This document shows positions 1-64,000 of a stretch of 64,000 nucleotides of DNA, one piece after another (the first letter of the stretch is position 1; every line of letters starts with the position of its first letter). Source of the DNA: Maridesulfovibrio sp. (GTDB taxonomy: Bacteria; Desulfobacterota; Desulfovibrionia; Desulfovibrionales; Desulfovibrionaceae); NCBI RefSeq assembly GCF_963667685.1, contig NZ_OY763932.1, positions 310,001-374,000 on the forward strand, read 5' to 3'. The notes under the pieces are model-generated. The model worked only from the letters and a program-made list of their open reading frames with translations, was not told the origin of the DNA and made no database searches. A program made the position numbers and the translations under genes.

Positions 1-1
1 C

Positions 2-391
2 ACAAAGGATTATGATGAAAATCTTTACCTGACACCCTGCACCGCGACTGAAATCGAACAGGTTTTCCTGAACCTGCTGCGCAATTCGGCACAGGCCATG
101 AACGACTGGAAAAATATGGACAGGTCCCCGGAAATTGTGATCAGAATCCGCAATGACCGAAATATGGTGAAATGTACAGTTTCCGACAATGGTCCCGGCA
201 TGGATGAGGCTGTTCGTAAAAGAGTATTTGAACCTTTTTACACAACCAAATCACCGGGGATCGGAACAGGACTGGGACTTTCAGTCTCTTATTTCATCGT
301 AACCCAGAATCATCAGGGTGTGTTTCTGGTAGATTCTTCACCCGGGCTGGGAACAACCTTCACCATCCAGCTTCCTGCCATGCAAAAATAA
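2..391 (+). CDS. Sensor histidine kinase, C-terminal ATPase domain (partial)
   Basis: The reading frame is open from the window edge, so the N-terminus and sensor region lie outside. What is visible is the HATPase_c domain of a two-component kinase: an N-box (EIEQVFLNLLRNS), a G1 box (DNGPGMD), an F-box region (FEPFYTTK) and a G2 box (GTGLGLSVSY). These bind ATP for autophosphorylation of a histidine that is off the window. The domain ends normally at a TAA and is followed at once by an intrinsic terminator, so it is the last gene of its transcript. The ligand and the partner regulator cannot be told from this fragment. An ATG at 98 also lies in this frame but sits inside the N-box helix and is not a start. 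Confidence 0.9.
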   Translation, partial: TKDYDENLYLTPCTATEIEQVFLNLLRNSAQAMNDWKNMDRSPEIVIRIRNDRNMVKCTVSDNGPGMDEAVRKRVFEPFYTTKSPGIGTGLGLSVSYFIVTQNHQGVFLVDSSPGLGTTFTIQLPAMQK

Positions 392-397
392 GAAAAA

Positions 398-430
398 GGC
401 CCGGAAATCATAAACTGATTTTCCGGGCTT
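398..430 (+). terminator. Intrinsic terminator after the histidine kinase
   Basis: A GC-rich hairpin (GCCCGGAAA paired with TTTCCGGGC) begins 7 bases after the kinase stop and is followed by a short T-rich stretch. It can also act on the converging gene that ends at 454. Confidence 0.75.
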
Positions 431-453
431 CTCTCATTTGGGAAAAAACAGTA

Positions 454-1578
454 TCATTTCCTGTCATCCGCCAGACCTTCCTTGACCCGCATAATACGCT
501 CGTACGACTGTCTGATCCTGCGTTCTGTGACTTTACCTTCATGGACCAACTGTTTCAGGGTCGCCACAGCTTTGGTTCCCAGTCCCGGCTCAAAAATCAG
601 GTTATTACCAAATAACAGAATATCCGCTCCGGCCTTCACTGCCCGGTAAACCCCTTCTTTGAAGCCGTATTCACCGCTGACAGCCTGCATCTGCATGTCG
701 TCTGTAACAACAAGTCCCTGAAACCCCATACCGCGCCGTAATATACCTTGGATAACCCTACGGGAAAGTGTTGCCGGATACTTGCGGTCCAGCTTCGCAT
801 TGAAAACATGGGCAGTCATGATCATATCTGCCTTGTTGTCCTGAATAATTTTCTGAAAAGGATACAGCTCGCTGCTGTCCCAAGATTCGGTCACATCGGT
901 AAATCCAAGATGGGAATCACCGCGGGAACTGCCATGTCCGGGAAAATGTTTCATACAAGAAAGTATCCCTTCTGAGTGAAGACCGTCGATAAAGGCTTCT
1001 GCAAAACGGGCCACGATACGCGGATCATCAGAGAAACTGCGCTGCAAGGCGGCAATTACAGGATTGGACGCGTTGCGGTTTACATCCACTACCGGTGCAA
1101 AATCCATGTTGATCCCTGCTGTTCTCAAAGTCCGCCCGGTAATTTTACCGGCTCGGTAAGCCCTCTGCGGATCTCCGCTATTACCAAGTTCGGCAGCTGA
1201 GAGCGTCTCTTGGAATCCCATTTCCCCGGTTAACCGTTTAATGACGCCCCCTTCCTGATCCACAGCAATAAACAACGGAGTTGCAGCGTAACTCTGCAAG
1301 CCGGAAGTGAGCATGGAAATCTGTGCTGGACCTTCGATATTACGCACCGTGCTGTTTAACGCGCAGTCCTTGCTGAAAAGTATAACCCCGCCGATATGGG
1401 CTTCACGGATATCTCTTATTACTGGATTGTCCGCATTAAGCTGCAAACCTCTGAACCCGACCATGACCATCTGTCCGATCATGATATCCAGTTCAGAGGG
1501 TCCGTTTGAACTTTTTTTTGCAGCACATCCGGAAAGAAAAATTGCAACCAAAACATATATAACTATTAATTTTCTCAA
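454..1578 (-). CDS. Glycoside hydrolase family 3 lipoprotein (beta-N-acetylhexosaminidase, NagZ-like)
   Basis: This is a 374-residue GH3 protein that likely removes N-acetylglucosamine from muropeptides. It carries the family hallmarks DQEGGVIKRLTG near residue 105, the KHFPGHG loop with the nearby GDSH general acid-base motif near 209, and the catalytic aspartate in VVTDDMQMQAV near 292. The N-terminus is a lipoprotein signal peptide with lipobox LSGC, the acylated cysteine being residue 18. In enterobacteria NagZ is cytoplasmic and acts in wall recycling; the lipid anchor here places the enzyme outside the inner membrane, as known for some Gram-positive homologues. It stands alone on the minus strand. 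Family assignment is firm; the exact substrate is inferred. Confidence 0.88.
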   Translation of the reverse strand: MRKLIVIYVLVAIFLSGCAAKKSSNGPSELDIMIGQMVMVGFRGLQLNADNPVIRDIREAHIGGVILFSKDCALNSTVRNIEGPAQISMLTSGLQSYAATPLFIAVDQEGGVIKRLTGEMGFQETLSAAELGNSGDPQRAYRAGKITGRTLRTAGINMDFAPVVDVNRNASNPVIAALQRSFSDDPRIVARFAEAFIDGLHSEGILSCMKHFPGHGSSRGDSHLGFTDVTESWDSSELYPFQKIIQDNKADMIMTAHVFNAKLDRKYPATLSRRVIQGILRRGMGFQGLVVTDDMQMQAVSGEYGFKEGVYRAVKAGADILLFGNNLIFEPGLGTKAVATLKQLVHEGKVTERRIRQSYERIMRVKEGLADDRK

Positions 1579-1739
1579 AGAATAAACTCCGATCCTTTTT
1601 TATGCGAAACAAAAAAAACATGGTATAGTTAGCATCCTGCAATTTTGCAAGAGCGGCAAGCATATTGCCACTCGGAATGATTTCCTATACACGGGTTTCT
1701 CCACTTGCTTTTAATAAATTGCAAACAGAAGGAAAATAT

Positions 1740-2357
1740 ATGTCCCAGACCGCATTGCAAAAAGTATTAGACCATGCCCGTGACGGGCTTGAAGTCCGCG
1801 AATCTTTTTTCGAACAATATTCCCAGCTGGTAGTAGACGTTTCCAGGGCTCTGGCCGTACGACTCGCCCTCGGTTCCAAAATCCTTTTCTGCGGAAACGG
1901 AGGAAGCGCAGCAGACTGTCAGCATCTGGCAGCGGAACTGGTCAACAGATTCAAACTTGAACGCCCTCCCCTCCCCGGCATAGCCCTGACCACAGATTCG
2001 TCAATCCTGACTGCGATTGGCAATGACTACTCATACGATCTGGTCTTTGAAAAACAGGTTCAGGCTCTTGGACAGCCAGGTGATATACTTATCGGCATAA
2101 GCACTTCAGGAACCAGCCCCAATGTTATCTGCGCACTTAAAGAAGCACAGCGAAAGGGCATGGTCACCGTGGGCATGACAGGAATCAGCGCCGGTGAAAT
2201 GCTCCCGATTTGTGATCATATTATCAGCGTTCCAAGCAAGGATACCGCTATAATTCAGGAAGTCCACATAGCTGTCGGACACCTGTTCTGCCACCTTATT
2301 GACCACTTTCTTTTTGAAGCGGTGAGTGAACTTGAACCCTACTTGAGCGGGGAGTAG
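1740..2357 (+). CDS. gmhA: Phosphoheptose isomerase (sedoheptulose 7-phosphate isomerase)
   Basis: This 205-residue SIS-domain protein converts sedoheptulose 7-phosphate to D-glycero-D-manno-heptose 7-phosphate, the first step of ADP-heptose synthesis for the lipopolysaccharide core. Diagnostic segments are GNGGSAADCQHLAAEL, which binds phosphate, and GISTSGTSPNV. The frame is open further upstream to 1665, but the ATG at 1740 is preceded by GAAGGA at good spacing and gives the normal GmhA length. It is followed after 25 bases by a receiver-domain gene, probably in the same transcript. No other heptose genes are in the window. Confidence 0.92.
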   Translation: MSQTALQKVLDHARDGLEVRESFFEQYSQLVVDVSRALAVRLALGSKILFCGNGGSAADCQHLAAELVNRFKLERPPLPGIALTTDSSILTAIGNDYSYDLVFEKQVQALGQPGDILIGISTSGTSPNVICALKEAQRKGMVTVGMTGISAGEMLPICDHIISVPSKDTAIIQEVHIAVGHLFCHLIDHFLFEAVSELEPYLSGE

Positions 2358-2382
2358 GAAAACTCCAGCAAGCGAGCCCAAC

Positions 2383-2793
2383 ATGCAGATTCTAATCGTC
2401 GAAGACAGCAATACCAGCAGGATGTACCTGAAAGAAATCCTGAAAGAAATTACCGAAAATCTCGATGCTGATATCGACTGTGCAGTCAGCGGCGAGGAAG
2501 CCCTTGAAAAGTTCGAGCGCAAATGGATTGAAGGAAATCCCTGCGATCTTATTTTTATGGACATCATCCTTCCCGGTATGGATGGATTGCAGACCCTTGA
2601 AAAAATCAGGGCCATTGAGCAGGAAAAACAGATTGCCGATGACAAAAAACTGAAAGCGATCATGACCACTGCCCTTGATGACAATACGAAGGCTTCACGT
2701 GCATTTTTTAAATGCGAAGCCCTATCATATATGACAAAACCCATCACTGCCGAAAAAATACGTTCTGAACTCGATAAATTCGGGATGATATAG
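2383..2793 (+). CDS. Single-domain response regulator (CheY-like receiver)
   Basis: A stand-alone receiver domain of 136 residues. The acidic pair is in IVEDSNTSR near the N-terminus, the phospho-acceptor aspartate is in LIFMDIILPGMDG, and the conserved lysine is in MTKPI near the C-terminus. There is no output domain, so it probably passes phosphoryl groups along a relay or acts by protein contact. It lies between gmhA and a LysE-type exporter with short gaps (25 and 9 bases), which suggests co-transcription but not a shared function. The cognate kinase is not identifiable here. Confidence 0.88.
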   Translation: MQILIVEDSNTSRMYLKEILKEITENLDADIDCAVSGEEALEKFERKWIEGNPCDLIFMDIILPGMDGLQTLEKIRAIEQEKQIADDKKLKAIMTTALDDNTKASRAFFKCEALSYMTKPITAEKIRSELDKFGMI

Positions 2794-2802
2794 GATTTCG
2801 CC

Positions 2803-3426
2803 ATGGATGCACTCACGCTTGCTTTTATTCCTGTTGCAGCAGTACTGACTGTCACTCCCGGTTCGGACACGATGCTTGTGGTCAACAATACACTGACAAG
2901 ATCAACAGCGGACGGACTTTGCACCGTTGCCGGAATCAATGCAGGCCTGTTTGTCCATGCCCTTGCCTCTGCACTCGGGCTTTCCGTAATCCTCATGAAC
3001 TCGGCAACTGCGTTCGAAATGGTCAAAATGGCTGGAGCCATTTATATAATCTATCTTGGAATTCAGTCCCTGCGAAACAGCCGAAAGCATGAAGAAGCTG
3101 AATTCTCCACGAAAACATGCAGCAAAGGGATCTCCGCCTCAATCCGTGAAGGATTCCTGACAAATGTGCTGAACCCTAAAGTAGCGGTTTTCTATCTTGC
3201 CCTGCTTCCGCAATTTATTTCTCCCGGAGAATCCATCCTACGACAGTCTCTGCAGCTGATGGCTATCCATTTCAGCATGGGGATCATCTGGTTCAGCTTT
3301 GTAACCCTCGCGCTGGGCCGTGTCCGCCACCTGCTTTCCGGCGGAAAATTCAAAAAACGGCTGGAAGCTTTATCCGGTGTTGTATTTATCGGACTTGGAC
3401 TGAAAATGGCTTTAAGCAACAAGTAA
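2803..3426 (+). CDS. LysE/RhtB family amino acid exporter
   Basis: This 207-residue hydrophobic protein has the LysE/RhtB signature near its start (FIPVAAVLTVTPGSDTM) and about six predicted membrane segments, including one near residues 42-64 and a C-terminal one around 185-205. The internal GFLTNVLNPKVAVFYLALLPQF block is typical of RhtB/RhtC-type amino acid and homoserine lactone efflux proteins. It begins 9 bases after the receiver gene and ends just before a strong terminator. The exported substrate cannot be told from sequence. Confidence 0.88.
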   Translation: MDALTLAFIPVAAVLTVTPGSDTMLVVNNTLTRSTADGLCTVAGINAGLFVHALASALGLSVILMNSATAFEMVKMAGAIYIIYLGIQSLRNSRKHEEAEFSTKTCSKGISASIREGFLTNVLNPKVAVFYLALLPQFISPGESILRQSLQLMAIHFSMGIIWFSFVTLALGRVRHLLSGGKFKKRLEALSGVVFIGLGLKMALSNK

Positions 3427-3458
3427 GTTGTGCCAAATCTTTTCAGCGTACTTATTTT

Positions 3459-3490
3459 AGCCCGGAACTCAGAGGTTCCGGGCTTTTTTT
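3459..3490 (+). terminator. Intrinsic terminator after the LysE-type gene
   Basis: Perfect stem GCCCGGAAC / GTTCCGGGC with a small loop, followed by a run of seven T. Confidence 0.88.
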
Positions 3491-3543
3491 GTGTGTGAAG
3501 ACCAACAACTTGCCCACGATAAATGCAGATGCTACAATAAATC

Positions 3544-3972
3544 ATGATACTTTATAACTCAGTTCCCAAATCCGGCTTAACCAGGAAAATAGCCTTTTGT
3601 GCTGCTTTGTTGGTTATAGCTGGATATTTCTTTATCCCATATCAGGAAATAAGGCTGGAAAGGATAAGAGCATTCGGTGAAAATAAAGTTATAGGTATTG
3701 TTATTGAAAAAAACAGCAGAATAGGTGAATATAATTATAAACAGGAAAAGACTAAACGGTATACTGTAACTTATCGCTTCATTGATAGTTCCGGTATCCC
3801 CAGAGAAAGGACCGCAGTAGTTAAAAACAACTTCTGGAGGAGGATTTTAAGAGGGGATAGTGTAATTGTGTACTATGCTAAAGCCGCGCCCGAGGTGTCC
3901 CGCATTGAGCATGAAAAGGAAAATGCGGTGGTTCAGGTTTTAGCCAGATTCTCAAGGAAAAGTACGCAATGA
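3544..3972 (+). CDS. Small membrane-anchored protein, DUF3592-like
   Basis: A 142-residue protein of unknown function. A membrane segment lies at about residues 14-31, followed by a soluble beta-rich part with the pattern V-T-Y-R-F-x-D-S-S-G and later R-G-D-S-V-I-V-Y-Y, which resembles the DUF3592 fold found in many uncharacterised membrane proteins. The base composition is more AT-rich than in neighbouring genes. It sits alone between a terminator and a chemoreceptor gene, with no obvious ribosome-binding site ahead of the ATG. The DUF3592 resemblance is a judgement by eye. Confidence 0.6.
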   Translation: MILYNSVPKSGLTRKIAFCAALLVIAGYFFIPYQEIRLERIRAFGENKVIGIVIEKNSRIGEYNYKQEKTKRYTVTYRFIDSSGIPRERTAVVKNNFWRRILRGDSVIVYYAKAAPEVSRIEHEKENAVVQVLARFSRKSTQ

Positions 3973-4108
3973 TTTCATGCCGAACTACTTAATGCCTGAA
4001 AACTGTAGAAGCAGTGTTCAACAGAATTAGTAATACCGTCTATCATGCGTTCAAGGGAAGTGCGCATATGGGATGGCAAAAGCATACAACTTCGGATTAG
4101 GAGAGACC

Positions 4109-6514
4109 ATGTTAAAAAAGCTGGCATTTCAAACCAAACTCATGCTTGGAGCAGTACTGATTGTTCTGGCTACTATTGTATTCATGACCGGAGTCAACCT
4201 TTACAAAGTACAAAGTTCGCTGCATCGGCTGGGCCAGACTTCCATGAAATCCATTGCAGACAGTGTTCACGCACTAATGGAAATCCAGAATGATATCCTG
4301 CTTGATAAAGTTAAAGCAGATATTGACACGCTGGACAACAAAATATTTTCACTCGGCTTCCCTAAACTGAACAAACGCCATCCCATTGAATCGACCATCA
4401 CCAACCAGATCACAAAGCAAAGTGAAACCGTGACTTATCCAAGTCTCGAATTCGGTGGAATCGCGATCAACGGGAAATACGATATCGTTGACGATCTGCA
4501 AAAAGAAATAGGTGGAACAGCAACCATTTTTGAAGTGCTTCCTGACAAACTGCTGCGCGTGTCCACCAACGTCATGAAGATGGACGGCAACCGCGCAACA
4601 GGAACCTATATTCCAAATACCAGCCCGGTATATAAATCTGTCATGAGCGGCAAGACTTACTACGGCATGGCTTATGTTGTTAATGCTTGGTATATCACGG
4701 CTTATAAACCACTTGAGGACCTGCACGGAAACATCGTCAGTGTAATTTATGTCGGACGCAAAATCTTAACCGAAGCATTCAATAAATCTGTTCTTTCTTC
4801 TAATGTAGGTGGTAAAGGATACGCGACAATATTCAGCAAAAATGGTAATGTGCTGCTCCATCCGACCATGACCGGGGAAAATATAAAGGATGCCCCGTTT
4901 TGGGATATTTTTGCAAAAACAAAAGAAGGCGAGGTCGAATATACATTTAACGGTGTAAAAAAAGCCGCATATATAACTTATTTCGAGCCGTGGAATTGGT
5001 CCTTTTCATTCACCATGAATATCGCAGACATGTCGCACGGAGTTGACAGGGAAATAGTCATCACCAATGTCATCATCGCAGTTGCAGCCCTTGTCTTTGC
5101 CGCAGTTATACTTCTGCTGCTTATCAAATCAACCACCAAGCCGCTCCAGGAACTATCCGACTTTACCAGTAAGGTTTCCGAAGGTAATTACAATTCCGAG
5201 CTTGAATACGATGTTAACGATGTAATCGGTAAAACTATAAGCTCAGTCAAGCATATGGTTTTTGAACTCAAAAACAAACTCGGGTTCTCGAACGGACTGC
5301 TGAATGGTTTAACACTCCCCTGTGTGGTTGTAGACCTTGACGAAAAGGTTTCGTTCATCAATGCGCATTTGCTTGAGCAGTTCGGTCTTAATGGACAGCC
5401 GGAGGATTATCTTGGCACACAGGTCCGTAATCTTATCGACATCAGCGCCGTTTCCGAAACAATTGACCGCTGCATCAAAGAAGAGAAAAACTTCTCAGAA
5501 ATCGAAATTAGCGGAACTGCCAACGGTAAGAAATTCTATGCGATTATCGATGTCGCGCCGCTGCAAGATCTTGATAAAAAATTAATCGGTGCATTCATGG
5601 TCATGAATGACATAACCGCCATCAAAGAAAACGAGCGGGCAATAACCGCCCAGCGTGATACAATTGCGGAAACTGCGAAGGAAGCAAACGAAATCTCCAA
5701 TCAGCTTTCTTCCGCTGCGGATGAACTTTCCGCCCAGGTGGAAGAATCCCGGAAAGGAGCGGAAGTACAGCAGCAACGGGCCAGTGAAACCGCAGCAGCA
5801 ATGGAGCAGATGAATTCCACAGTCATGGAAGTTGCGCGTAATGCTGGAGAGGCATCAGAAAATGCCCGTTCTACTAAAGAAAAAGCCATTGAAGGTCAGG
5901 AACTTGTCAGTGAAGTTGTCAAGGCAATTAAAGTACTGGAACAGAACTCAGAAAAATTGAAATCCAGTATGGAAGAACTCGGTTTGCGCACAGAATCTAT
6001 CAGCAAGGTCATGAATGTGATTACTGATATTGCTGACCAGACCAATCTGCTGGCACTTAACGCGGCTATTGAAGCTGCTCGGGCTGGGGAAGCTGGTCGC
6101 GGATTTGCAGTTGTTGCCGATGAAGTCCGCAAGCTGGCGGAAAAAACAATGGACGCTACCAAAGAAGTAGGCGAAGCAATCACTTCAATTCAGCAAAGCA
6201 CCCGCACCAATGTCAGAGTAACTGAAACTGCGGTTGAATCAGTTGTGGAATCAACTGCGCTGGCTGCCAGATCCGGTGACGCACTTGATGAGATTGTGCG
6301 CATGGTTGAGGCTTCTGCCAACCAGATCGAAGAGATTGCAGCGGCTGCAGAGCAGCAGTCATCTTCCAGCGAACAGATCAGCAGGGCAACGGAGGAGATC
6401 AATGTAATTTCTGCTGAATCTGCTGAGACCACTGTCCAGTCTGCCATGGCTATCTCGGAGGTCGCTAAGCTTGCTGCCAACATCAAGGAACTGATCCACA
6501 ATATGCAGTCTTAA
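4109..6514 (+). CDS. Methyl-accepting chemotaxis protein with Cache, HAMP and PAS domains
   Basis: A transmembrane chemoreceptor of 801 residues. In order: a membrane helix at about 10-32, a periplasmic Cache_3-Cache_2-type ligand domain to about 315 ([24 protein letters not shown]), a second membrane helix at about 317-340, a HAMP region, a PAS domain at about 403-505, and the cytoplasmic signalling domain with the conserved hairpin tip ([20 protein letters not shown]). The frame is open to 4073, but the ATG at 4109 has AGGAGA eight bases upstream and starts directly before the first membrane helix, so I chose it. There is no C-terminal CheR-binding pentapeptide. The ligand is unknown; the Cache fold usually senses small organic acids or amino acids. 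Confidence 0.93.
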
Positions 6515-6538
6515 ACAGATTAACAAATCACCAATTAA

Positions 6539-6567
6539 AGCGGCTCCGATTCGGGGCCGCTTTTTTA
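6539..6567 (+). terminator. Intrinsic terminator after the chemoreceptor
   Basis: Hairpin AGCGGC..GCCGCT followed by six T, 25 bases after the stop codon. Confidence 0.85.
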
Positions 6568-6655
6568 TATCCGTCTTTCTTGACCGGCCCGAAAACACTG
6601 TGTAACCAGCGGACAGACTCAAAACATCAACATTTCTCCCGGCGGTAAAGCAACA

Positions 6656-8527
6656 ATGTGCGGAATTGCAGGACACTTCCAACCCGGAAAAAAGCCACAG
6701 AGCATAAGACCAATCCTCAACCTTCTTTCCCACAGGGGACCAGACTTCCACAATATCTATTCAGAACAGGACATTGAACTGGGACACACCCGTCTTTCCA
6801 TCATCGACCTTTCCGCACACGGCAACCAGCCCATGACCGACCCTGCAACCGGGAACACTATTGTTTTCAATGGTGAAATATACAACTTCAAAACCCTGCG
6901 TGAAAAGCTGACCGCCAAAGGGTACACATTCACATCATCCGGCGATACCGAAGTACTGCTCAAGCTTTACGCCGAGTATGGCGAAGAATGCATTGCAATG
7001 CTTCGCGGAATGTTCGCGTTTGCCATTTGGGACAGGTCCAGACAACAACTGCTCGTAGCACGCGACAGGCTGGGCAAAAAACCTTTCTTCTACGCAAGGA
7101 CCAATGATGGATTTATATTCGCTTCCGAGATTCGCGCCCTTGCCTCCCACCCGAATATTTCAAAAGATATAGACAAACAGGCCATTGACCTGTTTATGAG
7201 CACAGGTTGTGTCCCTGCCCCATTCTCCATCTATTCAGCCATCCGCAAACTCCCCCCTGCCCACTACGCAATTATAGATGAGATGGGAATGGACATGCAG
7301 CGCTACTGGGCACTGGATTTTACCCATAAAATCCAGTGTACGGAAGCCGAAGTTCTTGAAGAACTGCATACAAGACTCCTGGAAGCCACCAGCATCAGGC
7401 TTGAAAGCGATGTACCTTTAGGGGCGTTGCTTTCAGGCGGAGTGGACTCCAGCCTCATAGTAGCTCTTATGGCAGAATGCGGGAGTAAATCCATCGACAC
7501 TTTCACCATCGGATTCCATGAAAAGAAATATGATGAATCCGGTCATGCTGCCAAAGTCGCCAAACATCTGGGCGTAAACCATCACGTGGAATACCTGGAC
7601 CCGGCCCAGTTTGAAAATATGCTCCCTGCTGTAGTACGCCAGTATGGTGAACCTTTCTCCGATGATGCTGCACTGGCTACTATGCTGCTCAGCGAAGCTA
7701 CACGCAAACATGTTACGGTGGCCCTCAGCGGAGATGGCGGCGATGAACTTGCCTGCGGTTACTCTGCTTACACTCACGTTAAGCTGGCTTCCGTTATGGC
7801 TTCCCTGATCGGCAAGGAACCGCTTCCTGAAAAGAATATAGCAAGCGCATTCAACAGCAACACAACAATCGGTGCACTGCGCCGCAAGATGATCAGCAAA
7901 TTCCACCCGGAGTTCAAACGCCTTCTGCGCAATGAATACAACGCTGCACGCTATAAGAACTATGTATACAATCAGGATATGCGCGAACATCTAGGGCAAT
8001 CAACATTTCAATGGTTGTACAATCTAGCCACCGAATCATGCACTCAGGCACACAATCCTGTGGAACGTCTACTCTGGATGGATACGGCCCACTTTCTGGC
8101 CGATGCCCTGCTGGTGAAGGTCGATATCGCATCGATGGCCCATAGCCTTGAGGTTCGCTCCCCTCTGCTTGACCATGAACTTTTCGACTACATGGCCACG
8201 CTGCCCCCGGAACTAAAACTCAAAGGGGGGGAATCCAAATACCTACTCAAGAAACTGGCCGAAAGGTACCTGCCTGCTGAAATCCTCTACCGCCGCAAGC
8301 AGGGATTCTCAATGCCTGTTGCCAAATGGACCAGCGGGGATTCAGCAGATTTCACCCGCAATGCCATCAGTCAGGCTACTCCTTTTCTTGAACGGATCTT
8401 TGATATAAAAGCGCTGAACACACGCATTGATGAACATATATCAGGCCGCAAAAAACATAAAAATTTCGTCTGGAATATTCTCAACCTCGCGCTCTGGGCC
8501 ATTGAGCATAAGGCAGGCCGGGTTTAA
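6656..8527 (+). CDS. asnB: Glutamine-hydrolysing asparagine synthetase
   Basis: A 623-residue enzyme that makes asparagine from aspartate, ATP and glutamine. The N-terminal class II glutaminase domain begins with the catalytic cysteine (MCGIAG) and contains RGPD and NGEIYN. The synthetase half has the ATP pyrophosphatase loop LLSGGVDSSL near residue 258 and the ALSGDGGDEL segment. Length and motif order fit AsnB. Paralogues of this family also amidate sugars or peptides during polysaccharide synthesis; no such genes lie beside it, so ordinary asparagine synthesis is the simplest reading. Transcription probably stops at the hairpin just downstream. Confidence 0.93.
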   Translation: MCGIAGHFQPGKKPQSIRPILNLLSHRGPDFHNIYSEQDIELGHTRLSIIDLSAHGNQPMTDPATGNTIVFNGEIYNFKTLREKLTAKGYTFTSSGDTEVLLKLYAEYGEECIAMLRGMFAFAIWDRSRQQLLVARDRLGKKPFFYARTNDGFIFASEIRALASHPNISKDIDKQAIDLFMSTGCVPAPFSIYSAIRKLPPAHYAIIDEMGMDMQRYWALDFTHKIQCTEAEVLEELHTRLLEATSIRLESDVPLGALLSGGVDSSLIVALMAECGSKSIDTFTIGFHEKKYDESGHAAKVAKHLGVNHHVEYLDPAQFENMLPAVVRQYGEPFSDDAALATMLLSEATRKHVTVALSGDGGDELACGYSAYTHVKLASVMASLIGKEPLPEKNIASAFNSNTTIGALRRKMISKFHPEFKRLLRNEYNAARYKNYVYNQDMREHLGQSTFQWLYNLATESCTQAHNPVERLLWMDTAHFLADALLVKVDIASMAHSLEVRSPLLDHELFDYMATLPPELKLKGGESKYLLKKLAERYLPAEILYRRKQGFSMPVAKWTSGDSADFTRNAISQATPFLERIFDIKALNTRIDEHISGRKKHKNFVWNILNLALWAIEHKAGRV

Positions 8528-8536
8528 AAGCAAAAA

Positions 8537-8565
8537 AAGCGCTCTGTGGAGAACACAGAGCGCTT
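8537..8565. terminator. Bidirectional terminator between asnB and the metal transporter
   Basis: Near-perfect stem AAAGCGCTCTGTG / CACAGAGCGCTTT flanked by an A-run on the left and a T-run on the right, lying between convergent genes. It can serve both strands. Confidence 0.88.
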
Positions 8566-8591
8566 TTTATTTCTACAATGGCAAAATTATA

Positions 8592-9401
8592 TCAAGCTCT
8601 GCTTCTAAACTTCTCTGCCACTGCGGAAAGCGCAAACCCGGCAACACTTACGGCGATGATTGTTGCCCCGGAAGAAAGGTTCAGCTGATAGGAAAGCAGC
8701 AGTCCACTCACGCAGAAGAACATACTCAAAATCGAAGAAAGCACCATCATTGAAAAAAGCGAAGAAGTCCTGCTTTCGGCAATATGCGGGGGAATAGTCA
8801 ACAGGGCAATGACCAGAATAAGACCGACCACCCGGATAACCATGACCACACTGAGTGCAATCAAGGCCAGCATAATAAAATAAAGGAGGGTAACCGGAAC
8901 ACCACGCGAGCGTGCAAATTCCTCATCAAAGGACATGGCCCAGAATCCCTTATAGCAAATGAAGACTACCAGCAGCACAACCCCGGCAAGCCCGGCCATT
9001 AGCAACAAATCTGACTTGGGTGTAGCGAGGATGCCGCCGAAAAGGTAGCTCATCAGGTCAACATTATATCCGGGCGTGAGGTCAAGCAGAATAATACCCA
9101 ACGCCATTCCTGCCGCCCACATCACGCCTATGAATGTATCTGCCCGTTCCTTGACCCGCATAGTAACCAAAGCCATAAGCAAAGCCGCACAAACTGCAAA
9201 TGCAGTAGTCACCGGAAGCATGGGCAACCCGAGAAAAAAGGCCAGCCCAACCCCGCCATATGAGGCGTGGGCCACTCCACCGGCCAATAGTACGACCCTG
9301 TTAACGACCACCAGCGCACCTATAACCCCGCAGATAATGGAAGCGAGCAGCCCTGCAATAAGGGCATTCTGCATGAATTCATAAGTCAGCATCTCAAACA
9401 T
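8592..9401 (-). CDS. Metal ABC transporter permease (ZnuB/ABC-3 family)
   Basis: The membrane component of a zinc or manganese importer, 269 residues, with about eight hydrophobic segments and the ABC-3 family pattern (GGVAHASYGGVGLAFFLG, TIPPHIAESRT). The open frame continues to 9467, but the ATG at 9401 is preceded by AAGGAGA and starts the normal N-terminus (MFEMLTYEFMQ). This start overlaps the end of the ATPase gene by 8 bases, showing translational coupling. The periplasmic binding protein (ZnuA type) is not in the window. Confidence 0.88.
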   Translation of the reverse strand: MFEMLTYEFMQNALIAGLLASIICGVIGALVVVNRVVLLAGGVAHASYGGVGLAFFLGLPMLPVTTAFAVCAALLMALVTMRVKERADTFIGVMWAAGMALGIILLDLTPGYNVDLMSYLFGGILATPKSDLLLMAGLAGVVLLVVFICYKGFWAMSFDEEFARSRGVPVTLLYFIMLALIALSVVMVIRVVGLILVIALLTIPPHIAESRTSSLFSMMVLSSILSMFFCVSGLLLSYQLNLSSGATIIAVSVAGFALSAVAEKFRSRA

Positions 9402-10215
9402 TCCAGTCTCCTTCACTATCAGCTGACTCAGGGTGAAACTCCAGCACCCGGTGCGGCAATTCACCATGAGTTATCAATTCAATGGGGCAGGTTCCCTTGA
9501 TGGTTTCTCCATAAGCTTCGCTGAGCAGCTCACGGGTTATCTTGGGTTGGTCATGAAGATGAACTTTACGGTTAACGCAGGCCACGGACTTAACGCCCTC
9601 TCCTAGTACAGATATATCATGACTGACCATGACGATTGTCATTTCCTCGTTTAATTCTTTAAGCAAGCTGTAAAGTCCACTTTTACCAGCCTGATCCACA
9701 CTGGCGGCAGGTTCGTCCAAAAGCAGCATTTTCGGATCATCAACTATTGCACGGGCGATGAAAACCCGCTGCTTCTGTCCCCCGGAAAGATCGGAAACCC
9801 TGCGGTCGATGTGCTCCAGCATTCCTACCCGGTCCAGGGCTTTCTCTACTTCACCACCGGAGCCGTTCCCGAACCTGAGACCGAACACTCCTTTAAATCC
9901 GGGCGCAACTTTTCCCATAAGAACCGCATCTCGCACGGTGATAGGGAATGAGCTGGAAACAGTAGTGTACTGCGGCATATAACCTATACATCCGCCATGT
10001 TTTCCAGGCGGCATACCAAGAATTTCAATCCTGCCCTTTTGCGGTTCTATCAGCCCGAGCAAAAGTTTGAGCAGGGTTGTTTTTCCCCCTCCGTTTGGAC
10101 CGATCACAGCCAGATAATCACCGGACAGGATATCAAAACTGATATCGTCCAGAACCGTATGCTGCCCATAACCAAAGCTGACTCTATCAAAATGTATGAC
10201 TTTTTCCTGATTCAT
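9394..10215 (-). CDS. Metal ABC transporter ATP-binding protein (ZnuC-like)
   Basis: The ATPase partner of the downstream permease, 273 residues. Visible motifs are Walker A GPNGGGKTT at 39-47, the Q-loop glutamine at 82, signature LSGGQ at 143-147, and Walker B LLLDEP at 164-169 followed by the switch histidine in VMVSHD. The group transports zinc, manganese or iron; zinc is most likely but unproven here. The C-terminal 50 residues after the ATPase core contain several histidines, which could sense or buffer metal. No clear Zur or Fur operator could be identified in the 213 bases upstream. Confidence 0.9.
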   Translation of the reverse strand: MNQEKVIHFDRVSFGYGQHTVLDDISFDILSGDYLAVIGPNGGGKTTLLKLLLGLIEPQKGRIEILGMPPGKHGGCIGYMPQYTTVSSSFPITVRDAVLMGKVAPGFKGVFGLRFGNGSGGEVEKALDRVGMLEHIDRRVSDLSGGQKQRVFIARAIVDDPKMLLLDEPAASVDQAGKSGLYSLLKELNEEMTIVMVSHDISVLGEGVKSVACVNRKVHLHDQPKITRELLSEAYGETIKGTCPIELITHGELPHRVLEFHPESADSEGDWNV

Positions 10216-10428
10216 TTTCGTTATTTCCTTTAAACGAGCGAACGTGTTTGCGTCGAATCGAGCTTTTATATCAATTGAGAATGAATTGCACTATCTTTTT
10301 AGAGCAGACATTTTCATGCTGCACAGCAGTATAAAGTTTACAAGTTTTTTACTATATGGTTCTTTTACCCATTCATCCCAATCAATTATTATTCCATGCT
10401 TCATAACATTTTAAAAGGAATATGAAAG

Positions 10429-11007
10429 ATGCAATTAATATTCATTGGCGACTCACTCACTTTGGGAGTCAATGACGCCGAAAGACTAAGCTGGCCCGGA
10501 CGTATCTGCAAAGAGCTTGATCCGCAGGGAGTTAAACTCAGCGTATACAATCTTGGAGTACGGGCTTCATCCACCGAGCATATTCAAAACCGATGGGAAA
10601 ATGAAGTTCAGAGCCGAGTACTGCCGGATGTTCCTACAATGCTGATATTCTGCATGGGCGCACCAGATGTGGTGAAGAATATCAGTTTAGACCGGAGCAA
10701 AGCCAACGCGGAATCAATTCTGCGCAAAGCCAAAGATAATCATGACGTGCTTTTCGTCACCCCTCCGCCCATGATTGACCCGGAAAAAGATGCACGGACA
10801 AAAAATCTCGCTTCCGAGCTCTGCAATATATGCGCAAGCCTTGACATTGCGTGTCTGGATATTAACTCCCCACTGCGGGATAACCCCGCTTACATCAAGG
10901 CCCTCAAGGAGAGCGACGGAGTACATCCGAACTCTGAAGGTTACGGCATCATGGCTGAAATGATCGGTAAATTCATTTCCCCCTACATCCTGCCCCACCT
11001 CAGTTAG
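10429..11007 (+). CDS. SGNH/GDSL family hydrolase
   Basis: A 192-residue esterase-type protein of the SGNH fold. Block I with the nucleophilic serine is at the very start (IFIGDSLTLG) and block V with the catalytic aspartate and histidine is near the C-terminus (DGVHPNSEGYG). There is no signal peptide, so it is predicted to be cytoplasmic; many cytoplasmic members are arylesterases or lysophospholipases (TesA/YpfH-like). The substrate is unknown. An AAAGGA-type ribosome-binding site precedes the ATG. A hairpin without a clear T-run lies between it and the next gene at 11044-11070. Confidence 0.82.
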   Translation: MQLIFIGDSLTLGVNDAERLSWPGRICKELDPQGVKLSVYNLGVRASSTEHIQNRWENEVQSRVLPDVPTMLIFCMGAPDVVKNISLDRSKANAESILRKAKDNHDVLFVTPPPMIDPEKDARTKNLASELCNICASLDIACLDINSPLRDNPAYIKALKESDGVHPNSEGYGIMAEMIGKFISPYILPHLS

Positions 11008-11094
11008 ATAACAGCCTCTCCAAAAATTCCAATTACGAACCGGACAGCATTCTCTTGATGGGAATGCTGTCTTCACTTGATAAGGATATTCCAT

Positions 11095-12111
11095 ATGCGA
11101 TCATTTGCCAGTGACAACTATTCCGGTGTCCACCCTGAAATAATGCAGGCTATTATCAACGCCAATGAAGACCATATGTCTTCCTACGGGGCAGACCCGG
11201 TTTGCGCCGTAGCTGAAACATTATTCAAAGAACATTTCGGACAGCAGGCTAAAGTCTTTTTCCTGACCACAGGAACCGCAACCAACACCCTGATACTTCG
11301 CCACCTCTGCAAAAGCTGGAACAGCGTGATCTGCTCTCAAGACGCTCACATAAATGTAGATGAGTGCGGTTCACCGGAAAGCATGGGTATCAAGCTCATG
11401 CTGGCTGAAACCGAGAACGGCAAGATTACTGTTGAAACCATCAAACCGCTGGTTCCTTCCGAACCGGATGTCCACCGTGCCCAACCCGCAGTGGTTTCCA
11501 TCACCCAGAGCACTGAACTTGGCACTCTTTACACAGTGGATGAAATCAAAGCTATCTGTGATTTCGCGCACAGCAAAGGTCTGTTCGTTCACATGGACGG
11601 TGCCAGAATTGCCAACGCAGCGGAAGCGCTCGGCGTAAGCTTCAAAGAAATGACAGTTGACTGCGGTGTTGATGTCTTATCCTTCGGCGGAACCAAAAAC
11701 GGATGTATGTGTGCAGAAGCTGCCGTATTCATCAACCCCGAAGCGGGTGAAAATTTCGAATACCTTCGCAAGCAGAACATGCAGCTTATCTCCAAAATGC
11801 GTTATGTAGGTGCCCAGTTCAAAGCACTGCTCACCGATGAACTCTGGAAACGCAATGCAGCCCACGCCAACTCTCTAGCCCGTAAACTGGCCGATAAAGC
11901 GGGAAAAATTGAAGGTGTAAAAATAACCCGCCCAGTCGAAGCCAACGGGATTTTCGCCATCATCCCCGGACACGCAGTAGAGAAATTGCAAGCCCGATTC
12001 CCCTTCTACGTCTGGGATGAACAGACCGGGGAAGTCCGCTGGATGACATCATGGTCCACCACAGACGAAGATATTGAAAATTTCTGCGCCGCATTGAAAG
12101 AACTGATTTGA
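11095..12111 (+). CDS. ltaE: Low-specificity threonine aldolase (PLP-dependent)
   Basis: A 338-residue fold-type I PLP enzyme of the beta-eliminating lyase/threonine aldolase family, cleaving threonine or allo-threonine to glycine and acetaldehyde. The cofactor lysine is in LSFGGTKNG near residue 200, the PLP-binding aspartate in HMDGARIANA, and the N-terminal ASDNYSGVHPEI is a family hallmark. The frame is open to 11077, but the ATG at 11095 follows AAGGA and matches the family N-terminus. It is the last gene before a convergent neighbour. Confidence 0.9.
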   Translation: MRSFASDNYSGVHPEIMQAIINANEDHMSSYGADPVCAVAETLFKEHFGQQAKVFFLTTGTATNTLILRHLCKSWNSVICSQDAHINVDECGSPESMGIKLMLAETENGKITVETIKPLVPSEPDVHRAQPAVVSITQSTELGTLYTVDEIKAICDFAHSKGLFVHMDGARIANAAEALGVSFKEMTVDCGVDVLSFGGTKNGCMCAEAAVFINPEAGENFEYLRKQNMQLISKMRYVGAQFKALLTDELWKRNAAHANSLARKLADKAGKIEGVKITRPVEANGIFAIIPGHAVEKLQARFPFYVWDEQTGEVRWMTSWSTTDEDIENFCAALKELI

Positions 12112-12154
12112 TAAAAAAGACTCCCCCTCATTCCATGACGGAAAAGAGGGGGAG
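12110..12154 (-). terminator. Terminator for the OlsF-like acyltransferase
   Basis: Stem CTCCCCCTC / GAGGGGGAG. Read on the minus strand it is followed by TCTTTTTTATC, so it ends the minus-strand transcript that passes 12183. Confidence 0.8.
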
Positions 12155-12182
12155 CTTAGTATATAGATTTTGGCCCTGCCTT

Positions 12183-14042
12183 CTAAGCAACTTTTTCATC
12201 TTCTCCAGTGACGCCTTCCTGATCCCCCTCAATGCGACTGAGATGGTAAGCCCGATATTCCCGCCCTTGTTCCTTGCCCATGAATTTAAAAAGGCTGCGT
12301 TCGGAAGTTTCCATCAGGTCAACTACAATCAACCCGTCCAGAGCATTCCCGAAATCCGGGTCCACATTGAATCCCGCCAACCTGCCGCCGATTTTTAAGT
12401 AATGCCGCAGGAGAACCGGAATTCCCATACCTCCCTCAATATCCTGCACCACTTTTTCAAGATCATCCGAATCACAAAAGGAAATGCCCGGGGTATATTT
12501 CTGCCATCCTTTGAGTTTCTTGAACTTCAAGGGTCTGGCAGGTGAAATATATTCTGCAAGATCTGCGCGGCCACTGTAACGCATGAGCGAATCTGCCATT
12601 AACTCGCGTGATATTTTCCTATAGTCATTGGAAATGCTGACACAACCGAACAGGTATCTGTAACGGGGATTCCTCGCCAGATATGCGGCAATGCCTTTCC
12701 AGAGCATCATCAATGAATAAAAATTCTTCTGGTAGCTTCGGCGGATAAACGATCTCCCCAATTCAAGCGCGGGATTTACCCTATCAAAAAACTCAGGCTT
12801 GAACCGGAAAAAGGAATGGCTGTAAACTCCTTTCAGGCCGAACCGGTCAATCTGCTCATCTGTGCGGGCAATGCGGTAAGCTCCGGCAATTTCTTTGCTC
12901 TCCTTGTGCCAAAGCACAAGATGAATGAAAGTATTATCAAAGCGGTCCACATCCACTGCCTGTCCTGTTCCTTCGCCGACATGCCGGAATGTCTTCTCAC
13001 GCAAACGACCAATTTCGTGCAGAACAAAAGGACAGTCCGCTGCATGTACTTCGTGAACAGCAAATTCGTTATTTTCAACCAGGACTGACTTTGAACCAAG
13101 CATAGTAAGCTCTGTAATAATCCTGCGCCGGGCTGTTTGAGCGCTAATTGGTTTTTCTTTTTTCTTGAACGCAGGCAGCGCAACTTTTCTTTTTTTAAAC
13201 CTTAAACTTAGACTGTAAGTCCGGAACCGCAGGTATTCCATAAGTTCCTGTTTACTATCAAAAGAAGAAAGGCGTTCCCCGCTGACAGTATTGCCGACTG
13301 CAAATTCAACCGGTCCAGTTTTTTTCTTCAGATTTTCGCGGGGCAGCAGAACAGTGCGTAGACTGGGATGAACCATACCAGCTGCCTGAAACAAAAGGCT
13401 ATTGCGGCCATGAAAGAAAACGGGAGTCGCACTGGCCCCGGTACGTTTGATGATGCCGCCGACAGTAGGACTCCAGACCGGGTCTTCAACTTTGGCTCCC
13501 TTTAGATTCAGACTGGCAACTTCTCCGGCAGGAAAGACTGCCAGCATTCCACCGGAACGAACCCATTTAACAGCCTCTTTAAGTCCCGAAATATTACCAA
13601 GATGCGAATCCTTACGCCCGAAAGGATCAACGGCTATAAGATGCTCTTTCATTTCAGGAATGAGCCCGAGCATGAAATTGGCCATTATTTTAACGTCAGG
13701 ACGCACGGCTTTAAGCATCTGCATCAGGATGAGACCTTCCACGACTCCAAAGGGGTGGTTGGCTACGACCACAGAAGGCCCGCTTTTAGGGATGCGCTTT
13801 AGTTCCTGACTGTCCAGCTCCACATTAACCCCAAGCAGACTCAAGGCCTTACTGACAAAATCAACCTGCCCCCTTTCCACCCAATGATCTTTATCATGCA
13901 CCCTGCTGTATAATGAATTTAGCTTTGGAAGACACAAAAGGTGAGACAAGGGCTTTTCCACAATGGAAAACAAGGCACCCCTGAATGGGTCCTTGAACGG
14001 TGATTTTAAACTGAATAAATCCGAACATGTTTCATGAACCAT
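12183..14042 (-). CDS. Two-domain acyltransferase, OlsF-like (ornithine lipid synthesis candidate)
   Basis: A 619-residue fusion. The N-terminal half (to about 300) is a PlsC-type lysophospholipid acyltransferase with the variant motif NHPFGVVEG near residue 95, where the acid sits one position later than in the usual NHxxxxD. The C-terminal half (about 310-600) is a GNAT domain of the hemolysin/OlsB type (FDNTFIHLVLW, ELGRSFIRRSYQ). This arrangement matches OlsF, a known bifunctional enzyme that N-acylates ornithine and then O-acylates the lyso-lipid to make phosphorus-free ornithine lipids. The frame is open to 14120, but ATG 14042 is preceded by GGGAG. Function is inferred from domain order; ornithine as the substrate is not proven. 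Confidence 0.72.
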   Translation of the reverse strand: MVHETCSDLFSLKSPFKDPFRGALFSIVEKPLSHLLCLPKLNSLYSRVHDKDHWVERGQVDFVSKALSLLGVNVELDSQELKRIPKSGPSVVVANHPFGVVEGLILMQMLKAVRPDVKIMANFMLGLIPEMKEHLIAVDPFGRKDSHLGNISGLKEAVKWVRSGGMLAVFPAGEVASLNLKGAKVEDPVWSPTVGGIIKRTGASATPVFFHGRNSLLFQAAGMVHPSLRTVLLPRENLKKKTGPVEFAVGNTVSGERLSSFDSKQELMEYLRFRTYSLSLRFKKRKVALPAFKKKEKPISAQTARRRIITELTMLGSKSVLVENNEFAVHEVHAADCPFVLHEIGRLREKTFRHVGEGTGQAVDVDRFDNTFIHLVLWHKESKEIAGAYRIARTDEQIDRFGLKGVYSHSFFRFKPEFFDRVNPALELGRSFIRRSYQKNFYSLMMLWKGIAAYLARNPRYRYLFGCVSISNDYRKISRELMADSLMRYSGRADLAEYISPARPLKFKKLKGWQKYTPGISFCDSDDLEKVVQDIEGGMGIPVLLRHYLKIGGRLAGFNVDPDFGNALDGLIVVDLMETSERSLFKFMGKEQGREYRAYHLSRIEGDQEGVTGEDEKVA

Positions 14043-14180
14043 CGACAGCTCCCTGCTATTGATTTTTGATTCTCCATAATAGCCTGGGAGCCGCCACAAT
14101 ATGTTACCCTGCAGTGACATGTGTTTTACATTTCAAAATTTCAGCAACTCCATTAAATAGAATATTCTATAGTTGCTAAA

Positions 14181-14220
14181 AAATAAAAAGCAGACATAAT
14201 TAGTCTGCTTTTTATTTTTT
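14181..14220 (-). terminator. Terminator for the small gene at 14245-14598
   Basis: A long perfect inverted repeat, AAAATAAAAAGCAGAC with its complement, flanked by A and T runs so that it could work in both directions. It lies just downstream of the minus-strand small gene. Confidence 0.8.
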
Positions 14221-14244
14221 ACTTGTCAAATAGTTTAAAAATAA

Positions 14245-14598
14245 CTATTGAATAGTTCCAAGATCGTCTTTCATATGCCAATGTTCACTTGGGATTGGGA
14301 TGCAGAAACTGCGCTCTGCTATATCGGCGCACAGAATCAAGCCCTTTGAATCCTGATCCCAGAAGACACGGTCGATGAAAAAAGCTACAGCCTGCGAGTT
14401 TGTCAACTTTTCCGGGCGGCTACCGGGCATAAATCTTTGCATCACTGCAACGGCAGCCTTACGCAGGGTTTGAATGGCGTTGGCGGAAATTGCTACATCC
14501 TGAAAATCGAGTTCATGGAGAATTGAGCTTTCACCGGCCATGACTTGGGCAATTTTACCCCGATCCTCTGACGCTTCACGGTATTCATGGTTATTCAT
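14245..14598 (-). CDS. Hypothetical protein, 117 residues
   Basis: A soluble small protein that I do not recognise. It has no signal peptide or membrane segment. The middle (about residues 35-90) looks like an alpha/beta domain with the segments LRKAAVAVMQRF and AVAFFIDRVFW, and the end is rich in histidine and tryptophan. It is supported as a real gene by an AGGAGG site with good spacing before the ATG at 14598 and by its own terminator. It is divergent from the TreZ-like gene, with about 125 bases between the two starts. Confidence 0.68.
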   Translation of the reverse strand: MNNHEYREASEDRGKIAQVMAGESSILHELDFQDVAISANAIQTLRKAAVAVMQRFMPGSRPEKLTNSQAVAFFIDRVFWDQDSKGLILCADIAERSFCIPIPSEHWHMKDDLGTIQ

Positions 14599-14724
14599 GG
14601 TCTGCCTCCTGATGCTGTTACGAGATGCAAGTACTCAATCACATGCAAAAGACGAGCCGACTGTTGGTATCAGGATACATTATTACTAGCTCAAAAACAA
14701 ATTTATTTTAACGCGGGCGCTACT

Positions 14725-16500
14725 ATGAATGATAATTTTTTCGGTGCACGGCTTCATGACGACGGTAAATGTTCTTTCAGAATCTTCGCTCCACATGCCC
14801 AACAAGTTAAAATAACTATACAAAGTAAAGAAACAATCATTGAAGAACTTACGCCGGGCAGATACGGTTTTCATAAAACCACTATCGAGAAAATTACTCC
14901 AGGCGATCTTTATTCTTTCGAAATGGATGGATTAAAATTCATTCCTGACCCTGCATCACATTGGCAACCGGCAGGACTCATGGAACGCTCAGCCATCGTC
15001 GGGCATCATTTTTTTGACTGGTCCGGTGACAGTTTCCAAGGACTAGCCATGGGTGAAATGATCATTTATGAAGCCCACGTGGCGACATTCAGCCCGGAAA
15101 AAAATTTCATAGGAGTATTATCCAGACTGGAATACCTGAAACAACTCGGGATCAACACCCTACAGCTGATGCCTGTGGCACAGTTTTCACGTTTGCAGGG
15201 CTGGGGATATGATACTGTCTATCCATACGCTGTACACACTGAATACGGCAGCCCTGATGAATTGAAAGAGCTTATCAAACAATGCCATCTGAACGGAATC
15301 GCGGTTATAATTGATGTATCTTTCGGAAGCCTGAATCCCGCTGCGAACATGGAGCCTGCTTATGCTCCATTTTTCAGCAAAAAGTACAATGCGCCCAAAG
15401 GGCGTTCTCTTAATTTTGATGAAAAATACAGTTACGGAGTACGTGAATTCTACATACAATGCGCTTTATCATGGTTACGCGACTATAGGATAGACGGGCT
15501 TCGAATCAAAGATGCAGACCACATTCATGACCAGACACCAGTCCACTTTCTTGAAGAACTTTCCGCCCGTATTAAAGAATTTGCCCAAAAAAACAACCGC
15601 ACCTGCGTACTTATAAACGGGGCCAAACGTAATGCTCTGCGCCCGGTACTTCCGCCTGAGAAAGGAGGTTACGGATTAGACGCAATGTATAATGATGATT
15701 TCTATTGCGCGCTGCATAGCCGGGTAACCGGAAACAACAAAGGGCATTTCAAAGATTACTCTGACCCTGACCGCATGGTTTCAGCCATGCAGTACGGATT
15801 TGCTTACCGGGGAGAAATTTCCGAGCACTATATAAGGTTGCAGGGGAGCAGTAAGTCAGAATTACCCGGATGCATGTTTGTAGTCTATTCACAAGGCCAT
15901 GATGAAAACGGCGAACAGGACTCAAGGTGCCGGATCATCGATAAGGCCGGTTTTGAAGCTGCAAAGCTGAGCGCAGGAGCAACCCTGCTCTCCCCATACG
16001 TACCTATGATTTTTATGGGCGAAGAGTATGGGGAGACTGCACCGTTTATATTTTTCGATGATGCTGACAACCCATCAGCATTAAACGAATGCCGACTGGA
16101 CTGGATGAATATTGAAAATGCTCAGGGCCAATCCATGCTTTCCCTGTACCGCAGGCTTATCAAAATCCGCCAAGAACACCCTACTCTTCACGAACCATGC
16201 CGCAGCAGGTGCCATGTGCAGACCATCGCTCAGGGCACTATTTTAATCTTTCGTAACCCCAGTTCAGGAGACCGCAAGTACGCTGCTGTGGTCTTCAACT
16301 TTGGAAAGGAAGAATCCAAGTTTCGTATTTCCCCATACTTACCTGACGGCACATGGGCAACTGAGTTATACAGCGCTGACAAAAGGTATGGAGGTAATGC
16401 TGAAGCACTACCGGACATACTGCCGCAAAACGGAGCTATCAAAATTGCAGGGCAATCCTTTGCCCTGTTTCTATATTCGCCCACAATGAACCCCGCATAG
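14725..16500 (+). CDS. TreZ/GH13-family protein lacking catalytic residues (predicted pseudoenzyme)
   Basis: A 591-residue homologue of malto-oligosyltrehalose trehalohydrolase (TreZ): an N-terminal CBM48-type domain (FRIFAPHAQQVKI), then a GH13 barrel with EAHVATFSPE, ELK and GWGYDTVYPYA segments, and a C-terminal beta domain. The four conserved GH13 regions are degraded. Region I reads DVSFGS near 197 instead of DVVYNH. The nucleophile position in region II is lysine 262 (GLRIKDA instead of G-x-R-x-D). The general acid in region III is glycine 299 (LINGAKRN). Only the aspartate of region IV (GHD, 393) remains. The frame is otherwise intact. Start ATG 14725 was chosen from homology; its ribosome-binding site is weak. 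It precedes malQ by about 120 bases, suggesting a role in glycogen or maltodextrin metabolism by binding rather than hydrolysis. No treY is present. Confidence 0.78.
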   Translation: MNDNFFGARLHDDGKCSFRIFAPHAQQVKITIQSKETIIEELTPGRYGFHKTTIEKITPGDLYSFEMDGLKFIPDPASHWQPAGLMERSAIVGHHFFDWSGDSFQGLAMGEMIIYEAHVATFSPEKNFIGVLSRLEYLKQLGINTLQLMPVAQFSRLQGWGYDTVYPYAVHTEYGSPDELKELIKQCHLNGIAVIIDVSFGSLNPAANMEPAYAPFFSKKYNAPKGRSLNFDEKYSYGVREFYIQCALSWLRDYRIDGLRIKDADHIHDQTPVHFLEELSARIKEFAQKNNRTCVLINGAKRNALRPVLPPEKGGYGLDAMYNDDFYCALHSRVTGNNKGHFKDYSDPDRMVSAMQYGFAYRGEISEHYIRLQGSSKSELPGCMFVVYSQGHDENGEQDSRCRIIDKAGFEAAKLSAGATLLSPYVPMIFMGEEYGETAPFIFFDDADNPSALNECRLDWMNIENAQGQSMLSLYRRLIKIRQEHPTLHEPCRSRCHVQTIAQGTILIFRNPSSGDRKYAAVVFNFGKEESKFRISPYLPDGTWATELYSADKRYGGNAEALPDILPQNGAIKIAGQSFALFLYSPTMNPA

Positions 16501-16622
16501 GATATTCCAATCAAGTAAAAATATACTAACTGGACATATCCACTCTTGCCCTGCAATATGAAAATGATAGAGTCAGCACTGACTTTACGCATACTTTGCA
16601 GAACAAGAAGGAGATTTCTATC

Positions 16623-18134
16623 ATGAAACGGTCCAGCGGCATTCTTTTACACTTTACATCACTTCCTTCCCGCTTCGGTGTTGGCGATCTCGGCCCTGCG
16701 GCATATGATTTCGCGGACTTTCTCGCCGAGTCCGGACAGCGGTTCTGGCAGGTTCTGCCAATAACACCCACCGCTCCGGATCTTTGCAACTCTCCCTATT
16801 CCGGATTTTCTGCATTTGCGGCCAACACTAACCTAATCAGCCCTGAAATCATGGTTGAATATGGACTGCTTGAATATGAAGATATCCTGAACCACACCCA
16901 GCCTGACACAAACAAAGCCGATTTTGATGCCGCAGGTGAAATCAAGGAAACACTGCTGCGTAAGGCTTTCTCAAAAGTAGCAAACACACTGCTGGACGAT
17001 CCGGTTTTTAATCAGTTTATCTGGGAAAACATGCACTGGGTCAACGACTTCGCCCTTTTTACTGCGCTGAAAAAACATTTCAAAGGTGACAGTTGGATCA
17101 CATGGCCAGAGGATATCCGCGACCGCACAGAAGACGGATTGCGTCATTGGGGTGAAAAACTCTATAGAGAAATATTATACGTAAAATTCTGTCAATGGAT
17201 TTTCTTCCGCCAATGGGGGCAGCTGAAAGACCACCTCGAAGAGATTGGGGTGGAACTTATCGGGGATGTTCCGATTTATGTGACTCATGACAGTTCAGAT
17301 GTCTGGGCTAATAAACACATTTTCAAGCTTGACGAGAATGGCAAGCCATATTGCGTTGCCGGCGTTCCTCCGGATTATTTCAGCAAAACCGGACAGCTAT
17401 GGGGAAACCCTGTTTACAATTGGGAAGTACTGCAAAATGAAGGTTTCGGCTGGTGGAGCAGCCGCATGAAGCATAACCTCGGACTTTACCACTGGGTCCG
17501 GCTCGACCATTTCCGCGGGTTTTCGGCATATTGGGAGGTCCCCGCCGATGCAGAGACTGCCACGGAAGGTTACTGGGTTCCTGCACCGGGACACCAGCTT
17601 TTTGAAAAACTCACCGCTGAAGAAGGATGTTTAAGGGTTATCGCTGAAGACCTTGGGCACATCACACCGGATGTAATATGGCTCAAAGACCGTTTTTACC
17701 TGCCGGGCATGAATATTCTGCAATTCTCATTTGGTGAAGATATAGGATACTGCGGGGATGCATTACACAATCACAGACGCAACGCAGTAGTTTATACCGG
17801 AACACATGACAACAATACAAACCGGGGATGGTTCCTTGATGATGCTGACGAAATCAGCCGTAAAAACCTGCTCGCTTATCTTGGCTATGATTGGATTGAT
17901 GATGCTAAAATCTCCTGGGAAATGATCAGGATGCTCATGTCCAGCGTGGGTTGTCTATGTATCATTCAGGCTCAGGATTTACTCAACCTTGATGGAAGTG
18001 CGCGCATGAATGTCCCCGGCGAACCAGTTGGCAACTGGACCTGGAAGCTCACACCTGGCCAGTTAACCCCGCTTATCCGCGAAAAGCTGGGAGAAATGAC
18101 AGAACTTTTTGGACGGACCAGTAAAATTGATTAA
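16623..18134 (+). CDS. malQ: 4-alpha-glucanotransferase (amylomaltase)
   Basis: A 503-residue GH77 disproportionating enzyme that transfers segments of alpha-1,4-glucans and releases glucose, acting in the cytoplasm on maltodextrins or glycogen. Unlike its upstream neighbour it keeps all catalytic residues: the nucleophile aspartate in RLDHFRGF (about 295), the acid-base glutamate in IAEDLG (about 342) and the third aspartate in GTHDNNT. The N-terminal SGILLHFTSLPS block is typical. The ATG at 16623 is preceded by AAGGAG, which decides the start over an in-frame ATG at 16596. Confidence 0.94.
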   Translation: MKRSSGILLHFTSLPSRFGVGDLGPAAYDFADFLAESGQRFWQVLPITPTAPDLCNSPYSGFSAFAANTNLISPEIMVEYGLLEYEDILNHTQPDTNKADFDAAGEIKETLLRKAFSKVANTLLDDPVFNQFIWENMHWVNDFALFTALKKHFKGDSWITWPEDIRDRTEDGLRHWGEKLYREILYVKFCQWIFFRQWGQLKDHLEEIGVELIGDVPIYVTHDSSDVWANKHIFKLDENGKPYCVAGVPPDYFSKTGQLWGNPVYNWEVLQNEGFGWWSSRMKHNLGLYHWVRLDHFRGFSAYWEVPADAETATEGYWVPAPGHQLFEKLTAEEGCLRVIAEDLGHITPDVIWLKDRFYLPGMNILQFSFGEDIGYCGDALHNHRRNAVVYTGTHDNNTNRGWFLDDADEISRKNLLAYLGYDWIDDAKISWEMIRMLMSSVGCLCIIQAQDLLNLDGSARMNVPGEPVGNWTWKLTPGQLTPLIREKLGEMTELFGRTSKID

Positions 18135-18295
18135 TTCACAAACCTAAGACGCCAATATTTAAATAATTTCTTCTGTGTTATAGAATTGTCCCATCTCCGT
18201 AACAGGATTGAGATTTTTTTCCAGACTAGCGGACGTATAAGCCCCATAGTCAAAGGATTTATTAATCTGTTCCACCACAATAGTCGGAGGTTATT

Positions 18296-18646
18296 ATGAA
18301 TTCTTCTCAGAGGGAGTCCATCAGGAAACATCTTGAAGCAAAGCTGGCTGAACTTACTATGCGCACTAAAACACGAAGCACTGCCGTTGAAACCTGTGCA
18401 GATGATAACGAATATGCATCCCGCATCAGCGAGCAGAAAATCAATCTTGCCCTGCATGCACGCGAGGCAAAGCTTATCAGCGAGCTGGAAGAAACTCTCA
18501 GCCGAGTGAACAACTGGGATTTTGGTATCTGCGAAGATTGCGCAGAAGAGATAGCCATTGCCCGCATCAAAGCCAACCCGACCACTCGCTTCTGCGTTGG
18601 CTGCCAATCCCGCATGGAAGAGGATATGTTTGGACGTGTTGGCTAA
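18296..18646 (+). CDS. DksA/TraR family zinc-finger protein
   Basis: A 116-residue DksA-type protein: an N-terminal coiled-coil helix pair and a C-terminal C4 zinc finger (CEDC then CVGC, spaced by about 17 residues). DksA proteins bind the secondary channel of RNA polymerase and, with ppGpp, change promoter activity. The acidic coiled-coil tip pattern DxxDxA of E. coli DksA is not obvious here, so it may be a DksA-like paralogue rather than the global regulator. A strong GGAGG site precedes the ATG. Confidence 0.85.
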   Translation: MNSSQRESIRKHLEAKLAELTMRTKTRSTAVETCADDNEYASRISEQKINLALHAREAKLISELEETLSRVNNWDFGICEDCAEEIAIARIKANPTTRFCVGCQSRMEEDMFGRVG

Positions 18647-18725
18647 TTCTTTTGATAGAATTTCGCTGCGTGGTATATAAATTTTCCTCTTTATTGAGCT
18701 TGGGAAACAGGATAATTATGTATCC

Positions 18726-19430
18726 ATGTCATCAAGCTCGAAAATTTCTGTCATCATTCCGGTTTATAATGAGGCTGACACGATCAACTCATGCATCGCG
18801 AACGTACAGAGGACATGCGGGGAGAATTACGAGATCATAATTGTCGACGGTTCCGTTGACGGGTCTACCCTGTCCGCTGTCAATTATGGTGAGGTGTTGC
18901 TCCTCGCATCACCACCCGGACGTGCGGCACAGATGAACCTCGGTGCGCGAAAGGCTAAGGGAGATATTCTGCTCTTTCTGCATGCAGACACAATTCTTCC
19001 GCCAGCTGCGGACAACCTTGTCCGCGAAACACTTCGCGCGCCTTGCGCTACTGCCGGAGCCTTCAAAATCGGCTTCGACACCACTCTGTGCTCTATGAAA
19101 TGGATTACCATTTTAGCAGACCTGCGCTGTAGACTGGAACGTGTTCCCTACGGGGATCAAGCTATTTTCGTTTACAAATCAACGTTTGAAAAAATGGGCG
19201 GCTTCCCTGAAATTCCGCTCATGGAAGATGTTGAATTCTTCCAGAACATAAAACGGCAAGGGCTGGAAATAGTCATTCTCAAGGAAGCCATCACGACCTC
19301 AGCCCGCCGCTATCAGGCTGCCGGGCCATTAAGGTGCGCCCTACGCAATACTTTCCTGCGCATGCTCCATCTATACGGAGTAAAGCCTGCAACACTGGCA
19401 AAGATGTACGGCAGAAAGGGCAAAGAATGA
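18726..19430 (+). CDS. Family 2 glycosyltransferase of the TIGR04283 type
   Basis: A 234-residue GT-A-fold transferase. It starts with KISVIIPVYNEADTI, has the nucleotide-sugar acidic motif in FLHADTILP, and a later MEDVEF segment. It resembles the family first named rSAM/selenodomain-associated transferase 2 (TIGR04283). It overlaps the next gene by 4 bases (ATGA), and the partner is of the associated transferase 1 type, so the two are coupled as in other genomes. No arsenosugar or rSAM/selenodomain genes are nearby. The donor and acceptor are unknown. Confidence 0.82.
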   Translation: MSSSSKISVIIPVYNEADTINSCIANVQRTCGENYEIIIVDGSVDGSTLSAVNYGEVLLLASPPGRAAQMNLGARKAKGDILLFLHADTILPPAADNLVRETLRAPCATAGAFKIGFDTTLCSMKWITILADLRCRLERVPYGDQAIFVYKSTFEKMGGFPEIPLMEDVEFFQNIKRQGLEIVILKEAITTSARRYQAAGPLRCALRNTFLRMLHLYGVKPATLAKMYGRKGKE

Positions 19431-20089
19431 CGAATTGCGCGATCATTGTTTTTGTAAAATTTCCCATTGCGGGAAAAGTTAAAACGCGAATCGGGAATGA
19501 CATCGGCTTTGAAACAGCAGCTGAGCTATATACCGTATTCGTTGAAGATATGCTGGATAATTTAAATAATGCAGGCATCAACCCTATCATAGCCTATGAT
19601 CCGCATCAGGCAGAGGATGATTACTGTGCATGGCTTGGCGCCCGCCGATACATGCCACAGCAAGGCGAAGATCTTGGAGAACGGATGCTAAATGCCCTGC
19701 GGGCAACATTCAGACTAGGCTTCAAGACCGCCATCCTAACAGGCAGCGACCTCCCTGATCTCGATCCGGTTGTTGTACATCAGGCTATCCAGAGCATACA
19801 AAAATCCCCCGCCTGCATTGGACCTGCAAAAGACGGGGGGTATTACCTGATTGGCTTTCAGAAAGGAACTTTAACTGATTCAGTGTTCAAAGACATGGAA
19901 TGGAGCACGGATGCCGTCTTCGATGAGACCATTTCACGACTAAAAAAAAGAAAAATTGAACCAGTGATTCTTAGAGAGCATCAGGACATGGATACACTTG
20001 CTGACTTGAAAAGACTGACCGCCAACCCTGCAAATGTACTGCTTTGCCCCAAAAGTATGGCTTTGTTGAATACATTTATGCAAAGTTAG
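19427..20089 (+). CDS. TIGR04282-type transferase (DUF2064, CofC-like nucleotidyl/glycosyltransferase)
   Basis: A 220-residue protein of the family called rSAM/selenodomain-associated transferase 1. It has the FVKFPIAGKVKTRIG start, the LTGSDLPDLD metal-binding motif and GPAKDGGYYLIG, all typical of the DUF2064 nucleotide-diphospho-sugar transferase fold. The start ATG is in the ATGA overlap with the upstream glycosyltransferase; the longer frame from 19334 is rejected because it would run inside that gene. Likely works with its neighbour on one product, which is unknown. Confidence 0.82.
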   Translation: MTNCAIIVFVKFPIAGKVKTRIGNDIGFETAAELYTVFVEDMLDNLNNAGINPIIAYDPHQAEDDYCAWLGARRYMPQQGEDLGERMLNALRATFRLGFKTAILTGSDLPDLDPVVVHQAIQSIQKSPACIGPAKDGGYYLIGFQKGTLTDSVFKDMEWSTDAVFDETISRLKKRKIEPVILREHQDMDTLADLKRLTANPANVLLCPKSMALLNTFMQS

Positions 20090-20101
20090 CTGAAATCAGA
20101 A

Positions 20102-20359
20102 CTAATACTCAACAATATTCAATCTATCTTCGTCAGACTCTCGTCTACGGGTAAAACGTAACCGGTCACAGCCAAGGTCATCGATAACTTCAATATCCCA
20201 ATTCCCGCCGGTGCCGAATCCACTCATTAGCTCCTCACGTATACCGAGCCGGACCTGAAATTCCACAACGGGATTTGAAGTGGTATCCAAGTGGTTCACG
20301 ATAATAGGCACCAGCCCGCAAGTAACGGCTTTCAGATCAACAAATTTACTGTCATCCAT
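20102..20359 (-). CDS. Hypothetical protein coupled to mnmE, 85 residues
   Basis: A small soluble protein of unknown function. The ATG at 20359 lies one base after the mnmE stop codon, so translation is probably coupled to mnmE. The frame has an alternative TTG start at 20371 inside mnmE. The sequence has a short beta-rich pattern (FVDLKAV, VVEFQVRLGI, WDIEVIDDL) and a charged tail. I recognise no family. It is likely the last gene of the rpmH-to-mnmE transcript. Confidence 0.6.
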   Translation of the reverse strand: MDDSKFVDLKAVTCGLVPIIVNHLDTTSNPVVEFQVRLGIREELMSGFGTGGNWDIEVIDDLGCDRLRFTRRRESDEDRLNIVEY

Positions 20360-20360
20360 A

Positions 20361-21746
20361 TTATTTACCAACGCAAAAATTTTCGAAAATTGAATTCAAC
20401 ACTTCTTGCGGTGTAATCTCCCCGGTAATCTCGGAAAGCGCACTGCAAGCGGTCTCAAGTCGTACACCCAGCAGATCGTAAGGAATCTGCATTTCGATAT
20501 CTTCCATTAAGTCTTTAAGCTCGGAATTGGCTTTTTTCAAAGTCGCGGCCTGACGTGAGTTGGGAACCAGTTCATCCGGGTCCGGTTCACCTGCCCCTTT
20601 CAAAATATGCTCACGGATAAGTTCTGCCAAGCGCTCGATACCTTGTCCCTTTTTAGCGGAAATTTCAACAACCTCGTATCCAGCCCCACGCATAATTTCC
20701 GCCGGTGCCGGAACGGCCTGTTCAAGGTCACATTTATTGACAACAGCCAGACAATCAGCTCCTATCGCTGCAAACTGTGGATCAAGATCTTCAAGCACAA
20801 AGGGTTTCGAACCATCTATAATCAGAAGCACCAGATCGGCCTGTGCAGCAAGATCACGCCCCATATCAAGTCCGGCCTTCTCAACTGCATCACTGGTTTC
20901 ACGCAATCCGGCAGTATCAACAACGCGAACCTGTAACCCCTCAAGGTTGAGCGTTTCCTCGATAAAGTCACGAGTAGTACCAGGAATATCGGTAACAATG
21001 GCCCGTTCGCGCCCTAGCAACGCATTCAGCAGACTTGATTTTCCAGCATTCACTTTTCCGGAAAGTACGGCGAGAGCTCCCTCCCGCCAAGCTTTTGTAC
21101 GTTCAACTCCGGAAAGTATCTCAGAAATATTTTGTACTGCGTCGCCAACTTCGTCACGCATCTTATCCAACGGCAGACACTCAAGCTCATCTTCGGGGAA
21201 ATCAACAGCCACGCAAAGTTGCGCCCGCAGGTCTTCCAGACGCGCACGTAACCCGGAGATCCGTTCGCCGAGGACACCGGAAAGCTTGACTTTGGCCAGC
21301 TGTGCAGCTCCTTTTGAAGGAGCGTGAATCATCTCTGCTACGGCTTCAGCCTGAGTGAGATCCATACGTCCATTCAAAAAAGCACGCAGGGTGAATTCCC
21401 CGGCATTGGCCAGCCGGGCACCTCTGGCGAGCACTTCTCCAAGCACTGCACCGAGTATGGCCCGCCCACCATGGCAGTTAATCTCAATGGTATCTTCCCC
21501 GGTGTACGAATTAGGACCGGGCATGAACACGGCAAGTACGTCATCGATTTCGATATCCTCTGAATCAACAACTGTTCCGTAATGCATGGTATAAGGTTTA
21601 AAACCGGAGAAAGAGTCCTTGGCCGGACGAAAAATTTCCCTGCCGATACTCTGGGCTTTTTCACCGCTGATCCTGATAATTCCAACCCCGCCGTCTCCCG
21701 GAGGAGTGGCAATGGCGGCTATGGTTCCGGTGGATGTGCTGGACAT
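20361..21746 (-). CDS. mnmE: tRNA modification GTPase MnmE (TrmE)
   Basis: With MnmG, MnmE installs the 5-carboxymethylaminomethyl group on wobble uridine-34 of tRNAs. The 461-residue protein has the N-terminal tetrahydrofolate-binding domain (TIAAIATPPGDGGVGIIRISG), a helical domain, an inserted G domain (GKVNAGKSS, GTTRDF, DTAGLR, NKCD) and the C-terminal CVGK motif with the essential cysteine. The ATG at 21746 has GGGAGA upstream; the longer frame to 21809 crosses a hairpin and is rejected. It is the distal part of the conserved rpmH-rnpA-yidD-yidC-jag-mnmE order. Confidence 0.95.
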   Translation of the reverse strand: MSSTSTGTIAAIATPPGDGGVGIIRISGEKAQSIGREIFRPAKDSFSGFKPYTMHYGTVVDSEDIEIDDVLAVFMPGPNSYTGEDTIEINCHGGRAILGAVLGEVLARGARLANAGEFTLRAFLNGRMDLTQAEAVAEMIHAPSKGAAQLAKVKLSGVLGERISGLRARLEDLRAQLCVAVDFPEDELECLPLDKMRDEVGDAVQNISEILSGVERTKAWREGALAVLSGKVNAGKSSLLNALLGRERAIVTDIPGTTRDFIEETLNLEGLQVRVVDTAGLRETSDAVEKAGLDMGRDLAAQADLVLLIIDGSKPFVLEDLDPQFAAIGADCLAVVNKCDLEQAVPAPAEIMRGAGYEVVEISAKKGQGIERLAELIREHILKGAGEPDPDELVPNSRQAATLKKANSELKDLMEDIEMQIPYDLLGVRLETACSALSEITGEITPQEVLNSIFENFCVGK

Positions 21747-21768
21747 ATCAACATTCTCCCTGAAAGGA

Positions 21769-21801
21769 TAAACCCCGCGGACATTCATCCGCGGGGTTTT
21801 C
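21769..21801 (-). terminator. Hairpin between jag and mnmE, possible terminator or attenuator
   Basis: Strong GC-rich stem (AACCCCGCGGA with its complement) in the 83-base gap between jag and mnmE. On the minus strand only a short T-run follows, so it may allow partial read-through rather than full termination. Confidence 0.55.
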
Positions 21802-21829
21802 AAAGTCATTATTCACCGCTCGTGAACAA

Positions 21830-23344
21830 CTAATAACGATTGTAGCGATCATTGTTGTAATTAGCGCTATTACCATCCTTATTGCGGTCATTACGGCGGG
21901 TATTATTAAAACGCGGTTGACGGTTACCGAAGTTGTCATCCTGCTGATAACGGTTGCCATAACCGTTGTCGAACGGTGCAGGACGGTTGAATTCTTCGCG
22001 GTTTCCGAAGTTTTCATCACGATCTCGGTTAAAATTGTCACTACGCTTGTTGTAAGTGTCGGTGCGCTCAGTACGTCTCCCGCGATAGCCCTCATTTCGA
22101 TCAGTACGGCCGCGATAATTCTCTTTACGTTCATTGCGTTCAGGTCGCTCGGTGCGGTCAGGCCGCTCAGTGCGATCAGGTCGCTCGGTGCGTTCAGGTC
22201 GCTCGGTACGGCGTCCCCGGTAATTATCATTACGGTCGTTATGATCATTGCGGCGACCGCGAGTGCGGTCATTGCTGCGAGGTTCGTAACGGTCGTTTCC
22301 TCTGCTATAATTATCGTTACGTCTTCCACCGCTACGGCTTCTGCGGGGTAGAATCAATACGCGCTTCATAGGGCCTTCGCCCTTACTGCGGGTATTAACA
22401 TGCTTGTCTTCCTGCAGTGCCATGTGGACTACACGGCGGTGGTAGGAACTGAGAGGCTTGGTGGACTGCACGCGGCCGGTATGCATAGCCTTATCGGCAA
22501 GATGCCAGGCCAGCTGGCGAAGCTTCTCGTCCTGACGCTCACGGTAGTCACCGGTATCGATCTGAACGCGCACGGAAGTCTGCAATTTTTTGGAGACCAT
22601 GCGGTTACAGAGATACTGCAGAGAAGAAAGAGTTTGTCCCTCACGGCCGATAATCAGGCCGGAATTCTCTTCATCATCTACCAGAACATTCACCCGATCT
22701 TCACCGACTTCAATCTCAAGCTTAGGCTTATCCTGAATAATCGGTTCAATCATCATTTCTAGAGCTTCACGAACAGCAGCAGCGATCTCTTCGGGATCGC
22801 CCTCCATAATACTGCGGTGTTCAGCACGCTCTTCAACGGAATCGCTATCGTCGTAGGGTGATTCATCCTCAAAATCAGCAGGCTCTTCTACTAAAGCCGG
22901 TGCCGGAGCTTCTTCCCTGACAGCCATTTCGCTTTCAGATCTGACTGCAACTTCACCATCTTCTTTTACCGCGACTTCAGCTTCAGGCTTAACCGCAGGA
23001 ACTTCAGATTCAGTACGGAGAGCCTCAGAATCTTCTTCCTGCGCTGCCGGTGACAATTCTTCACGGCGATACTCTTTTCTTGGAGATCTCTGTTCAGACT
23101 GTTCCCGTCTCTGGTGACGCCCTCTTCCCCTTCTTGATTCATCATCCGTTGCAGAGCGGTTATCAGCTCCTCTGGGACGGGCTTTTACTTTTGCATTTTT
23201 TTTACCCACCAGACCGAATACCCCTGTAGATCCTCCGCTGATGATTTCAATCTCAAGTTTGTCGCGATTCAGACTAAAATGATCACAGGCGTTATTGATC
23301 GCCTCGTCCAAATTTTTCCCCTGGAATTCCATGAATTCGCTCAT
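21830..23344 (-). CDS. jag: Jag/KhpB RNA-binding protein with a long disordered basic tail
   Basis: A 504-residue version of the usually much shorter Jag (SpoIIIJ-associated, KhpB) protein. In order: Jag_N domain (about 1-52), an acidic low-complexity linker (about 60-185), a KH domain with GLIIGREGQTL (about 205-265), an R3H domain (about 268-333, PLSSYHRRVVHMAL), then about 168 residues rich in Arg, Asn, Asp, Gly and Tyr with tandem RTERPD/E units. Jag proteins bind RNA and affect cell-wall synthesis and elongation. It sits directly downstream of yidC, as in many bacteria. Start ATG 23344 has GGAG. The tail is unusual and likely adds RNA binding or condensate behaviour; that is inference. 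Confidence 0.9.
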   Translation of the reverse strand: MSEFMEFQGKNLDEAINNACDHFSLNRDKLEIEIISGGSTGVFGLVGKKNAKVKARPRGADNRSATDDESRRGRGRHQRREQSEQRSPRKEYRREELSPAAQEEDSEALRTESEVPAVKPEAEVAVKEDGEVAVRSESEMAVREEAPAPALVEEPADFEDESPYDDSDSVEERAEHRSIMEGDPEEIAAAVREALEMMIEPIIQDKPKLEIEVGEDRVNVLVDDEENSGLIIGREGQTLSSLQYLCNRMVSKKLQTSVRVQIDTGDYRERQDEKLRQLAWHLADKAMHTGRVQSTKPLSSYHRRVVHMALQEDKHVNTRSKGEGPMKRVLILPRRSRSGGRRNDNYSRGNDRYEPRSNDRTRGRRNDHNDRNDNYRGRRTERPERTERPDRTERPDRTERPERNERKENYRGRTDRNEGYRGRRTERTDTYNKRSDNFNRDRDENFGNREEFNRPAPFDNGYGNRYQQDDNFGNRQPRFNNTRRNDRNKDGNSANYNNDRYNRY

Positions 23345-23395
23345 TCTATCTCCTGATTGTTCTTCACTCCATTAAATCCGATCAGTTTGTGCGCG

Positions 23396-25015
23396 CTAAT
23401 TCTTCACGTTGCGCATCATCATCCACTGCTGTGCAATTGAAAGTACGTTGTTCACCATCCAGTATACAACCAGCCCAGCAGGGAAGTTGAGGAACATAAA
23501 AGTGAACACGAGGGGCAGAAACATCATTATTTTCTGCTGTGTCGGGTCGCCTGCGGAAGGAGTCATCTTCTGCTGCAGGAACATGGTCGCACCCATCACG
23601 ATAGGAGTGATGTAAAGCGGGTCTTTTGCCGAAAGGTCGGCCAGCCAGACAATATCAGTAAAAGGCAGGAAGTGGATAAAATCAGCATGCCTGAGGGCAA
23701 CTGTTCCCATCAACGCCTTGTACAGTCCGAAAAATACAGGAATCTGCAGCAGCATAGGCAGGCAACCGCCGGCCGGATTGACATTATAAGTCTTATATAG
23801 CTGCATCATCTCCTTGTTTAGGGCTTCCCTGTCATCGCCATGTTTCTCACGAAGCTTGGCCATCATGGGCTGCAGACGCTTCATCTGCTCCATGGATTTG
23901 TAACTTTTATGGGACAAGGGCCAGAAAAGGAACTTGATTACGATAGTCAGCAGGATAATCGAAATACCGTAGTTGTGGGTGTATTGGTGAAACCACTCAA
24001 GAGCCACAACCAGAGGCTTAGCGATAATATCAAACCAGCCGAAATCAATAGCTTTAGAAAGGTCACCGGGAACTTTGGCCATCAGCTGAGCATCCATAGG
24101 GCCAAAGTAATATGAGCAGGTCAGCTTGCGTTCAATGTCCTTATCAAAGGAAACATTCTGTTCTGATGCGATACGGAAAATATCATCCTGAAGTTTAGCC
24201 TTCATGGTAACGGAATCAGCACCTGGAACAAGAGCAAGGATGAAGTAGTTTGAATCAATGGCCGCCCAGCTGATTTTACCAGTCTCGCTTACACCGGTTT
24301 CGGTCAGTTCCTCGCGGTCTTTCTGCTCTGCCAGACCTTCCGCGTTAAACCATGCAATTCTTGTCGGATTGTAACGGTCATCTGCTGCGGTCAGGCTTTT
24401 GGTAGCGGTAGTAAAGGCGATACGGCCCATCCCGCTGGGATTGGTTTTATTGATAACCCTTACATCTTCATCAATAAGGTAGTTATCAGCGTGAAAAGTA
24501 AGTCTGCGCTCGATTCTGAACCCTTCCACATCTCCGCGGAAAACTAAAGTGCCAAGCTTGCTGCCATCAAGTTGAAGGTCACTGCCTTCAAAACCCCAGA
24601 CACCGTTTGCCCAGGTAGGCATGCCGTTAAGGATAATACCCATGGGAGCTTTGTTCAAAGCATTGGTGCTGACCATATCCATATTTGGAGAGTCGTGATT
24701 TATGTTTGCTTTGAATTTTTTAAGCTGAAAGCTCTCAAGAAGACCGCCCTGGGAATTGATCACTGCGGTATAAAGGGGAGTATCAACGGTAAGTTTTGTT
24801 CCCTTTGCGGAAACGATAGCGCTTGCGGAAGCGGGGTCGGGCAGCTGGTTTGATTCAGGCCCGGCGACATTGGAATCAACGGCCTGATTTTGTTGGGCGG
24901 TTTGCTCCTGATGAACAGGCGCGGGCTGCGGCGGCTGGGGAGGGAAAAGGAATTGCCAGCCGAGAAGAACTGCAAACGAAAGGGCCACAGCCAAAATAAC
25001 GCGTTTATTTTCCAT
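23396..25015 (-). CDS. yidC: Membrane protein insertase YidC
   Basis: A 539-residue Gram-negative-type YidC: an N-terminal membrane anchor (about residues 5-23), a Pro/Gln-rich linker, the large periplasmic beta-supersandwich domain to about 340, and the conserved five-helix insertase core with WPLSHKSYKSMEQM and the cytoplasmic hairpin, ending in a short basic tail. It inserts and folds inner-membrane proteins with or without SecYEG. It lies between yidD and jag in the conserved cluster. Confidence 0.96.
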   Translation of the reverse strand: MENKRVILAVALSFAVLLGWQFLFPPQPPQPAPVHQEQTAQQNQAVDSNVAGPESNQLPDPASASAIVSAKGTKLTVDTPLYTAVINSQGGLLESFQLKKFKANINHDSPNMDMVSTNALNKAPMGIILNGMPTWANGVWGFEGSDLQLDGSKLGTLVFRGDVEGFRIERRLTFHADNYLIDEDVRVINKTNPSGMGRIAFTTATKSLTAADDRYNPTRIAWFNAEGLAEQKDREELTETGVSETGKISWAAIDSNYFILALVPGADSVTMKAKLQDDIFRIASEQNVSFDKDIERKLTCSYYFGPMDAQLMAKVPGDLSKAIDFGWFDIIAKPLVVALEWFHQYTHNYGISIILLTIVIKFLFWPLSHKSYKSMEQMKRLQPMMAKLREKHGDDREALNKEMMQLYKTYNVNPAGGCLPMLLQIPVFFGLYKALMGTVALRHADFIHFLPFTDIVWLADLSAKDPLYITPIVMGATMFLQQKMTPSAGDPTQQKIMMFLPLVFTFMFLNFPAGLVVYWMVNNVLSIAQQWMMMRNVKN

Positions 25016-25044
25016 GTCTTATTTTCTCACTAAAAATTTGTCCC

Positions 25045-25308
25045 TCAAATTAAGCCGGGACTGCGCGGTGGAATTTTTTTATGGGCGGGAACGGGATCAT
25101 ATCCGCCCTTGCATAGCGGATTACAACGCAACAGACGCCACAAAGCATACATCCCCCCTCTGAGCACTCCATGAAGGGATATAGCCTCTATGGCGTATTG
25201 CGAGCAGGTTGGATGAAAGCGGCAACACCCCGGAAATAACGGGGAGATGAACTTCTGGTAAAAGCGTATGGGGTAAAGAAACAGAGTCCGCATTCCCTGA
25301 TTTCTCAT
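25045..25308 (-). CDS. yidD: Membrane protein insertion efficiency factor YidD
   Basis: An 87-residue protein with the YidD hallmark ([23 protein letters not shown]) and conserved cysteines near [12 protein letters not shown] and [15 protein letters not shown]. It assists YidC-dependent insertion at the membrane surface. The ATG at 25308 overlaps the rnpA stop by one base (TAATG), so it is translationally coupled. A second ATG at 25293 lies closer to the conserved core and is an alternative start. Confidence 0.93.
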
Positions 25309-25682
25309 TACTCACCATCACCGACAAGTTTATTGATCCTGCCGATCATGGGAAGAAATTCTTTTTCGACCTGACCATAGGTTACAGCCCTGCCGTTCAG
25401 TATTCGTTTGGGCACAACAATTACGTCCGCACGAATATGAAATTGTTCCTGATTCAACCTGAAAAAACTGCGAAGAACCCTTTTAATACGGTTTCTAACC
25501 ACAGCAGGCCCTTTTTTTCTGCTCACGGTAAGGCCCAAACGAACCCCGCCGGGGCCGCTACCATGACACAGCACAAAGAGTATAAAACTCTTGGTGAAGA
25601 GCTTCTTTCCCTGCTCATAGCAGAGATCAAACTCAGGCTTACGAAGGAGCTTGTGCTCCTTTGTCCAACTTAAACGGCTAAT
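25308..25682 (-). CDS. rnpA: Ribonuclease P protein component, start codon probably ATT
   Basis: The protein subunit of RNase P, which processes tRNA 5' ends. The RNR-type signature is present ([19 protein letters not shown]). The first ATG/GTG/TTG in frame is GTG 25574, which would remove the conserved N-terminal third. The frame stays open upstream and encodes typical RnpA sequence ([20 protein letters not shown]). It is closed by TAA two codons before an ATT at 25682-25680. That ATT lies about 10 bases after AAAGG, within the end of rpmH (13-base overlap), and gives 124 residues, a normal length. The ATT start is inferred; the extended frame itself is clear in the sequence. Confidence 0.85.
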
Positions 25683-25804
25683 CTTTTACGACCTTTAGCA
25701 CGACGTCTTGCGATAACAGCACGACCGTTTTTGGTGCGGGAACGTACGAGAAAACCGTGGGTTCTTTTTCTTCTACATTTACTGGGCTGGTAAGTTCTTT
25801 TCAT
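25670..25804 (-). CDS. rpmH: 50S ribosomal protein L34
   Basis: A 44-residue highly basic protein starting MKRTYQPSK and ending [11 protein letters not shown], an unmistakable L34. It has GGAGA before the ATG. It is the first gene of the conserved rpmH-rnpA-yidD-yidC-jag-mnmE cluster and overlaps the proposed start of rnpA. Short length explains why it is easily missed by gene callers. Confidence 0.97.
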
Positions 25805-26174
25805 TTCTATTTCTCCAAAATAAATAACGTTGTAAAGCCGAATACCATATTCCGGCTACGAGGAACGGGAACATATATCCCTTACATCTGATATCGTCAA
25901 GAAATGTTTTCAATGTGACCGTGCAGCTAAGTGCTTTTAATCTCACTCTGAATAATCTATGCTGCATCAAATGAAAACAAGACCGCATACCCCGATGCGG
26001 CCAGACTGTCAAAGTTAATTCATACATAATACTGACGTGGAATTCTCTTAACTTGTGTAGAAAAGAATAACACGGGCGTATTTTTTTTTCACCGCTTTTT
26101 TCATACTATTTTTGGGCGGCTAAATCCATAACTACTCCACTTCCGTGGACTGAAAAGATTTCAAGGAGATAATC
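25805..26174. other. Intergenic region between rpmH and the LUD gene (370 bases)
   Basis: This gap separates the divergent rpmH operon and the LUD-domain gene. It should hold the rpmH operon promoter on the minus strand. Close to rpmH (about 25836-25857) there is a small imperfect hairpin (AGCCG..CGGCT) that would lie in the L34 leader RNA. I found no convincing DnaA boxes although this cluster often lies near oriC, and no RNA gene. An AAGGAG site at 26163-26168 serves the LUD gene. Confidence 0.5.
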
Positions 26175-26825
26175 ATGACCCCTGTACAAACCTTCTGGGA
26201 TATCAAGCTCGGAGAGATAAAAGAAGTTTTTGAAGATAACGGATACGAAACCTCTGTTGTAAAAAGCCAGAAGGCTGCAGCTTCACTTGTTCTCGATAAA
26301 ATTATCCCGAAACTTAAGCCAAAATCAATAAGCTTCGGCGGCTCCATGACTGTTGTTGATTCAGGTGTTTTTGACAAAGTAAAAAAGCTTCAAAACGTCA
26401 AAGTTATCGACACCTATGATGTTAACCCACCTATGGCAGAAAAAATTGAACGCCGCAGACAGTCTCTCCTTACCGACTTGTACATTACAAGCGCCAACGC
26501 TTTCACTGAAGAAGGCGAACTGGTTAACCTCGACGGCACAGGGAACCGCGTAGCCGCAATGGCTTTCGGTCCCCGGAATGTAGTTGTTCTGGTTGGCCGG
26601 AACAAGCTCTGTCCGGATCTCGATGCCGCAGTCAGCCGTGTAAAAGAATACGCTGCACCGGTTAACGCCATGCGTCTCAAACGCAAGACTCCATGCGCTG
26701 TAACCGGTAAATGTCAGGACTGTAACTCCAAGGACCGCATCTGTAATACCTGGGGAATTACGGAAAAATCCTTCCCGCAGGGCCGCATCCATGTAGTATT
26801 CATCAACGAAGACTTAGGCTTCTAA
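26175..26825 (+). CDS. LUD domain protein (LutC/YkgG-like)
   Basis: A 216-residue protein of the LUD family, to which LutC and the C-terminal part of LutB belong. The pattern ISFGGSMTVVDSGVF and the later LVNLDGTGNRVAAMAFGPRNVVVLVGRNK is typical. These proteins take part in L-lactate oxidation complexes, but many are stand-alone and uncharacterised. A cluster of cysteines near the C-terminus (PCAVTGKCQDCNSKDRIC) may bind a metal or an iron-sulfur cluster. No lutA or lutB is adjacent, so lactate use is only a possibility; lactate is, however, a common substrate of these bacteria. Confidence 0.82.
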   Translation: MTPVQTFWDIKLGEIKEVFEDNGYETSVVKSQKAAASLVLDKIIPKLKPKSISFGGSMTVVDSGVFDKVKKLQNVKVIDTYDVNPPMAEKIERRRQSLLTDLYITSANAFTEEGELVNLDGTGNRVAAMAFGPRNVVVLVGRNKLCPDLDAAVSRVKEYAAPVNAMRLKRKTPCAVTGKCQDCNSKDRICNTWGITEKSFPQGRIHVVFINEDLGF

Positions 26826-26838
26826 AAACAGTACTCCG

Positions 26839-26882
26839 GTGTCCCGTGGATTTTTTTCGCTATAAGATCCACGGGACTTTTC
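26839..26882 (+). terminator. Intrinsic terminator after the LUD gene
   Basis: Stem GTCCCGTGGAT / ATCCACGGGAC followed by four T. Confidence 0.85.
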
Positions 26883-26949
26883 CCAATAAATATTTATCTG
26901 GCTTCGCTGCTGCGGCTTTGAAGCTTCTGCTAAATTTCGGATTCTTACC

Positions 26950-27696
26950 TTGAGCAAAAAAATTCATACCGACCACACCCGTGGATACCGCGAAAACATA
27001 GCACTTTCTGAAAACGAGAAATCATTTCAGGTTATTGTCGAGCAGACAGATTTATTCATTGTAGCTGAAAAAGATTTAAGTGAGCTGACACTTGATGCAG
27101 TGCACGAAGTCCGCGGAATTCTACAGGCTCACTTTGTACTCAATCCTGCCTTCGCTACCAGTCTCGTGCCTGTTCCCGTTCCAGATGATGTTCATCCGGT
27201 CATAAAAGCCATGGCTGACGGCGCACAGGCTTGCGGAGTCGGGCCGATGGCAGCCGTAGCCGGGGCTGTAGCCCAGTTTGTTGCCGAAACATTACTGCCA
27301 TATTCATCTAATGTAATAGTTGAGAACGGCGGTGATATCTATATGCACTCCACCCGTTCCCGGAGGATCGGTCTGCTGTCCGAACCCGGCTCAGGCACAA
27401 GAATCGGCCTTGCCGTTGAAGCCGGAGAATTTCCACTTTCCATATGTTCTTCCTCGGGAACAATAGGACACTCACTAAGCCTGGGAAGCGGAGATCTGGT
27501 GACGGTGCGTGCCAAAGACGGACGCTTCGCCGATGCAGCAGCAACAGCCCTCGCCAACCTGCTGAAATCCCCAGCTGATGTTCCTGTGGTAATTGAAAAA
27601 GCCCGTGAGTTAACAAAGCACGGGCTAGAAGGAGTCTTTGTGCAGTACGACTCCAAAATAGGAGCATGGGGCAAGCTGGAGCTGATTGCCCTCTAA
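26950..27696 (+). CDS. UPF0280 family protein (ApbE-related)
   Basis: A 248-residue member of UPF0280 (COG2122), distantly related to the ApbE flavin transferase fold. It shows GACGVGPMAAVAGAVAQ-type glycine-rich sequence near the middle (here ACGVGPMAAVAGAVAQFV), IVENGGDIYM and SICSSSGTIGHS, all conserved in the family. Function is not established. The only plausible start is TTG at 26950; no clear ribosome-binding site precedes it and no in-frame ATG exists before the conserved core. It converges on the lipoprotein gene with only 6 bases between stops. Confidence 0.82.
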   Translation: MSKKIHTDHTRGYRENIALSENEKSFQVIVEQTDLFIVAEKDLSELTLDAVHEVRGILQAHFVLNPAFATSLVPVPVPDDVHPVIKAMADGAQACGVGPMAAVAGAVAQFVAETLLPYSSNVIVENGGDIYMHSTRSRRIGLLSEPGSGTRIGLAVEAGEFPLSICSSSGTIGHSLSLGSGDLVTVRAKDGRFADAAATALANLLKSPADVPVVIEKARELTKHGLEGVFVQYDSKIGAWGKLELIAL

Positions 27697-27702
27697 ACAC
27701 AA

Positions 27703-28194
27703 CTACTGACTGACAGCTCTCTCAATTGCCATAAACGGCGGACTATTGTTGTCATCCCGGCTTTTGTATAGAGCCATGCGGTAACCGAAAGAGATGAAAA
27801 GAGGACCGGAATCAAGTTGATCCGGCTTCAGTTCAAAATCAAACGGAATTCCTTTGCCTTCCTCCAACTTTTGCGGAGAGAAGACTTGAAGTCCCTGCGC
27901 CAGAACTTCACCGTCCATATCACTTAAGTAACCTTGAATCCAGAGTTCACCTATCCATTCGGCCCACATAGGAACACTGTTCTTTTTTACATAAGCCATA
28001 CCACGCACCCCGAAACTGTCTTTGCGGGGTACAATTTCATAATCGAAATTAACAAACTCCATCGCCATAGCTCGTGGAGCTTCCAATTTCCATGACTGGC
28101 GTTCCAGATGCGAGACCCCAAGATGGGCGCAGCCGGCCGCAAAAAGCAGTGAACACGCCAGAAACGCGTATTTTACAGACTTTAAAAGCTTCAT
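27703..28194 (-). CDS. Hypothetical lipoprotein, 163 residues
   Basis: A predicted lipoprotein: a signal peptide with lipobox FAAGC, the acylated cysteine near residue 22. The mature part has regular beta-strand patterns (VNFDYEIVPR, WIGELWIQGYLSDMDGEVLA, FDFELKP), suggesting a small beta-sandwich. I know no function. Start ATG 28194 has GGAG upstream; the frame to 28209 is longer without a better site. It lies 23 bases downstream of the thiamine-binding-type gene on the same strand. Confidence 0.72.
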   Translation of the reverse strand: MKLLKSVKYAFLACSLLFAAGCAHLGVSHLERQSWKLEAPRAMAMEFVNFDYEIVPRKDSFGVRGMAYVKKNSVPMWAEWIGELWIQGYLSDMDGEVLAQGLQVFSPQKLEEGKGIPFDFELKPDQLDSGPLFISFGYRMALYKSRDDNNSPPFMAIERAVSQ

Positions 28195-28217
28195 CAAAAT
28201 CTCCACCAAAACCAGAT

Positions 28218-28511
28218 CTATAATTTCGATTCCACGGACTTAATCTTACCATGCAACCTGTCAACCGCACCTTTACGGCAGTCAGCTTTCATCACCATAT
28301 AAATCCGTTCGCAATCAGCCTCTAAAGCTTTATAGCACTGAGTTACCAGCGCCATAACTTCATCCCACTCCCCTTCTATGCTCGTTCCCATGGGACCAAG
28401 CTGACAGGAAAGTCCGCACTCGCGGATAATCTTTACAACCCTCGCTACGTAGGGACTAACGCTTTCACCTTTATCAGTGGGGAAAATAGTCAATTCGACA
28501 AGTACACTCAT
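28218..28511 (-). CDS. Thiamine-binding family protein (MTH1187/YkoF-like)
   Basis: A 97-residue protein of the DUF77/MTH1187 family: VLVELTIFPTDKGESVSPYV at the start, LGPMGTSIEGEWDEVMALV in the middle. The fold is ferredoxin-like and tetrameric, and some members bind thiamine. Start ATG 28511 follows GGAGA; the longer frame to 28538 is not supported. It may be co-transcribed with the lipoprotein downstream. Confidence 0.85.
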   Translation of the reverse strand: MSVLVELTIFPTDKGESVSPYVARVVKIIRECGLSCQLGPMGTSIEGEWDEVMALVTQCYKALEADCERIYMVMKADCRKGAVDRLHGKIKSVESKL

Positions 28512-28622
28512 TGTCTGCTTCTCCATACACGTTGACACTGCTTGTCAACTCATTATAAGTTCGTCCACCCGAATAATGACACTCAAATTACCCAACATAA
28601 GTTTTACAAGGAGTAAACTCAC

Positions 28623-29546
28623 ATGGGTGAATATTATATGCCTGCGGAGAACGAAGGCAAATTTCAACAATTGATAACCTGGATCAAGGACAAAAAACGT
28701 CCACGACCTTCATTTCCGCGCGCCATTCAGATACAAACTACAAGCTACTGTAATGCCATGTGTTTGTTCTGTGGCTGGAAACACACTCATAATACACAGC
28801 CTCAGGGCCATATGGAAGATGATCTTTTCAAAAAAATTATTGATGAGACCAGCAGACATTTCATAGGCCGCGTCAGCCCATACTTAATGAATGAGCCGCT
28901 CATGGATAAGAAACTTCCCGAGCGCATCGCTTACATAGAAAAAAACAAGCGCCCTTTCACCCGCACAAAGATCAACACCAACGGCGCCCTGCTCACTGAA
29001 GACATGAGCGAAAGACTTATTGATTCCGGCCTGCGCCACCTTTGGGTTTCAGTACAGGGATACTCTGAAGAGACCTATACAAAATCCATGGGCATTAAGA
29101 AATTCAATATTCTTGATAATATCGACAGATTTCTTGATATCAGGGACAAAAAAGGAGCCAAGCGCCCCAAGGTTGCCATAACCACCCTTGATACCACCAT
29201 CGTCCATGATGAACTTGAGTATGCTAAAAAACACTGGGCCAAACGTGATGTCACTTTCAAAACCCACCAGCTGGACAACCGCGCCGGGGATGACATCAGC
29301 AGTCTTAGCGCCTCCAAAGCCAGGCTTAAACGAGACTGTGACCTGTTCCTCAAACAGGCTTATGTGCTTTTTAACGGTGACGTTATTCTCTGCTGCCACG
29401 ACTGGCGCAGAACTGTAGTCCTCGGTAATCTTTATAAAAATACCCTTGAAGAGATCTGGAACTCAGAGCACTTCATATCGCTGATCCGCCAGTACTACTC
29501 CGGTGATTTCACGAATCTGAAAATTTGCAAGACCTGCACAGGTTAA
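28623..29546 (+). CDS. Radical SAM protein with SPASM-type C-terminus
   Basis: A 307-residue radical SAM enzyme. The [4Fe-4S]/SAM motif is CNAMCLFC (CxxxCxxC) near residue 42, and the C-terminus has the SPASM-like pattern FNGDVILCCHDW, VLGNLYKNTLEEIW and a final CKTC. Such proteins often modify peptides or act in cofactor or cell-envelope maturation; the substrate is unknown and no precursor peptide is apparent next to it. AAGGAG precedes the ATG at 28623. Confidence 0.87.
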   Translation: MGEYYMPAENEGKFQQLITWIKDKKRPRPSFPRAIQIQTTSYCNAMCLFCGWKHTHNTQPQGHMEDDLFKKIIDETSRHFIGRVSPYLMNEPLMDKKLPERIAYIEKNKRPFTRTKINTNGALLTEDMSERLIDSGLRHLWVSVQGYSEETYTKSMGIKKFNILDNIDRFLDIRDKKGAKRPKVAITTLDTTIVHDELEYAKKHWAKRDVTFKTHQLDNRAGDDISSLSASKARLKRDCDLFLKQAYVLFNGDVILCCHDWRRTVVLGNLYKNTLEEIWNSEHFISLIRQYYSGDFTNLKICKTCTG

Positions 29547-29548
29547 TA

Positions 29549-29586
29549 AAAAGGGGTGGATGCTCAAGCATCCACCCCTTTTAAAT
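29549..29586. terminator. Bidirectional terminator between the radical SAM gene and aroC
   Basis: A perfect stem of 13 base pairs (AAGGGGTGGATGC with its complement), flanked by A-run and T-run, between convergent genes that end at 29546 and 29588. Confidence 0.9.
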
Positions 29587-29587
29587 T

Positions 29588-30640
29588 TTATCCCATTCGA
29601 CGTTGCAATAATATAAAATCGGCCACAGTGAGCATGGCCATGGACTTAAGTACCGGAACAATTCTCGGTATGGCACAGATATCATGCCTGCCCCCGATTT
29701 TAATTTCTGTGCTTTTACCATCCCGGTCAACAGTCTGCTGCGGCTTGCTGATGGAGGGAATGGGTTTAACATAAGCACGCACCACTATATCCTGACCGCT
29801 GGATATACCGCCTAGAATACCACCGGCGTTATTACTGCGAAAACCGTCCTCATCCATAAAATCATTGTTCTCGCTACCTAGCGCATCAGCCGCAGCACAA
29901 CCTGAGCCAATCTCCACACCCTTCACCGCTCCAACGGACATGAGGGCGTAAGCAAGACGTGCGTCAATCTTATCAAAAACAGGCTCTCCAAGTCCGGCAG
30001 GAATACCTTTAAGACGGACTTCAACCACGCCCCCGAGGGTGTCTCCTTGGGAACGGACTTCCATGACCCGCTTTTCCCAGCTGGGAATGATATCCGGATC
30101 AGCTGAAAAGAACGGCAGTTCATGTGCTCCTTCCGGATCTTTAACTTCACCATCAATTCCGCCTATACGAATAGTATAGGCCTGACAGTTGATACCCTGC
30201 TGACGCAAAAATTCCTGTGCAACAGCACCACCGGCAACGCGGGAAACTGTTTCCCGGCCGGAGGAACGGCCCCCGCCACGGTAATCCCGGAAACCGTATT
30301 TTGCATCGAAGGTCAAATCAGCATGACCGGGTCGGAAAACATTCATGATTTTAGAGTAATCACGGGAACGCTGGTCTGTATTTTCAATGTGAAAACCAAT
30401 AGATGTCCCCGTAGTACGGCCTTCAAATACTCCTGAAAGAATCTTGACCCGGTCGGCCTCTTTGCGGGCTGTTGAGGCTATGCCTTGTCCGGGCTTGCGG
30501 CGGTCCAGTTCAAGCTGGATAACTTCTTCACTGAGTTGGATTCCTGCGGGACAGCCATCAATAACACCGCCCAATCCGGGACCATGGGATTCTCCGTAAG
30601 TGGTAATCTTAAAAATATGACCGAAGGTGTTGCCGCTCAT
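29588..30640 (-). CDS. aroC: Chorismate synthase
   Basis: The last enzyme of the shikimate pathway, making chorismate from EPSP with reduced FMN. The 350-residue protein shows the three family signatures: GESHGPGLGGVIDGCPAG at the N-terminus, DLTFDAKYGFRDYRGGGRSS in the middle (RxxGRxSxRET), and GGISSGQDIVVRAY near the C-terminus. The gene starts one base after the stop of the shikimate kinase gene, so both steps of the pathway are coupled. Confidence 0.97.
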   Translation of the reverse strand: MSGNTFGHIFKITTYGESHGPGLGGVIDGCPAGIQLSEEVIQLELDRRKPGQGIASTARKEADRVKILSGVFEGRTTGTSIGFHIENTDQRSRDYSKIMNVFRPGHADLTFDAKYGFRDYRGGGRSSGRETVSRVAGGAVAQEFLRQQGINCQAYTIRIGGIDGEVKDPEGAHELPFFSADPDIIPSWEKRVMEVRSQGDTLGGVVEVRLKGIPAGLGEPVFDKIDARLAYALMSVGAVKGVEIGSGCAAADALGSENNDFMDEDGFRSNNAGGILGGISSGQDIVVRAYVKPIPSISKPQQTVDRDGKSTEIKIGGRHDICAIPRIVPVLKSMAMLTVADFILLQRRMG

Positions 30641-30641
30641 T

Positions 30642-31172
30642 TTATTTATCTCCCTTACTAAAGGATTGGTAACTTTCTAAAATTTGGTTACATACATGTT
30701 CAATTGTCCCGGCCCCATCCGCAATAAAAGATGCACTGCCGTCATAAAGAGATTCCCGTTCATCAAGAACTTCACGGATCTCATCAACAATAGACTTTCC
30801 GGTAAGCGACGGACGCTGATCATGATTAGGGTCAAGCTGAAGGCGGCCGGCAAGTATCTCTACGTCTGTTTTTATATACACTGTAAAATTTTTTCTGAGC
30901 ACTATCCTGTTTTCTTCCCGGACAACAATACCGCCCCCACAGGAAATAACTGCACCCGTATTTCTGGATAGTTCTGCGAGCACTTCTACTTCCAGATCAC
31001 GAAATGCATCCCAGCCGTTCTGCTGTACATATTCAGATATTTCACATCCGGCCTTCTCCACCAGCACTTTATCAGTATCAAAAAAATCCAGCTTCAAATT
31101 ATCGGCAAGACACTCGCCTACCGTGGTCTTTCCACAGGCTCTTGGCCCGATCAGGTAAATATTTGATGGCAT
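30642..31172 (-). CDS. aroK: Shikimate kinase
   Basis: A 176-residue P-loop kinase phosphorylating shikimate at the 3-hydroxyl. Visible are the Walker A GPRACGKTT (residues 9-17), the DTDKVLVE shikimate-binding aspartate region, the FRDLEVEVL motif and CGGGIV. The long frame continues to 31385, but only ATG 31172 has a ribosome-binding site (GGGGAT) and fits the family length; the upstream part has no kinase-like sequence. It could equally be named aroL. Coupled to aroC with one base between. Confidence 0.93.
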   Translation of the reverse strand: MPSNIYLIGPRACGKTTVGECLADNLKLDFFDTDKVLVEKAGCEISEYVQQNGWDAFRDLEVEVLAELSRNTGAVISCGGGIVVREENRIVLRKNFTVYIKTDVEILAGRLQLDPNHDQRPSLTGKSIVDEIREVLDERESLYDGSASFIADGAGTIEHVCNQILESYQSFSKGDK

Positions 31173-31393
31173 AATATCCCCGCTAATAAATATGATTAAC
31201 TGGAAACAATAGATACAATGAGACAACGTAATATCTACTGTCAGGATTGGAACGTACCGGAAAATTGTAATTGAAAAAAAGATCACAGGCAGGACTGTGA
31301 GAAATCGGACTGAAATGCATTCAGCGGATTTTGTAATTAACCGGAAACAGGGGCGGCTTGTCAAGAGTGGAATATTCTTCCACATTCAATTAA

Positions 31394-31423
31394 CAAGGGA
31401 TACGCGTTGATGCGTACCCCTTG
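31394..31423 (-). terminator. Hairpin after the selenocysteine rhodanese frame
   Basis: A 12-base-pair stem with one mismatch (CAAGGGATACGC with GCGTACCCCTTG) immediately after the downstream TGA at 31426-31428. On the minus strand it is followed by TTAATTG, a weak T-run. Its position supports 31426 rather than 31552 as the true end of the gene. Confidence 0.6.
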
Positions 31424-31425
31424 CA

Positions 31426-31842
31426 TCACTTTCCTTCAACCGGAAAGCCTAGGCGGTGCCAAAGATGCCATCCGCCAAGAAGTGCATTAACATTCTTGAA
31501 TCCCAACTTCTGCAACTTTCGCCCCACACGGGAGCTGGTATATTCGCTGGGTCAAGCGCAATAAATAATAAGCTCTGTATCTTTAGGAATACCAGCTGAC
31601 CATTGCTCTTCCTTTCCGGGCTTACCACGAATGGCGGACTTTATCTTCAGCTCACTGCCACGCCAGTCTGAACCAGTGCGGGAGTCAACGACAACAACTC
31701 CATCCATGCCAAGCTTACGCTCAAGATACTCGCAGGAGACCCGCGGAACATCTGCGGATTCCCCCGAGACAGGAAGGACAATGAAGCTTGCCGCTGTCGC
31801 TATGGCCGCAGCAACAAGGAGTAATAAAATACGCTTACTCAT
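31426..31842 (-). CDS. Secreted rhodanese-like protein with in-frame TGA (predicted selenoprotein)
   Basis: A single-domain rhodanese of 138 residues if the TGA at 31552-31554 is read as selenocysteine (residue 97). Before the TGA: a signal peptide or membrane anchor (about residues 1-28), the CEYLERKL start and VVVDSRTGSDW. The active loop reads YC-A-Sec-PSEYTSSR. After the TGA, the same frame continues as perfect rhodanese sequence (VGRKLQKLGF, ALLGGWHLW, LGFPVE) to TGA 31426. Homologues carry cysteine at this position (YCxCPNE loop), the classic exchange seen in selenoproteins. A hairpin fits the bacterial SECIS rules. GGAGG precedes tandem ATGs; the second (31842) has better spacing. Reading the first TGA as a stop would delete the core and lose the C-terminal half. 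Confidence 0.82.
31521..31535 (-). promoter_or_regulatory. Candidate bacterial SECIS hairpin
   Basis: Downstream of the TGA (minus strand) a 5-base-pair stem GCTCC / GGGGC (one G-U pair) encloses a 5-base loop CGTGT with G at its second position. The loop starts 21 bases after the TGA. Short stem, loop size, early G and distance agree with the published bSECIS consensus rules as I know them. No structure program was run. Confidence 0.55.
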
Positions 31843-31947
31843 CATTACCTCCCGGAATTTAACTGAATATAATTACATCTTAAACACGAATGCTTAAATC
31901 AATAATATCAGATCAAAACAGTAGGACAAGCAAAAAAAGTAAAACGA

Positions 31948-33294
31948 TTAATTATAACTAACTATGTTCAATTCTTCATCTTCGGGATCATCATGAACAG
32001 GATCACTCACGCCATCCAGAGAATTTACGGATTCTCCATCTCCAAGCTCAACATCAGTTTCAGCATCAAGCTCTTCAAGGGGAGGATAATTGCAATATTC
32101 CTTCATGGTGAAACCAAGGGCAATACCGGCAACTGCCATACAGCCAACGGTGTAGAGAAAATAGTTCAGGAATTGAATATGCAGACAACAAAAGACAGCA
32201 GCGATGACATGCAACGACAACGTTAGAATACGGGGCAGATAGAATTTACGAGCCCTGCGTAAAGCAATGATTCCGAGTAGATCGATAAGGGCGTAGGAGC
32301 CGAACCAGAAACAAAGACCGGCAGCAATAAGTGATTCCAGCTCTTCCTTTCCGGCCCAGCCGTTGGCCAAAAGTATAGCGATGATGGAACCGAGAAATAA
32401 AGCAGCTCCGCCTGCGGCATATTTGCTATAGCTGTCCGCAACCGCTCCGCGTACCCGGTATCCGAAAAGTTGAAACAAGCCGAATACAGCGGCAAACGTA
32501 GCAAAAATAACAGTTCCGCCCATAAGCATGCGGCCTTTCCCTTCAAGTACATGTCCTGCCACTTTCAGGTGCGGGACTGTGGACTCTAACAATGATTCGG
32601 GAGTCTCAACCAGAAGAGCAGCCCAGCTGAACATCACAAATGCGGCAAGGATAAGGAAAATAGCCGGATAAGCCCGGGAACTTTTGTTTTTGAATACGAG
32701 CGGCAGATCAAAGCCGACAAAAGCCAGTACAGCCAGAAAAACAAGCTGCATCCAGGACATGGGACCGCTTCCTAAAAGGGATGCAGGTACCAACGGATGA
32801 AAAACTTCCGGGATAGTTGTGGGATAGCCCATGCCACCGGTGACAGGCTGGTTAACCATTATTGCCACATACACAAAAAAAACAAATGCCAGAGTCAAAG
32901 CTCCGCCAAATAAATCCCCGGCGTATTTATCCGACAAAAAACAGGCCCAGACAGCTAAGGCCAGAATGGTAAATGATGCTGCCATGTTCGGGTAAGAGCT
33001 GATGAAAATTTCATTAAGGGCATACCCTGCGATTCCCAACCATGAGACGGCTAAAACTGTCAGCGAGAAAAAACGGGCCACATCCAGAAAACCGAAAGCC
33101 ACTTTATCAACAGGGGTCGCCCGCAACTCTCCAGAAGACAGCTTATCCATACTGCGGGCAGTGCAAACCGAGACAAGTGCACCAAGGACCAGCAGCACTA
33201 TAAAAGCTGCTCCCCCCAGACCGGCTCCGTGCCCGACTGCTTCCAGCCCCCCCGGGGACAACATTACTGCAAGTGATGTAAATATTCCGCTCAT
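31948..33294 (-). CDS. APC-type amino acid permease-like membrane protein
   Basis: A 448-residue polytopic protein with about 11-12 predicted membrane segments. The N-terminus resembles the first helices of APC transporters (LSPGGLEAVGHGAGLGGAAF), and a later segment (MQLVFLAVLAFVGFDLPLVFKNK) resembles helix 6 of the family. The C-terminal 50 residues are strongly acidic and likely cytoplasmic. The substrate is unknown. It is upstream of the rhodanese gene on the same strand with about 100 bases between, so co-transcription is possible. Confidence 0.72.
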   Translation of the reverse strand: MSGIFTSLAVMLSPGGLEAVGHGAGLGGAAFIVLLVLGALVSVCTARSMDKLSSGELRATPVDKVAFGFLDVARFFSLTVLAVSWLGIAGYALNEIFISSYPNMAASFTILALAVWACFLSDKYAGDLFGGALTLAFVFFVYVAIMVNQPVTGGMGYPTTIPEVFHPLVPASLLGSGPMSWMQLVFLAVLAFVGFDLPLVFKNKSSRAYPAIFLILAAFVMFSWAALLVETPESLLESTVPHLKVAGHVLEGKGRMLMGGTVIFATFAAVFGLFQLFGYRVRGAVADSYSKYAAGGAALFLGSIIAILLANGWAGKEELESLIAAGLCFWFGSYALIDLLGIIALRRARKFYLPRILTLSLHVIAAVFCCLHIQFLNYFLYTVGCMAVAGIALGFTMKEYCNYPPLEELDAETDVELGDGESVNSLDGVSDPVHDDPEDEELNIVSYN

Positions 33295-33360
33295 TTTTCC
33301 CTCCGGTATATGTAGAAAGCTATCAGCCTATAGTAGCAATAAACAAATACTGCCTTAAAA

Positions 33361-33399
33361 AAACAAACTTCCTGCCCGCCCAAAAGCGCACAGGAAGAT
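33361..33399 (-). terminator. Terminator after the STAS-domain gene
   Basis: Stem CTTCCTG / CAGGAAG. On the minus strand it is followed by TTTGTTTTTTT. Confidence 0.75.
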
Positions 33400-33449
33400 G
33401 TTCTATCATAGAAACAGGCCGTCATTATGGCCTGATTGTTCATAAATGT

Positions 33450-33788
33450 CTAGAATGCGGACTGACACTCATCCACAGTGCTGTATATAGGCAGAAAAGA
33501 TACGAACCCGGAAAGGTCGAAGACTTCCCTGATGTAGTCTTTCAGCTCACAGAGAACAAGTTTTCCATCTCCGCCTTTAAGCTCTCTGGCAGCTTTAAGC
33601 AGAACTCGAAGTCCGGCGCTGGAAATGTATTCAAGGTTTTCGAAATCCAAAATAATTTTGCTTTCTCCTCCCTGAATAGAATTTAACAACCTTTCTTCAA
33701 AATCATTTGATGTATTGGAATCAAGACGTCCCTTCAGCTGAAAAGTAATAATCCCGTCAATTTTCATTTCACCGACTTCAAGCCCCAT
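33450..33788 (-). CDS. STAS-domain anti-anti-sigma factor (RsbV/SpoIIAA-like)
   Basis: A 112-residue STAS protein. The phosphorylatable serine is in the conserved SSAGLRVLL segment, preceded by ILDFENLEYI. In RsbV-type switches the unphosphorylated form binds the kinase/anti-sigma factor and frees the sigma factor. Start ATG 33788 has GGAGGA; the frame to 33833 is not needed. It is directly followed upstream by the kinase-type partner on the same strand (gap about 100 bases). Confidence 0.88.
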   Translation of the reverse strand: MGLEVGEMKIDGIITFQLKGRLDSNTSNDFEERLLNSIQGGESKIILDFENLEYISSAGLRVLLKAARELKGGDGKLVLCELKDYIREVFDLSGFVSFLPIYSTVDECQSAF

Positions 33789-33887
33789 CTTTTCCTCCGT
33801 TTTGTCGCCATAGGGCGGCATTGCACTATTCACCGTTAATATAAAAATTTATCCAGCGGACTGGTTTTCTGTGAAGTACACATATAA

Positions 33888-34337
33888 TTACTGAATATTC
33901 TTGGTCAACTTCAATTTATTCTTACCGTCTTCCCAAGCATATTCAATGCTATCCATCATCTTGCGCATAAAATGGATGCCTAGCCCCCCAATTTTACGTT
34001 CTTCACAATTACACTCAACATCCGGTTCAGGAGCCTCAAGGGGATTGAATTTGTGACCGTCGTCCTCGATCCAGAGAGTAAGCAGACCGTCTTTCAACTT
34101 GAGGAGAATCTCGAAATTATGACTGCCAGACCGGCAGCCATAGCTAACGAGGTTTGTGAAGAGCTCATCCAGGACAAGATTTAGTTCAAAGACGGCTTTA
34201 TCGGATATACCGTTATCATTACCAAAATTTTCGATATTTTCGGCAAGAATACTAAGTTCTGATATATCTGATTTCAGCGAGAAAGAAGAAGTGACACCGC
34301 TTTCGGTCTGCGGCTCCATTTTATTTTCCAAAGCCAT
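33888..34337 (-). CDS. ATP-binding anti-sigma factor / serine kinase (RsbW-like)
   Basis: A 149-residue protein of the RsbW/SpoIIAB type with a GHKL ATPase fold: N-box LVLDELFTNLVSYG, ATP-binding DDGHKFNP, and GGLGIHFMRKMMD. It likely phosphorylates the STAS protein encoded just downstream and holds a target (sigma factor or enzyme). The ATG at 34337 and another at 34319 are both possible starts. No dedicated RsbU phosphatase or sigma gene is in the window. Confidence 0.85.
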   Translation of the reverse strand: MALENKMEPQTESGVTSSFSLKSDISELSILAENIENFGNDNGISDKAVFELNLVLDELFTNLVSYGCRSGSHNFEILLKLKDGLLTLWIEDDGHKFNPLEAPEPDVECNCEERKIGGLGIHFMRKMMDSIEYAWEDGKNKLKLTKNIQ

Positions 34338-34463
34338 ATCCCCAATTTTCTCATTATGAACAGAAAATACTATCTACCACACTCAAGTTAAAAAACCCTT
34401 GTCGCTGCGTCAACAAAAAGGTAATAAATTTTTGTTAGATACCCATACCAACAGGAGTACTTA

Positions 34464-36959
34464 ATGATCACCAAGCGAGCGCTAACCTACTGGGTGAAAA
34501 ACAGTAATATGAAATTACAGCTCATATTGCTTGTAGTCATCTTTTTTACAGTAGCAGTAAGGTTAATTCCGCTGGAAATGCAGAAAAAGATCATTAACCA
34601 GGCGATAAGTATGCGCAAGGTTGATTTACTTTTGATGTATTCCGGGTTTTATATTGCATCGGTAGTAGCAGCCAGTCTGCTTAAATACCTAATAACTGTT
34701 TTGCAGACTTACATCGGGCAGGAGTCGCTTGCTGAAATGCGTAAAGGACTTTACGCCCACATCCTGACCCTGCCGCTCGGATATTTCAGAAAAGCCAATC
34801 CGGGGATGGTTGTCTCATCATTGGTGACGGAACTTGCTCCTGCCGGTGAATATGTAGGTCAATCATTGGCTGTTCCTGTTACAAACCTGCTTACGCTTTT
34901 AGCTTTTGCCGGATACATGTTTTTCCTCAACCCCATTATGGCCGGCATCTCTATAGCACTATATCCCTTTGTTATTTATCTGGTTCCTAAACTCCAGAAA
35001 AAAACAAATAGTGCAAATAAAGAGCGGGTCGATGTTACTAGAAACCTCTCCAGTCACATAAACGAGACAATCTCCGGTATTCACGAAATCCATGGCAACG
35101 GTTCATACCGTATTGAAAACCGCAAATACGGTGATTTCGTAGACCGTCTTTTTAAAATCAGGATCACATGGATTCTTTATAGGCAGGGAATTAAAGTCCT
35201 GAACAATTTTTTCCAAAACCTCGGCCCGTTCCTGCTCTTTATTGTTGGCGGTTATCTCGCGATTCAAGGGCGTTTCGACCTTGGTGCACTGGTCGCATTT
35301 CTTTCAGCTTATGAAAAGATTTATGATCCCTGGAAAGAACTTATGGATTTCTATCAGGTCCATAATGATGCTTCTGTCCGCTACAACAGGGTTATGGAGT
35401 ACTTTGATGCCAAACCTGAATTTGAACTCGAACCTGAAGGCCGTGATCCTGTCAAACTTAAAGGTGACATTGAAGTCCAAAATCTCGGGTTCACTGTCTC
35501 TGGAAACGTCAGGCTGCTGAAACAGATCAATATGCGGCTCAAACCCGGGGAACAAATGGCTCTGGTGGGATTTTCCGGCAGTGGTAAGAGTACATTGGCT
35601 CAGTGCGTTTCCCAGTTGTATAAATATACGAGCGGATCAGTTAAAATTGACGGTTATGAAGTTAACGAACTGACCAAGGCAGACCTTGTCCATAACATGG
35701 GGATTGTAGCCCAGTCTCCGTTCATCTTTTCAGGAACAATAAAAGACAATCTGCTATACTCCTGTGCGGCCATTATCGATAATGACCCTGAAGCGGAGCA
35801 GAAAATGCCTGACCGGGACAACATGATTGAGGCTATTCAGCAAGCCGGAATATTTGTCGATGTCCTGCGCTTTGGCCTTAATACGCTCCTTGATCCTGAT
35901 AAAGAGGCGGAGCTTTCCGAACGGCTTGTAAGGGTACGCAAAAATTTCCACTCCGACTACGGTGATAAACTCGCAGAGCATGTTGAATTTTACCGCGCCG
36001 GCCAATATCTTGTTTATTCAAGCGTTGCCGGCAACATAACATTTGGTCATGCTAATGATGAAAGTTTCTCTGGACGGGCACTGGTCAGCAATGAATACTT
36101 TTTGGCCTTTCTTAAGGAAGCACAGCTTGAAACCCCGCTTCTCAGTCTTGGACGCGAACTTGCCAAACAGACTGTGGATATTCTCGGTAATCTCCCACCC
36201 GATGAAGTTTTCTTTGAGCAAAGCCCTATTCCTTCCGAAGAATTTGAAGGATATAAGCAGCTCATAACACGCATAGAAGACATACCGCTGCCGGATATTG
36301 AAGAGAAAGACCGGGAGATGCTGCTGCATTTGGCTCTTAGCTTTGTTCCCGGCAGGCATAAAATTGTTGCATTGCCGACAGTACTGCAGGGACTCATCCT
36401 CGACGGACGCAAAATGTTCAATGCCAAAGTTCTTGAGGAAAGGCCTGAGACATTCAGCTTCTACCAGATGACCGAATTCATCCCTTCACAGACTATTTTG
36501 GACAATATCCTCTTCGGTAAACCCAAAACCGACCACCCAAAAGTACAGGATACCATCAACCAATCCTTGATACAGCTGCTCATTGAGGAAGATCTTCTTG
36601 AAACAGTTGTTGAGCTTGGGATGGAATTCCAGGTCGGCACCAAAGGCGATAAGCTTTCCGGTGGACAGTGTCAGAAGCTGGCAATTGCACGCACATTCCT
36701 GAAGAATCCTCCAATTATGATTATGGATGAGGCAACTTCAGCGCTTGATAACAGGTCACAGAACAGAATACAGGGACTGCTGGAAACAAAGTGGAAAGGC
36801 AAGGCAACCCTTATTTCAGTAATTCACAGGCTGGATACAATTAAAAACTACGATAAAGTTGCAGTAATGAAGGCTGGTAAATTAATGGAAGTCGGTCCCT
36901 ACGAGGAACTCATGGAACGCAAGGGACTGCTTTATGAACTCGTACATGGAGCGCATTAG
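34464..36959 (+). CDS. ABC exporter (permease-ATPase fusion) with large insertion in the ATPase domain
   Basis: An 831-residue half-exporter. An N-terminal six-helix permease domain (to about 310) is followed by the ATPase: Walker A GFSGSGKST (about 369), Q-loop VAQSPFIF (about 415), signature LSGGQ (about 731), Walker B IMIMDEATSALD (about 750) and the switch histidine in VIHRLDT. In ordinary exporters the Q-loop and signature are about 60 residues apart; here about 315. The insertion has two more copies of the post-Q-loop segment: SSVAGNITFG (about 520) and SQTILDNILFGK (about 676), resembling SGTIKDNLLYS at about 421. Start ATG 34464 has AGGAG. It ends 2 bases before the cyclic-nucleotide-binding gene. 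The substrate is unknown. Confidence 0.85.
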   Translation: MITKRALTYWVKNSNMKLQLILLVVIFFTVAVRLIPLEMQKKIINQAISMRKVDLLLMYSGFYIASVVAASLLKYLITVLQTYIGQESLAEMRKGLYAHILTLPLGYFRKANPGMVVSSLVTELAPAGEYVGQSLAVPVTNLLTLLAFAGYMFFLNPIMAGISIALYPFVIYLVPKLQKKTNSANKERVDVTRNLSSHINETISGIHEIHGNGSYRIENRKYGDFVDRLFKIRITWILYRQGIKVLNNFFQNLGPFLLFIVGGYLAIQGRFDLGALVAFLSAYEKIYDPWKELMDFYQVHNDASVRYNRVMEYFDAKPEFELEPEGRDPVKLKGDIEVQNLGFTVSGNVRLLKQINMRLKPGEQMALVGFSGSGKSTLAQCVSQLYKYTSGSVKIDGYEVNELTKADLVHNMGIVAQSPFIFSGTIKDNLLYSCAAIIDNDPEAEQKMPDRDNMIEAIQQAGIFVDVLRFGLNTLLDPDKEAELSERLVRVRKNFHSDYGDKLAEHVEFYRAGQYLVYSSVAGNITFGHANDESFSGRALVSNEYFLAFLKEAQLETPLLSLGRELAKQTVDILGNLPPDEVFFEQSPIPSEEFEGYKQLITRIEDIPLPDIEEKDREMLLHLALSFVPGRHKIVALPTVLQGLILDGRKMFNAKVLEERPETFSFYQMTEFIPSQTILDNILFGKPKTDHPKVQDTINQSLIQLLIEEDLLETVVELGMEFQVGTKGDKLSGGQCQKLAIARTFLKNPPIMIMDEATSALDNRSQNRIQGLLETKWKGKATLISVIHRLDTIKNYDKVAVMKAGKLMEVGPYEELMERKGLLYELVHGAH

Positions 36960-36961
36960 TC

Positions 36962-37459
36962 ATGGCAGCAGAAACAAGTGAATATCAAGAACATCTAGAG
37001 ATAATGAGGGAAATACCATATTTTTCGAGTCTCGAACTTGAGGCACAAAAACTGATCGCCTACCTTTGCGTACGCGAAAAATTCACTGCCGGAGATGAAG
37101 TCTTTGCCAGTGGCGACTTCGATAAGTCTGCTTACTTTATCATAAAAGGCAATATGGAAGCATATCTGAATTCAGGTTCCGAGAAAATCCAGTCCTTCAA
37201 GGAAGGCGACTTCGTTGGGGCTCTTTCGCTTATTGGAAACTCCAAAAGATTATTCACCTTGAAAGCTATTACAGACTGCGTCTGTATCAGGCTGACCAGT
37301 GAAAAATTTAAAAAAGCTCAAGAACAGTACCCTGAGATAAGCAAAAAATTTTTGAAAGCTACTGTTGACATGATAAGCAACTGGGAAGAGAGGTTCATTT
37401 CCAAATACAACCCAGGGTGCGCAGGATGCACTACTGGCATAGGATTGACACTTATATAA
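36962..37459 (+). CDS. Cyclic-nucleotide-binding-domain protein
   Basis: A 165-residue single cNMP-binding domain (Crp-type beta roll) without a DNA-binding helix-turn-helix. The pattern SAYFIIKGNMEAYL and FKEGDFVGALSLIG is typical (here KSAYFIIKGNMEAY, EGDFVGALSLIGN). Its ATG follows the ABC exporter stop by two bases, so the two are translationally coupled. The C-terminus has two close cysteines (GCAGC). It likely acts as a small regulatory subunit or effector sensor for the exporter; that is inferred from coupling only. Confidence 0.84.
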   Translation: MAAETSEYQEHLEIMREIPYFSSLELEAQKLIAYLCVREKFTAGDEVFASGDFDKSAYFIIKGNMEAYLNSGSEKIQSFKEGDFVGALSLIGNSKRLFTLKAITDCVCIRLTSEKFKKAQEQYPEISKKFLKATVDMISNWEERFISKYNPGCAGCTTGIGLTLI

Positions 37460-37486
37460 CATAAAAAGGCTCACAGGATTATTCAT

Positions 37487-38089
37487 ATGAAAAACACTAT
37501 GTTAACTGCTGCTGTCTTAGTCCTGCTGCTCACGACGAATGTGATGGCGGCAAGCAATGCACCTGAATCTGTTGCTGGTATAACTATTGGAAACAATATT
37601 TCAACCATTAAATCCATTGTCGAAATGAATTCTGCAACATCTCCGTGGCAGGAAGAATTCATAAAACGAGTCGCCTTGAAAGACATTGAAGGGTACAAGG
37701 GTGGTTATGTTGTTATAGGTGACTGCAAGCGCAAAGACATTATCTTACGCATGAAGCTTAAGTATCAGGATTCCAGCATGGAATTTTTTAATAAGATTTA
37801 CGCTAAAATTGAAAAAAGGTTCGGCAAGCCTAACGACTGGAGAGGAAACCCGTTTGGAACTCTTAAGGTTTGGAAATGGTCTCTTGGCGATGCAGATGGC
37901 AACGTCAGCCTGATTCTCCAACATTTCAGCGGTGATGACGACAGCATTACTAAAGGTAATTCTATCAGGCTTTCCCGCCCTTCCTGGATAAAAGATGAAA
38001 TGGAATGCTGGGAAAAAGACCACCCGGAAGTCTACGAAAAACCTATTCCTGCCAAGATGGATGGAATAAAGTGGTTTCTTCCTTACTAA
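37487..38089 (+). CDS. Hypothetical secreted protein, 200 residues
   Basis: A protein with a clear Sec signal peptide (LTAAVLVLLLTTNVMA, cleavage near residue 22 after MAA). The mature part is soluble, with a segment of aromatic and charged residues (LKVWKWSLGDADGNVSLI) and a tryptophan-rich end. I recognise no family. It begins 27 bases after the cyclic-nucleotide-binding gene, so it is probably in the same transcript as the ABC exporter. Confidence 0.72.
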   Translation: MKNTMLTAAVLVLLLTTNVMAASNAPESVAGITIGNNISTIKSIVEMNSATSPWQEEFIKRVALKDIEGYKGGYVVIGDCKRKDIILRMKLKYQDSSMEFFNKIYAKIEKRFGKPNDWRGNPFGTLKVWKWSLGDADGNVSLILQHFSGDDDSITKGNSIRLSRPSWIKDEMECWEKDHPEVYEKPIPAKMDGIKWFLPY

Positions 38090-38243
38090 GGTGAAGCACC
38101 GCAGAAACAGAGCCTCACTACCGTGCAGAAACTCCAAATGTCTACTTTAAGTCTTCGCTTCTGTTTTGAATATTATTGACCCGAGCATCTGTTCCGACTT
38201 TCCAGTTTTAGCCAGAAATAAAATCATCTTACCCAGAAATAAA

Positions 38244-38276
38244 GAAAAGGCCCCGCTCTCATGAACGGGGCCTTTT
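38244..38276 (-). terminator. Terminator of the qrc operon
   Basis: Stem AAAAGGCCCCG / CGGGGCCTTTT; on the minus strand followed by TTTCTTTATTTC. It lies 28 bases after qrcD. Confidence 0.85.
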
Positions 38277-38303
38277 GACTTACTATAAGCAACCAGCTTA
38301 ATA

Positions 38304-39536
38304 CTACTTCTTGTTCAGCTTGAGTTCCTGAGGGAACACAGGCAGGTAGCGGTAGCAAAGGCTGAGTACCAGTGCACCATAAGCACAGATCATCAGGGAT
38401 GTAGCCCACTCTGCCCAGTTAGGCAGGTACACTTCCCAGTTATCGAAAGGCATAACCGGAATAGCAATGGTCTGTACGGTGAATACGTAACGGTTGATGG
38501 TTACGCCGATGCAGTCCAGAATTGCTGCGGTGTACAGCAGACTGGGGTTGTTTCTGATGGAAGGAGTGATCAGCATGATGGCGGGAACGATGCCGCAAAG
38601 CACGATCTCAGTCCAAAGAAGCCACTGGCCGTATGCGTTGCCGTGGAACATCTGATCAAAGGTCAGTCCGACGGAAGGCAGGTAGCCTACAGCCCAGGCC
38701 CATGTGTCGATGATCTTGAAGAACATGTACACACAGAGCATGGTTCCGGCAATTTTACCCATCAGGGCTTTAACTTTATATTCAACCAGTTTCTTACCGG
38801 TCATTTTCTCGATGAGGGTACAAACCAGAACTGTGAAAACAGGACCGGAACCAACAGCAGAGAGAACGAAGAGGAAGAAAGTCCAGGGCCAAATAAAGAA
38901 GCCTTCACGGAAGGCGTAAGGACGGCCGAACATAACGCCGTACATACCGCCAAGAGAACCCTGGTGGAAGGTTGACAGGAAGGTTCCGATACCTGCGAAC
39001 AGAGCCATATTCACGTGCAGGTGATGGGCAAAGTGGTGCAGGAAAGGAATCTTGTTCAGCTGCTTCTGTTCGAAGATCAGCGGAATGAATTCAATAATCA
39101 GAACTGTGCAGTAACAGGTAATACAGAAGATAACTTCTGTGAGCATGGAGTGCACGTTAGGGTGCCAGTAGCCGAACCATGCACGGATAGGCTGACCGAT
39201 GTCCATGGTCAGGATGAGCATGGCGCCGGAGTAGCACAGGAATCCGAGAATTACTGCAAGGTTGATGATATTTTTAAGTTGATCGATCTTGAGGATGTAC
39301 TTGAGGAACCCGGTGAAAAATGCACCGGCACCAAGTGCGATAACCGCAAGGTCAAAAGTAATCCAGAGGCCGAACCCGAAGTAGTTGTCAAGGCCGGTTA
39401 CGCCAATGCCGTAATAGAAAATCTGTCCGGCAGCGTAAACGCCCCAGAGCAGGACGGCGAGAGGAAATGCCATCCAAAGCAGAAACTTAGGCAGTCCGCA
39501 ACGTTTTACGCCTTCGGGGAAGAGATTGTTATCCAT
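38304..39536 (-). CDS. qrcD: Quinone reductase complex subunit QrcD (NrfD-type membrane protein)
   Basis: A 410-residue polytopic protein of the NrfD/PsrC family, with about ten hydrophobic helices. In the Qrc complex it anchors the other subunits and carries the menaquinone site. Segment FWIWPWTFFLF-like hydrophobic runs and GSLGGMYGVMFGRPYAF are visible. It is the last gene of the qrcABCD operon, 14 bases after qrcC. Confidence 0.93.
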   Translation of the reverse strand: MDNNLFPEGVKRCGLPKFLLWMAFPLAVLLWGVYAAGQIFYYGIGVTGLDNYFGFGLWITFDLAVIALGAGAFFTGFLKYILKIDQLKNIINLAVILGFLCYSGAMLILTMDIGQPIRAWFGYWHPNVHSMLTEVIFCITCYCTVLIIEFIPLIFEQKQLNKIPFLHHFAHHLHVNMALFAGIGTFLSTFHQGSLGGMYGVMFGRPYAFREGFFIWPWTFFLFVLSAVGSGPVFTVLVCTLIEKMTGKKLVEYKVKALMGKIAGTMLCVYMFFKIIDTWAWAVGYLPSVGLTFDQMFHGNAYGQWLLWTEIVLCGIVPAIMLITPSIRNNPSLLYTAAILDCIGVTINRYVFTVQTIAIPVMPFDNWEVYLPNWAEWATSLMICAYGALVLSLCYRYLPVFPQELKLNKK

Positions 39537-39550
39537 GGTAAACCTCCCTC

Positions 39551-40309
39551 CTAGTGCTTGTCTTCAGCGATGTGGTTATCACTCTGCTCACGGACCCAGT
39601 CACGACGGCTGATGTAGTAAACCTGAGGTTCCATACCGATAGATTCCAGAATGCGGAAAGCATTGGGGCTCTTGATCAGTTCATGGACTTTGTGCTCAGG
39701 GTTCTTTGAATCACCGAAAGAGATTGCTCCAGTGGGGCATGCTTCCAGACAGGCAGGCTGATACCATCCGTCAGGCAGCTTATTTGGGTCCATACCTTCG
39801 TTACGGGCACGCTGACGTGCATTCAGCAGTCTGGAGTGACAGAAGTTGCATTTCTCAACAACACCGCGAGGACGGGTTGATGTTGAGGGAGACAACGCCT
39901 TGTCCATTCCGCCGGGCCAAACCGGATCAAGCCATCCGAAGTAACGGGCGTGGTAAGGACACGCAGCCATACAGTACCTGCAACCGATGCAGCGAGGATA
40001 AATCTGGCTGACGATTCCGCCTTCTTCATCCTTGGTAGTGGCAACTACAGGACAGACGGGAACACAGGCGGGATGACCGCACTGCATGCATGGTCTGGGC
40101 AGGTAGGCAACTTCCCTGTTGGGGAATTCCTTACCATTGTTGAGTTCGTACACAAGCATCCAGGTGAGGGTCTTAAGCTTGTTGGACCCTTCCTCCATAG
40201 GCGCTATGTTATTTTCAGCCTGGCAGGATACCATACAAGCTCCGCAACCGGTACACTTGTCAACATCGACTACCATGGTCCATTTAGTATCAAATTCGAT
40301 ATGTTGCAT
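39551..40309 (-). CDS. qrcC: Quinone reductase complex subunit QrcC (iron-sulfur protein)
   Basis: A 252-residue ferredoxin-type electron-transfer subunit. It contains cysteine clusters CTGCGACMVSC, CMQCGHPACVPVC, CIGCRYCMAAC and a final CNFC/CLEAC pair, fitting four iron-sulfur centres. It connects QrcB and the haem subunit to the membrane quinone subunit. No twin-arginine signal is visible; export with QrcB is likely. Confidence 0.93.
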   Translation of the reverse strand: MQHIEFDTKWTMVVDVDKCTGCGACMVSCQAENNIAPMEEGSNKLKTLTWMLVYELNNGKEFPNREVAYLPRPCMQCGHPACVPVCPVVATTKDEEGGIVSQIYPRCIGCRYCMAACPYHARYFGWLDPVWPGGMDKALSPSTSTRPRGVVEKCNFCHSRLLNARQRARNEGMDPNKLPDGWYQPACLEACPTGAISFGDSKNPEHKVHELIKSPNAFRILESIGMEPQVYYISRRDWVREQSDNHIAEDKH

Positions 40310-40332
40310 AACGTGAATCCCCTGACTTTAAT

Positions 40333-42402
40333 TTAGGCGATACTCACGAAAGAACTGGTCCACACGGACAAACCGGTGCCGGACTCAGTGCCAACGGTGA
40401 GAAGTTTGGAGATATTTTCGCCTTTACCGCTGGAATACGCATCCCATGCAGTGTGACCGAATCCAAGAGGTGCGGCGATAACATCATTCATTACGCCTTC
40501 ATTAATGTGGATTCTGACAGCGCATTCTCCACCTGCTCCGCCAAGCTTGACCTTGGAACCTTCAGACACGCCGAGTTTTTTGGCTGTCTTGGAGTTAACC
40601 TGAACCATGATGTCTTTGCCCATTAGTTCAAACTTGCTGATGGCAACCACGTTCAGCGGCGGAATAGCCACAGTGGGAGTACCGAAGATAAGCTTGGAGT
40701 AAGGAGCGAGAGCAATTTCGCCGCCTTTAGGCATAGCAACAGCTTTGGACAGGACAGAAGCCGCAAACTTAAGGGAGTCGGATTCGGTGGAATCTGAAAC
40801 ATAAGCAGCGCCTTCCAAAAGGGAATCCCAATCTGCACCAGCTTTCTCGGCCTTAGCCTGATAAACTGCTTCAGAGGATTCATATCCAAGATCAATGCCC
40901 AATCCGGAAGCCACGCCGAGAATTACGTCTACAGTTGGCTTGCTGTTGTAGAGAGGCTCTGCAACAGGAGCACTGGCTGAAAGCATAGCCGCACCGACAC
41001 CATAAGGAGTCTGTGCATCTTCAAAACGCTCATAGCTAGTGGGGTTGGGCAGAATCAGGTCAGCTTTAGAAGCTGTTTCATCCATAAAAGTGCTGAAACT
41101 TACGAGGTAGCCTGCTTTTTCATATGCCGGAGCCAGAACTGTGTTCTGGGGCAGTGCGTAAACAGGGTTGGCTTCGTAAGCCATCATTACTTCAGGTGCT
41201 GCAATTTTACCCGCGGCGATACCTGAGAGGTAGCCGACGAAGTCTTTGGCAGCAAGTTCAAAACGGCCTTCGGCAGCGTCAACAGCTTTGGGCAGTTCAG
41301 GGAGAATCTTCATACCGCCGTCTTTGTTGACGCGGTCAAGCAGCATGTTGACAGCAGCAGCGGCGATCACATCGGCTGCACCGGCACCCTGAGCGAACTC
41401 GGAGCCTGCAACTACCAATGGAGCGGAAGATTTCATCATGCGCTTAGCAAGTGCAGCCATTTCAGTTCCAGCAACGCCAGTAGCTTTCTCCACTTTGTCG
41501 GGAGAGAATCTGGACATAACCAGAGTCTTAAAGTCAGCGAAGTCGGAAGCGGATGCGGATGCTCCAGCTTTAAGCAGATGGTAAGCAAGGCCGAGACAGA
41601 AAATAGCGCCGGTTCCGGGTGTTACCGGAATCCACTTATCTGCTGCTACGGCAGTATTGTTCTGGAAAGGACCTGCATAGATGTAAGACGCTTTAACATC
41701 TTCACCAGTGGGACGGTTGGAAGCGTAAACACGCTGGTTTCTCACAACCGAACCCCAGGAATCCATGGCATCCGCTCCTACAAAGAGGACGAAATCAGAA
41801 TTTTCCAGGTCATAACCGATCTGACCCTTTCCACCCATGCTGGAAAGTGCCACGGCTGCACCCTGCTCTTCACAGGGCATCAGGTAGCAGTCTGCACCCA
41901 TTTCTGAAGCAAAACCGGACAGAACCTCAGTTGCAGTACCGGTGACATCACCGGAAACAACAGCGAGTTTGCCTTTCTGTCCCTTGACTGCTGCAAGTTT
42001 CTCGGAAAGAAGCTTTTCCGCATCTTCCCAAGAGATTGACTCGTATTTGCCTTCAGCGGTCTTTTTCATAGGACCGTTAATACGAGAAGGACTGTACATG
42101 AGCTGCGGGCCGCTGGCGCTGATCGGATCAACACCACCCTTGCTCATTTCGTTTTCAGCATTTCCTCTGGTGAGGTAAGGGCTTCCGCCCACGGATTTAA
42201 CAATCTCAGAACAAGGAGCTGCGCCGAATTTAGCAACAGTAGCCTGTTCAGTGATCGTACCGTATTTCAATCTGGGGATCCAAGGCCAGTTCTGAGACCA
42301 GATTGAAGCGTCATCCAGAGATTTCCAAATTACAGGGGTGAAGAGTGAACCAACAACACCACCTGTTACCAATTGAATAAAAGTTCTGCGATCAATACCC
42401 AT
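40333..42402 (-). CDS. qrcB: Quinone reductase complex subunit QrcB (molybdopterin oxidoreductase family)
   Basis: A 689-residue protein of the molybdopterin oxidoreductase family. It starts with a Tat-like sequence (DRRTFIQLVTGGVVG), which would carry it to the periplasm or anchor it. The known Qrc subunit in Desulfovibrio belongs to this family but binds no molybdenum cofactor; the usual N-terminal iron-sulfur cysteine motif is absent here, in agreement. It is flanked by qrcA and qrcC with 13 and 23 bases. Confidence 0.92.
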   Translation of the reverse strand: MGIDRRTFIQLVTGGVVGSLFTPVIWKSLDDASIWSQNWPWIPRLKYGTITEQATVAKFGAAPCSEIVKSVGGSPYLTRGNAENEMSKGGVDPISASGPQLMYSPSRINGPMKKTAEGKYESISWEDAEKLLSEKLAAVKGQKGKLAVVSGDVTGTATEVLSGFASEMGADCYLMPCEEQGAAVALSSMGGKGQIGYDLENSDFVLFVGADAMDSWGSVVRNQRVYASNRPTGEDVKASYIYAGPFQNNTAVAADKWIPVTPGTGAIFCLGLAYHLLKAGASASASDFADFKTLVMSRFSPDKVEKATGVAGTEMAALAKRMMKSSAPLVVAGSEFAQGAGAADVIAAAAVNMLLDRVNKDGGMKILPELPKAVDAAEGRFELAAKDFVGYLSGIAAGKIAAPEVMMAYEANPVYALPQNTVLAPAYEKAGYLVSFSTFMDETASKADLILPNPTSYERFEDAQTPYGVGAAMLSASAPVAEPLYNSKPTVDVILGVASGLGIDLGYESSEAVYQAKAEKAGADWDSLLEGAAYVSDSTESDSLKFAASVLSKAVAMPKGGEIALAPYSKLIFGTPTVAIPPLNVVAISKFELMGKDIMVQVNSKTAKKLGVSEGSKVKLGGAGGECAVRIHINEGVMNDVIAAPLGFGHTAWDAYSSGKGENISKLLTVGTESGTGLSVWTSSFVSIA

Positions 42403-42415
42403 TGCAGTCCCTCAC

Positions 42416-42967
42416 TTACTTATGGCAGACGTAACATGCGTTGCTGGTACCAACTTCCGCATGACAGCGTTCACACTGCCACATCTTCATGGTCTGCTTG
42501 CTGTAACCGCTGATTCTGTTTTCGTAATACGTCGGCAGCGTGTCGCTGTTGCCTACGTCGGGATGGCAATCAGTACACTCGAAGCCTTGGTGTGCCATGT
42601 GCGAAAAGTAAACGTTATCGGGCTGATACTGATAAACCAGCCAGGGAACTTCCACACCCTTCTGCAGATATTCAGTCACGTAGATTTCTTCAGCTTTAGA
42701 TTCACCGAGTACATCTTCGTGACACTCAGCACACTTCTCATTGGAAGGCAGCCCTGCAAAGGAACCATCTTCCAGAAAGATGTGACATGACTCACAGTCC
42801 ATACCTTCACCTTCAACATGAACCTTGTGGCTGAAATCGATAGGCTGAGTTTTCTGGCTATAAATAACCTGCGGGAAAACCCACCAACCGACAATCAGGC
42901 TCGCAAGGACACCGATGAAGAAAGGAAGAACTCCTCCACACTGCTTCGATGTTCTTTTTTCCTCCAT
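42416..42967 (-). CDS. qrcA: Quinone reductase complex subunit QrcA (multihaem cytochrome c)
   Basis: A 183-residue membrane-anchored cytochrome c. A single helix (about residues 13-33) is followed by a periplasmic part with five CXXCH haem sites that I can see (CESCH, CAECH, CTDCH, CERCH, CYVCH). It accepts electrons from periplasmic hydrogenases and formate dehydrogenases through type I cytochrome c3 and passes them to the quinone pool via QrcBCD. Qrc is needed for sulfate reduction with hydrogen or formate. The Desulfovibrio vulgaris subunit is described, from memory, as hexahaem, so one site may be unconventional. Confidence 0.92.
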   Translation of the reverse strand: MEEKRTSKQCGGVLPFFIGVLASLIVGWWVFPQVIYSQKTQPIDFSHKVHVEGEGMDCESCHIFLEDGSFAGLPSNEKCAECHEDVLGESKAEEIYVTEYLQKGVEVPWLVYQYQPDNVYFSHMAHQGFECTDCHPDVGNSDTLPTYYENRISGYSKQTMKMWQCERCHAEVGTSNACYVCHK

Positions 42968-43159
42968 AACCTCGCCCCACTACTCCTTAAGTTTTGTGAA
43001 ACATAAACAACCAATTAACGCCATTTCTTCTAAAATAGAGAATCTTTCTATGTCAAGAGAATATGAAACTTTTCACAAACTCAAGAAATAGAAAAAGTGC
43101 ACTATTTTTTACAATTGGAGTGCGCAAAAGCGCCTGCCGGCCTTCAGCCGAAGCCTGGG

Positions 43160-43711
43160 TTAAAACTCAAATGGCGAACTGAACATGGCCAACAGCGGAA
43201 GTTCACGATCCTTATCGGAAAGTACAGGATTTTCAGTACTCCAGGGGATATCCAGGTCCGGATCATTCCACCTGATCCCGGCCTCACTGGCAGGGGAATA
43301 ACCGGAATCCACCTTGTACATGAACTCATTTTCCTCTGACAGAGTTTCATACCCATGCGCGAATCCCTTGGGGATGAACAGCCTGAGAAAGTTCTCGGCA
43401 GATAGTTCAATTTTGAACGATCTCCCATAGGTCGGCGACCCTTTGCGTAAATCAACAACTACATCATAAACAGCACCCCGGGTAACCCACACCAGCTTGG
43501 CCTGAGCATGCGGCGGCATCTGTAAATGCAAGCCCCTGATTACGCCGATCCCCGATGAATATGCATGATTGTCTTGAACAAAATCTGTAGGTAAACCATT
43601 TTCCGCAAAAACATTTTTATTAAAGCTTTCCAGAAAAAAGCCCCTTTTATCCCTGAAAACCTTCGGTTCTATGACCAATAGGCCGGGAAATTCCGTTTCA
43701 ATCAACTTCAC
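43160..43711 (-). CDS. rfbC: dTDP-4-dehydrorhamnose 3,5-epimerase
   Basis: A 183-residue cupin enzyme of dTDP-L-rhamnose synthesis (RmlC). It contains GFFLESFNKNVF near the N-terminus, the catalytic histidine segment GVIRGLHLQMPPHAQ, and PKGFAHGYETLSEE. The start is GTG at 43711, seven bases after GGAGG; the longer frame from 43738 has no site. The other rml genes are not in the window. Confidence 0.93.
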   Translation of the reverse strand: MKLIETEFPGLLVIEPKVFRDKRGFFLESFNKNVFAENGLPTDFVQDNHAYSSGIGVIRGLHLQMPPHAQAKLVWVTRGAVYDVVVDLRKGSPTYGRSFKIELSAENFLRLFIPKGFAHGYETLSEENEFMYKVDSGYSPASEAGIRWNDPDLDIPWSTENPVLSDKDRELPLLAMFSSPFEF

Positions 43712-43969
43712 GCATATCCTCCAAGCATGAGTAATCAAATTTCTGACACAAAAAACCGTTCTCCCAAAATTAACCGAGAATTACCTGAGATCACGAAATG
43801 ACACAACCTCATTTTTCACTTGATTGTCATATTTTTTATTATTTTCAGGTAGATTCATGATATTCACTTTTCCGTTACGGTCTGCTAACCTTTATCAACA
43901 ACTTATTGCATTTTGCTTCCAGAGAAGGTTAGATTTTTTATAAACATCAATTTTAAAACGGATTTAAGT

Positions 43970-44530
43970 ATGCAAACAGCAGGTTTAGCCCTCAATGCGC
44001 TGGATATAATATTGATTGTTATTGCGGGGATGCTCATATTTAGGGGATTGCTGCGCGGAATAGTCAGGGAAGCAATATCTGTTTTCTCCCTGATTTTAGG
44101 ATTTTATCTGGCCGCCAAGTATCACTATAAACTGGCACCCTATTTTGAGACTTTTTTTGACGGTCCCGGGACGGTCAAGGCTTTCAGCTACCTTTCAATA
44201 ATAGTAGCGACCCTCTTTGTTGCCTTTCTTGTTGGGGTTACTATTAAAAAAATACTTACCGTGACCATGCTCAGCTGGGCTGATCAGGTTCTCGGAGGGA
44301 TTTTAGGATTTGTTGAAGCTATTATCGTTGGCGGAATCATTATCGTTGTCCTTAACAGCTTCACACCAAATTCCGAGTTCCTGACCAACTCAAAACTGGC
44401 CCCGAAAGTAATGGCTACTGCAAGCTTTTTCATAAGCTTCGCTCCAGATAACGTATTAGATTCATTAGACATCAAATCTATGTTTCCCGACCAGTCACAA
44501 CTTACCAACCCTCTAAGCGACACAATATAA
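43970..44530 (+). CDS. CvpA family membrane protein
   Basis: A 186-residue protein with four predicted membrane helices and the CvpA pattern (NALDIILIVIAGMLIFRGLLRGIVREAISV split over helix 1 and its loop). CvpA-like proteins are linked to colicin V production and envelope stress, but their biochemical role is uncertain. The frame is open to a TTG at 43913; ATG 43970 matches the usual N-terminus. mazG begins one base after its stop, so they are coupled. Confidence 0.85.
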   Translation: MQTAGLALNALDIILIVIAGMLIFRGLLRGIVREAISVFSLILGFYLAAKYHYKLAPYFETFFDGPGTVKAFSYLSIIVATLFVAFLVGVTIKKILTVTMLSWADQVLGGILGFVEAIIVGGIIIVVLNSFTPNSEFLTNSKLAPKVMATASFFISFAPDNVLDSLDIKSMFPDQSQLTNPLSDTI

Positions 44531-44531
44531 A

Positions 44532-45296
44532 ATGAGCACTAACTCCATTGAAAAACTAAAGAATGTAATTGCATCCCTGACTGCCCCTGAAGGCTGTCCC
44601 TGGGATAAAGAGCAAACCCCGCTTACACTTTGCGACTCAGTAATCGAAGAAGCTTTCGAACTGGTTGAAGCCATTCGCGCTGACGACCGGCAGGAAGTCC
44701 TTGAAGAACTCGGCGATGTGATGTTCCTGCTTCTGTTTATCGCTCAGCGTTACGAAGAATCCGGAGATTTTAAATTTGCTGACGCAGTCGACTCCGCAGC
44801 AGCAAAAATGATTCGCCGACACCCCCATGTTTTCGCAGATGCGAAAGTTGAAGATCAGGAAGAACTTCTGCGCAACTGGGAAAAAATTAAAAGAAGTGAA
44901 AAGAAGGGAGACAAAAAGATATTCGACTCCCTGCCCAAGGGACTGCCCCCCATGCTCAAAGCATACCGCATCAACTCCAAGGCTGCGCGCAGCGGCTTTA
45001 CCTATGAGTCAGACGAACAGTGCATTGAGCAGCTTCAGAGCGAATGGAATGAATGGAACAGCGCCCTTGAATCCGGCAACAAAGAGGCAATCACTGAAGA
45101 ATTCGGAGACTACCTCTTTACCCTCATTGAACTTGGGCGTCGCAAAGGTATCAAAGCTAACAGTGCGCTCGACACTACCAACAACAAATTCCTTGATCGC
45201 TTCGCGAAGATGGAAGACCTCGCCAAAAAACAGGGCAAGGACCTTTCTGAAATGAACCTCATCGAACAAAACGAACTTTGGGAACAGGTAAAATAA
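44532..45296 (+). CDS. mazG: Nucleoside triphosphate pyrophosphohydrolase MazG
   Basis: A 254-residue MazG protein that hydrolyses nucleoside triphosphates to monophosphates, probably limiting abnormal nucleotides or ppGpp-related stress. Visible are CPWDKEQT at the start, the metal-binding EEAFELVEAI and EELGDVMFLLLF segments in the first domain, and a second related helical half (EEFGDYLFTLIELGR). One base separates it from the CvpA gene. A terminator follows. Confidence 0.93.
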   Translation: MSTNSIEKLKNVIASLTAPEGCPWDKEQTPLTLCDSVIEEAFELVEAIRADDRQEVLEELGDVMFLLLFIAQRYEESGDFKFADAVDSAAAKMIRRHPHVFADAKVEDQEELLRNWEKIKRSEKKGDKKIFDSLPKGLPPMLKAYRINSKAARSGFTYESDEQCIEQLQSEWNEWNSALESGNKEAITEEFGDYLFTLIELGRRKGIKANSALDTTNNKFLDRFAKMEDLAKKQGKDLSEMNLIEQNELWEQVK

Positions 45297-45321
45297 ATTT
45301 TATCCCCCAATTACAAAATTA

Positions 45322-45358
45322 TTCCCCGCTATCAGTTTTTGATGGCGGGGATTTTTTT
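45322..45358 (+). terminator. Intrinsic terminator after mazG
   Basis: Eleven-base-pair stem (CCCCGCTATCA with its complement, one G-T pair) followed by eight T. Confidence 0.9.
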
Positions 45359-45413
45359 TAACAAACATTTTAATGGTTAATAATTAATTTTTTTATTTTT
45401 ATTATTTTCACCC

Positions 45414-45440
45414 TAAAGTAATTTATATTTTATCCGATTT
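45414..45440 (+). promoter_or_regulatory. Candidate sigma-28 (flagellar) promoter
   Basis: TAAA, then 15 bases, then TCCGATTT, compared with the consensus TAAA-N15-GCCGATAA (mismatches at the first and last two positions). A start site near 45448 would leave a 33-base leader including the AGGAGGGG site of the 69-residue gene. Confidence 0.45.
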
Positions 45441-45480
45441 AACAGATAGGCGCGTATATTGCCCTTTTCAGGAGGGGTTT

Positions 45481-45690
45481 ATGGACATAACAGGAATCAA
45501 CTCAACCATGGAGGCCGCACCAGCGGTAAGTGACAAGCAGCTGTTCGGAGCGCAAGTAGTAACCAAAACTCTTGATTACATGAACTCCGACCAGTTCAGT
45601 TCTTCAACCAGTACCGATTATGATTTCCAAAAAAGCGTTCTCAGTGCCGCTTACTCCGGCGTTGGGACTATTGCCAACACTAAAGCCTAA
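45481..45690 (+). CDS. Small hypothetical protein, possibly motility-related (69 residues)
   Basis: A 69-residue soluble protein with AGGAGGGG before the ATG. The start MDITGINSTM followed by AQVVTKTLDYM resembles, loosely, the small YjfB-type putative motility proteins, and a sigma-28-like promoter lies upstream; both hints point to flagellar-regulon membership. The end is serine- and alanine-rich and flexible. A terminator follows closely, so it is transcribed alone. The family assignment is weak. Confidence 0.6.
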   Translation: MDITGINSTMEAAPAVSDKQLFGAQVVTKTLDYMNSDQFSSSTSTDYDFQKSVLSAAYSGVGTIANTKA

Positions 45691-45713
45691 AGGGCAGTCC
45701 GTGCGCCTGACAC

Positions 45714-45742
45714 ATAAAACCCGGTCACTTGAGCCGGGTTTT
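45714..45742 (+). terminator. Intrinsic terminator after the 69-residue gene
   Basis: Stem AAAACCCGG / CCGGGTTTT with an eight-base loop, T-run inside and after the right arm. Confidence 0.85.
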
Positions 45743-45902
45743 ATTCTGCAATAAATCCCGCCACACACTATTGTCGTTTCATATTTTTTGGAATAAATAT
45801 TGCTTCTTATTTTTCTAAAGTCATTGTGATGACTGAAAGCCTCTCGCGGAATTCATTTACCGGATGTCCGCGCTTTTTTCAGGCAAAGAAATAGGAGCCC
45901 CA

Positions 45903-48578
45903 ATGAAAAATATAATCTGGATCGTCATAGATACTCTTAGGTCTGACATGCTCGCTTCATGCCTTTCCGATAGAGCTCAATACAATGAATTAGACGAGAT
46001 TCTTGAACAGGGGGCCATTTTCACCGACGTGATGACCTGCGGGGGGTCTACCCGAAATTCAGCACCGGCATACTTTGCATCGTTACGGCCCGGATTAACG
46101 GGCATGACCGAGCAAGGGGTACAGATTCTACGTGAATTCAAGGGTGATGTGCTCACTATAACAGAACATTTTAAACATCACGGCTATAATACATTCCGCT
46201 GGGCCGACAGCAACCTTGATTCCTGCCAGCCGAAACGGGGTTTTGACGTATACGAAGCAGGATATCCGGGTATCAGAAATGCTCCCCACATGAACTATAA
46301 CAACCCGAAGCGTGCTGATTTTGTCCGGCGTGTCCGACAAAGCAAGAAACCATTTTTTGCAAATTTTCATCTCTATTTCATCCACGACTTTGGCGGAATG
46401 ATGCGTTCCAGCTGGTCTACTGAGGAATATCTGAATGTTATTTCAGCACAAGCTCAGGATTTACGTAGCTTATGGGAACAGCTTGCCCCGGGTCCGGATG
46501 ATATCGCAGTCATAACTTCAGACCACGGCTGCATACTTGATCAGGATTATATTGAATACGACAAGAAAATTGCGTGGGGATTCGCAGACAGCAAAACCCG
46601 CGTTTTTGCATCCTTCATAGGCGAAGATATCAAACCAGCAAAACATCATGAACTGGTAAGGTCAATCGACATCGCCCCCACCCTGCTAGACCTTGCTTTG
46701 GGCAAAGATATGAAAGCTCAGGGAGTCAGCCTCAAAGAGACTCTTCATGGCGGTCCTGTCCCGGAACTATTCGGAATTGCTGAGCGCAGCGATCACTCAA
46801 ACAGAACCGCTATAACCACCTATGCCTGCGTACGCAAAAACAGGTGGGCCCTTTATCTTAATGACGGTGTCCCTAATGCCCTTTATAACAATTCCGAAGG
46901 AGAATTTGTTAAAAATTATATAGGTGCAAAACCTGAAATCCAAGATGAATTATATGACTTCTATAAAAAGACTGTCTTGGATGGTCCGCAGAGTGCCAGG
47001 GAGCTTTATGGACAAAAAGGTCTCGCTATTGAAGATATACGCGGGAAAATTGAAGCGAGTATTCTGCTTCCAGTTTTCAGTTGGAGCGATGAAACCAGAC
47101 TGGCCGTAGAAGCCCTACTCGACCAACTACTGCTTACAGAACTTATTCTGCTCGACGCAGATGAAAGCGATGAAGTTGCAGAGAACATTCGTGAAAAATA
47201 TAATGACCGGCTCTTCCTGCACTATGTTGATGCCAAGGAAATGAGTCTGCAGCAGATGCTGAACCGTGGGCTGGAGCTGGCAAAAGGGCCTTTTACCGTC
47301 ACAGCTTCACCGGATTGCCAGTACACGGAAAATTTTTGTTACTCCCAGAGGGAAGTCTTTCTCACAGAACCGGACACAGCACTTACCTACCCCAACCTGA
47401 AACGGTTTATCCATGACCGCCGGGAAATGGAATATATTGGTAATGAAATCTGCCTTGATGAGATCATGTTCTCCCGGCTGGGAAGTCTTTTTGAACACAA
47501 TGCAGCAACTGCCGCGTTCTCCCTGCCCCATTTTAATGAAATTGGGGCCTGCGCCATGTTTAAAACGGAAACCCTGCGCAATGCAGGAGGATTTGCGAGC
47601 AGCAGCGCTGACACCTTGGGACGCACATGGCACAAATTAAAAAGACATGGAAAGATTAAACATGTGAACAAGGGACTGGTAATTTCTTCAGACCCGACCG
47701 TTCTCCGCCCATGCATATCCGGCCAAGAACGTAAACAGGATGTTAAAATCAGCATTTTAAGCCTATTGCCTAATGCGACGGCCCTCAAATCAATTCCGTT
47801 TTTTTTAGAAAGCATATCCAATCAGACTGAAAAAGCTTTAGAAATAATATTTCTCAGCTCAGAAATTAAGCATGATATTATCGCAAAACTGGCTGAAAAT
47901 CATCCGAGCCTGTGCATCAGAACAATTAACCGCCCTTCTAACGGACACGAATTATATAACGCTGGACTTTGTGCTGCCCGCGGCGAGTTCATATTCTGGT
48001 CGGATATTTCCGACAAATTGCAGCCCGACTGCATAACAGCACTATTGGGGGAAATTGAAGGCCAGGACAATATGACCGCTGCCAAGTGTGGGTATATTGT
48101 CCACCGGGAAGGCAGCATGCCACAGACAGTTGCTCCTCTCGCATATGTCCGCGAAATGATCCATGACATCTGCGATCTTCGTGGTTTGCTTTACCGACGC
48201 AGCCTTCATAACGAAATAGGTATTTTCAAACCCGGTGCTGACAAAGAACTTGGTTGGGACATGTGCATCCGTTTGGGGCTTATCCGCTCTTTTGCGATAA
48301 TTGATGAGCCGCTAATAGTTACAAGCACCCCCTACCAGTTCAACATGCAGCCGGATATCGAATCATATCATCGCATAATGCATAATACCATCGACTTCAT
48401 GGGAAATGCTGTAGACATGGTGCGGCTTTATGAGGATGATTTTCGCAGGCATCAGGCCGACAGCGCCCGCTATATCCTTGAAGAAGAAATGCACGCAATA
48501 CAAAAGCTGATATGTATCAACGGGGTTGAAGCCAACGCCTTGCTGCGGGTGCCTAAAACCCATCTATTTGACGAGTAA
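45903..48578 (+). CDS. Sulfatase-like hydrolase fused to two glycosyltransferase-like domains
   Basis: An 891-residue protein with at least three parts. Residues 1 to about 370 form a sulfatase/alkaline-phosphatase-fold domain: metal ligands in IVIDTLRSD and in SDHG near 206, and a nucleophile region TRNSAPAYFASLRPG. The canonical Cys/Ser-x-Pro-x-Arg motif is not complete (SAPAY), so it may be a phosphoryl-transfer-type member rather than a true sulfatase. A second part from about 385 (ILLPVFSW.. LILLDADESDE) and a third from about 614 (KISILSLLP.. GEFIFWSDISD) resemble family 2 glycosyltransferases. There is no signal peptide or membrane helix. Start ATG 45903 has AGGAG; the frame to 45864 is not needed. 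Function may be decoration of a cell-surface glycan; that is inference. Confidence 0.72.
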   Translation: MKNIIWIVIDTLRSDMLASCLSDRAQYNELDEILEQGAIFTDVMTCGGSTRNSAPAYFASLRPGLTGMTEQGVQILREFKGDVLTITEHFKHHGYNTFRWADSNLDSCQPKRGFDVYEAGYPGIRNAPHMNYNNPKRADFVRRVRQSKKPFFANFHLYFIHDFGGMMRSSWSTEEYLNVISAQAQDLRSLWEQLAPGPDDIAVITSDHGCILDQDYIEYDKKIAWGFADSKTRVFASFIGEDIKPAKHHELVRSIDIAPTLLDLALGKDMKAQGVSLKETLHGGPVPELFGIAERSDHSNRTAITTYACVRKNRWALYLNDGVPNALYNNSEGEFVKNYIGAKPEIQDELYDFYKKTVLDGPQSARELYGQKGLAIEDIRGKIEASILLPVFSWSDETRLAVEALLDQLLLTELILLDADESDEVAENIREKYNDRLFLHYVDAKEMSLQQMLNRGLELAKGPFTVTASPDCQYTENFCYSQREVFLTEPDTALTYPNLKRFIHDRREMEYIGNEICLDEIMFSRLGSLFEHNAATAAFSLPHFNEIGACAMFKTETLRNAGGFASSSADTLGRTWHKLKRHGKIKHVNKGLVISSDPTVLRPCISGQERKQDVKISILSLLPNATALKSIPFFLESISNQTEKALEIIFLSSEIKHDIIAKLAENHPSLCIRTINRPSNGHELYNAGLCAARGEFIFWSDISDKLQPDCITALLGEIEGQDNMTAAKCGYIVHREGSMPQTVAPLAYVREMIHDICDLRGLLYRRSLHNEIGIFKPGADKELGWDMCIRLGLIRSFAIIDEPLIVTSTPYQFNMQPDIESYHRIMHNTIDFMGNAVDMVRLYEDDFRRHQADSARYILEEEMHAIQKLICINGVEANALLRVPKTHLFDE

Positions 48579-48856
48579 AGCCTATTCTGTCGGGCTTCAT
48601 TCAACGTTCTTCAGCCATGACGATTCAACCTGCTAAAAACCTTTCTAAATCCAATCAGGAATAAATTCAAAAGCGTTCGACAGTACTTTTGTTCTAAAAA
48701 TCACATAGTAATTTTATTTTTTGTAAAATAGAGATTCAATGTTAAGATACTTTGTGAATTATTTGAAAAAGTCTTTTGAAATTGCAAAAGGATTGTTCAC
48801 AACTTTCTGCTATGTTACTGTTTAAGAACTATTATTTTCTTAACCGGAGAAAAAAC

Positions 48857-51274
48857 ATGAAACTCAGTACAAAACTTATCTTGCCGCAATTATTCGTAGT
48901 TGTCGCACTTGGATGCATAAGTTTCTACATAATCGATAAATCATTTATGCAGCTTAAAGAGATGTATGTAGAGTCAAAAGTAAATAATGCATTTACTTCT
49001 GTAAAAAACAGTATCAACGATTCTGCAAAGTCCGCACAACAGCTTGCTGCTTTATTCTCACACCGCCATGATGTGATTGAAGCTTTTAAGATTGCTCATT
49101 CAGGGGATATTGACAACGAGCGTTCGCCGGAAGCACAACAGGCTCGCGAAAACATCAGAGATGTTCTTCAGGCAGAACTCGAAGGATACCAGGCTCTGGG
49201 GGATGGAAAGATACGACTTCATTTTCATCTTCCCAATGGGAGAAGCCTTGTACGGTTATGGCGTGACAAACAAGCCAAACGAAATGGAGAGTGGGTGGAT
49301 ATCTCCGACGATATATCAAGTTTCCGTCAGACGGTTCTGGACGTCAATCAGACCGGAAAAGCAGTTGGCGGCATTGAACTGGGACGGGGTGGGTTTGCTA
49401 TCAGAGGCGTGGTTCCTGTCAAAGACCAATCCGGTAAGGCTCTTGGTTCTGTAGAAGTTTTAAAGAATTTCAAACACGTTCTGCAGGGAGTTGAAAACGC
49501 AGGTATATCCACCATGCTTTTCATGAACAAAGATCTGCTAAGTACTTCAACATCATTAAAAGACGAATCCAAATACCCAATTATTAACGACTATGTACTG
49601 GTAAGCTCTACAGACAAGAACAAATACACAAATCTATTGGATAAAAAGCTGCTGGATGACGGCCGGAATAAACAGATCATAAAAAACTTAGAAAACACAG
49701 CAATCGCCACCTTACCGATAACAGACTATCGAGGAAAACAGGTTGGTGTCTTAGTAGGAGTATTGAACACCGCAAAACTGGCAGAACTTTCCAGCAGTGC
49801 GAATAGCTGGCTGTTAATATGCTTAGCTGCGATTTTGATCATACCGCTGGTGTTCATATACTTTAGCCTGTCCATTCAGGTAATTAAGCCCGTTCAAGCT
49901 ATCTCTGATCGAATTAACGACATTAACGAAGACAGGGCAGATCTTCATAGCACACTAAAAATACGCTTTCATGACGAAATTGGAACTCTTTGCGCTTTGT
50001 TTAACACCATGCTCGGTAAATTATCGGAAATGGTGGACAACATGCAGGTGTATGTTGATGTCGTAAACGCTGTTCCCGATCCTATTTTCGTTGTTGATAA
50101 AAAATTCAATCTACTACTGGCAAATAAGGCCATTGAAGATTTCTCGGGATTAGGAATAGGCGAGATCAAACAAAACAAATGCGCGAACATTTTCAAAACC
50201 AAAATCTGCTCAACAGAAAAATGCCCTATTGAAAAAAGCATGCATACAGGGCAGAACACTAAAGCGGAAATATTATTGCTCAAAGACAGATATGGCAACG
50301 AGATGCATATACAGCCTGTCGCAACTCCACTTAAAAACTCGAAAGGGGACATCTTCGGTTATCTGGAAGTAGCCCGCAATGTCAGCGACCTGGTCGAAAA
50401 AGAAAATGCAATTAACCTCCAGCTTGCAAAAATAAACAAGGTAAACGAATCTACCAGAGCAGCATCATCCAGAGTCTCCAGCAGCTGCAACGGCTTGAAG
50501 CAGGACATGGAATCAGTCGATGAATCAGTCGGCTCACAGCAGAGACTTCTATCCGAAACAGTTTCTGCTATGGGTCAGATGAATGCCAGTGTACTCGATG
50601 TTGCGGAGAATGCCGGTCGGGCTTCAGAAAAATCCCAAGAAACCCGAGACCGGGCGGAAACTGGTGCCGAAACTGTTCTTAACGCTACAGCAGCTATCAC
50701 AAAAGTTAAAGATCAGACCGAAATCATGAGTGAAATCATGGCTAAAATGGAAGACCGGGCTGAAAGTATCGGGTCGGTTCTTAATGTAATCAATGACATT
50801 GCAGACCAAACCAACCTCCTTGCGCTGAATGCCGCAATCGAAGCAGCCAGAGCGGGAGAGGCAGGGCGTGGATTTGCTGTAGTGGCCGACGAAGTTCGAA
50901 AGCTTGCAGAAAAAACAGTAGATGCCACAAAAGAAGTTGAATATGTCATCTCTGAATTGCGTGACCAGACCAATAAATCAAAAAGCATAACAGATGATAC
51001 ACGAACTCTCGCTGTCAGGGCTGCAGAATATGCCGAAGAGTCAGGGCATCAGTTAAAAGATATCGTAAAATTCATTCAAGAATCTACCACTGACATGGCA
51101 AACATCGCCGCAGCTGTTGAAGAGCAATCAGCCAGCTCTGAAGAAATCAACAGATCAATAGGTGATGTTAATGACATTGCCAGCGCTATAAGTGAAAGAG
51201 TTTCAGTCTCAACAACAGCTCTGAATAATCTTGTCCAACTTGCAGAGGAACTTGAAAACATATCTGGGAAATAA
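48857..51274 (+). CDS. Methyl-accepting chemotaxis protein with double-Cache and Cys-containing PAS domain
   Basis: An 805-residue chemoreceptor. In order: a membrane helix (about 7-26), a periplasmic double-Cache-type domain (about 30-310, with [15 protein letters not shown] and [15 protein letters not shown]), a second helix (about 315-341), HAMP, a PAS domain (about 395-515) and the signalling domain with the conserved tip ([20 protein letters not shown]). The PAS domain has three close cysteines at about 442, 451 and 456, which could bind a metal or cluster. ATG 48857 has CGGAG; the longer frame to 48776 is rejected. No CheR-docking pentapeptide is present. Confidence 0.93.
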
Positions 51275-51288
51275 CATTTACCACAACA

Positions 51289-51331
51289 ACAGAAAGCAGC
51301 CGATCAGCACTCTGATTAGCTGCTTTCTGTT
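51289..51331 (+). terminator. Possible terminator after the second chemoreceptor
   Basis: Twelve-base-pair stem ACAGAAAGCAGC / GCTGCTTTCTGT with a long loop, but only a weak T-rich tail. Confidence 0.5.
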
Positions 51332-51381
51332 AATTGTGAAATGCGAATGGGCTGATTGTGGAATTAAATAAACAGACATCG

Positions 51382-51417
51382 ATAAAGAAACGGTGCCCAG
51401 CATAAACCGGGCACCGT
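51382..51417 (-). terminator. Terminator of katG
   Basis: Stem ACGGTGCCC / GGGCACCGT; on the minus strand followed by TTCTTTATC, 12 bases after the katG stop. Confidence 0.8.
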
Positions 51418-51428
51418 TATACACTTGA

Positions 51429-53660
<2,232 letters not shown>

Positions 53661-53744
53661 TTACTTTACTGTAATATACATCACTCAATTTTTTTTGGGA
53701 AGTAACTTAGAGAAATTGGCGGCGAATCGTAACAAGTGCAAATA

Positions 53745-53783
53745 AAATAGGGTTAACTCATACCTTTTGAGTTAACCCTATTT
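53745..53783 (-). terminator. Distal terminator near katG and tRNA-Ser
   Basis: Perfect 16-base-pair stem (AAATAGGGTTAACTCA with its complement) and a T-rich tail on the minus strand. It is second in line after the tRNA terminator. Confidence 0.7.
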
Positions 53784-53789
53784 AAAAAA

Positions 53790-53830
53790 AGTAAAAGCCC
53801 TCGGACACTTAAGTGATTCCAAGGGCTTAA
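53790..53830 (-). terminator. Terminator of tRNA-Ser(UGA)
   Basis: Stem AAGCCCT / AGGGCTT; on the minus strand followed by TTTTACTTTTTTT. Confidence 0.75.
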
Positions 53831-53838
53831 TTACATTC

Positions 53839-53930
53839 TGGCGGAGAGGGAGGGATTCGAACCCCCGGAGGGCGCAAACCCTCAATAGTTTTCAAGACTA
53901 CCGCGTTCAACCGGACTCTGCCACCTCTCC
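53839..53930 (-). tRNA. tRNA-Ser, anticodon UGA
   Basis: A 92-base class II tRNA with the CCA end encoded. Acceptor stem GGAGAGG pairs with CCTCTCC, the D-arm has GGCAGAG..., the anticodon loop reads CTTGAAA (anticodon TGA), and there is a long variable arm and a GGTTCGAATCC T-arm. Confidence 0.95.
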
Positions 53931-54095
53931 AAAACGTGAGAAAAGAATTTTCCCGAACTCGGGCTAAATGTCAACCTTTTTTTTGATTTAATCCATAGAA
54001 ATTTATTTGTAAATGCAGCCCAACAATTTTTCAAACTGCCACAGCGTCCATCAAATCAACTTAGGCTTTAAATAAAGGCTGAAAACATCTATTCA

Positions 54096-54752
54096 CTATA
54101 AAAAAACACCCTTCTCTTTCAGCTCCTCACCATAAGCCATCAACTCTGATTTTGACCGGAGTCCCAGCTTCTTCATCAGGTTCGAGCGGTGCTTCTCCAC
54201 GGTCTTGATGCTGATCACCAGCAGGTCTGCGATCTCACGGTTCTTGTATCCGGAAAGCACATGCTTCAAGATTTCCCGTTCACGCTCAGTGAGAGACTCA
54301 AGACTCTCGATGCTCCTGCTTCTTTCCTTCTGTAGAAAACCTTTAGCCACTTCAGCGGAAATTTCCGGAGTAAGGTAGACCTTACCCGCCATGACCGTCT
54401 CAATAGCCATGACAAGTTCCTTACTGGATGAAGTCTTGAGTAGATAACCGCTGGCTCCCGCATCAAGGGCTGAAAAAATATGGTCGGATTCCACATGGGC
54501 TGTTAGAGCCAGAAACTTTGTTCTGACTAAGCCGGAAAGCTCTTGGATTGCCTGCACACCACTTTTCACAGGCATAGATAAATCCATGAGCGCAACATCA
54601 GGATTGAGGCGCTTACAAAGGCGAATAGCCTCTTCGCCATTCTCGGCCATACCAAGCACACTGATTCCCGGCTGGGACTTAAGGATCGTCTTCAATCCTT
54701 CGCGTACCAGAGCATGATCGTCAGCGATAACCACTTTAACCAAATTAAGCAT
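54096..54752 (-). CDS. NarL/LuxR-family response regulator
   Basis: A 218-residue two-domain regulator. The receiver has the acidic pair IADDHALVREG, the phospho-acceptor aspartate in DVALMDLSMPVKSG and a conserved lysine in LLKTSSSKEL. The C-terminal LuxR helix-turn-helix is LTEREREIL..NREIADLL..KTVEKHRSNLMKKLGL. ATG 54752 follows AGGTG and is preferred over a TTG just upstream. It is an orphan between two tRNA-Ser genes; the partner kinase is not visible, so target genes are unknown. Confidence 0.92.
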   Translation of the reverse strand: MLNLVKVVIADDHALVREGLKTILKSQPGISVLGMAENGEEAIRLCKRLNPDVALMDLSMPVKSGVQAIQELSGLVRTKFLALTAHVESDHIFSALDAGASGYLLKTSSSKELVMAIETVMAGKVYLTPEISAEVAKGFLQKERSRSIESLESLTEREREILKHVLSGYKNREIADLLVISIKTVEKHRSNLMKKLGLRSKSELMAYGEELKEKGVFL

Positions 54753-54880
54753 CAAACACCTGAAACCAAGAGATAATAGAATTGCGAAAACCTGAAAAGA
54801 TAAAGATTCTTATCAGGAAAGCACTGCACAATGCAACTGCATTAGAACGCACCCCAAAAGTCAAACATCAGGCTCATAAA

Positions 54881-54912
54881 GAAAAAGGCAGCTGGATTAA
54901 CTCCAACTGCCT
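54881..54912 (-). terminator. Terminator of tRNA-Ser(GCU)
   Basis: Stem AGGCAGTTGGA / TCCAGCTGCCT (one mismatch); on the minus strand followed by TTTTTCTTT. Confidence 0.78.
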
Positions 54913-54924
54913 ATTACTTTCATG

Positions 54925-55019
54925 TGGCGGAGAGGGAGGGATTTGAACCCTCGATAGAGTTTTAAGCCCTATACTCGCTTAGCAGGCGAGCGCCTTCAGC
55001 CGTGCTCGGCCACCTCTCC
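54925..55019 (-). tRNA. tRNA-Ser, anticodon GCU
   Basis: A 95-base class II tRNA with encoded CCA. Acceptor stem GGAGAGG / CCTCTCC, anticodon stem-loop CTCGC-CTGCTAA-GCGAG (anticodon GCT), a long variable arm and a GGTTCAAATCC T-arm. Confidence 0.95.
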
Positions 55020-55119
55020 GTATATGTGGTGAATGTTCGCGATGCGTTTCACTCACTCAGGAAACGTTTTAATATCTCCGACCCTTCCGATTGTCAACAA
55101 CATTTTTAATTTTTTTGAA

Positions 55120-56472
55120 TTATTTATGAACTATGTCTTCTTTTGCCCTAAAAGTGGAGCGGAACACAATATTCAGCGGCGCAATCTTCACATTCAGAAT
55201 TTTGCGCAGCCTGTTTTCAAGAAAACGATGGTAAGAAGACTTGATCAGTTTTTCATCATTAATGAAAAAGATAAAGGTTGGCGGCTCATCATCAGCCTGA
55301 GTCATGTACTTGAACTTGGCCCTTCTCCTTTTCACTACCGGCGGCTGATGTTTCTCAATAACCTCTTTCATGATCCTGTTCAGCTGGCCGGTGGAAATAC
55401 GCAGGGAACATTCCTTTTTCAGTCTGCTGGCAAGCGGCAGAATACCGCCCAGACCTGATTTTGAAATGCAGGAAGTATAAACAACCGGAACATGGTTGGC
55501 CATACGCAGTGCTCTCTCAAATCCCTCACGCAACAAAGAGCGTTCAGCCTTGGATACCATATCGATCTTGTTCACTGCGATAATGAAAGGAACTGCTTCG
55601 CGCAGCAGGTATTCCAAAAGGCGTTTATCCTGTTTGGTAATCCCGGCCAAAGCATCAACAACCATGATGGTAACATCTGCTTTTGTGCTGCTCTTGAGTG
55701 CTCGCACTACACTGAACCGCTCAATGGTATCGGTGATGTTGGTCCTGCGGCGGACACCAGCGGTATCAACAAAAGTATACACTTTGCCGCCGCTTTCAAA
55801 TGTAACGTCCACACTGTCTCGGGTAGTCCCGGCCACATCACTGACGATAACCCGCTGTTCCCCGGTCAAAGCGTTAACCATGGACGACTTACCGGCATTA
55901 GGACGCCCAAGCATGGCAATCTTAAGCCCTTTGGATTCCTCGTCCTCTTCCACGTACTCAATACCAGTGGCAAGAGCCATATCCGCAACTTTTTCACGCA
56001 GTTCAAGCAGGTTGAAACCATGCTCAGCGGAAACAGCCATCATCTCAAAACCGAGAGCATGGAACTCCGCTGTGGCCGGGGCTTCACGCTCTGCGCCGTC
56101 AACTTTGTTCACCAGCAGCAGAATAGGCTTGTTGCTCTGGCGGATGTATGCGGCAACCTGCTCATCAAGCTGGGTAATACCGGCACGTCCGTCTACAACA
56201 AGAATAAGAGCTTGTGCTTCTTCGATGGCTTCGCGGGCCTGTTCGAAGATATCACTCTGAAATTCTTCTGAATTATTATCACTTTCCATGACCAGACCGC
56301 CGGTGTCAATCAAAGCGTAATGAACGCCGTTGTAATTACCCTCGGCATAAATACGGTCACGGGTAATGCCGGGCATATCGTGGGTGATAGCCCTTTTTTT
56401 CCTCAACAATCTATTGAATAGAGTGGACTTTCCCACATTAGGTCGTCCGATAAGTGCGATGGTTGGCAGCAT
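55120..56472 (-). CDS. der: Ribosome-assembly GTPase Der (EngA)
   Basis: A 450-residue GTPase with two tandem G domains (GRPNVGKST at the N-terminus, GRPNAGKSS in the middle, with DTAGV and NKVD/NKID motifs) and a C-terminal KH-like domain. It is essential for 50S subunit maturation in bacteria studied. ATG 56472 is preceded by GGAGG; the open frame to 56532 is not required. It ends 100 bases before tRNA-Ser(GCU). Confidence 0.96.
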   Translation of the reverse strand: MLPTIALIGRPNVGKSTLFNRLLRKKRAITHDMPGITRDRIYAEGNYNGVHYALIDTGGLVMESDNNSEEFQSDIFEQAREAIEEAQALILVVDGRAGITQLDEQVAAYIRQSNKPILLLVNKVDGAEREAPATAEFHALGFEMMAVSAEHGFNLLELREKVADMALATGIEYVEEDEESKGLKIAMLGRPNAGKSSMVNALTGEQRVIVSDVAGTTRDSVDVTFESGGKVYTFVDTAGVRRRTNITDTIERFSVVRALKSSTKADVTIMVVDALAGITKQDKRLLEYLLREAVPFIIAVNKIDMVSKAERSLLREGFERALRMANHVPVVYTSCISKSGLGGILPLASRLKKECSLRISTGQLNRIMKEVIEKHQPPVVKRRRAKFKYMTQADDEPPTFIFFINDEKLIKSSYHRFLENRLRKILNVKIAPLNIVFRSTFRAKEDIVHK

Positions 56473-56540
56473 GGCCGTCCTCCGAAAAAAAATGAACATG
56501 CAGAGCACGGGAAAAGTCACCGTGGTCAGCATTATATATC

Positions 56541-56571
56541 AAAAAAAGCGGGAAGACATCCGCTTCCCGCT
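56541..56571 (-). terminator. Second minus-strand terminator upstream of der
   Basis: Stem AGCGGGAAG / CTTCCCGCT; on the minus strand followed by TTTTTTGATA. No coding gene lies just upstream of it, only the region 56572-56700. Confidence 0.78.
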
Positions 56572-56700
56572 ATTAAAATCTCCACAAAGGAGTCATATGG
56601 CACAATGAGCATGAAGCTGTAAAGGAGTTTATTAGGGATAGGGTGCCCATCCTTCATATTTTTTATTTAGCCCATAACAGCATGAAGAGCATCAGTTGCA

Positions 56701-56736
56701 AAAAAACGGACCCAAGCCACAAGACTCAGGTCCGTC
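56701..56736 (-). terminator. Terminator of the nadK-to-mtnA cluster
   Basis: Stem ACGGACC / GGTCCGT; on the minus strand followed by a run of T. It lies about 110 bases after mtnA. Confidence 0.7.
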
Positions 56737-56796
56737 CTAAAATCAATTCCAACCAACTGCGCTACACGGCGAAGCCTACCAAGAGGTTTTGGGATT

Positions 56797-56824
56797 CTTA
56801 AACCCTTTTGCAAAAGGGTTTAAG
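56797..56824. repeat. Perfect palindrome, candidate dispersed repeat
   Basis: A 28-base perfect palindrome: CTTAAACCCTTTTG followed by its exact complement, just after mtnA and followed by GCCGCCGGAGGC, itself a partial inverted repeat. This composite is reminiscent of intergenic repeats known from Desulfovibrio-type genomes. Only one copy is in this window. Confidence 0.55.
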
Positions 56825-56842
56825 CCGCCGGAGGCATTAAAA

Positions 56843-57883
56843 CTATTCTTCTTCAAAAAGCTTCTTGATAGCCTCGGTGTAAGGAGGTCTCAACACACCC
56901 TTTTCAGTTATGATCCCGGCGATCAGTTCGTTTGGGGTCGGGTCGAAAGCGAAGTTGAAAACGTCTACACCCTCAGGGGTGATGCGGTGGTCGCCCACGT
57001 GGGTTACTTCAGTGGGAGTGCGGTCTTCGATGGGGACATCGTCACCGGTTGGGGTTTCAGGATCAATTGTGTAAACAGGGGCGGCAACGTAGAATGGAAT
57101 GCCGAATTCACGGGCAAGCAGAGCCACGCCGTAGGTTCCGATCTTGTTTACAGCATCACCGTTTGCGGCAATACGGTCAGCACCGACCACAACTTTCTGG
57201 ACCAAACCTTTCTTCATGAGCAAAGCGCAGGCGTTATCACAGGCAACCTTCACCGGGATTCCATCACGATGCAGCTCATATGCGGTGAGGCGTGCGCCCT
57301 GAAGGAAGGGACGGGTTTCGTTGGCAATGACGGAAACCTTCTTGCCCTGATCAACTGCACCGCGCACAACGCCAAGCGCTGTCCCATACCCTGCTGTAGC
57401 CAGCGCACCGGCATTGCAATGGGTCATGATGGTGTCGCCGTCGTCCATGAGTTCGCCGCCGAACTTACCGATGTCTTCGCACATACGAATATCATCTACA
57501 TGAATTTCTTTAGCACGCTTGAGCCAGATATCGCAGAGTTCATCAAGTGAAACATCACCTGCTTCCATCCAGATGCGTTTCATTTCACGCACAGCCCAGC
57601 GCAGATTGACCGCTGTGGGGCGAGCATTTTCGATCTTATCAAGATTCTTTTCCAGATCGGCTTTCCAATCGGCACTTCCGGCAACTTCACGGCCCGCAAG
57701 ATAGCAGCCATAAGCAGCTGTTACGCCGATGGCAGGCGCTCCGCGCACAACCATAACGACAAGGGCCTCGACAATATCATCCGTAGTCTTGCAGTCGAAC
57801 CAGTCCTCGCGGGTAGGCAGGTAGCGCTGATCAAGCAGTACGAGAGCATCTTTTTCGGCTGAAAACTGAATATGTTCGGTCAT
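56843..57883 (-). CDS. mtnA: S-methyl-5-thioribose-1-phosphate isomerase
   Basis: A 346-residue enzyme of the methionine salvage pathway that converts methylthioribose 1-phosphate to the ribulose form. The family segments [26 protein letters not shown] with the catalytic cysteine and [10 protein letters not shown] with the catalytic aspartate are all present. It starts 15 bases after gatB ends. No other methionine salvage genes are in the window. Confidence 0.95.
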
Positions 57884-57898
57884 TTCTATCTCGCTTGG

Positions 57899-59344
57899 TT
57901 AGGAAAGTTTTTCGGAAATCATCTTGCTGACCATGCCGGGGTTGGCTTTACCCTTGGTCTCGCGCATGATCTGGCCCATGAAGAAGCTCATCAGCTTTTT
58001 CTTGCCGCCCTTGAAGGCTTCAACTTCGTCCGGGTTATCAGCCAGAACTTTATCTACTACGGCCTCGAGAGAGGAGCTGTCTGAAATCTGAACAAGTCCC
58101 TTGTCCTTGACATACTTTTCAGGATCAAGACCTTCAGCGAAAACATCACTAAAAATATCCTTACCGATCTTGATGCTGATCACATCTTTATCCACAAGCT
58201 GGATCAGTTTAGCCATCATTTCCGGTTTAAATTTACAATCGGCAACAGTCATTTCAGACTGATTAAGCTCACGCAGAAAATCTCCCTTGATCCAGTTGGC
58301 AACCTTTTTTGGCTCATTATGAGTTTCGAGAACAGCTTCAAAGTAATCGGCAATGTCTTTTTCAGAGCTGATAAGTTCAGCATCATCACCGCTAAGGCTC
58401 AACTCATCAATAAAACGGGCTTTACGTTCTGCGGGAAGTTCAGGAAGGGATGCCTGCCATTCAGCAAGCCACTCATCGGCAATAACCAGCGGAACTAAAT
58501 CAGGGTCCGGATAATAACGGTAGTCATGAGCTTCTTCCTTACCGCGCATGGAGTGGGTTGTGCCCTTGTCCGCATCATAGAGCCGGGTTTCCTGTCTGAC
58601 TTTCTCGCCGTCTTCGATGAGGTCGATCTGGCGGGCAACTTCGTAACGAATAGCCTTATGAATGTTACGGAAAGAGTTGATGTTTTTCAGCTCCGCACGG
58701 GTACCGAATTCTTTCTGGCCAAACGGACGAACTGAAATGTTTGCGTCACAACGGAAGGAACCTTCTTCAAGGTTACCGTCACAAATACCGAGGTAGAGCA
58801 GGATGGAACGCAGACCTTTAAGGTAGGCAACAGCTTCATCAGCACTACGCATATCAGGCTCACTGACGATCTCGATCAGCGGAACACCTGTACGGTTCAG
58901 GTCCACGAAGCTGGCATTTTCAGCAACGGAATGAATGTTTTTACCGGCGTCTTCTTCCATGTGGATGCGGGTGATGCCGATGCGCTTCTCGTGCTTTTCG
59001 CCGTCATCATCCTCCCATGTAATATCCAGATGGCCGTGCTCGCAGATGGGCAAATCAAACTGTGAAATCTGGTAGCCCTTGGGCAGGTCGGGGTAAAAAT
59101 AGTTTTTCCTGGCGAAAATTGATTTCTGGTTAACGGTACAATTGGTAGCCAGCCCCATCTTGGCAGCGTATTCCATCACCTTTTCGTTGAGCACAGGAAG
59201 AACACCGGGCATACCGGAGCAGACTTCACAGACGTTCTCGTTGGGGTCCTTACCGAATTCAGTAGAACAACCGCAAAAAATCTTGGTTTTGGTCTTAAGC
59301 TGGGCGTGAACCTCAAGCCCGATAACTGTTTCAAACTGAGTCAT
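57899..59344 (-). CDS. gatB: Aspartyl/glutamyl-tRNA amidotransferase subunit B
   Basis: A 481-residue GatB, the kinase-like subunit that activates misacylated Glu-tRNA(Gln) or Asp-tRNA(Asn) for amidation by GatA. Family segments are [10 protein letters not shown] at the N-terminus, [10 protein letters not shown], and [17 protein letters not shown]; the C-terminal YqeY-like tail domain is complete. AAGGAG precedes the ATG. gatA and gatC are not adjacent. Confidence 0.96.
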
Positions 59345-59383
59345 TATATGTAAGCTCCTTACAAACTAGATTTATAAATATTT

Positions 59384-60664
59384 TTATCTTCGCAAAGCGG
59401 ATCTGCTTATCAGTAAATATACCGGGACACGTGTTTTCATGTGGTGCGCCGGGTACTTGAATTCGTTCCCGGTACCTATGTAGTAATCAAGACGGGTTCC
59501 CTTGATTGCTTTGCCGGTATCCTGTGCCAGTCCGACACCGTTCACGCGCCGCGAAGGCTGCCCAAATTTAGGATAAATATCCGTGCGAAACGAAACAATG
59601 GACCCGAGTGGTATCAACTCCGGATCCGTAGCGAGGCTGACCATTGATTTAAGAGGCTTGCCGATGGCGGCCTGCGGTTCACCGCGGGTAACCTTGAAAA
59701 AGATATAGCTCTCGTTCCTGGCCATCAGCTCCCACATCTGCTCGGGATGGCTTAGCAACCAAGCCTTTATCTTTTCACGGGAAAGTTGGCTCTTCTTGAG
59801 AATCCCGCTATGCAGCATGATACTGCCAAGCCCTTTAAAGGAACGTCCGTTACTTCCGCTGAAAACAGCTGTACGCAACCTCCCGTCGGGAAGTCGCAGC
59901 ACTCCTCCACCCTGCACATGCATATAGAACAAATCTACCGGATCTTTCAGCCATGCAACTTCAAGGCCTCTGCCGGAAAGAACCTGCTTAATATCGATAT
60001 CTCGTCGGGAATGATACGGGAGTATCTTGCCATTTTCAACCCGATAAGCCTTACGCAACTGCTCGGACCATGGATGCGTCTGCCCGGGACGGGCTTTGCG
60101 CAGGTCAGGTGGAAGCCTGTAAACCGGGTACTTATATGGACCTTTTTGGGTCAGGCTGGCCTCTATAACCGGGGTGTAATATCCGGTCATTTCCGCACCG
60201 GACTGTAGTTCATACCAGACAAAATACTTGCCAAGCAACTCCGGGTTACGGTCCAGCCGGGGAAGCAGCCTTTCAAGGTCTTCAAGTGATTTACGCAGCT
60301 GTCCCCAGGTCAGGCGTAACTCTTTTCGCCTAAGTGCCAAACCTCCAGAGGGATTGCGCTGCACATATTCAATAGATTTACGAATCTGCGGTCCCAGCTC
60401 CCGCCAGGAACGCATACTTTGACTTTTTGCCGAAATCCTGCGCGCGGCCAGAGTTGAAGACTGCTCTTTCATTTTGGAATAGCGTACCGGGCCGGCAACA
60501 AATTTCCTGCCTTCCCTTTTACTTTTCCAAACCTTGGTTCTTGTACCCTGAGAAACAATCCTCTTTTTGGGAACAGTACCAACCTTGGCAGCACAGCCGC
60601 ACAGCAAAGCTGAGAACAGACAGAAGACAGCCAGTAACCTAATAGTGGAAATATATTTTTTCAT
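59384..60664 (-). CDS. mltA: Membrane-bound lytic murein transglycosylase A (MltA) lipoprotein
   Basis: A 426-residue lipoprotein: lipobox LLCGC with the acylated cysteine near residue 24, then the MltA domain (MTGYYTPVIEASL, FYMHVQGGGVLRL) and the 3D domain with its aspartate triad (GLAQDTGKAIKGTRLDYYIGTG). It cleaves peptidoglycan and forms 1,6-anhydro ends. A basic stretch of about 60 residues lies between the lipobox and the domain. It is downstream of the DUF89-like gene by 4 bases. Confidence 0.93.
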   Translation of the reverse strand: MKKYISTIRLLAVFCLFSALLCGCAAKVGTVPKKRIVSQGTRTKVWKSKREGRKFVAGPVRYSKMKEQSSTLAARRISAKSQSMRSWRELGPQIRKSIEYVQRNPSGGLALRRKELRLTWGQLRKSLEDLERLLPRLDRNPELLGKYFVWYELQSGAEMTGYYTPVIEASLTQKGPYKYPVYRLPPDLRKARPGQTHPWSEQLRKAYRVENGKILPYHSRRDIDIKQVLSGRGLEVAWLKDPVDLFYMHVQGGGVLRLPDGRLRTAVFSGSNGRSFKGLGSIMLHSGILKKSQLSREKIKAWLLSHPEQMWELMARNESYIFFKVTRGEPQAAIGKPLKSMVSLATDPELIPLGSIVSFRTDIYPKFGQPSRRVNGVGLAQDTGKAIKGTRLDYYIGTGNEFKYPAHHMKTRVPVYLLISRSALRR

Positions 60665-60668
60665 TTAT

Positions 60669-62414
60669 TTACGCTTCAATAACCACGTCGCTGAACCTCC
60701 CCACCCCGTATTCTCTACGACGCCGGAATTTATCAGGTCCGGGACCGATAATCTGAAGTTCCCGGTGGCGGCGCTGCACGTCCTGGGCAATATGCATTTC
60801 CTTAGTGCAGCCGGTGGAATAAGTGGCATCCTTCCCGGCCCATACCGGGGGAACTTTTTCACCCATCAACTCAAAACTGGCTTCAATATCGGCATAGGTC
60901 TGGAATCTCCAGATAGTAATGAAGCCACTGCGCTGAACCTTCTCCCACATAAACATGAGGTCGTCAGCATCCATACCTTCTTCGAAGTACTCTGCCGGAT
61001 TGATTATGTAAGTATCAGCCAGCCGGTCACGAAGATGGGTCACAAAAGTGTTCAAGACCTTGATAGCAGTATCAACCTGCCCGGGAATGCTGCCCACGAT
61101 AGCACTATAGAACATGACCGCCTTACGCTCGCTGCGCGCCTGCTGCATCTCGGCTATGATTTCATTGGCCTTTGCAGAAATACCGGCTTCGGTAAATTTA
61201 TGCACCGTCGGTGATTTAGCTTTGAATTCAAGTTTAAACCTGCCCTCAAGGTTTCGGTAGAAACAAATTATGTCGCGGGTAAATAGATTGCTGTTACCTA
61301 TCAGCCTGCGCCTGTTGCCCCAGCCCTTGGCCAGAATTAAATCTGATTCTTTCCATGCCCGGGCAAACGTTACACTGCAACGGATAAGATTAAGCCGTTC
61401 GCGTGTCCCGTCTGAGATGACCACAAAAGAATTCTCACGCAAACTGGCCAGCAGCTCATTCTTGGATATGCGCTCATCGGCAATAAACAATGCATCTTTA
61501 AGAGCTTCGGCAAGCAACTGGTTACTGTTACGGTCCCAGTATGTAGGCGAATCAAACCAGAAGCCTTCCTTAAGGGCGAGAATAACGCTATGCCCCTGAC
61601 GCAGCAAAGACTGAATCATCAACAGATCTGCCATCAATCCACCGGTTTCATCAGGAATAAACAATATCTTGAGTCCACCGCCATTGCCATGGAGAACATC
61701 ACGTACTGCACTGAAATCGACTTCATCTCGGCTATACATTTTAGAAAACAGCTGATAATCCTCGCCAAAAAGGACCTGACTCCACTGATCCGGCAGACTG
61801 GATAGTCTGAAAATGCGCTCCAGCTCAATCATATCCAGTTCAAAGCGCATATCTGCAAGATTTTCGCAATCAGGAGCCGGATAAGGACATGACTCCATTG
61901 CCTTCTTAAAGAAATCGCTTTCAACAAAGGCCTTACCCCGGCTAAAGAGCAACTCCTTGCGATTGCGGTAAGGGTCATCAAGCCCACTGCGGGAAAGAAA
62001 GATGGTGATCATATTCTTAAGCAGACGCAAAGGGATCATGATGGACGAATCAAGGGCCTGCCTGAATTTGTGGCGGCAAAGATAGAGAATCAGTTTACGC
62101 TGGTAACAATCCGTGACATGATTTCTGACCAGCTTGACCAAAGCCCGCCAGACATAAATATAAACATCCAGAAGATCTTCTTCCAACCCCGGTGTGACAA
62201 GCCTGTTGAACTGCCAGTCCGAGCAGGGAGCAAAAACCTGATCATCATCAAGTGCAACCATAAAACGCAGTTGTTCAGGGGACGCATTTTTGACAGGATC
62301 AATACTGCTCTCCAGATGGTTTGCGGTCATGAAATGCAGAAGCCAGGCATCAAAAACCGGGTCTTCGCCATACTTAAGTTCTCTCATTGATGTAAAATCA
62401 GGCAAAATACTCAC
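60669..62414 (-). CDS. DUF89/ARMT1-like domain protein
   Basis: A 581-residue soluble protein of unknown function. The central part (about 245-400) resembles the DUF89/ARMT1 damage-control phosphatase domain: ILFIPDETGGLMADLLMIQ where family members have a DNAxGE-type motif, a VISDG aspartate, and DLILAKGWGNRRRL. The conserved asparagine and glutamate of the first motif appear changed (DETGG), so activity is uncertain. The N-terminal 240 residues are helical with no known domain. The start is GTG 62414, with GGAG 10 bases upstream inside the end of nadK. It is in a minus-strand cluster with nadK and mltA. Confidence 0.68.
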   Translation of the reverse strand: MSILPDFTSMRELKYGEDPVFDAWLLHFMTANHLESSIDPVKNASPEQLRFMVALDDDQVFAPCSDWQFNRLVTPGLEEDLLDVYIYVWRALVKLVRNHVTDCYQRKLILYLCRHKFRQALDSSIMIPLRLLKNMITIFLSRSGLDDPYRNRKELLFSRGKAFVESDFFKKAMESCPYPAPDCENLADMRFELDMIELERIFRLSSLPDQWSQVLFGEDYQLFSKMYSRDEVDFSAVRDVLHGNGGGLKILFIPDETGGLMADLLMIQSLLRQGHSVILALKEGFWFDSPTYWDRNSNQLLAEALKDALFIADERISKNELLASLRENSFVVISDGTRERLNLIRCSVTFARAWKESDLILAKGWGNRRRLIGNSNLFTRDIICFYRNLEGRFKLEFKAKSPTVHKFTEAGISAKANEIIAEMQQARSERKAVMFYSAIVGSIPGQVDTAIKVLNTFVTHLRDRLADTYIINPAEYFEEGMDADDLMFMWEKVQRSGFITIWRFQTYADIEASFELMGEKVPPVWAGKDATYSTGCTKEMHIAQDVQRRHRELQIIGPGPDKFRRRREYGVGRFSDVVIEA

Positions 62415-62420
62415 TGGGGT

Positions 62421-63272
62421 CTACTCCGTAAGGAAGCCCTTGCTTCTCAATTTTTCGAAAAAAGTATTACTGCGGATGCGGGCCAGCATAAGCTCTTTAT
62501 TGTGGCGTGAAACAACAATACGGTATCCCTCGCTCAAAGGATAAGGAACACGTCCGTCCTCGGTAAGATATACATCTCCGGAAGCCTCACCAACATCTAT
62601 GGTCAGCGGGGTATCCACCGGCAGCACCATCGGCCTGATACCATTAAGAAAAGGACAGACCGGAGTCACACACATGGCCGCAAGCTCGGGATGGACCAAT
62701 GGTCCGCCTGCGGAAACATTATATGCAGTTGAGCCTGTGGGTGTGGAGATGATCAGGCCGTCGGCGCGCAGATTTTTAATCCACTGCCCTTTTTGGCCTA
62801 TATCGAGGGAAATAATCCGGGCAACTGCTCCGCGCGAAATAACCAGATCGTTAATAGCGACTCCGCGCGCGACAATTCCGTTACCGCGCTGCACTTCATA
62901 ATCAAATGCGGTGCGCAGGGAAATATCCAGTTCGCCGCTGAAAAAATTTTCGAGCGCGGTTTCCCAGTCCTCTGGGAGCACCTCGGCCAAAAAACCCACC
63001 CGGCCATGATTGATACCCAGCACCGGAACCTGCCAATCAATGACATTCCCGGCCACACTGATGAAAGTACCGTCCCCGCCGAGGACAAGTACAAGCATGG
63101 TATTTTCCCTGTATGAGGAAACATTAATCCGGGCAGGCGGACATGGATGTTCAACCATGTGGGAATACACGCCGCGCCGTTTGAGCCAGCAGGCAATCTC
63201 GCCACCAAGCTCAGCAGCTCTGCCGCCACCGGATTTAGTTACAATTAGAACAGAACCTTGACTATTTGACAT
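62421..63272 (-). CDS. nadK: NAD kinase
   Basis: A 283-residue NAD/NADH kinase that phosphorylates NAD to NADP. It has the LGGDGTFI motif, NHGRVGFLAE, and PTGSTAYNVSAGGPLVHP. ATG 63272 follows GGAGA; a TTG six bases upstream is in frame but not preferred. It is the first gene of the nadK / DUF89-like / mltA / gatB / mtnA cluster. Confidence 0.96.
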   Translation of the reverse strand: MSNSQGSVLIVTKSGGGRAAELGGEIACWLKRRGVYSHMVEHPCPPARINVSSYRENTMLVLVLGGDGTFISVAGNVIDWQVPVLGINHGRVGFLAEVLPEDWETALENFFSGELDISLRTAFDYEVQRGNGIVARGVAINDLVISRGAVARIISLDIGQKGQWIKNLRADGLIISTPTGSTAYNVSAGGPLVHPELAAMCVTPVCPFLNGIRPMVLPVDTPLTIDVGEASGDVYLTEDGRVPYPLSEGYRIVVSRHNKELMLARIRSNTFFEKLRSKGFLTE

Positions 63273-63453
63273 AGACAACTCTCCTATTAGAAAGAGGCCT
63301 AAGATTCAACTGTTTGCTGCCCCAAAATAAGAATATAAATGTACCATCTTCTAATATACTTTTTCTGAAGCCGATTCTAAACTTATTTCTCCGTCACCCC
63401 TAACATATTGAAAAAAGTATAAAATATTTTTTCTTTTTTTCCTTAATTTCCCC

Positions 63454-63481
63454 TAAAGCATATATTGAAACCTGCCGATAA
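63454..63481 (+). promoter_or_regulatory. Sigma-28 (FliA) promoter
   Basis: TAAA, 16 bases, then GCCGATAA, a perfect match to both elements of the flagellar sigma-28 consensus with one extra base in the spacer. A start site near 63489 lies 17 bases before the GTG of the FlgM-associated gene. Confidence 0.82.
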
Positions 63482-63505
63482 TGTACATGAGGAGGATTAT
63501 CTACT

Positions 63506-63922
63506 GTGGCAAATACCCCTGCTGAAATACGTAATATGCTGCGAACATACGGCAAGCAGCTGACCAGTGCGAAGCGACTGGCCCGATTCAGACGTGCTCT
63601 GAACCGGTCCGAGTCTACAGACACGGTCACTATTTCCAGGCAGGCAAGACGTCGAGAGCTTGTTGAGAAGGTTTCCCGGGAAATTATCGAAAATTTGATC
63701 GTCTCGGGTAATGAAAATCCGGTAGTGTCCGATATATTAGAACAGCTGGAACTTGATTTCGGTGACCGTTTTGTTTTCGAGTATCCACTCGACGGCAGCG
63801 ATGTACAGGTTCTAAAGGAAACCCCGGAAGGTGTATTTGACCTACCGCGTGAAGAAAAAGCGCAGGTCATGAACCGCCTTTGGGAGATCACACTGGACAA
63901 GGTAGACCGGACCATGCTCTGA
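63506..63922 (+). CDS. DVU0524-type FlgM-associated flagellar protein
   Basis: A 138-residue protein of the family named after Desulfovibrio vulgaris DVU0524, found next to flgM. It is basic at the N-terminus and acidic in the second half, with helices such as REIIENLIVSG and QVMNRLWEITLDKV. The start is GTG 63506, preceded by GAGGA, and it sits right behind a sigma-28 promoter. Function is unknown; its position suggests it acts with the anti-sigma-28 factor. Confidence 0.85.
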   Translation: MANTPAEIRNMLRTYGKQLTSAKRLARFRRALNRSESTDTVTISRQARRRELVEKVSREIIENLIVSGNENPVVSDILEQLELDFGDRFVFEYPLDGSDVQVLKETPEGVFDLPREEKAQVMNRLWEITLDKVDRTML

Positions 63923-63980
63923 TGCTGGCCGCTCCAGACAACCTCATATTAATGTAAATTTGGTAACCCCGGAGGGGATT

Positions 63981-64000
63981 ATGAAGATTAACCAGTACAG
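63981..64000 (+). CDS. flgM: Start of the next gene, likely flgM (partial)
   Basis: Only the first codons are in the window (MKINQY), preceded by a strong GGAGGGG site. The gene after the DVU0524-type protein is the anti-sigma-28 factor FlgM in related genomes, which makes this the likely identity; the visible sequence is too short to prove it. Confidence 0.6.

Follow-up and report, generated by a model that had tools for sequence, protein, structure and literature searches.

A small rhodanese gene of the NCBIfam family NF041203, located in a 64,000 nt stretch of a Maridesulfovibrio genome (the window), contains at codon 97 an in-frame TGA at which selenocysteine (Sec) is very probably inserted. 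An earlier interpretation of the window, made from its letters alone (the sequence-only reading), had predicted a selenoprotein here, and this prediction is supported by the family score of the read-through product, the conservation of the TGA codon in relatives, the presence of selA, selB, selC and selD in the genome and a covarying hairpin downstream. UGA 97 would be decoded as Sec by SelB, tRNA-Sec and this hairpin, which starts 16 nt downstream; the predicted recoding signal, the machinery genes and the conservation of the fold beyond the TGA all emerge from sequence comparison. The gene model is hereby corrected, as standard gene calling would cut the rhodanese at 96 residues, and a well-documented case is added to a family without known function.

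The reading frame and its family

The minus-strand frame (Table 1) crosses TGA 31554-31552 within IIYCA-(TGA)-PSEYTSSR and continues for 41 more codons to TGA 31428-31426, bearing out the claim of an uninterrupted frame that extends from 31842 to 31426. The read-through product consists of 138 residues, comprising a hydrophobic N-terminus and a rhodanese domain that contains the loop YCAUPSEYTSSR and ends in ALLGGWHLWHRLGFPVEGK. A mechanically generated list of open reading frames ends at 31552, in keeping with the truncation that had been anticipated from standard calling. The spacing of the Shine-Dalgarno-like GGGAGG favours ATG 31842 over ATG 31845 as the start codon. The N-terminal segment forms a helix over residues 2-21 of the structure model (pLDDT about 75 there), and the rhodanese is probably exported, which would make it a putative periplasmic protein. 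The hairpin described after the second TGA is likewise present, having 13 bp between 31424 and 31393 and a folding energy of -22.5 kcal/mol (z -5.2).

Table 1. Features of the rhodanese locus in the window, followed by rhodanese-haem fusions in relatives (given with their locus)
Feature	Position	Strand	Remarks
Sec-rhodanese gene (predicted)	31426..31842	minus	138 codons + TGA stop; Sec = codon 97
Alternative start, in-frame ATG	31845	minus	part before first TGA then 97 residues (96 from 31842)
TGA codon, predicted Sec 97	31552..31554	minus	same codon in 8 other congeneric genomes
Cys95 TGC codon, probable classical rhodanese cysteine	31558..31560	minus	2 residues before Sec97
Shine-Dalgarno-like GGGAGG	31848..31853	minus	5 nt 5' of ATG 31842, from sequence
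Hydrophobic N-terminal segment, putative signal peptide or anchor	31759..31842	minus	from translation and model
Apical stem-loop of predicted bacterial SECIS	31521..31535	minus	GCUCC-CGUGU-GGGGC
13-bp hairpin 3' of true stop, possible terminator	31393..31424	minus	without clear U tract
Membrane-protein-like gene, 448 residues	31948..33294	minus	directly upstream of rhodanese; hydrophobic stretches
Rhodanese-haem fusion	L028:337-1947	minus	U-x-U
Rhodanese-haem fusion	L086:798-2456	minus	C-x-U
Rhodanese-haem fusion	L089:1872-3542	plus	U-x-U
Rhodanese-haem fusion	L091:801-2438	minus	U-x-U
Rhodanese-haem fusion	L093:1638-3569	plus	U-x-U

When read through the TGA, the protein scores 137.3 bits against NF041203 ('rhodanese_LYCAU, rhodanese-related (seleno)protein'; cut-off 115) and covers positions 8-126 of the 126 in the profile; if cut at the TGA, it scores 73 bits, below the cut-off. 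Similarly, the match to Pfam Rhodanese (PF00581; cut-off 22.2) reaches 32.5 bits read through versus 13 bits when cut. The Y-C-A-U loop (CxU) of NF041203 is present as IIYCAUPSEYTSSR. Passages of two reviews, PMC13188914 among them, list NF041203 as a predicted selenoprotein family with the motif CxU, the entry in a table of PMC13188914 being 'rhodanese-like form 3, NF041203, CxU' with one Sec. Because the family is so listed, the kind of protein is already known, as a prediction, and the assignment of the window's rhodanese as a further putative member of this catalogued family is well supported; no difference from NF041203 was seen, the YCAU loop and CxU motif being shared.

Other rhodanese-like proteins with predicted Sec are more distinct. 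Forms 1, 2 and 4 in the same part of PMC13188914 are listed with one Sec in UxxS, UxxG and UxxG, and these listed motifs set them apart from the window protein, in which Sec lies two residues past Cys. The selenoprotein TsoB (NF045694, rhodanese/DsbD fusion-like) also has a rhodanese part with Sec, but its Sec spacing is given in that part of PMC13188914 as UxxxxU, against CxU here, and the window protein matches NF045694 weakly (17.8 bits, far under the 805-bit cut-off). One further match to the rhodanese was found in its own genome, weak and within a longer frame (39% over 86 residues, E 4.8e-6).

Conservation of the TGA codon

A search of 58 related genomes, the rhodanese's own included, returned some match at E 0.001 in 42, mostly other rhodaneses by score, and the 14 genomes with a match at E 2.2e-14 or better were taken to carry an NF041203-type rhodanese. 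All nine congeneric carriers, own genome included, have TGA at the same codon, as do four genomes from other genera of the same order (G018, G025, G035 and G052), and G030 has Cys there; beyond the own genome, 12 of the set have TGA at the codon and one more has Cys. The match in G052 (L029) scores 79 bits against NF041203, below the cut-off of 115. G046 yielded a weak match with one TGA (E 4.1e-4).

This distribution bears on whether the gene might instead be truncated or a pseudogene, in which the TGA arose by nonsense mutation or sequencing error and everything past it is in decay. The mechanical list of reading frames, ending at the TGA, is what such a gene would give, and 8 of 17 congeneric genomes have no orthologue of the Sec-rhodanese, indicating that it is dispensable. 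Against decay, the same TGA codon recurs in eight other congeneric genomes and four further genomes of the order, and the downstream hairpin shows compensatory changes (see below). Furthermore, dN/dS in the 41 codons past the TGA is 0.08-0.25 in all 21 pairs, drawn from seven of the nine congeneric carriers, and 0.03-0.21 before the TGA in the 12 computable pairs, the other nine being saturated at synonymous sites, although all these figures are rough, because dS is often above 1. On the comparative grounds of TGA conservation, dN/dS and hairpin compensation, a pseudogene or sequencing error was rejected as highly improbable. The specific risk of a sequencing error at 31552-31554, which the sequence-only reading had itself raised, is excluded in practice because the eight other congeneric genomes share the TGA.

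In a phylum sample, NF041203 exceeded its cut-off in 61 of 395 genomes. Among the 84 matches listed at or above the cut-off, 75 were counted by eye as having an in-frame TGA (11 with two), eight as having no stop and one as having TAA only, the placement of the TGA within the frame being established in the fetched loci only. The row with TAA only, L106, has this codon in place of the Tyr that precedes Cys95, and Ser where Sec would stand; having no letters at the site, it was dropped from the alignment, which went from 85 rows to 84. L056 also carries a TAA further on.

The proposed alignment with homologues placed Cys at the TGA position in several relatives: L026 (YCTC), L046 (YCACPNE), L077 and L090 (both YCSC) and two in L104 (YCAC). 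Scans of genome and viral contigs found one relative, the Cys form L046; as the search patterns spanning the site specified Cys in place of Sec, these scans missed Sec forms. In L046:4045-5364 (JADLEZ010000284.1, a Burkholderiales MAG), YCACPNE stands at the C terminus of a longer, presumably DedA-like frame that includes hydrophobic stretches. Its genome (G452) contains a pair of strong SelB matches on a single contig, separated by about 3.4 kb. In L092, L096-L100 and L106, Ser takes the place of Sec (CxS, once SxS); these members sit in G249, G272, G294 and G356, which also hold Sec copies, and in G431.

The predicted SECIS hairpin and the selenocysteine machinery

The hairpin with an early loop G that the sequence-only reading placed 21 bases downstream is found as described, the loop lying 21 nt past the UGA and having the sequence CGUGU, with G at position 2, on a stem of 5 bp (GCUCC/GGGGC) that begins 16 nt past the UGA. 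The rules for bacterial SECIS quoted in part of PMC13188914 are an upper stem of 4-16 bp, a loop of 3-9 nt with G in its first two bases, a distance of 16-37 nt from UGA to loop, and a minimum free energy of -7.5 kcal/mol or lower. With 5 bp, a 5-nt loop, G at position 2, a distance of 21 nt and -15.8 kcal/mol over 52 nt, the hairpin falls within these rules, and it also covaries, which answers the suggested bSECIS check. In fold energy the 52-nt stretch does not stand out (z -1.35; equalled or bettered by 19 of 200 shuffles), and 4 of 12 compared sequences fold no better than their own shuffle mean; the case for the hairpin rests on comparison. No SECIS-type match came up when the locus was scanned against Rfam at E up to 5.

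Across the 12 sequences, 98.3% of stem cells are paired and two pairs are changed on both sides. When extended to 68 Sec-type sequences, 13 from the 58-genome search and 55 from the phylum search, the comparison found all five pairs at the exact offset in 66 and G at loop position 2 in all 68, with 99.4% of cells paired and double changes in four of the five pairs. Covariation was 0.346, versus 0.137 in shuffles, with none of 500 as high, and registers of the stem slid along the alignment were at most 58.8% paired. The second pair is formed by synonymous third bases, and in the 55 sequences having both an AGY Ser codon and a GCN Ala codon it reads T-A in 34, C-G in 19, T-G in one and C-A in one (Fisher p 1.4e-12, ignoring kinship). 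Selection on synonymous bases for the stem of the putative SECIS is thus seen.

By contrast, the stem is incomplete in 15 of 16 non-Sec relatives, although these controls are mostly more distant, which alone could cost them the hairpin, and some of the rows (L103, L104 and L105 among them) may be too distant to be true members. The one relative with five pairs, L092, has Ser at the site and retains the loop G, and looks like a recent loss of Sec. The hairpin is incomplete in L096-L100, which also have Ser for Sec. Within the window, such a stem with its loop G occurs at the exact place after 8 of the 2609 TGA trinucleotides, and of the 80 frames returned by a motif scan for Sec candidates, 31554 among them, only 31554 was convincing by eye.

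These patterns also address the possibility that the UGA is read by near-cognate decoding as a standard residue, Trp or Cys, and not as Sec. Low-level read-through does occur in bacteria, but no observation here favoured it. TGA is also the ordinary stop codon of this same rhodanese gene, several relatives have Cys at the site, and the SECIS-type hairpin is kept in the Sec-type sequences and mostly not in the non-Sec relatives. Ordinary read-through was rejected on these three points, and only a slight chance attaches to it.

The genome encodes all four components of the Sec machinery that the sequence-only reading had proposed looking for, each over its cut-off: tRNA-Sec (selC) at 82.5 bits (gathering score 47), SelB at 390 bits, SelA at 611 bits and SelD at 335 bits. 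Matches below the cut-offs occur in control genomes too, and therefore only those above were counted. The SelD gene (L014:1501-2424; G000:C1:2122201-2123124) has its own in-frame TGA, in KAAGUAAK, on account of which the genome's SelD is a probable selenoprotein itself. SelB was found in 54 of the 58 related genomes and, over the cut-off, in all 61 chosen carriers of any form of the rhodanese, Sec or not (55 from the phylum search, five from the 58-genome search and the record of L046). As SelB is nearly everywhere, a phyletic test of SelB against the gene is without power; SelB is necessary, not discriminating.

The active-site pair, its relatives and the gene neighbourhood

The loop pairs in the 84 aligned rows are CxU in 55, UxU in 13, CxC in six, CxS in six, CxA in two, SxS in one and CxV in one, counts that are blind to TAA and TAG because frames were split at those stops. 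Cys or Sec occupies the first position in 83 of the 84, whereas 10 rows have Ser, Ala or Val at the second. The structure model is a rhodanese (mean pLDDT 89.7) in which a strand ends at residue 94, and in HMMER alignments Cys95 falls on the YC of BH2092 and on that of one YnjE domain. Together with the conservation of the first position, these features suggest that Cys95 is the classical catalytic residue and Sec97 an added partner; this is likely rather than certain, because the Cys of the 6mxv chain, when aligned without gaps, comes to lie at position 97. The Cys-x-Sec pair that had been claimed is therefore present, as CxU, but it had been described as lying next to the classical cysteine, and the Cys of the pair is most likely the classical residue itself.

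The most likely function is a periplasmic reduction or transfer of sulfane sulfur by the Cys-Sec couple. Cys95 would take sulfane sulfur from polysulfide, thiosulfate or a persulfide to give Cys-S-SH, which Sec97, two residues on in the same loop, would attack, releasing sulfide and forming a Cys-Se bond that a periplasmic electron donor could then reduce. The protein would be a sulfane-sulfur reductase or fast-releasing sulfurtransferase, not a simple cyanide rhodanese. These chemical steps are offered tentatively, as a plausible route that may well prove wrong. A somewhat less probable alternative is that the Cys-Sec pair serves in thiol-disulfide exchange, peroxide reduction or selenium handling instead of sulfane-sulfur chemistry. 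In its favour, CxU is a motif of the redox type, and both positions are occupied by Cys or Sec in 74 of the 84 aligned members. Rhodanese loops usually follow the pattern C-x4-R, which YCAUPSEYTSSR does not have. Against such a role stand the plain rhodanese fold and the structure matches of the model, those with names being rhodaneses, sulfurtransferases and persulfide-reductase domains, although several of them are unstudied structural-genomics entries. The named matches include YgaP as well as GlpE (1gmx), the Sud polysulfide-sulfur transferase (1qxn) and an NADH-dependent persulfide reductase (3nt6), the last three sharing the rhodanese fold by structure comparison at 15-20% identity to the window protein. 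These three are not known to be selenoproteins.

The more novel material sits in the relatives, not in the window protein. TGA stands at both loop positions (Y-U-x-U), that of the classical cysteine included, in 13 of 68 Sec-type loci (L028, L055, L061, L065, L076, L084, L087, L088, L089, L091, L093, L094 and L095), a proportion that is not a frequency because double-TGA and no-stop matches were picked on purpose among the phylum loci. Their two UGAs lie 27 and 21 nt from the SECIS loop, both inside the quoted range. On a tree built without the two loop columns, Cys and Sec alternate at both positions, which speaks for the proposed mechanism, and the U-x-U label changes eight times, at least four changes being forced by well-supported branches; this tree rests on 130 columns, leaves 42 of 81 inner branches open, includes several long branches and does not tell U-x-U gains from losses. 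In five loci the rhodanese is joined to a domain that contains eight CxxCH motifs (Table 1). Pfam Multi-haem_cyto and Cytochrome_C554 are both matched by four of these loci (L028, L086, L089 and L093), which also show weak similarity to NCBIfam hydrazine dehydrogenase (48-84 bits, against a cut-off of 900).

A 'tetrathionate reductase family octaheme c-type cytochrome' (TIGR04315) with one Sec is listed in part of PMC13188914; this family gave no match at E 0.001 in the same four fusions, those scanned, and 'UxU' does not occur in the main text of that review. Neither the double Sec nor the haem fusion was found in the passages of the two reviews or in the literature searched, and both may be in print elsewhere. 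The fusion of relatives to multihaem domains points to a role in electron transfer. It is conceivable, if rather unlikely, that the family works as a periplasmic redox module for chalcogens, its classical cysteine being interchangeable with Sec, that U-x-U, with one SECIS, arose or was lost repeatedly, and that some lineages joined it to an octahaem cytochrome domain with distant similarity to hydrazine dehydrogenase. The outcome would be a diselenide or selenenylsulfide site wired to c-type haems for the reduction of sulfane sulfur (or selenium), and the window protein would be the stand-alone C-x-U version of a haem-coupled module. The U-x-U and haem-fused relatives offer a testable lead to function, that of a chalcogen centre coupled to periplasmic electron transfer.

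The membrane-protein-like gene upstream, which has no Pfam or NCBIfam match at E 0.01, adjoins the rhodanese in the window and in all eight other congeneric carriers. It is present in nine of nine congeneric carriers versus three of eight non-carriers (Fisher p 0.009, ignoring kinship). At E 1e-15 it was found in one of 19 genera only, the carriers G018 and G035 being without it, and L025 of G025 has a weak upstream match (32% over 107 residues); the link between the two genes is genus-bound. It may be guessed from the pairing that both genes take part in handling some sulfur compound. Downstream of the rhodanese in the window lie shikimate kinase and chorismate synthase genes. In G001, which lacks such a rhodanese, the membrane-protein-like gene is followed, by eye, by shikimate kinase and chorismate synthase genes, a layout suggesting that the rhodanese alone is absent or was lost. 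The shikimate kinase gene there (L122) seems, by eye, to be split over two frames through a frameshift or assembly error.
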